From Chaetoceros tenuissimus (lineage: Eukaryota > Bacillariophyta > Thalassiosirophyceae > Chaetocerotales > Chaetocerotaceae): 64,000 bases of DNA. The notes under the pieces are model-generated. The model worked only from the letters and a program-made list of their open reading frames with translations, was not told the DNA's origin and searched no databases. The DNA lies in contig BLLK01000062.1 in NCBI GenBank assembly GCA_021927905.1, positions 2,046,001 to 2,110,000 on the forward strand, read 5' to 3'. The translations under genes were made by a program, and so were the position numbers. Within the stretch, counting starts at the first letter, position 1. Every line of letters starts with the position of its first letter. Positions 1 to 64,000 of this stretch are shown here, piece by piece.

Positions 1-91
1 GATTGACTATAGTGAACATTTTAGATATAAGATAAAACCATCATGAAAACACTTTCGTTTTTGTTCGTAGACATTCTTTCATTAATTATTA

Positions 92-1084
92 TCAAATATG
101 AATAGCTGTGCCTTCAATACCTCCCAACAAAGATCGGTGAACCTCAGCCCTTGTGTATTTACTATTCATTTTAACTTCGTGCCATTTCCTCCTTTCCTCG
201 TCTTCAAATTTCTGTTCCCACTCCACGCCGTCAATTTTCACAAGCTTGGCTTTTGATTCTGTAGGGTTTATTTTTTGTTGAATCAAAACAGTAGAAACTT
301 CTTCGATACCCCCAGCTACTGGTGCCCCATCTCCTAGACGATGCAATCCATCTGCTAGTAATGGGAAGCCCGTAAGTGCAAGTTTTTCCAGGTTCCAAGC
401 AGCCAAAGTATTCCAGGCACAAGTCCTACCATTCAAGGCTACTTCAACACCTTTCCCAGATCCATCACCTTGATAATCATGTCCCGGTAGTGCTGCCCCT
501 ACAACAAGCGTTTTGTCATCCATATGCTTTATCATGGAATCAACAGAATCTTTGGTGAGAGATGTTTCGGCAGATATGAACATGATTACTGAATTACCAT
601 ACTCTATTTGACTCCTACACGCCCAAGAAGTAAGTGCGTTTAGAGCATTTACAAAATTTCCCCACGGATTTACTTCCACAATTTCACACTCTTGTCCTGT
701 TCCACTTTGTTCTTGTACATCCTTGATTGCTTGTTGTATGGATGAGACTAGGTCATATCCCTTGATCTTTTCTTCCGAATCTACAGCAATAGCTGCCTTT
801 GTTGCTTTTATAGTCGAAGCAGAGTTGAGGAAGCTCGATACCATACTTTCGAGTTTTGTCTGTGAAGGAGGGTTAGACTGCTTGCCCAAGTGTATACGCG
901 TTGCGATGAATATGTTGGGGTTAGAATCAATCTCGCCTGAGACTGGTGTCGTAGCCATGACAAGAAAAACAAGGAAAACTATGAGCTTGATAATGTTTGG
1001 ATATAGAGTTTGGGAGGGAAAATACCAGACTGATTGTAATATATATAGATTGCAGCAATAGAATACCTTTGGCCTTTCCATCAT
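92..1084 (-). CDS. Secreted or membrane-anchored protein with a GT-A-like body, function unknown
   Basis: A 330-residue single-exon reading frame. Residues about 30-50 form a hydrophobic stretch (IIKLIVFLVFLVMATTPVSG) that fits a signal peptide or signal anchor, so the product probably enters the secretory path. The body has motifs reminiscent of GT-A nucleotide-sugar transferases: a run ending in VIMFISAETSLTKDSVD that resembles the end of a Rossmann-like half, then NTLAAWNLEKLALTGFP and a C-terminal ADGLHRLGDGAPVAGGIEE. No clear DxD motif is visible. The neighbour at 1435-3873 on the same strand is a certain glycosyltransferase, which makes a glycan-related role plausible but does not prove it. 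The first of two adjacent Met codons is used as start. The transferase assignment is inference. The reading frame itself is well supported by its length and composition. Confidence 0.6.
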   Translation of the reverse strand: MMERPKVFYCCNLYILQSVWYFPSQTLYPNIIKLIVFLVFLVMATTPVSGEIDSNPNIFIATRIHLGKQSNPPSQTKLESMVSSFLNSASTIKATKAAIAVDSEEKIKGYDLVSSIQQAIKDVQEQSGTGQECEIVEVNPWGNFVNALNALTSWACRSQIEYGNSVIMFISAETSLTKDSVDSMIKHMDDKTLVVGAALPGHDYQGDGSGKGVEVALNGRTCAWNTLAAWNLEKLALTGFPLLADGLHRLGDGAPVAGGIEEVSTVLIQQKINPTESKAKLVKIDGVEWEQKFEDEERRKWHEVKMNSKYTRAEVHRSLLGGIEGTAIHI

Positions 1085-1434
1085 TTTGCATATACTGAAA
1101 CAGTAACTACGGTAGTGTGAACAAGATGTGCAAAAAGGGAACTAGATAATATTATGTGCTATGCGAGTGATGTGATTATCTGGTGGAAATGCGATGCTTC
1201 TCGTGGAAAGATGAGTGCGCGTGGCGCGCACATCAACAGCATACTCTAAAAATGAGGTCTGGGCTTTTTAGCAGGATTGAAAGTCCGAGTCTCGAGTCCT
1301 ACCCTTTGATGATCATTGATGTTTGGCTTGTCATTTTTTTCTTGGAGTGGATTGTTTGAAAAAAGAGAGAACAAGTAAATACAGCAACGCTAGAACGGTA
1401 GTCTACTATGTCATGCAAAGTTCTTTTTATTACG
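1085..1434. other. Intergenic, 350 bases, with a GC-rich inverted repeat
   Basis: No gene is seen. It should hold the promoter of the leftward gene ending at 92 and the 3' end region of the leftward gene at 1435-3873. A GC-rich inverted repeat lies at 1215-1231: seven-base arms GTGCGCG and CGCGCAC around TGG, unusual in this AT-rich spacer. Confidence 0.5.
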
Positions 1435-3873
1435 CTATAACATTTCACTAGAGCCATATTTCATCAATAAGGCCAATCTTTCTATGTTCGCTTCTGGGCA
1501 TCTGTTGCACCACATTTCCCATGCTCTTCCAGGTTTCCCCTTCGCAGAATCTATTGAAAGCGTTGCCAACTCTGCTATTCTGTTGCCAGTATCAAGTTGA
1601 ATCAGTTTCACTTCATTTTCTGTCAGTTGCTCTTTGTACTTCGTAAGAAATTGTGATTCAATATCTCCAAGGAATTCTGCTGCATCGTTGAGAAGAAGAG
1701 GGTCGCTTTCTTTCGGATTTCTTAGAACAAACAATGATTTCTCTTTGACATCATCCAAGGGCAAATCGAAAATATGCTGAAGATATCTAAATGAGGCATG
1801 ATCTGATTCCTTGTTTTGACGAACGACTTTCGAGGCTTTCGGATGTTTTCTGTGAAAAATACCTATTCTAGGAAGGGATTTGATGCATGTAATGTCCTCG
1901 CTCTTTGATAGTAATCTGAGCCAAAGATCATAATCTTCGCTACATGAAGCGCCTTCTTTCTCGTTGTATCCTCCCACTTGAAGAATCATTTGCTTTCGAA
2001 ACACAACTGATGCATGAGTGATGACACAAGAAAATATCATGCACCAAGCTACAAAGCATGGGTCCGTTGGCTGACATGAGAGACGTAGCAGATTATATCG
2101 CTTGGAAGACAAATCAAAAGGCAAAACTATCGATTTGAATGTCTTCGCATTGGTTTCAGCAAAAATTGCACAACTAGAACCTATGACAGCTGTATTATTG
2201 TTCTCTAAAAGATGTTCAACTTGCGCTCTAATATGCCCTCTATTCATGACATCATCTGCGTCCATTCTAGCCACAAGGTCCGCCTCACAATGTTTCAAGC
2301 CAAAATTTAATGCTTGAGCGATACCTGGAGAGGGGCTTTTCACAATATCTATGCAAACTCTACCACTTCGTTTTCTCGTATTTTGTTTGTCAGTACTCCG
2401 AAAATCTCTTATTCTAGTTTCTTTTGAAGTAGATTTTGCTGTTGAAATCATCTCACTTATACTGCCATCTTCACATCTATCATCGACAATTACAACCTGG
2501 AGAGGCAGTATTGAATCAGATCCATCCTCTAATGTTTGCTCCAAAATAGATTTCATTGCAAGTCCTGCTGCTTTCCTGGGACCTACGTGAACTGGGATCA
2601 ATACACTGACAGCAAATGAACTATTAGCGTTTCTTTTGACTGATAGATTTTCATCTTTGCAGCTTACAAAGGTGTCACCTATATGACTTGTATTATATGA
2701 AAGTCGTTGGTACCTTTTCAAGTCAAGGTGTTTATTCTCGTATATATATGGCAAAAGAGAAACAGCGTCCAATGAATCTTGATCAGATGTCGCAATCGGC
2801 GCTTCAAAAACATCTTGAACTCGATTGATTGCAAGTATTCGTAGTAATGGCTCACTTGGAAAGGAGATTGCCTCTTTTCCTAGATAATTGAGCCTCGATA
2901 ATGCTTTATTGCCATTTATTTCAAGTTTGTTGGGATGGTTGTATCCATTATCTTTCTGAAATCCAACTCCATCACTTGAATGAAATTTTCTCATATCTTC
3001 AAAAATTGAGCTTAGTACATCTCTTCTGTAGATGCCTCCACTCAAATCAAAAGGATATGCAAAGTCTTGCTGACCATACTTCAAGGGATAGTAAAAAGAA
3101 TCAATATCGCCCTCCGATTGTGCATATTGAAGATGAGATCGAGGAATAGGGGAAGGCACGCCCTTTGTCTGACAGTATGATATCCCTATGTGCAATCTCG
3201 TAACAAAAGTGATGATATTTTCACAATCTTTGTGCTCATATAAGACACTGCGAGCGGTTCTAATAATTTCATAAATCGGCTTCAACAAAATACAATCATC
3301 TGTAAGAAACATTGTCAAAGATTTCTCCTCCTCCTCCTTTGTAGCCGATGATGATGAATATTGAACCGCATTTTCGAGTAGATTGGAAAATGTATTATCT
3401 CCACCGTTCCTTTCTTCATAAAGCCAATCAATATCATAGTTCTGGTTCATCTCTTTGACTCTTTCGTATCCCTTCTGAAAGTCTGTATTACTAGCAAAGA
3501 GTATGATCTTGATACTAATATTCAGTTGATATTGGTGAATTTTTTCTAGCTCCATACTTCTTAAAAGCTCACTCAGTTGCCAAGGTCTATCCTTGGAAAA
3601 GATTATTACAGAGTACATCATATCCAGAACACTGCTTGCTGCAACTGATACATTATTGTCATCTTCAACTGTGTCAGTCTCAACTGGTGCAGCATTTTCA
3701 GATGTGGAATAATGATCGTTCTCTTCATTACCAATGTATGCACCAATTAGCCCCAGGATAGCACTACCATCTGTCTCTTCTTGGAACATTATTTCATCTG
3801 CAGATAGAGTATTTGAGATCCTGAGCCTGGTGCCTGGTGGATCCATACAGATGTTATTCTTACTGCAATACAT
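1435..3873 (-). CDS. Two-domain glycosyltransferase with a family 2 C-terminal half
   Basis: An 812-residue frame with two transferase-like halves. Residues about 85-365 begin YSVIIFSKDRPWQLSELLRS and contain FLTDDCILLKP, a likely nucleotide-sugar and metal site (TDD), and end near a region typical of GT-A folds. Residues about 420-690 are a clear GT2 domain: VSVLIPVHVG at the first strand, VVIVDDRCEDGS, then GIAQALNFGLKHCEADLVARMDADD with the DxDD metal-binding motif, and later VGGYNEKEGASCSEDYDLWLRL, the acceptor-side ED motif. The GT2 half is like the B3GNTL1 family, predicted N-acetylglucosaminyltransferases. No signal peptide is obvious, so either the N-terminus is incomplete or the enzyme is cytosolic. 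A donor-like GTAAGTAC lies upstream near 3965 on this strand, but the frame there closes without a Met, so the start at 3873 is kept; an internal Met (MDPPG) is an alternative. Confidence 0.8.
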   Translation of the reverse strand: MYCSKNNICMDPPGTRLRISNTLSADEIMFQEETDGSAILGLIGAYIGNEENDHYSTSENAAPVETDTVEDDNNVSVAASSVLDMMYSVIIFSKDRPWQLSELLRSMELEKIHQYQLNISIKIILFASNTDFQKGYERVKEMNQNYDIDWLYEERNGGDNTFSNLLENAVQYSSSSATKEEEEKSLTMFLTDDCILLKPIYEIIRTARSVLYEHKDCENIITFVTRLHIGISYCQTKGVPSPIPRSHLQYAQSEGDIDSFYYPLKYGQQDFAYPFDLSGGIYRRDVLSSIFEDMRKFHSSDGVGFQKDNGYNHPNKLEINGNKALSRLNYLGKEAISFPSEPLLRILAINRVQDVFEAPIATSDQDSLDAVSLLPYIYENKHLDLKRYQRLSYNTSHIGDTFVSCKDENLSVKRNANSSFAVSVLIPVHVGPRKAAGLAMKSILEQTLEDGSDSILPLQVVIVDDRCEDGSISEMISTAKSTSKETRIRDFRSTDKQNTRKRSGRVCIDIVKSPSPGIAQALNFGLKHCEADLVARMDADDVMNRGHIRAQVEHLLENNNTAVIGSSCAIFAETNAKTFKSIVLPFDLSSKRYNLLRLSCQPTDPCFVAWCMIFSCVITHASVVFRKQMILQVGGYNEKEGASCSEDYDLWLRLLSKSEDITCIKSLPRIGIFHRKHPKASKVVRQNKESDHASFRYLQHIFDLPLDDVKEKSLFVLRNPKESDPLLLNDAAEFLGDIESQFLTKYKEQLTENEVKLIQLDTGNRIAELATLSIDSAKGKPGRAWEMWCNRCPEANIERLALLMKYGSSEML

Positions 3874-4525
3874 TCAATATATCCAATGCAGAAAAGATTC
3901 TTTTGTTAGAGGGAGAGGGGAGAAGGCATCAGAAGGAGGAGGGAAAGGGGGCCGAAATCTGTACTTACTTTCTTCGAGCTAAAATTGACTTGCTTAGATC
4001 GAAATTACTCTAATTTAAAAATTACAGAATTAGATTTACATTTCGGTTCGTTCTCATTTCTCTATGATAATTTCACCTGGATAACAAACATAAAATTATA
4101 TATATCAGGTGCCGTAAAAATAATCTTATTAAATATTGCACAAAGAAGCTACAGTACTGCTAAGTCTAATGCTTAGTTGGACCATTGAACACTGCTGTAA
4201 ACTTTGTTGTATCCCATTATAATATGTATGAATTCCTGAATGCCATATTTTTAATTTGCTATTTCGAGCCATGTCAAGTATATTGTATTTGCTTCATTAA
4301 TGTCCTATGAACATCATCGGCAATTTCATTTTCATTCTCACGTTGTAGCCAGACCGACAAACTAGGTCACATTTTTGCGCACCTCTCGATCGTGGATAGA
4401 AAATCAATCTTGGATAATTTTTTGCCACGATCCTTGCCTTCTTCAATTTGAAAATAGAACATCATTTATTTCAGTTTGAATATTTCCAAAGCCTAAAACG
4501 ACAAAACAATCTCCACGGACAAAAC
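3874..4525. other. Divergent intergenic region
   Basis: About 650 AT-rich bases between the leftward glycosyltransferase and the rightward silaffin-like gene, so it should hold both promoters. A purine-rich tract lies at about 3908-3955 (GGGAGAGGGGAGAAGG type). No gene or RNA is recognised. Confidence 0.5.
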
Positions 4526-4831
4526 ATGCGTATAGAAAAGATCCAGTATAGTTTTCTTCTGATGTGCCTGGTACTTGTTATCTCTCACTCATTTGATTTA
4601 GACCTTGAAATGAAAAGCAATCGCCATGACGCTTCATCGCGGGGAATTTTCAAACGGGCAAAGGGTACAAAAAGTTCAATGAAGAAAACCAAGGCGTCTA
4701 GTAAAGAACCAAAATCTTCATCTCGAAGGCTAAAACATTTCAAGACAACAAAAGCTCCTACACTTACATCGACGAAGAAGCCAACAAATTCAGGAACAAA
4801 AAGTTCCAAAACTCCAAAGGCACGTCGTTGA
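4526..4831 (+). CDS. Short secreted Lys/Ser/Thr-rich protein, silaffin-like candidate
   Basis: A 101-residue frame starting at the ATG of MRIEKIQ. In-frame codons upstream lack a convincing ATG. Residues 1-23 (IQYSFLLMCLVLVISHS in the core) are a good signal peptide. The mature part is strongly basic and built of Lys pairs spaced by small or hydroxylated residues, for example KRAKGTKSSMKKTKASSKE, KSSSRRLK, KTTKAPTLTSTKK and KSSKTPKARR. Silaffins of diatoms are known to combine a signal peptide with Ser-rich segments carrying K-x-x-K-type lysine clusters that become polyamine-modified and phosphorylated for silica precipitation. The composition and the RRL-like site (SSSRRLK) fit that class, but silaffins are defined by composition and not by alignment, so this is a candidate only. 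Other secreted basic peptides could look the same. Confidence 0.6.
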   Translation: MRIEKIQYSFLLMCLVLVISHSFDLDLEMKSNRHDASSRGIFKRAKGTKSSMKKTKASSKEPKSSSRRLKHFKTTKAPTLTSTKKPTNSGTKSSKTPKARR

Positions 4832-5369
4832 GAAAAGCAATCTAAAGATCTGAATTATCAAAGACTGGTATGTAGGGAAAACATACGTGTTTGATGGCCG
4901 GTCTTTTTAATGGCTCTGATACTTGAGATATTGTGGTGTATTAGTTTATGATAACAATTGTAAATGTTTTTTTAGTATGGTACCATTCAATAGACTTTGT
5001 ATTTCAACTTAATTTTAACTTTCTTTGAAGAACGAACTAAATTTTCATAAGTTTAGCATGTAAGAACTGAGACTTGGTTCATTTTAGTTTATCCAAAGAA
5101 AGAGGGAGCTTATTCTTTCTGCTTCAAATAATTTTCATGTTGTTACGCAAAGCTTGACACAGAATTGTACAGAAGTAAACCATAAGACTTCAAACTAAAA
5201 ACTATTCTAATACAGATAATGAAGCAAACAATACACATCATCCAAATTCTTTTAACCAAAAGAATACCTTCTGCACTCTATCTCTGGCTGTTCACCCGTT
5301 TGAGACCATACCTCATTGACCCCTTACTTTTCGCATTCATTCTAATAGCAAAATTGATTTTCTCAAGCG
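4832..5369. other. Intergenic with a nested stem-loop
   Basis: About 540 AT-rich bases between convergent genes. Just after the silaffin-like gene, 4860-4868 (AAAGACTGG) pairs with 4898-4906 (CCGGTCTTT) apart from one G-U pair, and an inner stem TATGT/ACATA lies at 4869-4885. A T-run follows at 4904-4908. It could be a 3' UTR structure. No gene is seen in the rest. Confidence 0.35.
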
Positions 5370-5845
5370 TTACATCGTAACTTCACCCATGCCTTCGCTG
5401 CCACCAACACTCATACCAACATCATCAACCTCCTCTTTTATAATCTTCTTTTCCTTCTTTACTTTCTTTGCTGAAGAAGACTTGGAAGTGGTCGTCATCG
5501 GCTTCCCTTTCCGTTTGCAATAAGCTTTGTACAGCTTTGCTGCTTCTTCTTCATCCAAGATACCATAATTTAGACAATATTCTTGTGCCATTTCTGATTT
5601 CGGATTTTGACGAAGTAATGTTTCATAGAAAACTCGGTCACCAAAACCTTTGCGATTTAGCCGGAAAGTTAGAATGATAGTTTATGCGTAGGACTCGAAA
5701 GTATGCAAATGTATAATGTACGCCCCAAATCATAATACCTCATGTGCAAGGTATATGCTTGACATGCAAGGTATGCTTGACAACATCGGTTCTCACCTTT
5801 GGTAGGAGTTGGGTATTTCTGGCCAGGTTTCAAAGGCTCTGCCAT
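5370..5845 (-). CDS. Small conserved-looking Lys-rich protein, two exons
   Basis: Two exons give 108 residues: 5845-5797 and 5647-5370, joined over a 149-nt intron with donor GTGAGA and acceptor CGCAAAG. The join restores MAEPLKPGQKYPTPTKGFGDRVFYETLL in frame (AAA-G|GT), which strongly supports it. The first 70 residues are compact and look folded (GDRVFYETLLRQNPKSEMA, then EYCLNYGILDEEEAAKLYKA), and the C-terminus is a Lys/Ser-rich tail (SSSAKKVKKEKKIIKEEVDD) with a nuclear-localisation look. I do not recognise the family. The mix of a short alpha-helical module and a basic-acidic tail suggests a nuclear or nucleic-acid partner, which is inference only. Confidence 0.65.
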
Positions 5846-6335
5846 TTTATCTCTTTCGTCTTTTTCTGTTTTTTCAATAAACTAATTTCAAGGAACTGAT
5901 TGTAAATCGGAAGATAAATTTAGCAATATGCATGCGCTTACTCCTTCTCTCTATGTGTTGTTGCTATGGGCTATCCACTATGGAGGGTGTGAGGGTCTTT
6001 GTTGTCTGTTCTCTCTCTTCCTCATCGTCATCATAATCCTATCCCTATGTAGCTAGATACTTGGCTATATAGCGACAACCATTTTTGCCGGTGGTGACAG
6101 TGGTGAGATACTCCGCGTCCATCATCTTGTCCAATCAAATTTCTTGGACAGTATATCATCAGTTGAAGTTTTGACACCTATGCCATTGTATGAGTATCCA
6201 GGACTGCGAACAATAAAAATAGCAGAAGATGGAGAAATCCTGCCCCGATGTCATCACCAAAGACTGCAGCATCAATAAAAAACAGCAACACAAACAAGCT
6301 CATAAAAAGTGTTTTTAAAACGATAAACTGTTATA
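5846..6335. promoter_or_regulatory. Divergent promoter region of the Lys-rich protein and the ammonium transporter
   Basis: About 490 bases between divergent starts at 5845 and 6336. A CCAAT box (TGTCCAATCAAA) lies at about 6131, roughly 200 bases before the transporter start. A pyrimidine-rich tract (TTCTCTCTCTTCCTCATCG) precedes it. No gene is seen. Confidence 0.35.
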
Positions 6336-8003
6336 ATGAGTGATACAACTACTGCTCTCTTGGAGGATCTTACCCGTGGTCAGCAAAGACTAGCTGATGG
6401 TATGGATGTCTTCTACAGCCTTTGGGCGGTGAGTTCCTTTACTCTTATTTTTCAAATTTTAAACGACTTCATCTACCCAATACGAATAATCTAATGAACT
6501 TTCAACATTCATTTTGTTCTTCAATTTCAAGGGTGCCATGGTTTTTGGCATGCAGTGTGGATTCGCAATGCTCTGTGCAGGTTCTTTGAGATCCAAAAAT
6601 GCTAAGAACATTATGCTTCAAAATATTCTTGATGCATGTGGAGGAGCACTAGGTTTTTTCATCTGTGGATATGCCTTTGCTTTTGGATCTAATGGAAAAT
6701 TCATTGGATCTAGTGAGGGACTGTTCGTACTCAGTGGTGTTATTGCTGGTACTGACTTAATTGATTTCTTCTTTCAATTTGCTTTCGCTGCATCTGCTGC
6801 AACCATTGTTGCTGGAACCATTGCTGAACGCTGTAAAATGTCTGCATACTTCTGTTATGCTTTAGCTCTTACTGCTTTTGTATACCCTGTTGTAGTACAT
6901 GCTGTTTGGAACTCTGACGGATTCCTTTCCATCGCAAATGCGAATCCACTTCGTGGAGTTGGTATGATTGATTTTGCAGGTTCTGCCGTAGTACATATGA
7001 CAGGAGGAATGTGCGCTCTTATTGGAGCAATCATTCTTGGGCCTCGTATTGGCAGATTCTACGATGAGAGTGGAAAACCACTTGAAACTCCAGCAACCTT
7101 TGCTCCTCATTCCGTTTCTCTTCAAATCCTTGGTACATTCAGTAAGTTGCTCATCTAGTGTTTTTATCCAGATTGATTGGGTTATGAGCTGTAAAGTCCT
7201 GAGGCTCAATTGATTTTGCTTGATTTCATCTTCTAATCACCTTTCTACTACTAGTCCTTTGGTTCGGTTGGTATGGTTTCAACGCTGGATCAACTTTGGG
7301 AATCTCCGCAGAAGGATATGCTGATGTTGCTGCTCTTGCTGCTGTAAACACTACTCTCTCTGGAGCATGTGCAGCCGTATCAGCAATCCTCCTTGACGCC
7401 ATCTTCTATTACCAAGAAATTGGAGAGGTTCATTATGACTTGACCATGGCAATGAACGGTAGCTTGACTGGGCTTGTTGGAGTAACTGGAGCATGTGCAT
7501 GTGTTGAACCTTGGGCTGCATGTATCATTGGAATTGTTAGTGGATTCACCTACTGTCTTGGAAGTATCCTCCTTGTCAAGTTGAAGATTGACGATGCTGT
7601 AGATGGAGTCCCTGTACATCTCTTTGGAGGTATTTGGGGATGCATTGCAACAGGACTCTTTGCTTCTCCTCGCCGCACTGTCACTGCTTTCGGAGACAGC
7701 ATGCAGAATTTCGGATGGTTCTACTCTTGGGGACGTGGAAGTGGAGATGCAAACCTTCTTCTTGTAGAGTTCATCGGAATCCTCTTTGTAGCTGGATGGA
7801 CCCTCCTCATCATGGTACCTTTCTTCACTCTCCTTGATTTCTTCGGGCTCTACAGAGTTGATGTACTTGAGGAGATGGTTGGTATGGATGAGTCTCGTCA
7901 CAAGGGATCTGCTTACAATATCGAGGATGTTGATAGAGAGCACATGGATAAACTCGAAAAGAAACGCCAGAGCCTCGATAATCTCAGCAGCAAAGATGTA
8001 TAA
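6336..8003 (+). CDS. AMT1: Ammonium transporter, AMT1 type
   Basis: Three exons, 6336-6428, 6532-7141 and 7255-8003, encode 483 residues. Introns are 103 and 113 nt with GTGAGT and GTAAGT donors. Joins restore YSLWA|GAMVFGMQCGFAML and LGTF|ILWFGWYGFNAGS, both standard Amt blocks. Family hallmarks are visible: GFAMLCAGSLRSKNAKNIMLQN in the first membrane segments, the recruitment and pore Asp-His block IDFAGSAVVHMTGG, and the second pore His in VPVHLFGGIWG. About eleven membrane segments are expected. Amt proteins form trimers in the plasma membrane that import ammonium; the short N-terminus without a signal peptide is normal for this family. The C-terminal tail is charged and long enough for the usual regulatory contact between subunits. 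A CCAAT box lies upstream. The exact paralog number cannot be told. Confidence 0.95.
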
Positions 8004-8516
8004 ACATAATGAATGGGGGGGGGGTATATTCAAAATAGATCCGAAGTAGATTTCAAATTAAAGAATGAATGTTGTCAGTGCTTCAGTTTAAATTCTTCTT
8101 GCTCACTCAAGTAACTACTCAGTCCTGGACTTTGCTCATGATTAGTTTTAGTTTGTTGTTTTTTGTGTTGTGAGGGATTGTAATGAATGGATGGTGTATT
8201 ATGCTACACTTTTATTCAGTACTTTCAAAAGTGCCGGGAGTTGCACGGAAATTGGGGCTTCGCACTCTGCCATTTTTGCTGTTTTGCTCAAAAATAGAAT
8301 ACCCTTTCTTTTTTAGGGGATCTTTTTCATCTTCATGGTTGGAAAATACGTACGTTTCGACAGACAAAAGTGACCGTGATATCTACCACACACCACACAT
8401 CCTTCGTTCTCTCTATTTTCCATTATACTTTAGCGAAAAACGAAGTATTCTTTTCCTCATCTACTTTGCTTTAATTAGTTCCATAATATCTTTATTTATA
8501 CTTACTTTGCAGCAGT
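8004..8516. other. Intergenic with a G10 homopolymer
   Basis: About 510 bases between two rightward genes. It starts with the ammonium transporter 3' UTR, which holds a run of ten G at 8015-8024. The second part should be the HIS3 promoter and possibly an unplaced first exon: TTTGCAG at about 8508-8514 just before the HIS3 ATG looks like a splice acceptor, but I could not find a matching coding donor. Confidence 0.4.
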
Positions 8517-9779
8517 ATGACAGAGCTTACAGTTTCAGGAGTGCAGGCAATCGATCTTGCCAAATCTACCAATCCCATCAACACTGGTATCGGCTTTTTC
8601 GATCACATGCTTGATCAATTTAATTCCCACGCACAAATTGGAGTTTCAGCAACTGTAACTAGTACAGAGGGGGATGACCTTGATGATAGAAATAGACATG
8701 GAGATGACAGTCTTCAGTTAGACCTTATGAAAAAGGTCGGAATAGCGCTAGGAGGAGAGATGAAGAAACTTATCCCTTCATCCGCGGGTGAGAGCAGATT
8801 CTGTTGTCCACTAGATGAAGCACTTGTAGAATGTATCATTTCTCCTTCAAATGACAGTCCAAGTTTTATATTTGATCTAGCACCGTATGGAATTTATCCA
8901 AAATCTGGAAGGAAAAAGATTGGACAGATGATGACTTCTCCACTTGAATTCTTTTTTCAAAACCTTTGTATGGCTGCTGGATTAAATGTTTCATTGAAAA
9001 AGATTAGAGGGGATAATGGTCACCATGTAGTTGAGAGTGCATTCAAGGCTTTCTCTCGTGCTCTCCGTAATTTGATTGATGGAACAGATACCACTGGTCA
9101 AGGTGCAAAGATGGAAGAGATGTGGGGGCATTCAAGTCAAAGTGCAAAGGAAGGAGTTGTGATGAAGCGCACTGGATCTTCTAGTCGCAAAACAAAGGAG
9201 ACCACTATCAATGTAGAAATTGATCTCGACGATGGCGTAGAAGGTATAAAAGTTGAAACTGGTATTCAAACTTTGGACAGTTTTTACACTGATTTGGCAA
9301 CAGAAGCTGGCATCTCTCTAAATGTATTTTGTCAAGGAGACCTTTGGGTCGATGATCACCATTCTTCGGAAGATGTATCTATTGCTATTGGAAAAGTGTT
9401 GAATACTGCACTTGGAACCAAAGCTGGCTTAAATAGAATGTGGTGTTCTAGAGCTCAATGTAATGACTCCATTGTAGAAGTAACAATGGACCTTTCGAAT
9501 AGACCATGCTTGACTTCAAATTTGTCTCTTAGTGACTACACCGAAGATTGTGAATATGTTGGAGATATGAGTGTTGAAATGCTGGAACATGCATTGGACT
9601 CTCTTGTAATGAATGGGCAAATGACTGTGCATATTTTGGAATGCGAAAAGGGAAGTGACATTCGCAATTTGGCAACTGCTACAGCATTAGCTTTCGGAAA
9701 GGCTTTGAGATTGTGTGCTGCGGTAGACCCAAGAAGAGCAGGAAAGACTGCGAGTAGCAAAGGGACTCTTTCAGTTTAG
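8517..9779 (+). CDS. HIS3: Imidazoleglycerol-phosphate dehydratase with two tandem, complementary domains
   Basis: IGPD catalyses the sixth step of histidine synthesis, removing water from imidazole glycerol phosphate. The usual enzyme is about 200 residues; this one is 420 and holds two IGPD domains. Domain 1 (about 1-190) keeps FFDHMLDQ (27-34), PLDEAL (98-103) and GDNGHHVVESAFKA (165-178), but the DDHHTVED motif is replaced by DDRNRHGDDS (56-65). Domain 2 (about 224-420) keeps the N-terminal RKTKET (224-229), DDHHSSED (279-286), DLSNRP (325-330) and the C-terminal SSKGTL (413-418), but has TLDSFYTD (252-259) in place of FLDHMLDQ and SDIRNLATATALAF (380-393) in place of the second HHxxE block. 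Each half therefore lacks metal-site motifs that the other keeps. No organelle presequence is seen. A missing 5' exon is possible, since domain 1 lacks its own RxTxET strand. Confidence 0.9.
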   Translation: MTELTVSGVQAIDLAKSTNPINTGIGFFDHMLDQFNSHAQIGVSATVTSTEGDDLDDRNRHGDDSLQLDLMKKVGIALGGEMKKLIPSSAGESRFCCPLDEALVECIISPSNDSPSFIFDLAPYGIYPKSGRKKIGQMMTSPLEFFFQNLCMAAGLNVSLKKIRGDNGHHVVESAFKAFSRALRNLIDGTDTTGQGAKMEEMWGHSSQSAKEGVVMKRTGSSSRKTKETTINVEIDLDDGVEGIKVETGIQTLDSFYTDLATEAGISLNVFCQGDLWVDDHHSSEDVSIAIGKVLNTALGTKAGLNRMWCSRAQCNDSIVEVTMDLSNRPCLTSNLSLSDYTEDCEYVGDMSVEMLEHALDSLVMNGQMTVHILECEKGSDIRNLATATALAFGKALRLCAAVDPRRAGKTASSKGTLSV

Positions 9780-10042
9780 AGATTTATTTATTAATTAATC
9801 ATTTCATATACGCATAATTCCATTAGACTTTTTTGCATAATTTGCACTCACATGCAATTCAATGCCCTACCACATTTCCATGTTTGTACAACATGGATGC
9901 AAAGTCTAGGCACCCGGATATACAAGAAAAAATTGTCAAAAGACCCAAAATGTCCACAAATATTCCGTTAAAAAAAACACACATCAAAAAATTAAACTAT
10001 TTTCATTTATCTCCATCTTTCTATTCTTCCATTTTGAGGAAA

Positions 10043-10972
10043 ATGATGTCTTCAGCACATCCAACAAATTCATCAGTCAGCTATGCCTATGGCAAGCAGT
10101 CCAACCAATTTTTCCCTCGGGAGCAACCGAGAAGTAACAGATCAAAGTTCGTTATTGCAGTTGCATGTGTGATATTAGTCTCTCTCCTATTTTCTGGTGT
10201 TTCTATTTTTTACGAGAACACGACGCCCTATAGTCCAACAGGAACGACGTACAGAGGTACTGGTTGGACTAGTGAAAGAACTGTGTCTGTGAAAACAATA
10301 GGAGAAACTAAATTTGCAAGGTGTGACGTACACACAGTACGGAGTGAAGATGGAAAAAGTCAAATCAATGACTGGTTGTTTATGGAAGAAATGGACGCTG
10401 TAAATGTAGCTGTTGTTTTGGAGAATGGAAATTTTGTGGTGTTTGAGCAAGGTAAATATGCCATTCCTGGGTCTACACTAAGCCCTGTAGGAGGATTTGT
10501 CGATGCAGGAGAGAGCCCTTTCGAAAGTGCTCGGAGGGAAGTTATGGAAGAGCTGGGTCTAGGCTCGAGGCATATGCTTCAACAATTTCAAGCAATTGAT
10601 GGTGTTTCTACAGATATAAGTACTTACAACAAGAATATGTACACGCAAATACCGAAAGCATCCAGGGCTATGGATCAATTCAATTTAGCAAAAGGTGACA
10701 CTTCAGGTGATGATTTGGATTGGATTTTTTTGGGAAGGTATCGAACTGCAGCGAATAGAGGAGGAGGATTTATTTACACATACCTCTTGAAAAATGCAGT
10801 TCCTATTCTTCCTAGTGGTGGCACAGAAGCTTTTATCAGCACAGGGGATGATGAAGCACAAAAGATTAAATTTATCCCTATTCAAGAAGTTCGTCAAAGA
10901 ACATTAAACGGAGAGTTTCAGGAAGTGAAATGGGCTGCAACGCTAGCACTAGCTTTGATGCATCTACAGTAG
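10043..10972 (+). CDS. Membrane-anchored Nudix hydrolase, ADP-ribose-pyrophosphatase-like
   Basis: A 309-residue frame from the first ATG of a MM pair; the open frame extends further left but that part has no signal or domain. Residues about 33-52 (SKFVIAVACVILVSLLFSGV) form one membrane segment after a short basic cytoplasmic-looking N-terminus, a type II signal anchor. A Nudix fold follows, with strand AVNVAVVLENGNFVVFEQGK and a complete Nudix box at about 154-178: GGFVDAGESPFESARREVMEELGLG, G-x5-E-x7-REUxEExGU with all metal-binding Glu present. The glycine-proline entrance PGSTLSPVGGFVDAGE is typical of ADP-sugar and NADH-type hydrolases. It probably cleaves a nucleoside diphosphate linked to another group at a membrane surface in the endomembrane lumen. 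The insert at about 195-230 is longer than usual. Substrate is not predictable. Confidence 0.85.
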   Translation: MMSSAHPTNSSVSYAYGKQSNQFFPREQPRSNRSKFVIAVACVILVSLLFSGVSIFYENTTPYSPTGTTYRGTGWTSERTVSVKTIGETKFARCDVHTVRSEDGKSQINDWLFMEEMDAVNVAVVLENGNFVVFEQGKYAIPGSTLSPVGGFVDAGESPFESARREVMEELGLGSRHMLQQFQAIDGVSTDISTYNKNMYTQIPKASRAMDQFNLAKGDTSGDDLDWIFLGRYRTAANRGGGFIYTYLLKNAVPILPSGGTEAFISTGDDEAQKIKFIPIQEVRQRTLNGEFQEVKWAATLALALMHLQ

Positions 10973-11038
10973 TTCTTTCTAACCTACAACAAATAAGTTT
11001 AATTTTGTATGTATAGTCCATTTCTCTAGTTACTGACT

Positions 11039-12679
11039 TTATTGTCCACCAGATGTAGCCATCAATCCAATAATCGTAGCACCAATGACACCACTAATCC
11101 ACAACTCATCATTCTTTTTGGCCTCTTTCAGCATCTTCTTCATGTACTGTTTATTCTTCTTCATCATATCATCTTGCTCATCGTCGTCGCTATCTTCATC
11201 TGAAATCTTCACCTCATCCTTCGCATCTGCCTTCAAATCCCCTCCCATTAGAACTTTTCGTAACATATGTCCAACACCCTTTGAACTAACTCCATTCTGT
11301 TTTCCATATATTTTTGCTTCCTTTTCTCTCTGTAAAGACATATCCTTCAAAACCTCTTTCAAGTCGTGACAATGAAGCGCAACTTGTTGCATAATTTTGA
11401 TTGCATCTTGATACCCTTCACCATGACTCACTCTATTTTTGAATAACCGGGATCCACAATGGTAGTTCATAGGAAGTTGATTAAATTGATTCATAGCATT
11501 AATCAAATCATTTCTGCGAATCCAAGCATGTTTAGTCTTGATAGCATCATTGTCTGTCATGGCATCAGAACTATGTTTATCATTCAGCACAACTTGTTGA
11601 AGATACTCCTTACTAAAGTATTGCTGATATGTTTGTTGAAAGAATAGAATAAGATTCTCGTATTCTGCAAGAATAGTAACAAGATGTATGTCACAGAGTG
11701 CTTCAGCTAGATGACCAAACAAAAGTATATCAACTATACCCAATTCTTTGGTTCCCAACAATGTCATTGGCATCTTTGAACTAGTATTGTTCTTCGCAAG
11801 AATAGAATCAAGTACACCATATCCTTCCTGACTCAATGCGATTGCATGATCCAAATTAAAATCACACTTATTATGGGTCGACGTGGCATTCTCATCATTC
11901 TCAGTCCTGTTCTTCTTCTCAATGCTAAACAAAGGTTTATTACTGAGAGATGCAGTAGTACCACAGCCACTCATACCCCATCTTCCAAGCTTAATTTGTT
12001 TCAAGTGAACAACTCTCTCCGCATAACTTTGGAACCATGCTAACATACTCCAATTCCCCTTGATGTACAATTCCTCCTCTTTCACTTGTTCCAGATAGAA
12101 ATCCAACAAATCCATTTCTCTATAATCTTTGTGCAAAATGGATGCCCGAATACATTGCGGCTTGTAAACCGTCTCCCATGCAACTTCATCTCCATATCGC
12201 ATAGCTTTCAAAATATAATTTTGCTTATCTAATAAATTCGAAATCAAGATTTCCTCCGATGTATTTTCACTCTTGTAATATTTCTCAAAGAGATGAGACA
12301 ATATATCCTGGTTTCCAACCACAATCTGATTCTTCAAATCTTTGTATTGGGGGAAAGCTCCAGTAGAGTGATTACTGACATAGCCTGTGTTTATAAGTGT
12401 ATGTGGTATCTGCTGGATCCTTAGCAAAAGTTGTGTACTCCAATCGCATCGATATTGAATCAATTGAATATTTGATGCATCATGGACCGTTTCCGTCTGA
12501 TGATTTTCGAGTTTCTTTTGTTTTGCTTGAAGGTCTTTGTTACCATATATTTCTGTCCAACCTTCTTTACGCACATGCTGCGATGGAGAGTTGGCGTTGG
12601 AATGTACAGAAGATATGTTTGTCAAAGAGTCGGCAATAATTGATTGGATATGGATCGAAAGATTTCCAAAAGATGCCAT
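11039..12679 (-). CDS. Metaxin/SAM37-like mitochondrial outer-membrane import component
   Basis: A 546-residue frame. Metaxins are GST-fold proteins of the sorting and assembly machinery that inserts beta-barrel proteins in the mitochondrial outer membrane. Residues about 75-130 match the thioredoxin-like half (YRCDWSTQLLLRIQQIPHTL, then IVVGNQDILSHLFEK). Residues about 300-365 match the helical half: TLLGTKELGIVDILLFGHLAEAL followed by LVTILAEYENLILFFQQTYQQYF, the classic metaxin ending. The C-terminus is acidic (DEDSDDDEQDDMMKK), then basic, and ends with a short membrane-like segment (LWISGVIGATIIGLMATSGG), a tail anchor as expected for an outer-membrane protein. A long low-complexity spacer separates the two halves, making the protein bigger than animal metaxins (about 320). 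Assignment rests on the pattern of the two halves, not on a search. Confidence 0.7.
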   Translation of the reverse strand: MASFGNLSIHIQSIIADSLTNISSVHSNANSPSQHVRKEGWTEIYGNKDLQAKQKKLENHQTETVHDASNIQLIQYRCDWSTQLLLRIQQIPHTLINTGYVSNHSTGAFPQYKDLKNQIVVGNQDILSHLFEKYYKSENTSEEILISNLLDKQNYILKAMRYGDEVAWETVYKPQCIRASILHKDYREMDLLDFYLEQVKEEELYIKGNWSMLAWFQSYAERVVHLKQIKLGRWGMSGCGTTASLSNKPLFSIEKKNRTENDENATSTHNKCDFNLDHAIALSQEGYGVLDSILAKNNTSSKMPMTLLGTKELGIVDILLFGHLAEALCDIHLVTILAEYENLILFFQQTYQQYFSKEYLQQVVLNDKHSSDAMTDNDAIKTKHAWIRRNDLINAMNQFNQLPMNYHCGSRLFKNRVSHGEGYQDAIKIMQQVALHCHDLKEVLKDMSLQREKEAKIYGKQNGVSSKGVGHMLRKVLMGGDLKADAKDEVKISDEDSDDDEQDDMMKKNKQYMKKMLKEAKKNDELWISGVIGATIIGLMATSGGQ

Positions 12680-13066
12680 TTTTCGGTAATCTTATACAAA
12701 CTGTGACTCCTCGATGGAAATTCTTTCTCTTTTGCTATATCTGCAAAGTTAAAAGAGGTAGAATAGATACACCAAGAAGAGCAATAGACAAGTCAGGTTG
12801 AAATCGGTTTGTTTGTTTTTTCTTATCGAAACTACGAGTATGTAAATGATAGTACATAGTAGGTTCACCCTATTTTGTAAGAAGTAAAAAGGTGCAGGGG
12901 TACAGCACTTACTCGTCACTGTGTTTGAATGTCTGTACAATAGACAATAGAAGCCATGAGGGGCGTTTCACACAAATGTGTACAAAAGACCCCCCTTTTC
13001 CCTTTCTTTCTCTATGTTTTTGAATAAATCAATCTACGAGTAGAGTAAGCCTGACAACTTGGTTCC

Positions 13067-13080
13067 GGCGCGCCAAAAAA
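13067..13080 (-). promoter_or_regulatory. E2F-like site
   Basis: Read on the minus strand the sequence is TTTTTTGGCGCGCC, which contains TTTGGCGC, the E2F/DP consensus TTTSSCGC, overlapping the 8-base palindrome GGCGCGCC. It lies about 390 bases upstream of the leftward metaxin-like start. Function is inference. Confidence 0.25.
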
Positions 13081-13131
13081 ATTCATAAGTCCGGCTGTCG
13101 TAATCAGATTTCACTTTTTAGCACGGTTTTG

Positions 13132-13154
13132 GAAAGCTCTCGACGAGAGCTTTC
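13132..13154. repeat. Near-perfect 23-base palindrome
   Basis: Arms GAAAGCTCTCG and CGAGAGCTTTC flank a single A. Eleven base pairs with a one-base centre. It could be a binding site for a dimeric factor or the remnant of an inverted repeat. No coding sequence surrounds it. Confidence 0.6.
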
Positions 13155-14225
13155 GATTGAGGTACTGTTCGAATCAATCCAATAGAAACTCGATGATTTA
13201 TAAAACAAAAACTATAATCCAAAGTCTGACTGAAAATTAGGATTTCCTGACTTATTTGGTTACATACATTTCCGTAACAAAGTGCTAAAAATAGGGGTAA
13301 AAATGCATTTATTACTCCATTTGAGCATTTAATACGCACTCTTTTGTATATTATTACTTGAAGTTGCTATTTGATGCATGATTATAAGTATGTTTATAAT
13401 ATATTATAGTTCTATTCAAAAGAATTTGCCCTTCCTCTATATGTTGGCATGCATATCTCGACTGCCCCGAGTTCCTAGTCTTTCGCAGATTTTTGAATAT
13501 TTTCAAAACCAACCCAACAAAGTTTAAAATATATGCAAAAACATTTCAAAATGAAAGTAAGCTTTGATATTAGCTTTAACTTGAAATTATGATGGGGTTG
13601 ATGATGTCTCATAATGATTTGATAACCAATTTGATCAAATAGCCCAAAATTTGTTCTTTTGACCAATGACCTCACACTGTTTTGAGCAAGTTATGCGTTA
13701 GTGTATGTCTGTAATGTGTGTAACCACTGCCCAGTTGAGAACAGTAGAAGTATATTTATGCACATAATTGAATCATCGCATGGTATATCAAAGATATAGG
13801 CACACTTCTCTACATTTCATAGAAAAGGATTAAGGCAACTCTAAATTTACAGTGATCAACAGATCACACGTACTTCATCGTATGTACAGATGAGAATTTT
13901 CAATATTTTGGGAGCAGCGATTGATAGAAGTCAATTTTTATTGCAGAAATGAAAAGATCTCAGTGAGACGAATCGATAGGTACCCAGACATGTACTGAGA
14001 AACTAAAATTGATGGAGAAAAAAATTGTTGAAGTTTATCGCGTAGCTAGTTAGGCAGATCCCAAAATCCCGAAAACCAAATAAGTAAGTCCACCAAATAT
14101 CTCCGGCTTACTCTAGTGTTTTCTCATTCTAACACTTATAATTGTAGAGTGTCTACTTTACTTGCAGACAGTCTGACCTTCTATCCGTCAATCATGTCAA
14201 GTAGGTAGTTACTAATTGTGAGAAT

Positions 14226-14340
14226 GAACGAATCATCTTCACCCATTTAGAGTCAACAGTTAGTAGTGCGACGCGAACAATAGAACGGAGCGAATCATTT
14301 CACCCCATTGGGGTCATCTGTTAGTAGTGTGACACGAACA
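14226..14340. repeat. Two-copy tandem repeat, 62-base period
   Basis: Copy 1 at about 14226-14280 and copy 2 at about 14288-14340 share CGAATCAT, a CACCC-type block, then GTTAGTAGTGYGACRCGAACA. The copies differ at roughly a fifth of positions, so it is an old local duplication. Confidence 0.6.
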
Positions 14341-14679
14341 CACGAACACACGCACGGAAAAATAAACGGGGTAAGGAATCGGTTCCCTGACAAACCGATA
14401 ATAAATTCAAATAAATAAAGATGAAGCAAAATTGAGAGGTGGAAAAGAGGCTTCAACTGTTTTTTAACTGCTTTGCTGACGTTCATAAAATGACAGATCC
14501 GAAGATATCCTAAATAAGTATTAAGTATGCTTTTCAACAACCAAGCAAAAAACAAAGAAAGACAGCTGATGTGATCCTCGACTATCTGAGATCTTTTCAT
14601 TTGAATATCTAAATCACTTCACAAGGACATCTAATCAATCTTTCCAGTCTAAAAGCCTGACATTCTATCAAATACTACA

Positions 14680-16188
14680 ATGTCTCTTGCACTTAAATCC
14701 CATAGGTTGAAAAACCATGCAACCAGTCTGCATCGCTTCTTATCATCGTCGTCATCGTCGCCTTCTTCCATACGAAGAATAGGTATTGGTACTAATAAGT
14801 TGTCGCTTCCCAACACACCCGATGGAACATTTCCATCGGTAATTGCAACTTCGATACAAAACTCAATCACTACCTTTGAAACTACCCTTCACAAAGAGGA
14901 GGAAATGAGAAGAGGCATCACTGATGCCATCATGTTCCTCCAGTCCCAAAACAAAGTGATTCCACCTGTAGATGTTATTGGTAAAATCAGTTATAGAACT
15001 GGAGTGGAAGAAATCAAAGGTGATGTTCTACAAGAAACAAATGATGGCATCAATGTCTACCATAATCAATCACCTGAATTCATTCAACAAACAATGGAAA
15101 CTTCTCCTTTGGTAGATTTGAAACGATCCATTCAGGAAGTGAATCTGACATACTGTCTACACAATCCTGAAGCGCAGTCTAAAATTTTGTTGGAAAAGGA
15201 TGCACCCTTGGATGAAATTAGAGGTCAGCTTAATGAAACCCTCACAAATGCATTTACACAATTGGAAACTCTTGTGCAAGAAGATGTGATTGATGGCTAT
15301 GGAGTATGTAGTAATGGGTTAAGTTTGCAATCATCTCATCCTATGCATTTGTCATGGGAGGATGTCCTTTTGGCTTCTAAGAATGCTAGTGAGTCATTAG
15401 GAGTTGAGAACCATTTGCAAGTCATGCAGCTTCCAATCAACCTTTTGGAAACGTATGGGTTGAAAGTTGCAAATAGAATCAAACAAGAGAATCAGAATGT
15501 AAAGATACATGCTACTCGACCTTTAACGTGTTTCCCCTCTAGAACAGGAGAAGGATATCCGTTTAAAATTGTAGATTATCTTTTGCAAGATGGATTTCAA
15601 CAGCAATGGACACATAAAATGAATGGAATTCCGTCTACGTACGCATCTGTTTTGAATGAAACCATGGGATATTTCGATGCTGAGCACTTGCTAGAAATCA
15701 AGGAAGAGGGAGAGCAACCACTGACAACTGAAGAAAGGGAAACATTAGATGGGTGTAAATTGTTACAAAGTATGATTCACGATTTGGATGCGAATCTGAG
15801 TAGTGGGCAGTATAGATCTTATCCAGCTTATGAAGAAGACTTGTACACGAAAGTGGTTCCTTTGATCCATGATACATTTGAGGAATTAGATGGGGATAGT
15901 GCAGAGCTATTGCAGAGGTTTTTCGAGGCTCATGGAACAGCAGTTCGATACAAGATTGCAAATATTACCCGTGAACTATTAAAGAAAGGTGGTGATAATG
16001 GATCAGGAGAGAAATATGATGTACCAGATGATCAGACACTACAAGAATATGCAATACAATATCTGTTGCAGCAAAAGGTGGATGGAGGACTTTTGAATGG
16101 AGAACCGTTGCTAGATCGTGTGATTGTAGGCTGTCCAAAGGCCGAGCATGTGATTGAGGTTGTCCATGCATGTGAAGCTACTGGATAG
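14680..16188 (+). CDS. Aldo/keto-reductase-like protein with organelle presequence
   Basis: A 502-residue frame. The N-terminus MSLALKSHRLKNHATSLHRFLSSSSSSP is rich in Arg, Ser and His with no acidic residue, a mitochondrial targeting sequence. Family evidence: NAFTQLETLVQEDVIDGYGVCSNGLSL is the AKR strand and helix where the substrate barrel reads the pathway to a GVS-type strand; HLSWEDVLLA follows; HLQVMQLPINLLE matches the conserved strand before the nucleotide site; and the end LDRVIVGCPKAEHVIEVV is the typical AKR C-terminal cofactor motif (VIPG-S-xxRVxEN in classic members). The central insert of about 150 residues (345-460) is acidic and unlike ordinary AKRs. The catalytic Tyr-Lys-His set cannot be placed with confidence, so the enzyme may be divergent or inactive. 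Similar long AKR-like proteins occur in algae, but substrate is unknown. Confidence 0.7.
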   Translation: MSLALKSHRLKNHATSLHRFLSSSSSSPSSIRRIGIGTNKLSLPNTPDGTFPSVIATSIQNSITTFETTLHKEEEMRRGITDAIMFLQSQNKVIPPVDVIGKISYRTGVEEIKGDVLQETNDGINVYHNQSPEFIQQTMETSPLVDLKRSIQEVNLTYCLHNPEAQSKILLEKDAPLDEIRGQLNETLTNAFTQLETLVQEDVIDGYGVCSNGLSLQSSHPMHLSWEDVLLASKNASESLGVENHLQVMQLPINLLETYGLKVANRIKQENQNVKIHATRPLTCFPSRTGEGYPFKIVDYLLQDGFQQQWTHKMNGIPSTYASVLNETMGYFDAEHLLEIKEEGEQPLTTEERETLDGCKLLQSMIHDLDANLSSGQYRSYPAYEEDLYTKVVPLIHDTFEELDGDSAELLQRFFEAHGTAVRYKIANITRELLKKGGDNGSGEKYDVPDDQTLQEYAIQYLLQQKVDGGLLNGEPLLDRVIVGCPKAEHVIEVVHACEATG

Positions 16189-16305
16189 ATTCTATGTACT
16201 AAAGGACAAAGAGAATTCGAGACACGAAACTACTTCTTCGATATATATATATTGCTTTATAAAATATATAATTACCGTTCGACAAAGAAGTCAATATTGT
16301 TTTTC

Positions 16306-19300
16306 TTATGGAGCTATTCTGTTATTCCAGTAGTCATACAGGGTATAAGCATCATGGGCCTTTCTTTTACCATTGAAATGAATTGTTTTGAAACAAAAGA
16401 GGCAAAAGTACTCGCAACAGTTCTTACAATGAAGTTGTGCATCATAGATCTCACAGTTTGAGCAAAGTGGTCTAGGCTCCAAGTTTAATAGCTCTTTAGG
16501 TTTAGTCCAAGTTGATTCTTTTGTTTTCTTTGAAAGGAAAGAAATGCTTGAGGGCTACACTAGAAAGTAGTTTGAAAAGAGAAATGCAAATCTAATCGTA
16601 CCTTGTTGTAATAGAAAGGTCTCTGGTCCTCTTGGCTCCACATTTCTTTCCAATGATTTTGTTGGGCTTTTTGCATCTCTAAGACTCTTTTTCTGCCTTT
16701 GCAGCCCCTCCACCACGACGAAAGTTCAGTTGCTGATTTACTCCTAAGTTGATGTATCCATTCCAGTTGTATTTTCCGCCTTTCTTGTAGTTCTTTCATT
16801 TGTTTCTTTGCCAGTAATATTCTACATAACCCAGAGATAGAACTGGCAGCATCAATTCTTTGTTTCTCCTTCAACTCTTTCGCTCTCTTCTTTTTACGAA
16901 AAATGTATTTTGCTTGCCACTTTCTTACGTGACATTGTATTAATGTTGAGGCGCTTTGCAGTTCCTCGTGTCTTTGTAACTGTTCAAGTCTTTTCACTTC
17001 TCGTAGTTCCAATATGTTCCGAAACCACCGTTGAAGTAAGCTTGCAGCTCTTATTGATATTCTCTTCAATTCGACGCGACTCTGGATGAGTTCACAGAAT
17101 AAAATTCGTCTAAAGAGCCTCGTCAATGTCTTTGCAGCTCGATGTTGGGCTCTCTTTTTATTGAAAAGTTCTAAACGTATTCTACACGAATCCCGCCAAG
17201 CTAATTCGGACCTCCATTTGCATTGAATACGAATACAAGCCTTTCGCATAGACTCTTGAAGGCTCAGAAAGTCAAGTTTCAATGTATGCAAGGCTTGTCT
17301 TGCCCTAAAAGACCTCAACGCGGTTTGAATGGTGATGATAGATCTTTCCTCCAGTTCTTCCCTCTGAAGCTTCTTCTGATACAAGGATTTTACTAGAATA
17401 ATTGCTCGGAATCTTCGATAACATGCTTGTATTTTAGTTGCCTCAATTGGTGCAATCCTTTTCCATGTCTGAAATCTCAGCCGAGATAAAAGCAGTTTTG
17501 CAAGAAAACAACGAGCATTCCTTTGAATGATTATGGCTTTTCTTCTATGGTCAGCTTTTCTTTTACGCAAATCTTCACATAAATTTTTACTGCAATATAT
17601 CCTCCAAGTATTCTGTATCAAAATTGCTTTTTGTATCTTTTTCCTATTCAGTCTGACATCTCTGAGACGAAGTCTAACTTTATTAGCCCTTAGTACTGCT
17701 TGAATCTTTGCTATGCTTCTGGACTTCTTGAAATGTGCATTGATAGTGTGACAGTTTTTTGCTCTACTTAACGATAGAAAGCCATGATAGCCACCATTTG
17801 ATTTCATCGTAGAGTATGGGAAGAGCATCTCAACCCCTTGTAATGTCTTGTAACTTATTCTGGAAATGTTTGGAAGAATTGTAAGGTGAGCTGAATCCCT
17901 ACTCAAATAAAATATATAAGAAGTGCACTTACTTTGTTCCTTTCAGAGCTAGGGTCCTGATGGACACCACTCCACTCGCATCTATGAATGAATCAGTTAT
18001 CCATGTCACAGCTATATTACTCAACTTTGGACATCTATTCAAATGTAACTCAACGATACCTGGCTCAAAATGACCTTCTCCTAAACCTAGAATAGCTTCG
18101 TCGCAAATCCTTTTACATCCTGAAATATTCAATTGTTCTAAATGTTTGCACAGTGATAGTCCTTTCAATGCGCTCCTTGTCAACTTTGGGCAATCTGAAG
18201 CATCTACAAATTTTAGCTGGCTCAAATTCTCACCAATAGCAATCAAGACAGAGTCTGAGATGCAGTCTCCACAACCTGCGAACGATAGATATACCAAATG
18301 AATGCACTTTCTAAAGATGCAAATCAAGGAGTCCACACAAAGCGATTTACAATTTGAGAGTGTCAGTGATTTGAGATTAACCATGGAGGCAATAGATTTT
18401 AAGGCTACTTTTGAAACTCGAAAACATCCATGTAGATTAAGCTTCAGTAAAGATGACCTACAAGCCTCATGTCCCAAAGATTGAATTCCTTCGAACCCAA
18501 AATTTCTATCCACCCCGTCTGTTAACAAAGCTAAGCCAGACGCTAAGTATACCAAAAAAGTCAGGTTCGAAGGCTGCGATTGGATGAAAAAATAGATCTT
18601 TGACGTACCGTTGATTGTTTCTAGATGATTGCAGTTTGTCGCAAGATACCTCAATCCAACATCAGAGATCTTTCTATCATTTTTGATCACTACAACCTTG
18701 AGTTGTTTACATTCTATGATCAATAGAGAGCAAAGAAATGATTAATTATTGAAAAGTAAGAAAGTATCCAATGGAAAAGAGAACTGACCCTCGCTCAAGT
18801 ACCTCATACTATTGTTTGTAATTTTACAACAATTGACAAAGTACACCGAATCCAATTCTCTACATCCCTTTGCTAACCATGATATCCCCACATCTGTAAT
18901 CATTTCACATCCGGATACATCAATGGCCTTTAATCGAGGACATCCTTCTGCAATTGCAAGAAGTGACACATCGGTGATTCTCCCAACCAATTCATTTCGC
19001 GACATGAATAATTGTTCCAACGTCCCTGATCCTTTCGTGAGAGATAAAATCCCGACATCGCTTATCTGACGACATGCTTGAATGTTTAAATATTTGAGAG
19101 ATGTACATGAATCAGCAAGAAATTTCAACTCTTGATCGGTGATTAAAATACAGTAGGAAACATCTACATGTTCAAGAAGTGTACAACCCTGAAATATCTT
19201 CATGAATGCCCATGACGTTATTTCTACATTTCCTGCTAGCTTCAATGTGTGTAATTGCTTCAAATGTTGCCCCAGGATTGCAAAACCATTTCCAGATAGT

Positions 19301-20545
19301 CCCAGGCAACCTGCAAGGTTCAAGTTCCTTACATTCGAACAATCGTTGACCAATTGATCGATTCCTTCGTCAGTAATTTGATATGCGTTTTCCAATGATA
19401 TTTTCTCCAGAGAGTGCATCTTGTAAGTGAGGCAACGCAAACCATCATCCGAGAGTCGATTTGCTCCAGACAGATTCAATTCTACAACATTTTTCGTATT
19501 CAAGCGTCGACTCAGCGAGTCACAACATTTGTCTGTTAATATTAAAGTCCATGCTGACAGATTCCATTCCTTTTCCTCGAGGGGAACATTATCTGGCAGA
19601 ACCTTGTATGCTAGGTTTCGATAATGGTTACTTTTCCCTGGCATTCATGGAGGTTGTTAGTAAAAAAGAAAAAAAAAAACAGAAAAAAAGAAGTGAAACT
19701 TTCCAGCAAGTACTTACTTTTAGTTACAGTATGTAACCACTTTTCACAGCAGTAATCAATATTGATGGACTGTAATTTCAACGAAGGTACGTCGGGCAAC
19801 CAATTTGAAATGCCAGAAGAACCATTCACTCGTCTTGTAACAGCTGCAGTCAGATGTAGAAGTAACTGTATCCTGTAATCTTTTCCATGTTGGGGGTTGC
19901 TTCTAATCTCATTTTATGGTTGTATAAAAGAAGTCTGATATTGATATGATTCAGGCAAAGTACTCAACACTCGTCACGTCTTTCACCTTGATTCGATTCT
20001 CAACGGAAATAATGTTATATGTTTGTATGACGCAAATTGTCAGATATTTTTCAATAAATTCAATCTAAAGAAATGAATTGATGCATTGTTAACTTTCATC
20101 TATATTACTACTGTACAGTTTGCTTTATAATACGCATTGTCGTGTTCTTTTTCTTCAATGCAATACACACAGAAAGACAAGTAAAAACTTCTTGCCCTCC
20201 AGACTGCAATAGTAGTCCTTACCCAGATACTGCGTTCGAACTCCCATCATTCGATTGCTGAAAAACCTCATTAATCATAGTCAAGAGATCCTTCTCGCTT
20301 TCACTGTGGAACGACCTTGGAGTATTTATAGTAGCACTTGTTGGCAAGGATTGTCTGCATCCTCTACCAGGTCTTGACGAGGTCTGAACTTCATCTTGAC
20401 TTATCTTTACCTGCCCATCATATTCATCTACTCGATCGAAGACACTATCATTCGCATCTACCCTGCTAATGTTAGGGAGATGTCTTGAGTGGGAGGAACC
20501 TTGCAGTCTGAATCTTCTGTGCTGTTGAATTTGGGAGATCGTCAT
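16306..20545 (-). CDS. LRR - IQ - WW - B-box scaffold protein, seven exons
   Basis: Seven exons join in frame to 1183 residues: 20545-20223, 19902-19718, 19637-18789, 18713-18609, 18542-17933, 17859-16602 and 16527-16306. Introns are 320, 80, 75, 66, 73 and 74 nt. Residues about 200-710 are cysteine-containing leucine-rich repeats of the GRR1/AMN1 kind (for example NLSGANRLSDDGLRCLTYK, SGCEMITDVGISWLAKGCR). Residues about 730-1060 hold around nine IQ motifs (IQNTWRIYC, IQRNARCFLAK, IQACYRRFRA, IQTALRSFRARQ), calmodulin or centrin sites. A WW domain is made by the last join: WSQEDQRPFYYNK|KTKESTWTKP. A B-box zinc finger follows (CSNCEIYDAQLHCKNC, CLFCFKTIH, AHDAYTL). The role is probably a calcium-linked scaffold. 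The first intron is the least certain join: its exons sit in a duplicated block, and no other in-frame start was found. Confidence 0.75.
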
Positions 20546-20979
20546 TTCAATTGTTTCAGTTGAGAATACTCTTTTCCATTTTTAGGAGAGAAATTTTATG
20601 AGACCGTCTATTGACTATTAAATGCAAATCCAAACCAGCAGCATTTCCCGAATATCTTCCGCGTTAATCTTTGAAGTAAAAATTGTCAACGTTTGCGAAG
20701 GGGTGAACATGTATGAGATTCCCCAGAATAGGTGGGCTTCTTGAGAACTTGGTGTGACAAAACCTGCCATGTTGTCGATAAGTAAGGTATAGTACATTCA
20801 AGAATATTCGTCCGATGCCATTATTTCTTACTTCCAAAGCCAAATACGATTAGGCGAGGAAACTTTTTGAAGTAAAGTGTCAGTGTCCAGTTGATGTTTG
20901 GAACTATTAGAGAAGGTTTCTGCACAAATAAATTTCGTGAAAAATAATCAAACCTTCTAGAGAGAAATTCTCATAAAGG

Positions 20980-21063
20980 AAGGAAACATTCTTTCTTTCT
21001 AGAAAAGCGTCAACAAGCCCTTGATATTTGAAACTCTGAACACCTGAATATTCTCTCTTTCTG
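20980..21063. repeat. Diverged copy of the inverted-repeat hairpin
   Basis: Homologous to the element at 22401-22484 but the arms have drifted apart (AGAAAAGCGTC against TTTGAAACTCTGA). The loop reads CAAGCCCTTGAT on the plus strand, whereas the copy at 22401 reads ATCAAGGGCTTG, so the central part is flipped relative to flanks that stay in the same direction. Confidence 0.5.
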
Positions 21064-21673
21064 GATACGTCAGTACTCCATTAAATTTCGGAAGTTCAAC
21101 TTGAAAGTTAATAGAGAAGCCCATAGTCCGGAATGCTTTGGGGTTCGCTGCAGTGAACAAAATGCAATAGTTGTTCCAAGTTTGAGTCAATCATTTCTTT
21201 GTATGCATAAGTCACTACTTCTTTTCGATACTCCATATACCTCCCAACGGCATTTCACTGTAAAAGACTTCCTATTATACCGAAGAGTAAGGACAAGATC
21301 TTATCCAATAATTCGCCTTGTAGCAGCTGCAGTCCTGTAGTCTCTTCCATGTTGGGGTCGCTTTTAATCTCAACTTACGGTTGCAGAAGAAGGTATTGGT
21401 ACGGTTCAATTACTCAATACTTATCCTGCTTTTCACTTTGGTTTGATTCGATTCTCATTGGGAAATAATATCATGTATTACGAGTTTGACTCAAATTGCT
21501 TGTTGTTTTCAAAAGATTCAATCTAAAAATGACATGGATGCATTGATTTAGCTTATAATTTACACTACTACTATACACTTTGCTTTACGGTATGCGCATT
21601 GTTATGTCGTTTCCTCTGATACAGTGACATACAGTAAAACTTCTTCCTCTCAAGACTGTATTGGCCCACTTAC

Positions 21674-21984
21674 TGGGATTCTACGGTCCAACTTCCATCA
21701 TTCGATTGCTGAAAAACCTCATTAATCATAGTCAAGAGATCCTTCTCGCTTTCCCTGTGGAACGACCTCGGAGTGTGTACAGTAGCATTTGTTGGCGAGG
21801 ATTGTCTGGATCTCCAAACAGGTCTTGACGAGATCTGTACTTCATCTTGGTTTTTCATTATTTGCCCATCATATTCATCTACTCGATCGAAGACGCAATC
21901 ATCACAGCTAATGTTAGGGAGATGTCTTGAGTGGGAAGAACCTTGCAGTCTGAATCTTCTGTGCTGTTGAATTTGGGAGATCAT
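21674..21984 (-). other. Duplicate of exon 1, possible alternative first exon
   Basis: A frame starting MISQIQQHRRFRLQGSSHSR that is roughly 75-80 percent identical to exon 1 of the LRR-IQ-WW-B-box gene (MTISQIQQHRRF...). It ends in a good donor (CCCA|GTAAGTGG). Its length, 311 nt, leaves phase 2, exactly like the 323-nt exon 1, so either exon could splice to exon 2 at 19902 without changing the frame. The matching second exon of this copy (about 21310-21350) has lost about 25 bases and its acceptor, so the copy is unlikely to make its own gene. It is either an alternative first exon with its own promoter or a fossil. Confidence 0.5.
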
Positions 21985-22400
21985 GATTTTGACGAGTTGT
22001 GGGTATTCTAATTTTTCTCAGGGAGAAATTTTATGAGACCACCTATTGGCTAGCACAAAAGTTTAACAAGGATTTTGGAAGAAAGATCTTCGGCGTCTTT
22101 TGATGTCAGGTGTCAGGGGGATGAGAAGGGGTGAATGTGGGAGGGCTGGGCTTCTCAGATAGCATGGTATGTTGTCAAGACAACGAAAAGTACATCCGAT
22201 AAGAGTATTTCCTATTTGGAATTAACTTCGAAACTGAAATACGATTACTGTGGAATTTTTTCGACATGAAATGTCATGATTCATCTGATGTAGGAACACT
22301 CCGTACTTACTCATACTGAAAACGCATTGGGCTTCCTTGCATTTTGAGATGGTTTTCTGCTCTCAAAACCTTGCTTCCACAAAAAATAAGAAAGAGAAAA

Positions 22401-22484
22401 CTGAAAACATATTCCTTCTTTCTGCAAAGTGTCAAACATCAAGGGCTTGCTGACACTTTGCAGAAAGAGGGAATATGTTTTCAG
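22401..22484. repeat. Long inverted repeat, 34-base arms with a 16-base loop
   Basis: The arm 22401-22434 begins CTGAAAACATATTCC and ends AAAGTGTCA; the arm 22451-22484 is its reverse complement with a single mismatch. The loop is 22435-22450. RNA from either strand would fold to a hairpin of pre-miRNA size. It may instead be a foldback DNA element. The near identity of the arms points to recent origin or gene conversion, in contrast to the drifted copy at 20980-21063. Confidence 0.75.
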
Positions 22485-23681
22485 TAATCTCTTTTGCATT
22501 GAGAAGCCCGGAATGGTTTGGTTCGTGTGTCGATGCTAGATTGCTGGATATGGTTCTTCAATAATCGCACAGGTAAGGGAAACTGAATTACTAATGTTAG
22601 TGCAACCTTTACAATCGTAATCTAAATCTTGGTTAGACTCCTAATTCCTGATTTCGAAGAAAAACAGTGTTCCAGTAAAAGAGTACATGTCGCCCCAAAT
22701 ATCAAGGCCTCAAAGAGATACTTTACATAGCTTCCATCGCCATCTTTATCAGTCATAGAGTTCGAATTGTACCAAAGAGTAAGTGTAAAATCTTTGGGCT
22801 GGGATAGTGATTCTTCTTTATCTTCTTCTCACAATGAGATTGAGGTACGAAGTACGCTCATTATTTAGTATCTTTGCCACTTGCCTCATGTAAGTGACAA
22901 GATTTTACAATCTAACTGTACAATTCCACTTGATCTTGGTCATACTGCTATACATATAGATACGTATAAAATAATAAAACTGCTGTAGTAGAGTCATATT
23001 TCTTTGCAATGTAATATATGAGGAGATCAATATGGTTCAAAGAGGTTCAAAGTGACTGGAAGTAAAAGTCCATTTTTCCCTGGTACAAGGAGAAGAATTC
23101 TTGAGTTTGCATAGTATCACTAGTCCGTGTAAACCTATCTGAACATATTCGAAGCCCAGGTGACAATTGTAGGTGTTTCAAATCTTCATGTTCTTCTGAG
23201 ATCTGCATGATACATTGTTTTTTTCTTTATAATATACGACCAATGCTGGCTTCATCCAAGTCCGCCATTGTGATTGAGGATGGATAAAATGTACGGTACA
23301 AGTGTGAAAGCCAAATACGATAGGACAAGTAAAGATTAGAAAAGAGATAGGAGGTGATTGGGATCATACTTTGGTCTGATTTCAGTGCTGTGAAAAAAGC
23401 CAGCAAGCTACATTGTAGAAATCCCTTTGATTTCGTGAACAAAATTAATACAGTTTATTTACAGTTATATCTGTTCTAAAATAGATCTTTGACAGATCAT
23501 ACATAAGCAAAAGCATTGTGCTACGGTATCTAGTGCGTACCTTATCTTACCAACTGGAACAGATGAACAGATGTGTAGTATTCTGATATCATTTGAGAGT
23601 ATAATACTTCTCCTCTCCTGACAACTATTCAATATATTTACGCACCCACTGTCACTCTAAAAGAAGAAAGCAATCGAGGCC

Positions 23682-25233
23682 ATGTTGACTGTCATCAGTG
23701 CGGGGATCATTGGAATTATTTTTCGACTTGCTCTGTGCTATGATGCATTCAATGACGGGCTCATGACGTACTATACTCAAAGTGATGCACTTCAATCACT
23801 CTTGTTTCATCCAAACTATCTCCTTGAAAACATTCGAGAAAATATTTTTCGTTCGCACCACACCAACAATTCAAACCCACTCATCACAGTCTTGATGGAA
23901 AAGCTGCTAAACGCAGCTCCAAACTTGAACCATGAAGTAGTACTCACTCTAGCAGCCATCATTATGGATATCATGATTGCGATTCAGCTGTATAAACTTG
24001 CAAAGGCATACACTGAAATGAAATATGATCATAGCACTTACGAGTCAGATTTAGAAAATATTATGAACCCTAGGATTCATCCCATAAATGCGGAAAGACA
24101 AGTATTATTCGGAATGAGATTTGAAGATAACAACCCTCAAACCAGGGGCATCTTCTGCAATGCAAATTTACCATTCATATGTAGTATGGCCTACTTTCTG
24201 AATCCATTGACAATAATTACATCAGCTTGTGGTATTGCATCAATACAGGGGATTGTGGTACTTCTCATTGTGATGAGCATGCACTTTGCCATTACTGGCA
24301 ATGCAAATAAAAGTGGACTTTGTTTGGCATTGTTGGTACAATTGGATGTTTATCATGTAATCTTCTTGATCCCATTAGCCATTATTTGGATGCAGGGTTA
24401 TGAATTTCAATCGCAAAAATTAAAGGGCAAACGTCCTAGTTGGCATTGTAAGTAGAATTGAGTATTGCTTTCTCGAGCATTCCTTTCGGAAGCGTTGCTT
24501 TCAAATATTCATTCTATTGCTCACTTTTCACTAATACAAACTTTCTACCATTTCAGTCTATGCAGTATGCTTTTCATTTTGGTACATGGTATCTACTATT
24601 TCCGCTCTCATTCTATTCGGTTGGAGCTTCTCATCCTTTTTGCAATCATTCAATCTTACGAAGAACTTTGAGGATGTTTATCCTAATATTGGAATGGATT
24701 GGTATTTTCTCATCAATACATTTGCAAGATACAAGGATTATTTTATTGTTTTATGTTCGGGATTTCTATTCCTATTCTGTATTCCGTTATTGGTCCGATT
24801 TTACAAGTATCCTTTGGAAATGATGATTATGTTTCTACTTTTGAAGGCAATTTTTCATCCATTACCTACAGTGATAGATGTTTTTTTGGTAGTCGGGATA
24901 ATATCTATTGCCAGAAGGACTGTGGCAAGAATGAGCATTTATTCTTTGATATGTTTGCTTGCCCTTCCGGTCCCGATAGGTCTATACATTGTTGATTATG
25001 ATTTATGGTTAAAGAGCGGTAGCGGAAATGCAAATTATATGTTTTTCCAGTGCTTGGCATACAACCTCTTTGTTGGGTTAATATTACTAGATTTCATGGC
25101 AAGCACTTTGAATAGAGATAAGGCATTAGTCTTGACAGAAAAGCAGAATAGGGAAGTGTCTTTAGAATCCACGTCAACAGATGCAGGAGCTAACAACGAT
25201 AGCAACATCGATGATGCAAAAAAGGAAGATTAA
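23682..25233 (+). CDS. PIGU: GPI transamidase subunit PIG-U
   Basis: Two exons, 23682-24447 and 24557-25233, give 480 residues; the 109-nt intron has GTAAGT and TTTCAG ends and the join reads SWH|FYAVCFSFWYMVS in frame. PIG-U (yeast Gab1/Cdc91) is a multi-pass ER protein of the complex that attaches GPI anchors to secreted proteins. Marks of the family are LALCYDAFNDGL after the first membrane segment, SMAYFLNPLTIITSACG in the middle, and PNIGMDWYFLINTFARYKDYFIVL, the conserved P-N-xG-xxWYF block after the second luminal loop. About nine hydrophobic segments are visible. The C-terminus (TDAGANNDSNIDDAKKED) is an acidic tail without the usual ER retention signal. It lies just right of the duplicated block and divergent from the scaffold gene. 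Confidence 0.88.
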
Positions 25234-25407
25234 ACGATATCATATATCGAATATGAAGAACAACCAGTCCTGAAATGTATAATCCTAATTACTTCAGGAA
25301 AAGATGATTGATAAATTGTTTATTTTAAAATAAAAATACATTTGTTCATATGAATGAAACGAAATTCTTTAGCTGAAAGGAGATTCGACAGTTTTTCATT
25401 ACCCTAT

Positions 25408-28400
25408 TCAAGATTCAAACATTTCTCCTCCATCTTCAAGGTCCCAACTCTTACTTCTCGTTGTATTATATGTCATACCACTCAGTGAAATTAACAGTTC
25501 CGCAACATCGGAGGCATTCTCGACAAAGTAGGAGGCGTTACTTACTTTCCTACCGACAGTAATGGTGAAAGCGTGTTCGGGGATCGCTCCACCAGCTGCG
25601 CAAGACTGTGCGATTACCGAGAATAAGGATGTAAACATCTTCTCGTCAGACACATCATCACCGACGCACAAGACAAAATCTGGCATAGTAGTATTTTTAA
25701 GCACTTCTTTGACGACGAGACCTTTGTTCAGTTTTCTTGGCACAACCTCTACAACACCTTTCAGAGTTACAATGCGAACATCAAATAACTTCAGTTCTAC
25801 TTCAAGCTCCTCCAACAAAGTTTTCGCCAAAAGATTACCCCATTCTGGATCACATGAATAATATGACCAACCTATACTCGAGGATGTAATTTTTACAAAA
25901 GATCCATTGGATCTTGCTGTGTACTTCGCTAGAATTGGAAGTGTTACTTGTTTTACTGCGTTGAAGTCAACTCCCAAATCCGAAGTATCCCATTTTCTTG
26001 GAGTGTTCGGGTCAATTCTGCATACAGGATGTGAAAGACTACCTCCATTCCCAGAAGTAAGACCCAAGCCATCAATGTGTCCAATGGCATTTTCTATGTT
26101 CCTCTCTGTATCTCCAGATACAACGTAAACTACATTTCGAGGGTCCTCACAAAGCTTGATGAGTGCATCGATAGATTCTTTTGGAGGTTTGTTTCCACTA
26201 GTTACAAGCATTTCCCTTTTCAAATATTTTCCAGGAGGTTCCTTCATCACAATCGTCCCATTGAAATCTATAAATAGAACTCTCTTGCTCGCTGCATTGA
26301 ATGCATCCAAAACCGCATTAGGATCTAGAGGCATAGAAGAAATTTGTACCTCCGTTGGGTTCACAGAATCCATCTTGGAAGCTTTCTTAGTATTAAGATC
26401 ACCACTGCTATTTTCTCTTTCTGTTGCAGCAGTGACATCTGTCAAATCTTTCAAGACTCTTCTAGTCCAAAGACCAGAAGAACTTGAAGCGACAAAAGTA
26501 ATATCTCTCTCATGTCTACTTGTCTTCTCTTCTAAGGACATTGTGAGCGCTGTGTCGATTGCAGTAGAAGAAGCTTGGATATCATATGGATTCACTCTCA
26601 ACGCTCCGTTTAGGATACTACAAACAGCTGAAAATTCGGAGGTGATTGTAACACCAGGAGAATTCGGCTTTTTGTGTGCGTATACATACTCAAGTGGAAG
26701 TAGATTCAGCCCTTCTCGGATTGGTACAGCCATGAATATGTCAGAGGACAACCATAATGCAAGTCGCCTTTCCCTTTGCAAATCAGAACCATTATGTTCT
26801 TCGTAGTGAATTACACTGGTTCCAAATGTCTTTTGGATGCGTTTTACTAAATAACGCACATGTGCCAATGTATCCGCCTCATCGTTCTTTCTGTTATTTG
26901 GAATCATGCAGATCTGAACCATTGCAACTTTGTCTCTCCAATTCGGATAATCTGTCAACAGTCTCTCAAAAGCTAGTAACTTTAGACTTACACCCGATAA
27001 TCCCTGCGCAATATCGATACCTGAAATAACAGTACGGCCTCTGCTTTCAAGTTTGATACTCTCTGCCGCACTTTGAACCACTTGACTTTGAATCTTGCGA
27101 TCAACAACATCCGCTTCAATGGACACATTACTGATTGTGACAAGCACTTTAGTTCCTCTATACCGAACCCCAATTAATCCACCAACTAGACTTTCATGCG
27201 ATAAACCTAAGATTCTTTTTGATGCATTCAGAAAATGTCTTGCGTGATCAAAAGCATGGAAACCAATCACATCAGCATGCAACATTCCTTCTAGAATATC
27301 CACCCCTCGTTCTAATTCACGGAAAACCTGACTGGTAGGGAATGGAATATGTGAAAAAAATACCATCTCCAGGGTACGTTCTCCCCTTTGACTCATTTCA
27401 GCTTCATGAAGTAACTTAGGCAAGAGCAAAAGGTGATAATCATGCACCCATACTACATCATTTGGAGCAACAATATCAATCAAGGCATTTGCAAACGCCT
27501 GGTTTACCATCTGAAATGTATGCCACCAGTGGTCTAAGCGCGATTGATCCCAATGATTGGAATCCATAGGAAGCACGTAATTTCCATCTTTGTTGAAAAA
27601 ATTGTTTTCACCCCAACCACTCTTCGCAATATCCAACAAATCAATATTATGAAATGCAGGCCATAATATCTGTTTACACATTCCATAGTAGAACGAATCA
27701 ACAGTCTCATTTGTGAAAAATAATGGTATACAGTTGAGCGGTTTGAGAACTTCTTGTATCTTAACTCTGTCTTCTTCATTTTCGACATTGTGTGATACAG
27801 TTCCAAGCCAGTATGTATCATAATCCTTCGTTACACTACCATGCTCAGTTTTAGCAATCAGAGAATCTGTAAATTCAGCAAAGAATTCTCCTGTCACTTC
27901 ATTCTTCACTAGATTCACAGGTAAATGGTAACAAACAAGGAAGATACGTTTATCTCTCAATAATTCTTCTGTCGTAAGCAGCTCTTCGTCCATATTTTCA
28001 TTGTCTGCTTCACGTTGTGCTACAATTTCACGATAAACTTGCAATGAATAGTCATTTGGATTATTAAATGTATCAATCCTTATTCCATCTGATGTTCTTT
28101 CTGCACCATCAGCCGTATCTGTAGATTTTGACATGGCTACTTCTGCCTCTGTAAAAGATGATACATCGACATCAATACTTCTGAATGGAAGTTCGTCCAA
28201 AGACTTTTGCATCTATAAGACACGAAAAGTTTTAGCATATGATGCAGAGAATGACAAAAATATGCCATCAATATCTTCATTTTCACTTACCACTTTCATG
28301 TCATCACCATGATTTTGAATATCAAAAGGATCCTCCCACTGACCAATATGTACAAGTCCATCAAGACCATCACTGGTCATTTGATCTGTAGTATCAATCT

Positions 28401-28764
28401 GTTCTTGATTAATAATACTAGCACCTGGAGTAACCACCAAGTATCTGTATCGATGTTGAAACATGCCTGTATCAGAAATAGTATTAACCGCACAAATTAC
28501 AGGACAACGAGTGCGCCAAAGTGGATATTCTTCAGGTGTAGTTACCAATTCGACACTGCTACTGTAGAGAGATTTTTCTTGAATAGATGGATCCTGTTGA
28601 TCAGTTACAAACGAGTTCCCAGCTGCTACACTTGATCCCCATAGGTTCGCAGACGTAACTCGAAGAGAAGATCCTATGGGCAGTTCTGCTCGACATGCAA
28701 AGTGAAGTTTGACCACTTTTCCGTCGAGAAGAGAACCATCATTCGTATCCATTGCCATCACCAT
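25408..28764 (-). CDS. CBM20 - trehalose-phosphate synthase - phosphatase fusion, class II-like
   Basis: Exons 28764-28291 and 28212-25408, with a 78-nt phase-0 intron, encode 1092 residues. Residues about 15-150 form a CBM20 starch-binding domain (VKLHFACRAEL, GNSF, YPLWRTRCPV, FQHRYRYLVV). Residues about 205-690 are GT20 (VCYHLPVNL, WVHDYHLLLLPKLLHE, FFSHIPFPTSQVFREL). Residues about 800-1060 are a HAD-type trehalose-phosphatase (FIDFNGTIV, VVSGDTERN, VGDDVSDEKMF). Key sites differ from active enzymes: the UDP-glucose phosphate-binding block, normally DRLDYIKG, reads GIDIAQG, so both the Arg and Lys are gone, and the HAD motif DxDGT reads DFNGT. Plant class II TPS proteins are likewise fused and mostly non-catalytic regulators. 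A sugar-sensing role at a storage glucan is inferred, but diatoms store soluble chrysolaminarin rather than starch, so the CBM20 ligand is open. Confidence 0.9.
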
Positions 28765-29104
28765 TTTGAAGATGGTATTATGGAACTTGAACAGCTGTTA
28801 GCCTTGCTTCAGTGGAGACAGAGATAGATGAGTATCTATGCGGACGACAGCAATAATTTCCATAAAAAAGAACGAAAAGAACGAAATCTTTCTCGAACCA
28901 AACTCAAAAGGTTATGTATTTGTAACCCTCAAAGGTTGGGACTTTATGAATATTTATATCAGGCAGATTCACCACCGCCATTCAAATTCCAGCCAATTCA
29001 GCCATCATTGAAATTTGCTCCTGTTGCTCATCTTTTCTATTAATAAAAACAATAAACACAATTGAAATTGAAACCAATACAAACTTTTAATACAATCAAT
29101 AAGC
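28765..29104. promoter_or_regulatory. Divergent promoter region, TPS fusion and BRX1
   Basis: About 340 AT-rich bases between the starts at 28764 and 29105. No box is certain and no gene is seen. Confidence 0.35.
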
Positions 29105-30398
29105 ATGTCATCCAACAAACGACAGAAGAAGCAAGTAATCTTGGCAGATGACTCAGATTCTGAATCTTCAACTGCATCTGAGCCAGCTCAATTAATAACT
29201 ACTTCAACACCAAAACCTGCATACAAATTCGAGTCAGATGGTCGTTACCATAACAAACAACGGTGTCTTGTTATCTGTAGTAGAGGAATTACTTCCAGAT
29301 ATCGTCACTTTCTTGAAGATCTCAAAACTCTTATCCCTCATCATAAGCGTGAATCTAAACTCGATGCATCTAAGAATGATAAGGGAGGGATCGGACAAGC
29401 CATTAATGATATCTGCGAGATGAGGGGGTGTAATTCAGTATGCTTTTTAGAAATGAGAAAGAGACAAGATGCTTATTTGTGGCTCGGAAAGACTGGAAGT
29501 GAATTAGGACCATCTGCAAAATTTTTAATTGAGAATGTGCATACTATGGATGAATTGAAATTGACTGGAAATTGTATGAAGGGTTCTAGACCTATTTTGA
29601 CCTTTGATGAAGGGTTTGAGAATGCAAATGAATTGAAGTTGATCAAGTGTTTATTGATAGATGTATTTGGAACTCCTAGAGGGCATCCAAAAAGTAAACC
29701 TTTTGTAGACCGTGTCATGAGCTTTTACTATTGTGATGGAAAGGTGAGTGTTTTTGATCTAGATGAAATGTAGAGTTTGGGCATGATCTAGCTATTCCCA
29801 GAGATTATAATCAATAGATGAGCGTATGTCAGAAGCTTCGGCTTATGAGATGAAATCTATTTTGTAAATGAGGGATGAAGTCAGTTTGGTTCATAATTTG
29901 GTTGTTCCAGAGATTATAAACAATAGATGAGCGTATGTCAGAAGCTTCGGCTTATGAGATGAAATCTATTTTGTACATGAGGAATTTATACCTTGAGATT
30001 ACTGAAGATGGACATTACATTCATTCTGCTATCTAACTTTTACTTTCTTTTGTCTTTGCCAGATCTGGGTACGTAATTACCAAATTGTTGAGGAACATGC
30101 TAGTAATGCAAAGGAAGCAAATACAGAGAAGAAACTTACCGGAAGTGATATGAAGACTTCTCTTGTAGAAATTGGACCTAGATTCGTCATGAATCCAATC
30201 CGAGTGTTTAGAGGATCATTCGGAGGCCAGACTTTGTATCAAAATAGTGACTTTGTGAGTCCAAATGCTATTAGAGCAGAAAACAACAGAGGCAAGGGGT
30301 TAGAGTACGAGTCTAGGAAAATGCACCAAAAGAAGAGAAAGGAGAGAGATGAAAGTATTGTTGTACCTGAAGACCCTCTTGATTCAGTTTTCAAGTAG
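29105..30398 (+). CDS. BRX1: Ribosome biogenesis protein BRX1
   Basis: Two exons, 29105-29743 and 30063-30398, encode 324 residues; the intron is 319 nt, long for this window. The join reads YYCDGK|IWVRNYQIVEE in frame. The Brix domain occupies about 52-260: QRCLVICSRGITSRYRHFLEDLKTLIPHHK, then CEMRGCNSVCFLEMRKRQDAYLWL, GPSAKFLIENVHTMDELKLTGNC and LLIDVFGTPRGHPKSKPFVDRV, followed by VEIGPRFVMNPIRVFRGSFGG. These are specific to BRX1 among Brix proteins (the EMRKRxDxYLW and GPSAKFLxxNVHTMxELKxxGN blocks). BRX1 works in the nucleolus on early 60S ribosomal subunit assembly. N- and C-terminal ends are charged tails with nuclear signals (NKRQKK, KKRKERDE). Confidence 0.95.
29775..29985 (+). repeat. 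Direct repeat of 109-base period inside the BRX1 intron
   Basis: Copy 1 about 29775-29876, copy 2 about 29884-29985. A core of nearly 70 bases, from AGAGATTATAA through GATGAGCGTATG to GAAATCTATTTTGTA, differs at one position. Each core holds AAGC-TTCG-GCTT, a stem closed by a UUCG tetraloop. Nested RNA genes in ribosome-protein and ribosome-factor introns are common, so a small RNA pair is possible. I could not place good snoRNA boxes. Confidence 0.65.
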
Positions 30399-30511
30399 AT
30401 AAGAATAATGTGTAATATTTCCTACTGAGTTCAATTAACAATGCAAGGAAAAGACAACTCGTTCATTCGACCCTACTTATTAGTATTTACATCAATTTGT
30501 ATATGCATTAG

Positions 30512-32371
30512 TTACAGTCTCTTCGAAGCATTCTCCGCTGCCGCTACATGAGCCTTGACTTCATTCTGGCGCACGCTGTTGATAATATTGCTTCGTTTCT
30601 CCTGCTCTTCGATACTTTGAAGCCTAATAGCCTTCTTTTTCTCATCTTCAGCCTTTTGAGCTTTGACGTCAACTTCATTCATTAGAATTTCAGCTCCGTC
30701 GCTAAGGCCATAATATGCCAGAGCATTCTCATCATCGTCCATTGGTGCTGGGAAATCGCTTCCTTCATTACGATATTGTAATATCTGCAAGTCAACATCC
30801 AATCCAAAAGCCCGCGAGAGCATGGTTTTAAGTCTTCCAACTGTCAACGAAGAAGGGAGACGCTTTTGTAATGGCTCCGAGGTACAACTTTCAGCAGCCA
30901 TTGATTTTATTGTGACGTTGATTGAGCTACTTGAGATAGCACCACCACTGTTATTCACTGCCGCCATCATAAGCATAGTCTCTTTGTGTTTTGTAACTAG
31001 AGATTCGAATCTTGAATACTTGTCATTCAAATCTAAACTTTTAAAAGACTGAATGATACCCTCAATACCCTCGTCACTACTCTTTTCACTATTTCCAGAT
31101 TTACTTGTAAGTTGTACCATTTCTCTCGAGACAGAACTCACATATCTCCGTTCAGCTTCCATTCTTTCCTTTTCGGAGATTTGGGATGCATTCAAAACAT
31201 TGACATTTGGAAGTCTAGCAATGGTTCCAGCTCTTGATTCTCCTGCTCCTAGCTCATCAGTCAATGGACACTTCCTAAATCTCAGGATCTCAAGCTTCCT
31301 TAGAGCAAAAAGTGATTCCATTTGTTGCCATTTGTCAATATTTGTTCCTGCAATTTGAAGATTCACAAGCGATGGAAAATCTTGGTCACTGACAATATCA
31401 ATTTGCTCCAATGCATTATCATCCAAGATCAGCGTCTTGAGATTCGGCAAACTAGATAGTCTATGAACATGCCTAGACCAACTTGTCAAATTACAGCTAG
31501 AACAGTCCAATAAAGTCAAATGTTGAAATCCAGATAGTAACTCTACATCATTTTCGGTATCATCTTTTGCCATATCTGATAAGTCACTAAACGCCACACA
31601 TAATTCCTGCAAGTTAGGACAAATCTTATCCAATTTCTCCACAGTATCAAATGACTCAATAGCACATTTGTTCAGGTTCAAAACTCGCAACTTGTCAAAA
31701 CAAAGCTCATCAACACTCATTGGCAGGTCATGGATCTTGTTACTTGCAAAACTTAGCCATTCCAAATTACCAAATGTCTCAAGAACATGGAACAAATCAT
31801 TCCAGTCCGAAAATAAATTCCCGGCCAAATCAATTTCTTTCAGATGCTGAAAGGTATGTTTCAACTCCTCTTTCTCTTCACCAGTAGCAACAGATGAAAT
31901 GCCCATGGATCTCAAACTGATATCTACCAACTCATCCAACTGTTGCCGTTTCCTCACCTTCATTTCACCCAAGAATTCAATTGGTTTTGATCTACCACTA
32001 CTAGTTCTAGCAGAATATGGCAGAATATTATTCGGAGCAACAAGCGGTGCGTCACTATCTACATATCTCAAACGAACCGTGTCTAAATTCAACACGATAC
32101 CTGTATCCAGTTTCGAAACCTTGAGGAAACTCCCTCCTGTCGTGGACTTGCTTTTGAGAGAAAAGTGGCGTACTAGTTCATTGGTGGACTTGGAAATGAC
32201 AGATCCATCATGTTTGCCTCTTGTATGATCGTCCCATTCGATGCCTGCGTATATTTCAGTCTGTTTCTTGGCGGATGCAACTGGTCCAATGTATCGTACA
32301 GTTCCTACAAAACCGTCTGCATCTTGAATTCGAGTTTTGTTTACAATGATTTCAGATTTTGGGGATGCCAT
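30512..32371 (-). CDS. TBCE: Tubulin-folding cofactor E
   Basis: A 619-residue single exon with the full TBCE plan. Residues about 10-110 are a CAP-Gly domain (GFVGTVRYIGPVASAKKQTEIYAGIEWDD, then GKHDGS in place of the usual GKNDG). Residues about 170-415 are leucine-rich repeats (LKEIDLAGNLFSDWNDLF, LEWLSFASNKIHDLP, LKTLILDDNALEQID, LVNLQIAGTNI). Residues about 500-580 are a ubiquitin-like fold (SLTVGRLKTMLSRAFGLDVDLQIL, GSDFPAPMDDDENALAYYGLSDGAEILMNE). The tail is a charged helix. With cofactors C and D, TBCE assembles alpha-beta tubulin dimers in the cytosol. The last hydrophobic-acidic EILMNEVDV run matches the C-terminal end of the ubiquitin-like domain in animals. Confidence 0.93.
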   Translation of the reverse strand: MASPKSEIIVNKTRIQDADGFVGTVRYIGPVASAKKQTEIYAGIEWDDHTRGKHDGSVISKSTNELVRHFSLKSKSTTGGSFLKVSKLDTGIVLNLDTVRLRYVDSDAPLVAPNNILPYSARTSSGRSKPIEFLGEMKVRKRQQLDELVDISLRSMGISSVATGEEKEELKHTFQHLKEIDLAGNLFSDWNDLFHVLETFGNLEWLSFASNKIHDLPMSVDELCFDKLRVLNLNKCAIESFDTVEKLDKICPNLQELCVAFSDLSDMAKDDTENDVELLSGFQHLTLLDCSSCNLTSWSRHVHRLSSLPNLKTLILDDNALEQIDIVSDQDFPSLVNLQIAGTNIDKWQQMESLFALRKLEILRFRKCPLTDELGAGESRAGTIARLPNVNVLNASQISEKERMEAERRYVSSVSREMVQLTSKSGNSEKSSDEGIEGIIQSFKSLDLNDKYSRFESLVTKHKETMLMMAAVNNSGGAISSSSINVTIKSMAAESCTSEPLQKRLPSSLTVGRLKTMLSRAFGLDVDLQILQYRNEGSDFPAPMDDDENALAYYGLSDGAEILMNEVDVKAQKAEDEKKKAIRLQSIEEQEKRSNIINSVRQNEVKAHVAAAENASKRL

Positions 32372-32734
32372 GTTTTTTTCAATTATTACTTATTGACAAT
32401 GCTGTTTCACTGCTTCTTCTCTGGTCAACTATGGCGATTGAGAGTCTTGCTCTAGAGTAAGTAAAATAGACGGGTGTACCGGTATGAATACCTATTTTTT
32501 TATTGCTGATCGCTGATCGCTGTGATCTTGCATGCAGAGAGGAGAGGAAGAGAATTTTTCCAATGTCATGTGCTTTTCAAAATGCAAAGCGTCAATAAGA
32601 GTCATTTCGCTGGTGTCTGTCTGAGCCATCCAAATTTTGCAACAACAAATAATGTAAAGAATGAATAGTTTGGATTTGCAAACTATCTTGTTTTATGAAA
32701 AAATAAGTACATCATCCTTTAGTCCTTGGTTATC
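32372..32734. promoter_or_regulatory. Divergent promoter region, TBCE and RRM protein
   Basis: About 360 bases between divergent starts. A small tandem repeat of GCTGATC units (TGATCGC three times) lies at about 32513-32532. No gene is seen. Confidence 0.35.
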
Positions 32735-33154
32735 ATGTCGTCTTGGACTCAAGTATATGTTACTGGTATCTCAAAAGGAATCATTCCGACAGATGAAGAA
32801 ATAGAAGCAAACCTGGTCAAAAAGTACAATCTATCCGATGATGATTCTATACTGTGGGCAGGAGAAGGGACGACTTTGATCAAACGAGATGCACAAGGTG
32901 CTTGTAGAGGATTTGCATTTCTTTCGTTTTATTCCCTAGATTCAGCGAGTGTAGTGATTGAACGCATCAATGCTGATGGCATACTCCAAGCTGAATTGAG
33001 TCAACCAAAGGAGAAAAAGAAAAAGGTGGACAATGATGATAAAGGGTTGCATGATTTACGGTTGAGGCGACAAAGGAAGAAACCGATTAGAAAACATCCA
33101 GTTATCACCAGTTCAAACGGAAAGAGGACGAATCTTGGCAATAAAACAAAATGA
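32735..33154 (+). CDS. Small RNA-recognition-motif protein, eIF3g-like in size
   Basis: A 139-residue frame from the ATG at 32735. Residues about 5-85 form a single RRM: RNP2 is QVYVTGI and RNP1 is CRGFAFLSFYS (consensus KGFGFVxF). The linker between is longer than usual (IIPTDEEIEANLVKKYNLSDDDSILWAGEGTTLIKRD). A basic tail KEKKKKVDNDD and LRLRRQRKKPIRKHP follows, likely a nuclear signal or RNA-binding arm. The gene points towards, and lies about 390 bases from, the 3' end of the RRM/zinc-knuckle gene. I cannot name the orthologue. Function in mRNA handling is inferred from the fold. Confidence 0.75.
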   Translation: MSSWTQVYVTGISKGIIPTDEEIEANLVKKYNLSDDDSILWAGEGTTLIKRDAQGACRGFAFLSFYSLDSASVVIERINADGILQAELSQPKEKKKKVDNDDKGLHDLRLRRQRKKPIRKHPVITSSNGKRTNLGNKTK

Positions 33155-33542
33155 GACTTTTGTAACTTTGGAGAATCAATTACCGAAGCATACGCATTCA
33201 GTTTGAGAATATGAATGAGATATATGGAATGAAAGCTGTATCACACAGTGCCTACCTTCATTCTCACAGGGATATGCAGACTTTGAACTCCATTGCTTCA
33301 ATAAGAATGCATCTGCGATGTTTTCAATGAAAAAGCACGATGTTGATGAATTACAACAAATAGGCTGTACTCGATCGGTTTTAGAAATAAGGTATGTCCA
33401 TTCTGAAGCGTACAGGCATACAACTTCCAAAGAAAATATACAAATACAAAAGTTTCATTGCCAAATAAGCACAGTAGGCGGAATAATTAGTATGGATTAT
33501 AAATCAACGAATGATTTCGTTATGCAGAGATAACATATTCAT
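33155..33542. other. Convergent intergenic region
   Basis: About 390 bases between two 3' ends. Short open frames here (33318-33533 plus, 33176-33430 minus) have no domain and are taken as chance. Confidence 0.45.
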
Positions 33543-35415
33543 TCATCTATACCCTCTTGATCCCGAACTATTTCTTCTACCACCATTACCATTTTTTCTT
33601 CCACTGTCTTTACTGCCAGAACTATCTCTACGTTTCTGCGAATTCTTTCCATTGCCACCACCGGATATTCTACCATAGTTAGATTGTTGATTGCTAGGTC
33701 TGAACTTTTGAGGAGGCTGGCTCTTGGCTCTATTTCGACCTGATCTATCGTTGTTACTTCTATCATATCCCCTACCTCTACCTTCTCTTTCTCTTCGCTT
33801 CTGACGTTCTTCTTCAAACTCATCTTCAAGCGACTTTGCCTCTGCCCTATCTAATTCTTTCGTCAACAAACCATTGTCTCTATCTCGTATGAAGTCGTCA
33901 GTATTAGGACGATCGCATCTCGAGCCGTGGTGACCTTGGCGACCACAATTAAAACAAGAGAGCCCTTGTAGACCAAAGAACCATTTCATAGAGTCACACA
34001 TGAAATGTCCAGTCTTTTTGCATATCAAACAGGTAGCATTATAGGAAGGAATATTTCTATCCCTTTCTCTGCATTGAAAGAAATGATGCCCACTAACAAA
34101 ACACGTCCCGCATACTTGCCTTCTTGGCATTCCACGTCTTTCTGGACAGGATCGATTGATATGTCCTGGCAATCCGCAATTGAAACAAATCTGTCTTAAT
34201 GGACACCCAAAAGAGTCATGTCCAAATTTTGCACAAAAACAACATGGGCGTTGAATTTCTTCATTTGGGCAACTACTGGCCATGTGTCCAACCCCTTTTT
34301 ATTGCGGAAAACCACCGAGCTGTGAGAGGATTATTGTTGATGAATGCATACCTTTAACTGAAGAACTTACCTCCACAACGAAAGCATTTGGTCGTAATAT
34401 CTTTTTCCCAATATCTAGCCATCATGCTCTTCCTAGATCCAGTGTTACCACCAAGACTTTGTCTTCCCGACTCTTTTGCCAGACCTATTCTCAATGGTCT
34501 CCCCCCAAATTCTTTTTGATTTTTCTTTTCAACAAATTCCTGAGCATCGGCTTCATGTTGAAAGATGACATATGCTCTCCCTTTCGAGCGTGTAGGATTG
34601 ATCTCATCCATTACCAAATTCACGTCTAGTAAAGCTCCATACTTCTCACAAAGCTGTGTCAACGCATTTGTGCCAGTGGTATAGGATAAATTCTGAATTT
34701 TAACCTTGGTTCCTTTTGGTTTAGTTTTCTTCAAAGAGTCTTTTTCAATTTCCGAATCATCTGCAAATTCAATCCCAGTCATGGAATCTAAATCTTCCTC
34801 TTCAACATCATTTTCTAGTCCCATATTTTCATTGAAATCCTTGGTTCTCTTACCAAATTCTGTTAAGAATTCATCATTCAAAGGAATAACTTCAGGAGCC
34901 TCCACTAATCCCCTCGGTCTATCAGGATCAAACAATCTGGCAGACCATTTTGATAATCTAGACTTGGCTAATTCTAACAATCTCTGCTTTTCCTTCCCCT
35001 CATCTGTCTCTTCTTTTTGGGACTCTTCAATTTTCCTGCGCTTTTTCGATGGTTGCAAATCATGTGTTGTGCGACTCATGTCACTATCAGAATCACTACC
35101 ATCTTCCCCAAACATTTGTATCATATCTTCCTCACCGTCACTTGATTCATCGCTTTTATCTTGTTTGCGCTTCTTTGATGGAGGCGGAGGCTCATCATGA
35201 TGAGAGGCTTTATCCAATTCTTCGGTAGGGAAGTCATTGAGTAAATCTAGTTTCTCGTGGGCAGTGAGTGATTGTTCGGAATGGTCAGTGTTGGCTCTAG
35301 GTCTCCGACGATTTGCTGGCGACGAGTTTGGAGTTGTCTTCTTGTTGTCCGAATTACTCTCCTCGTTGCTATTGGCTTGATCTATCGACCAGCCACGATT
35401 TCGAAGATCCGACAT
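33543..35415 (-). CDS. RRM plus six zinc knuckles, AIR/ZCCHC7-like RNA-surveillance factor
   Basis: Exons 35415-34371 and 34294-33543 join over a 70-nt intron (GTAAGT, AAAAAG acceptor) to 598 residues. The join creates zinc knuckle 1, CFRCGG|VGHMASSC, a strong check. An acidic-basic Ser-rich N-terminus (SDGEEDMIQMFGEDGSDSDSD, SKKRRK) precedes an RRM at about 240-320 (VKIQNLSYTTGTNALTQL, GRAYVIFQHEADAQEFV, GGRPLRIGLA). Six CCHC-type knuckles follow: CFRCGGVGHMASSC, CCFCAKFGHDSFGC, CFNCGLPGHINRSC, CGTCFVSGHHFFQC, CLICKKTGHFMC and CFNCGRQGHHGSRC, then a Lys/Arg/Gly-rich tail (GRGRGYDRSN, NGGRRNSSGSRGYR). Rows of this kind occur in Air1/Air2 and ZCCHC7 of the nuclear TRAMP polyadenylation complex. 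The fused RRM is not typical of those. Confidence 0.85.
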
Positions 35416-35782
35416 ATTTGAAAATTCGTTTATGCTAGTGTTATGAAACTACCTCTTTTGATCTGCTATGATTGCTTGATTATGTTGCCGCAAAATGCAT
35501 CGAACTGCCGCCCTGATGAAGTGTGTGGTAGAAGGACGGACGAAGACAGACAACAAAGGTCATTTTAACTTTCCTAATCTGGCATGATTTTACTACAGCT
35601 AGCCTTCGCATCATGATGTCACAGAAAAGACCGCATTGTTCCAAAAGGAATATGCATCCCCTTTAACATTGTTACACACTCTTTTTATGACAAGTATTTG
35701 CCATGAAGACAACGCTACATGAACATGCAACACTTATAATCTAATATCCGAAACCCAACTGACGAAAGAGCGAGATAGATGA
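35416..35782. promoter_or_regulatory. Divergent promoter region
   Basis: About 370 bases between the leftward RRM/zinc-knuckle gene and a rightward membrane-protein gene. No motif stands out and no gene is seen. Confidence 0.35.
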
Positions 35783-36946
35783 ATGCTGCTCAAAAAGCTT
35801 CTCTTGGTTCATTTCGTTTCTTTCATTACACATTTTGATAGTTGCTGTGTTACATCTTTTTCCATAAATCAATCACGTAGGCTTCTCCATATTACGGGCA
35901 AACCTTTGAAAGATAAAGGTTGCATAAGTTTTAATCGAAGTTCAATCATTTCAAATATCATGAACGCTGATGGTAATTTTTCCCCTTCTGAACTGGAAAT
36001 CATGTCTATTCATCAGCCAGTAGCTTCTCGAAACTCTCTTCTACAAAACAATGTGTCCGAAGAAATAGATCCTGATCAAAATAAAAATGTCAAAAGTGAA
36101 AAGTACATTCTTCAAGTATCGGCTCTATCCAATATTATCTTTCTCTCAGCTGGAGTGATGTATCTGACAGTCTCTATTTGGGATATGATCATCCAAGCTA
36201 CCCCTGTAATCAATGATGATATCACAGTGAATTTGCCCAAAAGCTACAATTTTATATCAAATTTAGCACCAACTACATATCTCATAAACTCTACATTTGA
36301 TGTTCACCTAGCAAAATGTATCATGACCAAGAGGAAGCATGAGAGAAGAGATCGCAGAGGGCCTTGTTCCATGATTTGTTCATCTAGGAAAGAAAGTAGT
36401 GACATAATGGTCGATGATTGGTTAGAAGATCCATCAGAAACAACATCTGATGATTCCAGGCTAGAATCACAAAGGAGGAAAAATGGATTCTACAAAATTC
36501 GAAAATATGCAGTACACAGGAGAGAATTGTCAGCTTCATTGACGTTCTTCATTGCAGCCTTGCTTTCCACTTTTCCTGTATTTTTACCATGGTTTGGCGT
36601 GGATGATAATGTGTTACTTGATATGTATGATATGGCCTCTGTCCATGTCTATCTCTTAAGCTCAATCATTGCAATAATTGGAGATTTCCAGGACTGGAAC
36701 ACATTAGGGAACATCAGGACCAATCCAGACGCCCTCGAGACTTTAGGAAATACTCTATTCTTTGTAGGGAGTCTGGTGGATGTCATTCTCTTTGACTATA
36801 GCTTTGATGACGGCAACGTTGGCTGGCCAATACTGTCATCTTCGTTGTGGTGTATAGATGCATTGCTATACCTTAATTCTGATTGGTTGTCGTTGAAGTA
36901 TTTACGAGAAAGAAACACAGATTGCAATGAGGTCTTCCAACTCTAG
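35783..36946 (+). CDS. Multi-pass membrane protein with signal peptide, function unknown
   Basis: A 387-residue frame. The N-terminus MLLKKLLLVHFVSFITHFDSCC is a signal peptide, with an Asn/Ser/Arg-rich stretch after it (INQSRRLLHITGKPLKDKG) that could be a transit peptide. Hydrophobic segments lie at about 115-140 (SNIIFLSAGVMYLTVSIW), 250-275 (LSASLTFFIAALLSTFPVFL), 285-305 (SVHVYLLSSIIAIIGDF), 325-345 (GNTLFFVGSLVDVILF) and 355-370. A charged cytoplasmic-looking loop (KHERRDRRGP, SDDSRLESQRRK) separates the first two. The pattern of a buried LSSIIAIIGD-F-Q-DWN and GNTLFFVGSLVDVILFDY resembles small polytopic proteins found in stramenopiles. I do not recognise the family. Plastid or endomembrane location is possible. 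Confidence 0.6.
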   Translation: MLLKKLLLVHFVSFITHFDSCCVTSFSINQSRRLLHITGKPLKDKGCISFNRSSIISNIMNADGNFSPSELEIMSIHQPVASRNSLLQNNVSEEIDPDQNKNVKSEKYILQVSALSNIIFLSAGVMYLTVSIWDMIIQATPVINDDITVNLPKSYNFISNLAPTTYLINSTFDVHLAKCIMTKRKHERRDRRGPCSMICSSRKESSDIMVDDWLEDPSETTSDDSRLESQRRKNGFYKIRKYAVHRRELSASLTFFIAALLSTFPVFLPWFGVDDNVLLDMYDMASVHVYLLSSIIAIIGDFQDWNTLGNIRTNPDALETLGNTLFFVGSLVDVILFDYSFDDGNVGWPILSSSLWCIDALLYLNSDWLSLKYLRERNTDCNEVFQL

Positions 36947-37141
36947 CTTGTTCCATATTTACATTCAATTAAGACTTCAAATGTTATTTTAATATCCATT
37001 GTGTAAATACGACTAGGTACTATGCCAAAAAAATCAACAGAACAAAATCCGTGTTACTGTCTTTTGTCTTGATCTAATTTACATCTTATAATATGTACTT
37101 CATTTCCTACAATTGCAACTGATAAGGACCTCAGTGAAAAT

Positions 37142-37654
37142 TTACTTTGCTATATCAGATTTTATTTTCTCTAGCATATCTCCAATCATATTCTTCATAA
37201 TCGGCTGCCCCTTTTTCGTCCTTTTCGATAGTTTTCTTGCGCGCAACTTCTTCTGCTTCTCCTTTTCAGATTGCTTCTTTTTTTGCTCTTCGCGCTTAAT
37301 AACACGCTTTTCACTATCCAGTTGAGCTTGCTCTGCCTTTCGCTTTGCTTTGGCAAATGGATCAGCCTTGACTCTCTTCTTCAAACTACGTTCACCATCT
37401 TCATCATTATCATCCTTGTTTCTTTTTCTACTTGCACCCTTACCAGCTTCAAAACCTTCTTTTTTCATAACCTTTTTATATTGCTTCAATAGCTGAGCAT
37501 TATGATTGAATTTAGCCTGTTTCTTTTGCTTGTATTTCTCAATGGCCTTCCTTGTTCCTTTGGATTTGGAATGAGCAAATTGCGTCAAGGAAATCACACT
37601 ATTTGCTTTTCTACGTGGTTCTTCGTCATTTCTATCTCGCTTTCTAGATGCCAT
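37142..37654 (-). CDS. Nucleolar rRNA-processing protein, Fyv7-like
   Basis: A 170-residue, extremely Lys/Arg-rich frame with no acidic core. It starts MASRKRDRNDEEPRRKAN, carries coiled-coil Lys-Gln helices (KYKQKKQAKFNHNAQLLKQYKKVMKK; EKRVIKREEQKKKQSEKEKQKK) and ends in KRTKKGQPIMKNMIGDMLEKIKSD. That C-terminal block, T-K-K-G-Q-P-x-M-x-N-x-I-x-x-x-L-x-K-I, is the best-conserved mark of the Fyv7/TAP26 (CCDC59) family, which takes part in early 18S rRNA processing. Function is assigned from this C-terminal match and composition. It starts about 340 bases from the divergent MTRR-like gene. Confidence 0.7.
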   Translation of the reverse strand: MASRKRDRNDEEPRRKANSVISLTQFAHSKSKGTRKAIEKYKQKKQAKFNHNAQLLKQYKKVMKKEGFEAGKGASRKRNKDDNDEDGERSLKKRVKADPFAKAKRKAEQAQLDSEKRVIKREEQKKKQSEKEKQKKLRARKLSKRTKKGQPIMKNMIGDMLEKIKSDIAK

Positions 37655-37993
37655 GTTCCTTGTCAGTTTTGTTCTTTTTGATATAGTTGTCAGTAAGTAC
37701 GAGTAACTTCTTTTGCTATGATCGATGACTTGTGGTTATGTAATGCATGAAGTAAGTAAATCATTGTACAATTATGCAATGTTGCTTCGATTTTCAGTGG
37801 CTGGGAAGGCACGAAGGCACATGCAGAATGCTTTCTTTTTCATCTCCCTACCAGAAAAGGACACGCGAAGAACATGCTTGGGACTGCCAACATGTTCACA
37901 AAACGTTCTTCGATTGAAGTTTGAAAAACTCTCTCTTATTGGCATAAAATACGAAGCATAGGATTCATACATTTGCATTAATAGTTTTGAGAC
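37655..37993. promoter_or_regulatory. Divergent promoter region
   Basis: About 340 bases between the Fyv7-like and diflavin-reductase starts. Several near-palindromic stretches (GAACATGC near 37871, GAACATGxC near 37886) and GTTCTTC boxes occur. No gene is seen. Confidence 0.3.
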
Positions 37994-40900
37994 ATGTCTG
38001 AGCTACCTCTTTTCGTTCTATACGGATCTGCAACTGGTAATGCAGAGTCTATAGCCAAAGGCTTGGCAGCAAAGTACAAAGATAACGTACCTTCTCCATT
38101 CAACAAGGTTGTTTGTTATGAAGCCAACGAGTTTAAGAAGAAATGCCTACCAATTTGGGAAAAAGAGCCACCAGCTGATGTTGCAAGAAAATATGGGGTC
38201 GTATTTGTTACTTCCACAACTGGTAACGGAGATTCACCAGAGAATAGTGGTCGCTTTTTACGTTATTTGAAGAGAAAGACTACTATTGAAAGTCTAGCTA
38301 TGAAACATGTTGCTTTTGGTGTTTTAGGATTAGGGGACACCAATTATGATATGTTTTGTGAAAGTGGAAAAGTTGCAGATCGCAAGTTTGACGAAGCAGG
38401 AGGAGAAAGAGTTAAGCCCTTAGGTATGGCAGATGAAGGGACTGGAAATCTCGAAGATGTTGTGGAGGCTTGGGTCGAGGATATTGTTCCAATTTTAGCG
38501 AAGGCATGTTGTGTTCAGTCTAATGTCGTAAAAGTTGAAGAAGAAAAGAAAACTGATGAGATTAGTGCACCTATTCAAAATCAACCAGGATCAAGACCTA
38601 ATGTTCCTACAATGATGGCTGGCAGACCAAATGTGCAAGCTATTTTGAATCAAAGAATGGGGCGACCTGCTCCCGCAGCTGGCAGACCGAACGTGCAAGC
38701 TATATTGAATCAAAGAATGGGAAAATCCGTACCAGCACCTAGTTCAAGCGTAGAAGCCGAAGAGAAGAAAGAAGATGTAGCTGATCTCAAAAGCCCGTCA
38801 CCACTATTTATTCTATATGGATCAGCTACTGGAAACGCAGAGCAGATTGCAAAAGATCTTGCAAGCAAATATGAAAAGAAAATTTCTGAGAACAGTGATG
38901 AATGCTACTTTCCAAGTGTTGTTTGTTGTGAATTAGATCAATATAAAAAGAAATGCCTCAGCACTTGGGAGGATGATACCAAACTTCGAAATGACTTGGG
39001 CCAAAAGCATGGCTTGATAGTTGTGACTTCTACAACTGGCAACGGTGATGCACCAGAGAATGCGTCACGCTTTGTGAGATTCATTAAGAGAAAAAGTACT
39101 GCAGACTCAATGCCATTTAAAAATGTCGTATATGCAGTACTTGGGCTTGGTGATACAAACTACGATCAATTTTGCGAGACTGGCAAAGTTATTGACAAAA
39201 AGTTGAAAGATCTGGGTGGGACACGCTGTATGGATGTTTCGTGTGCTGATGAAGGAACAGGATTAGAGCAAGTTGTGGATCCATTTGTAGCAAGCAGTTT
39301 TGATGTAATCAGTAAGAAATGTATGGGCGTCGATTCTAAAGACATTATTACAAAGTCAAAAAATTCAGTTGTTGAAGAGGAGAAATCCGACGAAAGCCTA
39401 CCAACTCATGTTCTAGAGAGTGTCGGATCAATTGATGATACCATGTCCATGAGTGCTGTGTCCATTGTAAAGAACATACTCGGCCAACAGGTCATTCCTG
39501 AAGTTGACACTTCTTTGTTGCCTTCACTTGGTACGAGCCTTTCTTCTTGTAAACTTTATGATGAAAGTGATATTGTTGATAGGAAATCTTCACGTGGTCT
39601 TTCTCTCTCTGAACTTGAGAGGCTGACTGTATCATCTTGCTCTTCTGGCGCATTTCAGTACACGCATAAGGACCCCTTCGAGAGCACCATCCTCGGAGCA
39701 CGTTACCTGACTGCAACCGATCTTAATGGTGCAAGTCAAGCCTCATCTGCTCTAGATATTGCAAATGATAAGGATTCTAGAGAGGATAAGATCATCAAAG
39801 CAAAACAAAATCTCACGCAATACTTTCCTCTCGATAAAGATGATTCCGAGATGAATGGCAAGAGAGTTATTGAATTGAGGTTGTCACTGCCTGATGATTT
39901 CAGCCTTGACTACCAACCGGGAGATGCAATCGGTTTTGTAGTTTCAAATTCAGCAGAGAATGTGAAATTCATTCTTGATATTCTTCGAAAGCATCACGGT
40001 ATATCTTCTGAGCAAAAAGTATCATTGGATGAGAAGAAACCAATTACAGTAGCAACTGCAATTGCAGATCATATCGATATCTCTTCACCTCTGAAGAATA
40101 AAAGACTCCTTCTGGCTCTTGCCCAATTTGCTACGAACTCAGAAGAGGCTGCTGCTTTGAAGTTGTTGGCATCTAAAGATGCCACTGGAAAAGATTTATT
40201 TCAAAAGTACATTGAAGATCAACGAATGAGTTTCACTGATTTCCTTAAGCAATTTCCATCCTGCCAGGGTATTACTTTAGAGGGTCTTCTATCCATGCTT
40301 CCTGGTATCGCCCCTCGTTACTATTCTATTAGCTCCAGTCCACTAGAATGCAAAGACATTGGTTCTCCTTCTCTTACTGTTGCATTTTCGGTCGTAGATT
40401 ACATGACCCCTCCACTTGCTCTAAAGAACGGCACTAGAATTCAACGACGAACTGGCGGTCTTGCAACCCGTTATCTAGAAGCAATTTCTTCACCCCATCT
40501 AATTGGAGCAAATGAAATTGAACATACTTTCGCTATTGATCGAATTAAGATCTTCCCAAAGCCAACCGACGACTTCAGGCTTCCTTTGAATATTTCTACT
40601 CCTATGATTCTAATTGGTCCAGGTACTGGTGTCGCACCTTTTATGGGCTTCCTTAAGGAAAGGGAAAAGCAACTATCTCATGGAATGGATGTCGCAAGAG
40701 AAGTAAGCGCAGGTACATGGCGTGGCGGCTTTGATTTTGAGGACGAAGAATTATCTGTATCGAAAAAGGACGCAAAAGGTCTCACGTCAAATGCTCAAGA
40801 ACTTGGTGAAATCGCTCTATACTACGGATGCAGACACGAAAAACATGATTGGCTTTACAAAGAGGAGATGAAGAAGCTTAAAGATGACGGTATTGTGAAA

Positions 40901-41182
40901 CATCTAAGACTTGCCTTTTCTAGGGATTCCGACAAAACAAAAACATATGTTCAAAATAAAATGTCAGAAGACTCTGATCTTCTTGGTGAGATGATCATGA
41001 CTAAGAATGCAACTACTTACATTTGCGGAGATGGAAATGCAATGGCTAAGGATGTTCAATCAGCCCTTTTGCATATCATTACAAAGAGAGTTGTAAGAGA
41101 TGGCAAATCTGAAGAGGAGGCACGCCAAATTTTCGAAGAAAAGAAAGCTTCGAACAAAATTTTGTTGGATATATGGAGCTAA
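37994..41182 (+). CDS. Diflavin reductase with two tandem FMN domains, methionine synthase reductase-like
   Basis: A 1062-residue single exon. Flavodoxin domain 1 (about 5-170) has [29 protein letters not shown] and [17 protein letters not shown]. Flavodoxin domain 2 (about 270-435) repeats them: [29 protein letters not shown] and [17 protein letters not shown]. Both keep the phosphate loop and the flavin-stacking strands, so both probably bind FMN. Between them, a motif occurs twice, [14 protein letters not shown], with a third partial copy ([11 protein letters not shown]). A reductase body follows: FAD-binding block [19 protein letters not shown], NADPH block [36 protein letters not shown] and [14 protein letters not shown], and the C-terminal Trp of the family (LLDIWS). 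The stretch [13 protein letters not shown] with [12 protein letters not shown] resembles methionine synthase reductase, which reactivates cobalamin-dependent methionine synthase. No membrane anchor is seen. Confidence 0.88.
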   Translation: [1062 protein letters not shown]

Positions 41183-41294
41183 AAAGCATAAGGTTTCATT
41201 TATCTAAAATAGATTAGGTTCAATATGAGTCTGTCTACAATGTAATTTCGAGCATTTCAACACGAAGATATAATGAGAAATCTAATAGCTCTCG

Positions 41295-43799
41295 TTATGA
41301 AAGTTCATCTTCCTCATTGATTTCAAGCTTCTTCATTACATCGAGACAATGGTTCAGTCTAGACGAGACAGGGCTCCATGGATTCAGTTGAAGACATCTT
41401 CGGAAGGATTTGGCTGCCATTTTGTGATTATTGAGGTCACTGTAAACCAATCCAAGTCCAGCATGAGCCTGCGAGTGTAAGGGATTTAGGTCAATTACTT
41501 TCTTCGCAGCTTCAATAGACTTTTGCATTTCTCCCAGCATCTAGTTTAAACGATGTTAATAATACGTGAGAATAGAAACATTATTTTTGCTGAAATCTTG
41601 GCATGTCAAAACTTACATAATGACACGTTGCCTTTTTATTGTGTGCTTCTAAATATTCTGGGTCCTCTTCAATGATCTTCTCATAAATTGAAAGGGCACT
41701 AGTCTTATCAGCTCTAAGCAAATCTGCAATACCGTCATCGAGACTCAAACGTACATTTTTATCTTTGTGCGCTTTCCAAGTTTCTTTGATAGCTTCTTCT
41801 GCAACAAATGCATCTTCTAAGCATTCTGTATACTTCAAGAGGTCAAATAGATCATGAACATTAATGTCTAATCTTATTCCGTCATCATATGAATCCCTTT
41901 CTCTCACACTGATCAGAAGTTTGTTAAATTTTGACTTTGCACAAGCATTCATGAGATTTTAGCAAAATAGGAATTATCCAATAGATATAATGAAGTCATT
42001 TCTTACCTGCATTTCGCCCAATGTCGTAGCAACAATCTCGTCATCTTCACCATTTATTTCAGCATGGCAAAATTTCAATGAGGCAGGTGGTACGAACTCA
42101 TTCTTTCCTTCGGAATTGGACCAGCCTTCCTCTAAAGTTACCTCTATATCTTGTTCTATTTCAGGACACAACTCTAAATTTTCTTGGCATACATATCGAA
42201 ACGGTCTTTCCGCACCAAAAGCCTGACGAGTATCTTCGAGATCTGGAATGACATGATAAAAAGGCATAGAATTTACATCTCCTTCGATATCTTGCAACCC
42301 GTCCCACTGACTCACATCTGTTTTAGGGTAAGGATCCCAAGCAATAATCACTATTCGAGAAAGAAAGTTAGTGGAAATGTTTGTACAGTATTCTCACTGT
42401 GAAATAGAGTACAATTCATCTCACCTCCCCGAAACCCATACTTTTTGTGTTTTACAACTGATCCGAGTTGAAATTTAATCCGATCCACATTCTTTTTCGC
42501 TGTGTTATGCTGCCAAAGCATACTATTAATCTCTGTCGAAATGTTCAGAAGTTCATGTAAATGCTTCATAGCAATCTTATGAGATGACTCTTCGCTAACA
42601 TCTTTTGTGATTTGATCTGCGAAGTTCTGATCAAATTTCCCTGAAATAATTTGAGACAATTTCTTTTCAAAGTCTGCCAAAATATTCATTTTCCTAGTTT
42701 CTAAACATGACGATACATTTCTCAATATCTGATGCAGCTCTGATGCAATTTGTCTACAGGCGGTGATTATCTTCTTGGCATTATCATGTTTCTCAATCAT
42801 GTCCATTGATTCAATCTTAAGCTGCTCCGTTGAATATTCCTCAACATCTTTTGGATACTCATACTGCAAAAGATCGCCAGGAATAAAAGCTCTCTTGATT
42901 GGATCAAATTTCTCAAATTGTCGCTTGATCAAAGAGTTGCGTATTCTCTTTAAGTCATTGTCGCTAACTTCTTCCAACTCATTTTGCATAGCAACGACTG
43001 ACCCTAAAACTCTAGTTCTAGTATGTGCAGCGTCACCTTCATCGACATGTATTGTGTATTCTACAGTGAACTGAGCATCAGCATCATCATCTCCATCTAT
43101 GTTATCTTCCAAATCATAATTTTTGTTTGTCAGCGAAGTCTTATCACTCTTACTGGAGATAACTTCAACCTTTTTCCATCCAGCTACTACTCCTCTCCAT
43201 CGCTTAGTTTTGTGCTGTACTATACCCCCAATACCAAATTGAACTCCATTGCGATTTAAGTGTGCCTGCCTTGACTCTTTTCTTGGTTCCAAGACACCAC
43301 CCAGTTGGTTCAGAGATTTCAGAACCTCTAATCCCAATGACACACGATGTTTCAACTCATCCAAATCTGTTTGAGAATCATTTGTGTAATTATTCAAAGC
43401 ATATGCTGTCCTTGTTGCATTTTTAACATCATTAGCATTGTGTATAGGAATGACAAGTTTGTGCTCTTCAATAATTGTATTTCTTGGAAGTGATTTCGTT
43501 AAATGCAACAAATGCTTATCTTTTTCATCCTTGACTGTTGACTCATTTTCATGTATGGATGCAAACGTCTGCAAAGCTGTTGCATCAATACGAGGAGGCA
43601 TCAAAGTCAATGGAGGCATAGGATCAAATGGTATGTTTTGAAATGTACGTGACCATCTCAATATTTGCCTATAAAGAGTTTTTGATAATATCTTTTGTTT
43701 TTCTAGTGATGATTTTTTAGATGTCGAAAAAGATGAAAGTTGAAAATCTTTTGTTATAGTGCGTCTTTGGAACTGACGCCTTGTAAAAGTTGCCAACAT
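41295..43799 (-). CDS. Double YccV (HspQ-like) domain protein with TPR repeats
   Basis: Four exons, 43799-42425, 42350-42007, 41934-41617 and 41540-41295, encode 760 residues; introns are 74, 72 and 76 nt. Joins read YGFRG|VIIAWDPY, LGEMQ|SKFNKLL and KATCHY|MLGEMQKS in frame. The N-terminus is Arg/Ser-rich (ATFTRRQFQRRTITK), an organelle presequence. Residues about 195-300 and about 440-550 look like YccV domains: FGIGGIVQHKTKRWRGVVAGW and FQLGSVVKHKKYGFRGVIIAWDPY, then PFYHVIPD and FRYVCQENLE. TPR-like helices follow (ALSIYEKIIEEDPEYLEAHNKKATCHY, SIEAAKKVIDLNPLHSQAHAGLGLVYSDL, AAKSFRRCLQLNPWSP). YccV occurs in bacterial HspQ, animal FBXO21 and plant plastid ClpF, mostly linked to protein turnover. 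An organelle proteostasis adaptor is inferred. Confidence 0.82.
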
Positions 43800-44210
43800 T
43801 TTAATAGACAATTTACCACTCTAATAATAGCAAATGCGACGCTCCATTAAGTTTGTTATGTGGAGCAATTGAGAAAGTAATGTACCTTTTAGTGTTGTGA
43901 TTGATGGGGTACCATAGAAAAAAGAAAGATGAGAGAGGATGACACACATACGAGTTCTACTCAAACCTCTTTGGGTAGGGGGTTTGAAAAGAGATATTTA
44001 GCTCTGCCAGAAGTCGGATCCTCGCGCACATATCCTACAATGCAAAGAACCCCTAAAGAAGCAACTGAAACTGAAGCAACATACCTTTACCAGACGAGGA
44101 GAAGTAGTATTGGTGTAGGTAAATGAAAACTCAAACTATAATTACGAACCATTCGAATCTTACACTCACACATTGAGCTTTGCTAAAGACAAGTCTACAT
44201 CTATATTACC
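43800..44210. promoter_or_regulatory. Divergent promoter region, YccV protein and export adaptor
   Basis: About 410 bases between the starts at 43799 and 44211. The short frame at 43929-44126 has no domain and is not called. No motif stands out. Confidence 0.35.
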
Positions 44211-45159
44211 ATGAGTAGCACAGCGCCATTTTCCATCGGTGTCTCTTCCAGCACCATGCCCGCAGCAACAACAAGTGTAGATATGTCTCTCGGTAGGTAC
44301 CATACAATTGACAAGAGATTTTGCTATAGATTGCAATGACGAATAGGTGCAAGAATGAAGATAAAAGAACGAATATAATGAAACGCGGTAGGGTTATAGG
44401 TTGATACATTTTCCAGATAGAAATGCAGTTGAAATCTTCTCATGACTATATTGATCAAAGCAATTGTATCCGACACTCACCTCAATTGTCTCCATAATTA
44501 CCAAAGACGATCTCATCAAAGCAAGACGTAAAGAAGCAGAGCAACAAAAGAAAAAACAGGCTACAGCAAAGAGACGTCAAGATCCAAAGGCAACCAAACA
44601 GAATAAACCAACCCAAGCGCAAAAGGCGACCGGGGCAAGCAAAGCAAAGCGTGATGCAAAAACTGCTGCAAGACGTGGAGTAAAAATTAATCCGAAACCT
44701 ACTCCTATGGAGATTGAAAAACAAGTTTATCGTCAGTCTCGCACGGGTAAAACTCAGCAGGAGGGAGGTAGAAGAAGTAAAAGGATCCGCAACCAAAACA
44801 ATAACAAGTCGGAAGCTGATAAGAAAATCAAAAAGAGAAATCAACAACTTGATAAAAAGAAGAATCAAAAACAGACTCAGAAAGCTCAAAAGGAGGAAAT
44901 TGTCAAGCCTCCTGGACAAGCTATTAGAGCTGCAAAGAGTGCATTGAGCAAGGCCGGATTCAATGCTCCAAAGGGTATGAAAATGGTGGTTAGTTTTGTA
45001 GCAAAGGAAGAGAAGCACAATGAGACCAAGGGTAGAAACCAGAGAGGTCAAAAGAACAACAACTCTAACAATAATAATGGAGGTGGAAAGAATAAGAATC
45101 AAATTCCTAAAAATCCAGGAAGAGGAAGGGGCAACAATAGAAGAGGCGGACGTCGCTAG
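44211..45159 (+). CDS. UIF/ALY-like mRNA export adaptor with UAP56-binding motif
   Basis: Two exons, 44211-44292 and 44507-45159, encode 244 residues; the intron is 214 nt (GTAGGT donor, CCAAAG acceptor). The join reads VDMSL|DDLIKARRKE in frame, which recreates the UAP56-binding motif (D-x-S-L-D-D-I-I) of mRNA export adaptors such as ALYREF and UIF/FYTTD1. This continuity is the main support for the join. The rest is basic and disordered (EAEQQKKKQATAKRRQ, KIKKRNQQLDKKKNQKQTQ), with a short conserved-looking block NAPKGMKMVVSFVAKE and a GRGRGNNRRGGRR tail for RNA and methylation. There is no RRM, so it is closer to UIF than to ALYREF. It should link the helicase UAP56 to spliced mRNA in the nucleus. 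Low complexity makes orthology uncertain. Confidence 0.72.
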
Positions 45160-45748
45160 GACAACTCTACAAGTACACGAGGGATTATTGCAGATTGAAA
45201 TTCCATCGGTATCTTCAAAGGAGGGGTATTTTCAGATAGATATAATATAAAATAAAAGCATTATCTGGAAATTGTTTGTACATCCTTAAAAAACAATAAA
45301 AATTGGCCAAAGATTGTAGTTGGTAAGCTACTAATTTATCTTGAAATGGCCTCTTCAAACTTAACACCCTTAACACGGGACTCCCCTCTCATTCTTCTCT
45401 TCAAGACTGAATGCATCTACAAGATTAAACTCCTAGTTTCTGCACTGATTAGTGGTAAAGGGAACACACAACATACACAATCATACCAGAGCACAGTTGT
45501 CTATCTCGCCTACACGACAAATTCTGCGAAGCGGCGCGAAGTTGCGTTTCTTCTACCAAAAGATATAGAGACGAAGCTAAGGCGAATAGAGAAAGTTCGA
45601 AGGCTACAATCGCATTAGCCAAGATAATTCTCTTCTTTTCATTGAACATAGTGAAAGATACTGGCGACATAAAATAATTGCATAGATAAGGGGAGGTAGA
45701 GCAATCAGTATATACGCTCCCTAGAATACCAGAAAGCATAATCTCACT
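45160..45748. promoter_or_regulatory. WEE1 promoter region with E2F-like site
   Basis: About 590 bases between two rightward genes. GGCGCGAA at 45533-45540, read on the minus strand as TTCGCGCC, is a good E2F core and lies about 215 bases before the WEE1 start. The frame at 45346-45618 has no domain and is not called. Confidence 0.35.
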
Positions 45749-48700
45749 ATGGAAACAAGGGACTCAAGAGATAGCCCTCCAAATATACCTCAGCATGTGA
45801 AGCCTGAAGGGGTGCATACCGATATATACGATGGAGACGAATCAAGGAGAAGCACTAGTGCAAACAATATGAACATGCCACCACCCACCCCTGTGCGAAG
45901 GTCTCACATACACGAAACGAGACTAGAAAGGAATTTAAAAAATGGCAACTCTAGCACACCCGTGCCTTTGTTCAATCCATTACCTTCACCAATCACGAAG
46001 CAAGAGTATTTAAAGACACCATTATCTCAAAAGAACAACATGGAGAATCCTATCGTTTCCACATGTACAAAGCTAGGTTATAACAGTGCACACATACCAG
46101 CATCTGCCCAGGAATTTTCACACCTTCCTACTCAACAAAAGCATTCCAATCTTACTCATTCAACTGTAATAACCACACCCTATAAAGAGAAGACTTCACC
46201 TGGAACACCATGGGGGCTTGAATCATTATCAGCATCGCTTGCTAAAGTGAACAGAGTCAATCCTCAACAACAGAACTCCATTTACCAAAAGCGCACCCCC
46301 GAGAAGTCGCCATTTCAATCACCTATACGAACACAAAATACTGTACGCAAAAAGATGTTTCATGAAGTCGAGAAGAAAATCGAGTTTGATATTCCCGAAC
46401 GACATTTGGAATTTGGCGATGAAGAATATTCTGAAGATTTAAATGTATCGCATGATACTTCGGTCAGTAGCATAAGTATGGATGGGAATGCTTTTGGTAA
46501 AACTCCCAATCGTCGATTTCTTCCTCGGTTTGCACCTAGAGAACAAGATGGAAAAACTCCAGGATTTGCACAATTTAAAACGATACCTGAATCTGGGACT
46601 ACAGACCGTGCCGTTTGGTTGAGCCCTTTAATGGATGATCGAAATAATGAGAAGTATGACACAAGCGAGGCAATTATTAACGGGCATGGATTCGACTTGC
46701 GTGTAAATAGTTTCGATGAATTAGAAGAGAAAAAAGTATTAAATCCTAGGACAAAGTTGAATTTTAATTCATTATTTGACGAGAGGCGGGGAACGGATGA
46801 TTCTGGCGGAAGGAAAAAGAAGCACAGTATGATGGAGGACAAGATATTTGAAGGTAAGACAACTTTCCTTTACTGTTTTATATTTGGGTATGCCAAACAC
46901 AATGCTCATATTGTTTTACTTCTTGATATGTAGATGAGAATACTCCAGCTCGTAAGATCGCGAATAGAAATGGGCAGAATCCATTTAAACTGTATAATCG
47001 AGATCGAACCGGATCGTTTCCGCCACCAACGGGAGACACAATACGATCATATGAAGTTCCTTGTGCACCATTTCATATAGGCGTTGATGACAATCGTCGT
47101 TACTCTCTCTCCCCTACAGAGGCGTTTCGAAAGGAGCTTGAAACTACACAATGTTCACCCATTAGAGGTAATAATGAAGATATGTTTTTGGATAAATCGC
47201 CAACCAACACAGGTATTAATCAGGTGCTCTTGAATTCACCATCGCATAATACTGTTTTGTCAACAAATTCTGGTCAGACATCTCTAGCATCAACTGCAAC
47301 AAACAAATCCAAGAAACTAAGACCAAAACCAGACATGTCTGCTTTCGATGGTGGTTCTAATGCTACTAATTCAGTAAATGCTCCCGATTCATTCGGAGGA
47401 GAACGAAGTAGTGAAATCGGAGCGTCAATGCGCATACCACAATCTCCGATGAAAACCATGGCCATGTGTCCACCGACTCCACAGAGAACACCTTCCTATT
47501 GGAAACTCAAACCGGCTACATTATCTCGGCAGAACTCATTAGTCGATGCAAAGATATTAGCTTCGTGCCCTCAAAATGTACTTGATGGCATGTCTTCATT
47601 AGAAAATTCATTTTGTGCAGATGATAAGCTTGCTCAAAATCAGTCAACTTCGAGCAATGTCTTTCTGAATGAGTCTTCAATGGTGGAGAGAAACATTGAC
47701 AACAAATCTAGAGATTCTCAATCTATACCAACAGTAGGGGATGAAAGCGATCACCATGATTCTATTTCGAAGACTTCCAAGACTTCTAGGTTGAGTTCCG
47801 ACTTTGACCGTCAGGGAACCGTCATATTTGATACTGATTTTCAGAACATTACAATTCTTGGAAGAGGTCAATTTGCTGATGTCTATAAAGCCCAGTGCAA
47901 AAGCGATTTGCAATATTACGCTGTAAAAAAGACGAGGCGGCAGTTTCGAGGACATCGAGATAGAGATCAAGCTTTGGCCGAAATTCGTATTATGCAAAAA
48001 TTACAGACAACATCAGTATCAGAATGGAGGAAGCAAGGAAGTGCCGAAAAATTTAAATCTGGCTACTGCTTGTACTTGTTATTTTTTATCAGGGCATGGC
48101 AGCACGAAGGTTATCTGTATTCTCAGACGGAGTTATGTTGTAGAGACACCTGTCAACATTTGATTTTCAATCTTACAACCAATTGGGATGTTGCTAGCAA
48201 GAATTATCCTAGTTTGATTGAAAATCTATGCCAGGAAGACACCCTCATGGATGGAAAAGGCAATCAGCTGCCACGTCATCTAGTACCTGACAATACAATA
48301 TGGAAAATTTGCCACGATGTAGCATGTGGATTATCACACATTCATAGTCACAACCTTGTTCACCATGACATCAAGCCTTTGAATATATTCTTTGTAAACA
48401 ACTCCAGGTTGGGAGCATTGTGTAAGATAGGGGATTTCGGTATGGCAGGTGAGAAAGGATCATGCGAAGACGGCCAAGAGGGTGATGCGGCATATATGCC
48501 AGGGGAGCTACTAGGTAGTGCAGAACGCGACCCATTGGGAGACATCTTTAGTCTAGGCATAACGCTTTATGAAATTGCTGCATACGGTGATTGGATATTG
48601 CCGAGGGATGGTGCGAAATGGCATGAAATTAGAAAGGAAACACATGTACCAGAACTACCAAGTATTCGAAGTGACACAATGGTGAATTTGATAAAGAGAA

Positions 48701-48984
48701 TGATCAGTCCAAAAAAGAGTGATCGTCCAACAGCTGATGAAATACTGCACGACAACAAGTTCCTGAATGATTCAGCAATACAATCTGACAAATTTTTGGC
48801 TGACTACATTCAGGACGTTGACCGTTACTATTCATCAAGAGGGAGTGACAAACCAAGTCTACAAAGAAAGCTATCAATTTTGAATGGGGAAATACCAACT
48901 CCTTTTCAAAACAAAAATTCAACAGACCAAGAAAGAGCATGGAATGTACGAACTCCAACTCCAATGTCTGGGCCAATGACCTAA
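45749..48984 (+). CDS. WEE1: WEE1 family kinase
   Basis: Exons 45749-46853 and 46934-48984, with an 80-nt intron (GTAAGA, TATGTAG), encode 1051 residues. The first 680 residues are disordered and rich in TP/SP sites (PPPTPVRRS, PTPQRTPSYWKLKP, SPMKTMAMCPPTPQRTP), targets expected for CDK feedback. The kinase domain spans about 690-980: glycine loop ILGRGQFADVYKA, Lys in YAVKKTRR, catalytic loop LVHHDIKPLNIFF (HHD in place of HRD, and WEE1 in animals has HMD), DFG and then EGDAAYMPGELLG. The EGD block after the activation segment is specific to WEE1/MYT1 over other kinases. WEE1 phosphorylates the inhibitory Tyr of CDK1 and delays mitosis. No membrane segment is seen near the C-terminus, favouring WEE1 over MYT1. 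An insert SAEKFKSGYCLYLLFFIRAWQ is present in the N-lobe. Confidence 0.9.
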
Positions 48985-49271
48985 GGTACTTTCAATAAAG
49001 TTAAATTGTTAATGTATATAATGTTTATTGAATGGAATGCGTATTCATAGGTCGTTTGGGAAACGTCTCGGTTGATTTACACAAAAATAAATAGAAAAAT
49101 GAAAGGAATAAAAACGTTTTTTACGGGTAAATGTTTCAACGGTTCGTGTCACTCCATCGTCCTTTTCCTCCATTCACCTTCATCATCTCATCACTTCACA
49201 CAACAAAAGAAATACGTGTTGTCTATTCAGTTCTATTTCCAATTTCCATCCAGCTGAAGTTTCTTTTCACA

Positions 49272-50057
49272 ATGTCTGAACTCAGTTCTCTTTCCAAAGC
49301 AATCCTTTCCTTCGTAGATGTTCTCGATTCATTTGGAGCTGAATCATGGAATCTCAGGATCGTATGTGTTGCAAGTGCTGCATTCTTTTTGGGTATGCGT
49401 GTAACAATCGGTCATAAAAATGCAATTGATTGGGATGCTTTAGTACATGCAGTAATCTCTGGATTTGGCGCATCGGCTTGTGTATATTTGAACTATTTTG
49501 CAAGTGCACAAATGAGAGGGGTACCGGAGCCACTCGCATCCATCACATGCCACGGGCCACTGACAAGTCTTCATCGTATCATTCCAGCAATTACACAAGG
49601 TTATGCGATCTGTGATATCATCAATGGTTTCAGATTGGGACCTGCATTTCTTGCACACGGAGTAGCTACTTTCACCGTTGCTGCAATCTTTTGCGAACAT
49701 GAAGCCGCTCAAATTTTGACCCCAACATTGGTGATGGAACTCAGTACAATAGTGCTTGCCTGTTTGAGGGCTGATTTCTTTACTCCCACTCAGCAACTTG
49801 TATCACAGCTTACATTTATGCTTCTATTCTTTTTGAGCAGAATCATTGTCTTTCCAGTCATTCTCTATGATATCATCACAGCATTCAGAACTGCAGACTT
49901 TGAACAATGTTTTCCTTCGTATATTTACTACGTGACTCTTTTATTTGGAAGTTTCTTTGTATGTCTCAACTCATTTTGGTTCTACAAAATGATATTGAAG
50001 GCAAAGAGAAAACTCAGTGGACAAGAATCAATGGAAGTTCAAGAGAAGTTGGACTAA
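49272..50057 (+). CDS. TLC-domain multi-pass membrane protein
   Basis: A 261-residue frame from the ATG at 49272; upstream codons are in frame but look like untranslated leader. Six or seven hydrophobic segments are visible: SWNLRIVCVASAAFFLGM, DALVHAVISGFGASACVYLNYF, SLHRIIPAITQGYAICDIING, FLAHGVATFTVAAIF, LTFMLLFFLSRIIVFPVILY and YYVTLLFGSFFVCLNSFWFYK. The order of TQGYAICDI--LAHGVATF, then a run with a conserved hydrophobic-acidic pattern, matches the TRAM-LAG1-CLN8 (TLC) domain. TLC proteins act in ceramide synthesis or lipid handling. The catalytic-like His-His of ceramide synthases is not visible here (only one His in LAHG), so it is more like the TMEM56/136 group. Role in lipid homeostasis is inferred. 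Confidence 0.7.
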   Translation: MSELSSLSKAILSFVDVLDSFGAESWNLRIVCVASAAFFLGMRVTIGHKNAIDWDALVHAVISGFGASACVYLNYFASAQMRGVPEPLASITCHGPLTSLHRIIPAITQGYAICDIINGFRLGPAFLAHGVATFTVAAIFCEHEAAQILTPTLVMELSTIVLACLRADFFTPTQQLVSQLTFMLLFFLSRIIVFPVILYDIITAFRTADFEQCFPSYIYYVTLLFGSFFVCLNSFWFYKMILKAKRKLSGQESMEVQEKLD

Positions 50058-50410
50058 AAACCAAGTGGGTATAAAAACAAAGAAGAAGCATATGGGTATG
50101 ATTATTTTTCAATTGGTGTTGAGTGATATCATGAGCGAAAAAATGATTTAGATCAAATCGTATACCATATACAAAATGAGATACAACTCTAGATAATTTT
50201 AAATTAGAAAATACAACATGATGTCAATAATCAGATAAAACCAAAATTGCATTTTTTTTAGTCCGACCCATCGAAGGCGGTCCTACCTGTGGATCCCGGC
50301 GGAATTCAGTCATCATCTAGTCTCATCACAATAAAAACACACATCAGACATAAAACTACTTTGTTTCATTCCTCTGACCAAAGAAAATTGATACAAGTCT
50401 GACAGATAGG
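50058..50410. other. Intergenic between TLC and Nudix genes
   Basis: About 350 bases. A GC-rich patch lies at about 50270-50305 (CGAAGGCGGTCC, GGATCCCGGCGG) in otherwise AT-rich sequence. It is probably promoter of the rightward Nudix gene. No gene is seen. Confidence 0.35.
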
Positions 50411-51290
50411 ATGAGCTCTGCACCAAGTAAAGCCATTATTACCGGATCCTTTATGGCAGGATTCGCTGTAGCTTCATTTTTACGTTATTTGGACAAGAAA
50501 AGGATTAGTGGTAGAAATAGACAAAATGCTGGTGCTTTTCCAGAAGGTAATGACTCGTCTATGTTTTGGGGTGATGTGAATGAACTTACAAAAGTACCAC
50601 AAAAGAACAAATTTCTTCCAGCAGAACTCTACGGTCAGATGATTCGGGATACCATTGGATGTTGTGTAGATGCTTTGGTTGTGAGGTGAGTTAGATTTTA
50701 TCTCCATAGATATAACATGAAAACAGACAAAACGCGTGAGTGCAGAATTGGGGTACTGATGCATTCTTTCTCTATAGATTTAATCCTTTGACAAATCGTA
50801 AAGAATGTCTGTTGGTGGAACGTGCAACTGAGCCAGTCAAAGGCGTTTGGTGGCTTCCTGGAGGGCGATTATTCAAAGGTGAAACATTTTTTGACGGAGC
50901 TATTAGAAAGGCGAAAGAAGAAACAGGCTTAGATAATGTGAAACCGATTCAAGTGTTGGGATTCTACAATACTTTCTTTCCAACTTCTGCATGGGATACA
51001 GACGAATGTAAAGGAACCCAAACTGTTCAGGTAAGTTTGACATTTACAATGACTGTGTCTGTTTTCTTGAGACTGTAGTGGTGAAACTAATATCAATGAC
51101 TTGGTACCAGCCAATTGTTCTAGTTGAGGTTGAAAGAGCTGCCGAAATAATGCTCGACAAAACATCTGAACGCTACCGTTGGATAGGTCTTGATCCCGAC
51201 CAAGCAATTAAGGATGGGGAGGACAAATATGTTGTAGATGCTTTGTTGAAATTGCAGGCATGGAATTCGACCTATGGCGAAAAGAAATAA
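50411..51290 (+). CDS. Nudix hydrolase, GDP-mannose mannosyl hydrolase-like
   Basis: Three exons, 50411-50685, 50778-51030 and 51111-51290, encode 235 residues; introns are 92 and 80 nt. Joins read ALVVR|FNPLTNRKE and GTQTVQ|PIVLVEVE in frame. A hydrophobic start, AIITGSFMAGFAVASFLRYL, may be a membrane anchor. The Nudix box at about 126-149 is GGRLFKGETFFDGAIRKAKEETGL: G-x5-E-x7-R then K where most Nudix enzymes have the first Glu of REUxEE. GDP-mannose mannosyl hydrolase of bacteria is known to lack the same Glu and cleaves by a C-O bond reaction. The preceding VWWLPGGR and the later YRWIGLDP also match that family. It may remove mannose from GDP-mannose. The substrate remains inference. 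Confidence 0.78.
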
Positions 51291-51432
51291 ATGGAGAGAT
51301 CTGCTGGAATTGTAGATCTAATAATATCCACTAATATTTATATTCAGATTTAAATATCCAAGTTTTTGCACATTATCATCCCTTTTGTTTACCTGTTACA
51401 ACATAATTGTTTGCATTTCAATTTCCTAAGTT

Positions 51433-52233
51433 TTACTTCTTTCTTACAAGAATCTCTGGAACTCCAGATCCATCTCTCACAATGAGAATATCCTCATCTA
51501 GGTATACAGCATACAGATCACGACTATATTGAACTGCTTCTGGTAAATCAATACTGTTGCCCAAAACAGTTGCACTCTCATAGGTTTCAGTCAATCTAAC
51601 AGAGGAGAATGTATCAAGTCTAGCATTCACCTTGACTTCATTTGCTGCTCCTCCAAGAAGTGTGACATCAATCTTTGCCTCAATCCTTGGTTGTTCACGA
51701 GAGATTGAGATTTCAAGTTCACCACAGTCGACTAATGAGCTTGGTAGACTGGATGCAAGAGAGAGGGCGAAAAGCCCAGGGGAATAACCACCACTGTATA
51801 CGAATAACGCAATTTGACGAGTAGGACTTTTTACAGCACCAAAATCATCATAGCCTCCTGCATATCGAAGGCTCCAAACTCCGTTCAACAAAGGTGAATA
51901 TGCAGGATCTTCAGTAGGATTCACTTTTTCCAATTCCAAGATAGCTTCGTTGATACTGGCACGGGTCTCTTTCGATACAGATGTCACAACACCTTCTGGA
52001 AGCTCATCAAAAAGAGATGAGATAATTCCTTCGCTCGCAGTTGGTTCAACTACAACAGACTGCACATCAATTGTATCTTCATTACTAGTATCAGATGGTG
52101 AATCATCAGAAAGATCTGACATGAAATAACGAGTATTCGGTCTTACTACATTGCGAGAAATAGAAGGACCCACGTTGAAGGACAAAGCAGAATAAACTGC
52201 AAGAGAAAGAAGAGATAGTTTCGCGTAAAACAT
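51433..52233 (-). CDS. PAP/fibrillin, plastid-targeted
   Basis: 266 residues from the Met of MFYAKLSLLSLAVYSALSF; the frame has an earlier Met eleven residues upstream that would spoil the signal peptide. The signal AKLSLLSLAVYSALS is followed by F and a Ser/Arg-rich stretch (NVGPSISRNVVRPNTRYFM), the bipartite plastid address with an aromatic residue at the cleavage site. The body is a lipocalin-like fibrillin: LLNGVWSLRYAGGYDDFGAV, PGLFALSLASSLPSSLVDCGELEISIS, and a final LYAVYLDEDILIVRDGSGVPEILVRKK, the conserved C-terminal IxRxxxGxxFVxxR equivalent. Fibrillins bind lipids on thylakoids and plastoglobules. It is written leftward, opposite to the Nudix gene. Confidence 0.83.
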   Translation of the reverse strand: MFYAKLSLLSLAVYSALSFNVGPSISRNVVRPNTRYFMSDLSDDSPSDTSNEDTIDVQSVVVEPTASEGIISSLFDELPEGVVTSVSKETRASINEAILELEKVNPTEDPAYSPLLNGVWSLRYAGGYDDFGAVKSPTRQIALFVYSGGYSPGLFALSLASSLPSSLVDCGELEISISREQPRIEAKIDVTLLGGAANEVKVNARLDTFSSVRLTETYESATVLGNSIDLPEAVQYSRDLYAVYLDEDILIVRDGSGVPEILVRKK

Positions 52234-52531
52234 GCTTGATGAAGGATCAATGAATGATGGTAACACAGTTGATTCCTAGATTCTTATTCATTCACAATGC
52301 TATTACTGTGGTACTGTTTGATTGGCGATGGAAGAAAGAGAAAAGAACTGTGGAAAGCTTTTCTTGATGGATGAGGTGGCCCGGTTTATAGCCAAAAGAG
52401 AGAAATCTATTAAATAGCTAGGTATTTAAGATGTCATTGTTTTCGCCTATAAGGTAGGTACAGTTTCCTTTTACTACTTTTATTTTGCTTCATTTGTATT
52501 AAAAATTTACATAAGATTATATTACAAATTT

Positions 52532-55500
52532 TCAGTGATCATTCATGGAAATAGAATCGTCAAGGACTAAGCTACAGGAATCAACACTGAGGTTCATATC
52601 TGTTTCAATAGATTTTTCTGATAATATCTTCAAGGATGGAGATCTAAATACTCTTCCATCTATTGTGATTTTTGAGCTCTTTCCATTATTGTTCAAATTT
52701 CCGAACTTGTGACGAAGCCCAACGCTGGTAAGCTTCTCTTTTTCAGGTGAAGAATCTACAAATACTGTATCATCTTCACCTTCCTCCTTAGATTTGGATT
52801 GGTGTTGTGCAAGACAAGTTAGAGCAGACTCTAAAGCAGATCCACATGTAAATTCTTCAAAACAAGATCCATTTCTGCACACACTTCTTTTCTTTTTTCT
52901 CTTGTTCTTTCTCTGAAGGGATTCATCAGGTGCTGTCTGGGTACTAGTATAAAAGTAATTTGCAACAAACTCTTCGTCATCTTTGTGGATTGCCTTCTTC
53001 TCCTTTTTGAAGGGTCGAAAACTGCCAATAACAGATGGTACTTTTTCCATGAAATTGATGAGAGATATAGATGATCTGTTAGTTTCTTCTTCACTAGAGT
53101 CATCATGATCGTTACCTTCAAGATTGTTTTGCAATTCTTGAAATTTAAAGGATAATTTCTTCTCGACTACATCTCCTAATCTTGCTTGATCAGAAACTAT
53201 TGAATTAGAACAATAACTAGCCTCTTCTTTATATTGATCCATTTGCCAATGTGCATAAGTTTCCTTCATATCTTCATCTGTAGGGTACTGCGATATCCTA
53301 TTATCTTCTGGACCATAATCCTGAGACTGTTTTTCTTCATTCAATACGTCTTCGCTACATGTACTTATGTCCTGATTACTTCTTGACGCTTCTATTGTTG
53401 GAAGTGCATCTCCGTCGCTGACAAGTACACCATCGTACACTAGATCATTGGTCGTAGTTTTAGACAATTTTGGAGGTGCAATAGGATGTAGAGGAGGTCT
53501 GAAAAGGGGTTCAGTATCCTTATAGATCAAACTATTGGATGATTCCCTATTCTCGGAGTGACTCAAACTTAGCGGAAACCTCGAAAGTGAAGCATGACTT
53601 TCATCGATAGATAGAGGTGCTGTTGAAGATGTTTTTGTGGACAAAGATTTTGAGTTCAGAGGAAAATCAAGACTGTTCCCTCTCTTCTTTGCCTCTGGGA
53701 AAGGTGATTCGCAGAAATCATTATTGACTTCGTTAGATATGTCTAAATTCTCTGGTTGGGATTTTTCTGTGCCTTCATTGGTTTTGTCACAATGACTAAT
53801 TACATGGGAATAGGAATGCGATGTGATAATGATGCTATTACATGAATCATCTCTACGCAGTTCCATCGGTGCTTCACAGATATCTTCATCCAAATTTTGG
53901 GTTTGTGATTCATCATTGGAGTAAGTACAATCAATGGTTTCTTTTCTTGATGATGCAAATGCTTTCATCTTGGAATCTTTCGAATGAGCATCTTTGGAAT
54001 CGTTGGTGAAGTTTATGTTCGGGGCAAAGGGGAGAGAGTCTCCAGATAGCCAGGAAGGCATCGACTTCTTCTCAAGGGTACTCACGGAAGTCTTTAGACG
54101 GACAGGGGACGGTAGAAATAGACTTCCTTTCGCTGGAGACATGTTTTCAAGCATGCTGGTAATGGAAGACCAACGTGAATGAGTTTTCCTAAGTGTCTTT
54201 GGTGTCAAGGCTTGCAGCATCTCTTCATCTAGTTTTTCATTAAATGGTGTTCGAGGAAGAGGCGATCTTGACCTTGAATGAAGTTTTGGATCGTGGAGTT
54301 CTGCGGCCAAAGTGGAAGTATGGGTGCCTATTTCTTCTTGAATACTGTCTTCATCATTTGACTCAGAGTTACTTGTAGCAGTGCCATCTGGCTTTTCACA
54401 AGTACTATTATTGCAGCCGTTTTCAGTACTACTCACAAATGAGACACAATCAATACCACAAGTTTGTTCGTCCGTTGGCGCATTAGTATAGCCATCGTAT
54501 TTTTTCTGAGAAGTTTCAAATGACCCAGCATCATCTATTTTGGCTCCCTTTTCAGTTGCACTTAGCCCAGACATGTTTCTCATGATGGAGTGAAAATTTG
54601 GGACCTTTTCAAAAAAGAGAGAAGTAGTGAAACTTCGAGGTTGAGAGCCCAGGACCTTAGATTCGCGTAGTTTGTCTTTCTCTTCCTTAGTCAATGTTTG
54701 TGGAATATCTTGATTCTTTTCGCCATATTCGTTTGGAACACCACATTTTTCCAAATTAAGCCTCATAAAATGATGCATTTCCTTAAAGTCGGGGATTACC
54801 TCTTCGATATGACGTAATTGTAAAACTGATATCTTTTCTTGTATTTCTGGCTTTGCCTTGGAAGTTGACATGAATGGAGTTTGTGATAGTATACTAGGTA
54901 CAGAATGGAGCGAGCTTCTATGCTGAATAGATCTTGTTGGCGCTGAATTTTGTCGGTTCTGTGCCGCCAGAGGTTTGGGTTTCTTTGGCTTCATTTCTGT
55001 GAATCCTTTTCCTAGGTTTGATCCTCTCCTTGGTGTCGCTGCATTATGATGATCAATTGGAGCACAATTAATATTTTCAAGTACATTCCAAGGTCGACAG
55101 CTAAAATTGTGATCGAACGAATCATTGTTCTTTGCACGTTTTGGAGAAGAAGAAGGTGTAAACCTATTTACATCAAGACCAAGACCTAATTCGAATCTTG
55201 TAGCAAGCCCTTTAAAACTTTCATCACCTGCTTCTGCAGCCTTTTCAGCTTCTATTGCAATCTCATTTAATTCTTTTAATCTCAAATCGAGTTGTATTTG
55301 CCTAGACCGTTGTGTCAGTTCCAAGTCAGAGTCAGTGTCCGAATCATTGTCATTAAAATTCTCATTCTCAAATTTCTCCTCATGATCATATTCTTCATCC
55401 GAAAACAAATTCTTTTTTGCAGTAAACGGATCATCATCATATACATCATCTGGATGTGAAATTGGATTAAAGTATACATCAAATGAAACGCTAGTATTTT

Positions 55501-56182
55501 TCTCTTCGTCACATATAGTACTTGGACTACTATCCCATGCATTGAGTCTTTCACTGAAAGACTGCATAGGGAAGGGAATTCGACCTGTATTCTCATCTCC
55601 ATCTATATTATTCATTTCTCGTGCTTGAGGCACCAATGGGCTTTGATGAAAATTAGCCATTGGACTCATTCTCATTCTTAGTTCATGATTTGATAAAATA
55701 TTTGCAACGTTGGATTTTCGAGGGGGTGTGACATGTTCTAGAAATTGAATTGGTTTATGATTCTCAATATTCGTGGACCAGCTAGATATCGATCCATCAT
55801 CTTCCATTTTTATCTCTGCTTCAATAGTCGATGGTAATTTGTCATTCTGAACGAAATTGCCTTTTTTGTGATTTGGTTCATCATCACAAGTTTCAGATGC
55901 ACCAGACCTAGAATCTTCAATAGATAAATCACTATGCCTCGATGTTGAAAGCGAGTCAATAGTCAACCCATCCTTAGCCAATTTTCCACTAGTCATTTCT
56001 CCGTCGTTGCTGTGCTCAGCCGATTGCGATCCTTCATTATGGGTGGAAGATGAACAAGGTGGGTCCTCTTTTGACGAAATGTCATTACATTGTTGCATAT
56101 GAAGAGGAAGGTGTCTACTACCACTAGAATCCTCGCAGTCACTGCTTCCTCCTTCATCTTTATCAAAATCTTTCGGTCCCAT
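52532..56182 (-). CDS. Very large disordered protein, function unknown
   Basis: A 1216-residue single exon. Composition is dominated by Ser, Asp, Glu, Asn and Lys with no stable domain recognised. Many SP and TP sites occur (PLVPQAREM, SPLPRTPFNEK, TPKTLRKTH, SPVRLKTS, SSPEKEKL), suggesting control by CDK or MAP kinases. Weakly structured parts are a helical stretch at about 290-325 (QRSRQIQLDLRLKELNEIAIEAEKAAEAG) and KRKNKKRSVCRNGSCFEEFTCGSALESAL near the C-terminus, with a Cys cluster. The length and the 250-base downstream spacer with no other gene favour a real gene. I cannot assign a role. Diatom nuclear or cytoskeletal scaffold proteins often look like this. Confidence 0.6.
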   Translation of the reverse strand: MGPKDFDKDEGGSSDCEDSSGSRHLPLHMQQCNDISSKEDPPCSSSTHNEGSQSAEHSNDGEMTSGKLAKDGLTIDSLSTSRHSDLSIEDSRSGASETCDDEPNHKKGNFVQNDKLPSTIEAEIKMEDDGSISSWSTNIENHKPIQFLEHVTPPRKSNVANILSNHELRMRMSPMANFHQSPLVPQAREMNNIDGDENTGRIPFPMQSFSERLNAWDSSPSTICDEEKNTSVSFDVYFNPISHPDDVYDDDPFTAKKNLFSDEEYDHEEKFENENFNDNDSDTDSDLELTQRSRQIQLDLRLKELNEIAIEAEKAAEAGDESFKGLATRFELGLGLDVNRFTPSSSPKRAKNNDSFDHNFSCRPWNVLENINCAPIDHHNAATPRRGSNLGKGFTEMKPKKPKPLAAQNRQNSAPTRSIQHRSSLHSVPSILSQTPFMSTSKAKPEIQEKISVLQLRHIEEVIPDFKEMHHFMRLNLEKCGVPNEYGEKNQDIPQTLTKEEKDKLRESKVLGSQPRSFTTSLFFEKVPNFHSIMRNMSGLSATEKGAKIDDAGSFETSQKKYDGYTNAPTDEQTCGIDCVSFVSSTENGCNNSTCEKPDGTATSNSESNDEDSIQEEIGTHTSTLAAELHDPKLHSRSRSPLPRTPFNEKLDEEMLQALTPKTLRKTHSRWSSITSMLENMSPAKGSLFLPSPVRLKTSVSTLEKKSMPSWLSGDSLPFAPNINFTNDSKDAHSKDSKMKAFASSRKETIDCTYSNDESQTQNLDEDICEAPMELRRDDSCNSIIITSHSYSHVISHCDKTNEGTEKSQPENLDISNEVNNDFCESPFPEAKKRGNSLDFPLNSKSLSTKTSSTAPLSIDESHASLSRFPLSLSHSENRESSNSLIYKDTEPLFRPPLHPIAPPKLSKTTTNDLVYDGVLVSDGDALPTIEASRSNQDISTCSEDVLNEEKQSQDYGPEDNRISQYPTDEDMKETYAHWQMDQYKEEASYCSNSIVSDQARLGDVVEKKLSFKFQELQNNLEGNDHDDSSEEETNRSSISLINFMEKVPSVIGSFRPFKKEKKAIHKDDEEFVANYFYTSTQTAPDESLQRKNKRKKKRSVCRNGSCFEEFTCGSALESALTCLAQHQSKSKEEGEDDTVFVDSSPEKEKLTSVGLRHKFGNLNNNGKSSKITIDGRVFRSPSLKILSEKSIETDMNLSVDSCSLVLDDSISMNDH

Positions 56183-58661
<2,479 letters not shown>

Positions 58662-59185
58662 AAAGTAGACTTGACTCGGTAAAAATAGTGCACACACTGA
58701 TTATATCATACTTTCGTACATTGTACTATATGAATATGTTCGTCTCCAAGGCTTCACCAGTCAGTCTAGTATCTGGATCTTTTCTCTACCATTTTGACTA
58801 TTTTAAGAAAGTAAAAAAAAATCAGAATCTAATAATAGCTTAGTAATAGGAGTAATGTATTGGTGACAATGACAAAATATAGAGTTAAAATGAATGATGC
58901 CAATGACAGAAGAAGAAGACTGAGTTGGGAGGGGAGGGTTCTATCTAATAAACAAAGTGTGGAATCTAGGTGACGTTGTTGACACTTGCAAAACTACTGT
59001 CACGCTTCGTCATAGTTTTGATGAGTAAGAGATGTGGTGTAGTAGGTATGTGACACATCGTTTTCTTTTGTCAAAGAGTGAAGACGAAGACCACCACACC
59101 ACCACACCACCACCACCAGTTTCTTGGAAAACACTGCTGTTGTAGAAAAGTTCAGCCATTAAATCATATACAAGTAAAATACAAA
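58662..59185. promoter_or_regulatory. Intergenic between glutathione reductase and the small plastid protein
   Basis: About 520 bases between rightward genes. It holds the 3' end of the first and the leader of the second. A CAC-rich microsatellite at about 59091-59118 is listed separately. No gene is seen. Confidence 0.35.
59091..59118 (+). repeat. CAC microsatellite
   Basis: An imperfect run of CCA/CAC units (ACCACCACACCACCACACCA type) about 28 bases long, about 70 bases before the small plastid gene start. It is probably in the 5' leader. Confidence 0.6.
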
Positions 59186-59512
59186 ATGAAGGTTTCATCT
59201 CTTGTCATCCTTGCTGCAGCTGTATCAAGCTGCGATGCACTTGCTGCTCCATCTGATAGAAGGGCTTTCATGAAGGCAGCTTCTACTGCTACTGCTTTCA
59301 CCGTAGCTTCAGCTCCAGCTTTCGCAAAGGATGCTTACGATCTTGATAGTGGAGATGTTGTTGTTGAACCGAAGGAGAAGAAGGAGAACAAGAATGGAGG
59401 AGTTGTCACAGCTGCTTTGGGAGGAAGTGTTCTTCTTAGTTTACCTTTCTTTTTACCAAACTTGATGAGACTTGCTGGAATCAATAATGCAAAGAATCCT
59501 ACATTGAAGTAA
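59186..59512 (+). CDS. Small plastid protein with twin-arginine-like signal and one membrane segment
   Basis: A 108-residue frame from the ATG at 59186; the preceding frame has no Met-led signal. MKVSSLVILAAAVSSCDALA is an ER signal peptide. Then SDRRAFMKAASTATAFTVASAPAFA follows, an RR-containing hydrophobic signal ending AxA like thylakoid Tat substrates. The remaining 50 residues, DAYDLDSGDVVVEPKEKKENKNGG, then VVTAALGGSVLLSLPFFLP and a tail NLMRLAGINNAKNPTLK, contain a single membrane helix. A signal peptide plus a lumen signal fits a thylakoid protein of a secondary plastid. I do not recognise the family. The short acidic-basic loop before the helix suggests a photosystem-associated subunit, a guess. 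Confidence 0.7.
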   Translation: MKVSSLVILAAAVSSCDALAAPSDRRAFMKAASTATAFTVASAPAFAKDAYDLDSGDVVVEPKEKKENKNGGVVTAALGGSVLLSLPFFLPNLMRLAGINNAKNPTLK

Positions 59513-59847
59513 ACACCTATACCAGAGAGCTGAAAGCATGAAGAGAAAATAATAATGATAATGTATTTATATTGGCAAAGGCTACATTGCAGTCTTTTTT
59601 ATAATTGGCATCTTATATGATGAAATCATGTAAAAAAGTAGAAAAAGTAAACAATAATGAATGGGGAGTCAACATTTGAGTTCATTTTAGTATGTTTAAA
59701 GTAGAAATGAAATCAACTTTCACGTAGTAGAGGGATTGCTCTCATAGACTACACAAACCTTGATCTGCACAAGCTCAGCAATTTTGTGATAAGAAATTAC
59801 TCAATAGCGGCATCGCAGAATTACAATAAATAATCTTTGTCTTCATT
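59513..59847. other. Convergent intergenic region
   Basis: About 335 AT-rich bases between two 3' ends. No gene is seen. Confidence 0.4.
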
Positions 59848-60768
59848 TCAATCCGAGATATATTTGGATGTCCCTTCTTTTTGAACGGCTTCCCAGTACC
59901 CGTAACCATATTGTAATCCAACTTCCATGGGAACTGTATTGACAAGTCTAACATCTTTTCGAGCAATCACAACTGGCCAAGTCGGAACCAATCCACCTGT
60001 CTTTTCATCTCTAGCAAGTCTCCAGACTAGTTGAAGTATATTGTTACGTTCTGAATTATCAAAGTATTCTTCTTCTGAAGAACTTGGATCAAACGCTAAA
60101 TCATTTGCAAATACTCCCAGAGAAGTAGCCGCAAATTTCGTTTCATCAGTTGGATCGTCTGGAATGAAAATTCTTGATTGAAATTCAGTATCGGGACGGA
60201 TTGTAACCTCACCATTCTCAGAGTCTACCTCAACAAAATGTCCAAAGAGGAAATTTTCTGTATCTTGTTTCTCGGAGTATACATCCCATATAGCGTCACC
60301 CAAAGTCATGAGTTGTTGATTGAAGAAAACAGCTACTGTATCAGCAGATGTATTTTCACCAAACAAAAAACCTACACTTTTATCCCCATCTTGGTCATCC
60401 GAGAAAAATCCTCGTGCATATCCACAAAGAGGCGTTCCTTGAGGAATAATGATTTCTTCGACAACAGACTCCTCATCTTCATCGTCAATATCTTCATAAA
60501 TGCTAAGATATAGCCCTCGTCCGGATGCTACTTGAGATGGACCAACAAGGACACTGAGTGAAAGTTCTCCAACTGCAATTCCACCTTCCATATCGCCAAG
60601 ACTGCTTATAGGTCCAACATATGCCTCAATGTCTTCATGGGAAGAGTAGAGAGCTTTCACATAGCCTCGTTTCAGAGGTATTGACAAGTGTTGTTTCGGG
60701 GTAAATGCATCCACATCCAACAATAATAGAGCGAACGTGAATACGTATACGAAGATAAATTCTTTCAT
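59848..60768 (-). CDS. Plastid-targeted protein, function unknown
   Basis: A 306-residue single exon. MKEFIFVYVFTFALLLLDVDAFTPKQ is a signal peptide followed by DAF-TP, the clearest plastid address (ASAFAP-like) in the window, and a Lys/Arg-rich transit stretch (LKRGYVKALYSS). The body has GGIAVGELSLSVLVGPSQVASGRGLYLSIYE and IPQGTPLCGYARGFFS, two blocks that resemble the entry of SET-domain proteins (A-GRGLF and xG-TPLCGYA), then TLGDAIWDVYSEKQ and LVWRLARDEKTGGLVPTWPVVIARKDV. A SET-like or fold-related plastid protein is possible, but no catalytic Tyr-containing motif can be claimed. Function is unknown. It should act in the stroma or thylakoid membrane. Confidence 0.7.
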   Translation of the reverse strand: MKEFIFVYVFTFALLLLDVDAFTPKQHLSIPLKRGYVKALYSSHEDIEAYVGPISSLGDMEGGIAVGELSLSVLVGPSQVASGRGLYLSIYEDIDDEDEESVVEEIIIPQGTPLCGYARGFFSDDQDGDKSVGFLFGENTSADTVAVFFNQQLMTLGDAIWDVYSEKQDTENFLFGHFVEVDSENGEVTIRPDTEFQSRIFIPDDPTDETKFAATSLGVFANDLAFDPSSSEEEYFDNSERNNILQLVWRLARDEKTGGLVPTWPVVIARKDVRLVNTVPMEVGLQYGYGYWEAVQKEGTSKYISD

Positions 60769-61087
60769 ATGTACTTGTAACTGGATGGTAGTTCTTGACT
60801 TTTAAATATAGACTTGGAATCTAATAGTGATTTAAGTGATCGATGATTCATTTTTTATTTTTCATGTGAAAAAATGTGTGGTCGTCATTGTTCGTAGAAA
60901 TGTCAATATTTAGATTAGTCTGATTTAGAGATGTCAAGATTTTTTCCACACATCTCCAAAGTCGACACCACCACATCTCCTCAATTCAATCAAGCGATTC
61001 AATATGAATTCAATTACCACTAGGTAGACTGCACTTCTCATAGATTATATTGTACAACAAAAGCTAGCGCTTGTTACAGATACATTC
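60769..61087. promoter_or_regulatory. Divergent promoter region, plastid protein and DJ-1
   Basis: About 320 AT-rich bases between the starts at 60768 and 61088. A T-rich tract (TTTTTTATTTTTCATG) and repeated CACATCTCC blocks occur. No gene is seen. Confidence 0.35.
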
Positions 61088-61936
61088 ATGATTACTAGAG
61101 TTCTTGCCCTCGCAGCATTAGTGTCAAGACCTCTAGCTATTCAAGCTTTTAATCCAACTCTATCTTTTGCATCCTCTCCTTTCCAAACAGCAGTTCGCAT
61201 GTCATCAACATCTACAGAAATGAAGAAGCGAGTTCTAGTTCCTATTGCTGAAGACAGTGAAGAAATTGAAACATCTTGTATCACCGATGTGCTAACAAGA
61301 TTCGGTGCTGAGGTAGTCGTTGCGTCAGTTATGCCTGATAACTTGGTTTGTAAAATGAGTAGGGGGCTTAAAGTTTGTGCTGATGTACACATTGAAGAAG
61401 CTGCAAACGAAGATTGGGACTTAATCTCTTTGCCAGGTGAGTATTACCTTTTGCCAAAGTATAGAACATATCATTTGCAATCTAAACGAATGCATTGTGT
61501 CACATAAAATTTAGGCGGTATGCCAGGAGCAGAACACTTACGAAATTGCTCAACACTTATTCAAATGTTGAAGAAGCAGCAACAGGCTGGAAAGCCATAT
61601 GGTGCGGTTTGTGCTTCACCAGCCGTTGTCTTGCAAACTCATGGCCTGATTACAGCACCGGGTGCTACTTGTTATCCTGCGCCTCCCTTTAGAGCTACAA
61701 TGGATTCTCCAACCGATGAAAGCGTATCAGTACAGGACAATGTTGTTACAAGCCAAGGCCCTGGTACTTCATTGCTTTTTGCACTCGCTCTTGGAGAGAA
61801 GTTGGTAAGTCGAAAATACTTTATTAACAAAGTCCATTCAATTGACACATATGATAGCTAATATCATTGGCTCTGACAGTATGGAAAAGAAGCAGCTGAC
61901 AAGATCGCAGCTGAATTGTTGGTGTCGCGCACTTAA
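61088..61936 (+). CDS. DJ1: DJ-1 family protein, plastid-targeted
   Basis: Three exons, 61088-61436, 61515-61804 and 61880-61936, encode 231 residues; introns are 78 and 75 nt. Joins read SLPG|GMPGAEHL and GEKL|YGKEAADKI in frame. MITRVLALAALVSRPLAIQAFNP is a signal with QAF-NP at the cleavage site, then a Ser-rich transit (SFASSPFQTAVRMSST), a plastid address. The DJ-1/PfpI body has VLVPIAEDSEEIE (conserved Glu), ADVHIEEAANEDWDLISLPGGMPG, and the nucleophile elbow AVCASPAVVL with Cys equivalent to Cys106 of human DJ-1. DJ-1 relatives act on reactive carbonyls or sense oxidation. The C-terminus is close to the usual DJ-1 length. It lies two genes from glutathione reductase, but no operon is implied. 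Confidence 0.92.
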
Positions 61937-62061
61937 TTTTGAAATACTATAACTGACATTATGATAGGATTTAATGCTCGAAACATAACTGTGAAAAGTT
62001 CACTGAGTATTTACATTTGTTATAAAAAAGTGATTCTTGAAGTTAAAGTAAAATATAATTT

Positions 62062-64000
62062 TTAGGATATCTGTGTAAATGCTTTACTCTTTCCACCATA
62101 TACTGATGATAGTGTAAATGTCAATATCCCATGACGCGGCTGGACTGATGATACCTTCAACCACAGCTTGCTTCCAATGCTCAACTCTCCTTGTTCTGAA
62201 AGATATCTATGTTCCAAACCTAGGTCATGAACAAAAATTGCGTATTGACCCCTGCGTGGATCAACACAAGCTAATACAGTTGCTTTATACAATACTTCTG
62301 AGTCACTTTCCTCTATCTGCCTCTTAATGTATTCGAATAACCAATATTCTTTTGATTTCCTCTGTACCATTCTGGCTGCATTCACGAAACCAATGCCTCT
62401 CTTGTAGTTTATGTTGTGCCTTCCGCCAGTAGGTACAATCTCATATCTTTTGGAAAGTCCTTCTTCTGTTGTAGATGAAGCTACCAGTTTAGGTACATCA
62501 CAACCTAGATCACTAGGAGTAATGCCTTCTGGAATTTCCCGTCCATTCTCCATAAGCAAATTCACTCGGTGGCGTCTTAAGAAGCGTTTCACTGCAGCGT
62601 GCACTTGTAAGTCGGAAAAGCGTCTAATTGGAGATGTCCACTGTACATAACAATCTAACCCAAGACCATTATGAGGGCTTGGCTCACTATTAACTCTGAC
62701 AGGTTCAAAGAAACGCCTAGCATACCATGCGTGACAATAACCTTTTCCTTTGAGGGAATTCAGAGTTTCCAACTCTTGATATCTCTGTTTAAAGTCTGGG
62801 CGAGGTTGAGCCCTGTATGGTAAATCCAGTTTATTCTCGAGGATTGGTAGGTGATCATTTTCTTCTCGAACTCTTGCTGTCTTTGATTCTAGCACATCTT
62901 TCAATTTGCCCATTCCTTCGCCTGACATAATCATCATTTCTGTCACCAATAAGAAAGCTGACGATACAGGCGGGCTTACATCTTCATCTGAGTTTGAATC
63001 AAAATCTAGAACAGCCTCGCTTTGGTTGACACCAGCATTGTGTGTGGTCTCAACATTCAATAGTATATCAACTTCATTATCGCTATTTTCTACAACTTTA
63101 ATCTCTGCCTGGGGTATAGGCATTGGCACAAATCCTTCTGTACTTCCACAAGAAATTCGATGCTTTCTCCTTTTATTGGCTTCATCCAATAGAGCACCAA
63201 GTTCCCATTCTTCAAAGTAACCTACTCCCACTTCTAGCATTTCATCAACTTCATCATATGACAGTCTATAATCGACATTGATTAGTGAAGGTGTAATCAT
63301 CAAAGAGTCTTCGTCTATGGACCCATCATCATTCAGCTCAATAGCCATTGACAAAGCATGCGAATTACATTCAGCTCGAAGAGACATTGGTCCTCCACTT
63401 AGTTCAATTGGAAACATTGGCACGGATCCTGTCGGGAGATACAAACTTGTTGCCCTTTGTTGGGCTGTATGAAAAATTTTCGAATGACGAGGTGCAAATC
63501 TATCAGCATCGGCGATGTGCACCCAAATTCGTTTCCTTTCTATTCCGTCAGCTTTCTTTACTACTTCTATCGATAGACCATCATCAATCTCGTCAGTACA
63601 TTCACTATCAATCGTATATACTTTTAAATGCCTCAGATCTTTCCTTATACCAATAATTTTATCTGGATCATGATCATCATTTGCAGCTTCTTGAGCGTTT
63701 CTTAATTCTTCATCAGTATATCTTGTCGGAAAACCACTTCGAAGTAGACCCAAATCTTCATGTATCTTCCAAGCACCTAATCGTACCAATAAATCAAAAG
63801 CACCCTGAGCTGTTCTTTTCAACTTCAGTTCTGCTAATAATTGTATACCAGCAGTTACATCGCTATCATGTTTTAATTTCCGTGTTGATAGACTCTTCCA
63901 ATACGCATCAAAATCACTAGTATGTTCTGTATTTTCATCACCATTCTTGTAGTTTCGCAAATGTGCAACACTACGCTCCTTTTGTTGAGGTGTTCCCTTC
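62062..64000 (-). CDS. RNase II/R family exoribonuclease, 5' end cut by the window edge
   Basis: An open frame of 646 codons from 62062 to the right edge; translation continues beyond 64000, so N-terminal domains are missing. The RNB catalytic domain is nearly complete: TIDSECTDEIDDGLSIE carries the four Asp that bind metal, HIADADRFAPRHS follows, then LYLPTGSVPMFPIELS, and later GYCHAWYARRFFEPVR and YVQWTSPIRRFSDLQVHAAVKRFL, the conserved TSPIRRFxDLxxH block. A C-terminal S1-like part ends VYGGKSKAFTQIS. An insert at about 290-340 (TEGFVPMPIPQAEIK, NVETTHNAGVNQSEAVLDFDSNSDED) is acidic and not typical. The domain order fits plastid or mitochondrial RNR1-like enzymes, which trim rRNA 3' ends. 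Location cannot be told without the N-terminus. Confidence 0.88.
   Translation of the reverse strand, partial: KGTPQQKERSVAHLRNYKNGDENTEHTSDFDAYWKSLSTRKLKHDSDVTAGIQLLAELKLKRTAQGAFDLLVRLGAWKIHEDLGLLRSGFPTRYTDEELRNAQEAANDDHDPDKIIGIRKDLRHLKVYTIDSECTDEIDDGLSIEVVKKADGIERKRIWVHIADADRFAPRHSKIFHTAQQRATSLYLPTGSVPMFPIELSGGPMSLRAECNSHALSMAIELNDDGSIDEDSLMITPSLINVDYRLSYDEVDEMLEVGVGYFEEWELGALLDEANKRRKHRISCGSTEGFVPMPIPQAEIKVVENSDNEVDILLNVETTHNAGVNQSEAVLDFDSNSDEDVSPPVSSAFLLVTEMMIMSGEGMGKLKDVLESKTARVREENDHLPILENKLDLPYRAQPRPDFKQRYQELETLNSLKGKGYCHAWYARRFFEPVRVNSEPSPHNGLGLDCYVQWTSPIRRFSDLQVHAAVKRFLRRHRVNLLMENGREIPEGITPSDLGCDVPKLVASSTTEEGLSKRYEIVPTGGRHNINYKRGIGFVNAARMVQRKSKEYWLFEYIKRQIEESDSEVLYKATVLACVDPRRGQYAIFVHDLGLEHRYLSEQGELSIGSKLWLKVSSVQPRHGILTFTLSSVYGGKSKAFTQIS

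Follow-up and report, generated by a model that had tools for sequence, protein, structure and literature searches.

A tandem IGPD in Chaetoceros tenuissimus with a reciprocal division of active-site residues between its two domains

Can two IGPD domains that each lack a different half of the catalytic motifs make up one enzyme when they are joined in a single chain? This question is raised by a 420-aa reading frame in a 64,000-nucleotide stretch of DNA from Chaetoceros tenuissimus (the window), for which the original prediction proposed two IGPD domains within one ORF. Pfam agrees, as each half matches IGPD (PF00475): domain 1, queried as residues 1-205, with E 5.3e-26 and 91.9 bits, and domain 2, queried as residues 206-420, with E 5.6e-37 and 127.5 bits, the cut-off being 27. 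No other Pfam family exceeded its own cut-off in the 420-aa chain, and a phosphatase domain fused to IGPD, the mark of HisNB, was not found in it by Pfam. GC contents at the three codon positions of the ORF (8517-9779) are 0.50, 0.42 and 0.31, and that of the window is 0.39. Among solved structures, phmmer returned 30 distinct sequences, consisting of 18 IGPDs and 12 designed Pizza6 proteins, the latter scoring more weakly. The whole chain also matches 13 NCBIfam families and passes the cut-off of one of them (NF002114, 192.3 vs 189 bits, summed over the two domains); no HisB equivalog cut-off is passed by domain 1 or domain 2 alone. Judged by its sequence, the protein is likely a member of the dehydratase family.

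Structural models point in the same direction. The AF2 model of domain 1, built on an alignment of 32 bacterial IGPDs, reached a mean pLDDT of 80.0 and a pTM of 0.81, and its best PDB match was the IGPD 5el9 (E 1.1e-11). The full-chain model (mean pLDDT 80.9, pTM 0.55) matched the IGPD 4mu4 with E 1.7e-16 and a TM to target of 0.92, presumably through domain 2. For either model, the PDB matches with E <= 0.001 numbered 29 and were all IGPDs. The alignments used for AF2 drew 23 (A3) and 32 (A4) of the best 80 loci described below, and that of the full chain spanned almost only domain 2; for this reason, and in view of the pTM of 0.55, the interdomain geometry of the model was rejected as evidence. 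Profile and model together establish the IGPD fold of both domains.

An ammonium transporter gene lies just upstream of the tandem gene at 6340-8003 (+), with at least three exons by eye and apparent introns that start with GTGAGT and GTAAGT. At 37994-41182 (+), a diflavin reductase-like protein of 1062 aa carries two tandem flavodoxin domains (Pfam Flavodoxin_1, two stretches) before its FAD- and NAD-binding domains and is thus a second tandem-duplicated enzyme in the window. A PAP-fibrillin gene at 51433-52266 (-) and a trehalose-phosphate synthase/phosphatase gene are also present. At 51433-52266 (-) and 59848-60768 (-), the reading frames open with leaders in which ALSF or DAF comes after a hydrophobic stretch; we take them to resemble the plastid-targeting signals of stramenopiles and the bipartite plastid leaders of secondary red algae.

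IGPD is described as a 24-mer of 432 symmetry whose active sites adjoin two-fold axes among the chains A, A' and C (PMC6029752; PMC10978614). In Acanthamoeba, Mn1 is bound by H67A', H40A, H162A and E166A and Mn2 by H66A', E70A', H138A' and H163A, a water is held by D101A, and the phosphate site is lined by K170A, R92C, R114C, S191C and K193C (PMC6029752). For one metal in Medicago, H141, H213 and E145 come from one subunit and H238 from its neighbour (PMC10978614), which is the same division as in Acanthamoeba. The Arabidopsis numbers, used from here on, are E173, H47, H169 and H74 for Mn1 and H170, H145, H73 and E77 for Mn2, the putative catalysts being E21A and E173A, while the phosphate is met by Q51A, H55A, K177A and R99C (PMC4509728); Acanthamoeba residues were matched to them in the present analysis with an offset of 7, or 8 in the C-loop. 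The HHXXE motif was found in all 535 IGPDs, 95 of them eukaryotic, of one survey (PMC7284861).

Both domains were aligned with 80 background rows, namely Arabidopsis IGPD2, Cryptococcus IGPD and 78 bacterial IGPD loci, the last drawn from the 80 best among 588 stretches confirmed in one scan of genome contigs. Two loci (L038 and L051) were left out, because their frames, when read from the match start, hit a stop codon 4 and 2 residues in. In this background, seven of the eight metal-ligand positions do not vary, whereas at position 145 there is Glu in 77 rows and His in 3; conservation at the first HHxxED block is partly by construction, since the scan patterns contain part of it, a bias of which the 535 sequences of PMC7284861 are independent.

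All eight di-manganese ligands are present once per chain, each in exactly one domain. Domain 1 holds H47, H169, H170 and E173 (its own H30, H169, H170 and E173), which are all four ligands of chain A, and lacks the A' set. Domain 2 holds H73, H74, E77 and H145 (its own H281, H282, E285 and H358), which are all four ligands of chain A', and lacks the A set. Mapped onto the subunit roles of the published IGPD structures, the missing metal ligands thus sort by chain in 8 of 8 cases. In the second shell, Q51, H55, D108 and K177 occur in domain 1 only and R121, S199 and K201 in domain 2 only; E21 and R99 are common to both. The alignment reproduces the motif pattern first described, in which domain 1 keeps DHML (H30), PLDEAL (D100) and the second HHxxE without the first HHxxED, and domain 2 keeps RKTKET, DDHHSSED and SSKG without DHML (H replaced by S255) or the second HHxxE (replaced by RNLAT). 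Beyond that description, domain 2 also lacks PLDEAL (replaced by QCNDSI), while in domain 1 position 145 carries no Mn ligand and both R121 and the SSKG of the C-loop are missing. The first HHxxED of domain 1 is replaced by an acidic insertion, EGDDLDDRNRHGDD (window 8650-8735), and the exact register around the lost block is uncertain because of about ten inserted residues. The features are collected in the table.

Table. Features of the tandem IGPD gene, in window coordinates; residue numbers are those of the 420-aa chain, with Arabidopsis equivalents in brackets.
Feature	Position	Strand	Basis or remark
Candidate exon upstream of the ORF	8183/8201-8349	+	Exon with intron, 8201..8512; donor GTACGT at 8350; acceptor end either tttgcag (8512) or cag (8515); many candidate joins, of which this is one
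Tandem IGPD gene	8517..9779	+	Uninterrupted 420-aa ORF; true start possibly farther upstream
Domain 1	8517..9080	+	Residues 1-188; Pfam match 23-183; retains chain A half of site
E3, aligned with catalytic E21	8523..8525	+	E in 80/80 background rows; at edge of uncertain N-terminus
H30 (Mn1 ligand H47), Q34 (Q51), H38 (H55) in FFDHMLDQFNSH	8604..8630	+	Alignment
Residues 53-73, site of first HHxxED, missing in domain 1	8673..8735	+	Insertion of ~10 residues; exact register ambiguous, two alignments differ
D100 (D108; Mn2 water; chain A role)	8814..8816	+	Alignment and PMC6029752
F145 replacing Mn2 ligand H145	8949..8951	+	Alignment
Second HHxxE retained: H169, H170, E173, plus K177	9021..9047	+	Alignment, motif search
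Linker	9081..9167	+	Residues 189-217; occupies place expected for domain 1 C-loop
Domain 2	9168..9776	+	Residues 218-420; Pfam; retains chain A' and chain C site parts
S255 replacing Mn1 ligand H47	9279..9281	+	Alignment
First HHxxE retained: H281 (H73), H282 (H74), E285 (E77)	9357..9371	+	Alignment, motif search
N316 replacing D108	9462..9464	+	Alignment
R329 (R121; phosphate; chain C role)	9501..9503	+	Alignment and PMC6029752
H358 (Mn2 ligand H145; chain A' role)	9588..9590	+	Alignment and PMC6029752
R383, N384, T387, L391 replacing H169, H170, E173, K177	9663..9689	+	Alignment
C-loop S413, K415 (S199, K201; chain C role)	9753..9761	+	Alignment and PMC6029752

The explanation that we favour, and regard as probable, is an obligate composite IGPD that arose by tandem duplication, fusion and complementary site loss, so that a live site would need both domain 1 and domain 2. 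An IGPD gene would have been duplicated in tandem and then fused. In ordinary IGPD the site is shared by neighbouring identical subunits; after the fusion, each domain would have given up the part of it that the other kept. Domain 1 would now serve as chain A only, with H47, H169, H170 and E173 on the metals, D108, the phosphate residues Q51, H55 and K177 and probably E21. Domain 2 would serve only as chain A' (H73, H74, E77 and H145) and chain C (R121 and, in the C-loop, S199 and K201), and a live site would form only where domain 1 meets domain 2 across the two-fold axis. That reciprocal loss might create composite sites was already part of the original prediction; its ligand basis has held, with all eight following the published chain composition, while activity, dead single halves and sole-IGPD status are extrapolations from the pattern.

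Composite sites predict an exact, chain-wise reciprocal loss, which simple decay does not, and the eight metal ligands show this pattern; the original interpretation as a whole is supported in part. Fifteen of the 17 active-site positions are kept in a single domain, two in both (E21 and R99) and none is absent from both. For the remaining near-invariant positions, 41 in number, the corresponding counts are 21 in a single domain, 14 in both and 6 in neither, the last being a point against the favoured explanation. The difference between the two classes gives a Fisher p of 0.007, with the grouping done by hand and position 145 scored as kept in domain 2 though the background majority is Glu.

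A different reading gives the genome an ordinary IGPD as well and makes the tandem protein an additional paralogue, in part degenerate, that would assemble together with it, each domain completing sites with the ordinary subunits or tuning the particle. A second IGPD gene is possible because two ORFs for the IGPD step have been reported in Phaeodactylum tricornutum, according to a diatom review that gives one gene for T. pseudonana (PMC3901274), and the strong divergence of both domains, with median identities to the background rows of 33% for domain 1 and 35% for domain 2, would also suit such a paralogue. An ordinary partner would, however, remove the pressure to keep every ligand, and 0 of the 17 active-site positions are lost twice; we consider this reading doubtful. 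In a quick tree of 82 rows, the two domains had branch lengths of 10 (perhaps the ceiling of the program) and 8.94, and neither had a supported position. Branches as long as these, though they come from a quick tree, are what the favoured explanation leads one to expect, each domain having been relieved of half its duties.

Of 146 prokaryote genomes (phylum of the L001 genome, Rhizonema, cyanobacterium) in a sweep that was not exhaustive, 69 matched and 77 did not, and each of the 69 contained a single IGPD match in a frame of 198-295 aa. Viral contigs were scanned three times, and none of the 1, 64 and 281 pattern matches was confirmed as an IGPD relative. As these searches covered prokaryote genomes and viral contigs, the lack of relatives carries little weight. 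No tandem IGPD was found among the matches listed from the open-licence literature on IGPD and histidine biosynthesis.

The sorting by chain role bears on whether the complementarity could have arisen by chance in a pseudoenzyme that has given up dehydratase activity for another role. Counted by position, 8 of 8 chain A residues and 0 of 7 residues of chains A' and C fall into domain 1 (p 1.6e-4). Adjacent residues go missing together, however; with linked positions combined into 7 motif blocks, p is 0.03, and it is 0.1 when only the A and A' blocks are counted, so that their agreement by itself could be chance. On its own, this statistical support is moderate, and the partition is known from one sequence. 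The stronger argument is that every metal ligand occurs once, being neither lost from both domains nor kept in both, and that the two positions not used in the first description, 145 (Phe in domain 1, His in domain 2) and 108 (Asp and Asn, respectively), fall on the predicted side. Half of the ligands are indeed missing from each domain, as a pseudoenzyme would allow, but the chain roles are matched exactly, including 145, 108, R121 and the C-loop, and the ORF is long and intact with a coding-like base composition. A pseudoenzyme is therefore improbable in our view.

A less certain part of the gene is its start. The sequence tttgcagcag, which resembles a splice acceptor, sits directly before t + ATG. 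In the RxTxE motif of domain 1, the glutamate aligns with E3 and the R and T are missing; because of the acceptor-like sequence, their absence may be an effect of the gene model. A leader, or the first strand that domain 1 lacks, could come from an exon farther upstream, and this N-terminal strand, which is absent or lies in another exon, counts against the favoured explanation. The best spliced join scored 101.0 bits against the profile vs 97.7 unspliced, a difference of 3.3 bits, and none of the many possible GT-AG joins was favoured. One join that places RKTN before MTEL was set aside, since a stop codon precedes it and would call for yet another exon; one that yields a basic leader of ~50 residues was considered and likewise set aside. 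Such an exon could affect the N-terminus only and not the eight ligands. Over both strands of the gene, HHxxE is encoded only twice in all, at 9021 and 9357, and a CAY-CAY (His-His) codon pair was not found in any frame of the + strand in the three missing-motif regions. Each domain has one of the two HHxxE motifs and neither has both, the whole chain having the pair. An artefact of the gene model or sequence, whether through motifs that sit in another exon or frame or through an ORF created by a frameshift or chimera, is very improbable, as splice-like signals just 5' of the ATG and apparent introns elsewhere in the window are outweighed by missing motifs that are encoded in no forward frame of their regions, a single uninterrupted ORF covering both domains and an upstream exon that reaches the N-terminus only.

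Under the composite reading, assembly, metal binding and catalysis of the tandem protein are what we infer from its residues. The simplest assembly would be the octahedral shell of 24 domains that is usual for IGPD, made here of 12 chains in such a way that domain 1 and domain 2 alternate, which would probably give 12 live sites and 12 dead, empty ones. A colouring of the octahedral group (24 positions, 12 per domain type), which takes A and A' as related by a <110> two-fold axis following our own reading of PMC6029752, allows a maximum of 12 live sites, and this maximum is attainable. If domain 2 is also required as chain C, all 12 are kept unless C is the three-fold neighbour of A, in which case the maximum is 8. 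The 12-site layout thus needs chain C to lie beyond the trimer of A, and the sequence would predict C outside that trimer. Perhaps the enzyme is even an obligate asymmetric IGPD, a proposal to which we give an even chance, in which 12 double-domain chains would have half the octahedral symmetry (tetrahedral alternation) and the 12 live and 12 metal-free sites would share the same two-fold axes, the latter being free for structure or regulation. A rebuilt metal site in the acidic insertion of domain 1, which offers one His (H61), is possible.

If the asymmetric proposal is true, an ancient shared-site homo-oligomer would have been tied irreversibly to two unlike copies by complementary loss within one gene. 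Complementary loss predicts that either half would be dead, a mixture or fusion of the two alive, and the metal content per domain halved. IGPD is a herbicide target. Duplicated homo-oligomers with interface sites can in principle be locked into needing both copies by complementary loss, and the loss in the tandem IGPD appears complete and maps residue by residue to published structures, which makes the explanation directly testable. PMC3663545 cites the broader concept that duplicates can carry complementary mutations. The reason for the 24-fold assembly of IGPD is said to be unclear (PMC10978614), and an IGPD from which half the sites are gone would be relevant to that question.

Plant, fungal, amoebal and bacterial single-domain IGPDs (HisB, HIS3 and HISN5; PF00475) share with the tandem protein the fold, the ligand identities and a site shared among A, A' and C. 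Those known are homo-oligomers of one domain that carries both HHxxE motifs, whereas the tandem IGPD has two unlike domains with one HHxxE each. Tandem fusions of former homo-oligomers in which the conserved motifs are parted between the halves occur in herpesvirus dUTPase and the archaeal tRNA-splicing endonuclease. These are other enzymes, however, and their chains work as smaller units with no 24-domain shell. In HisNB, or bifunctional HisB, the IGPD domain is likewise fused in one chain (PMC7284861; PMC8305728), its partner being a histidinol-phosphatase and not, as here, a second IGPD. A further likeness is found in trypanosomatid deoxyhypusine synthase, where activity rises 3000-fold when the enzyme forms a heterotetramer with a catalytically dead paralogue, the human form being a homotetramer with interface sites (PMC3663545). 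Although that is a different enzyme, encoded by two separate genes and activated allosterically (PMC3663545), it resembles the proposed tandem IGPD in that two diverged copies are needed together.
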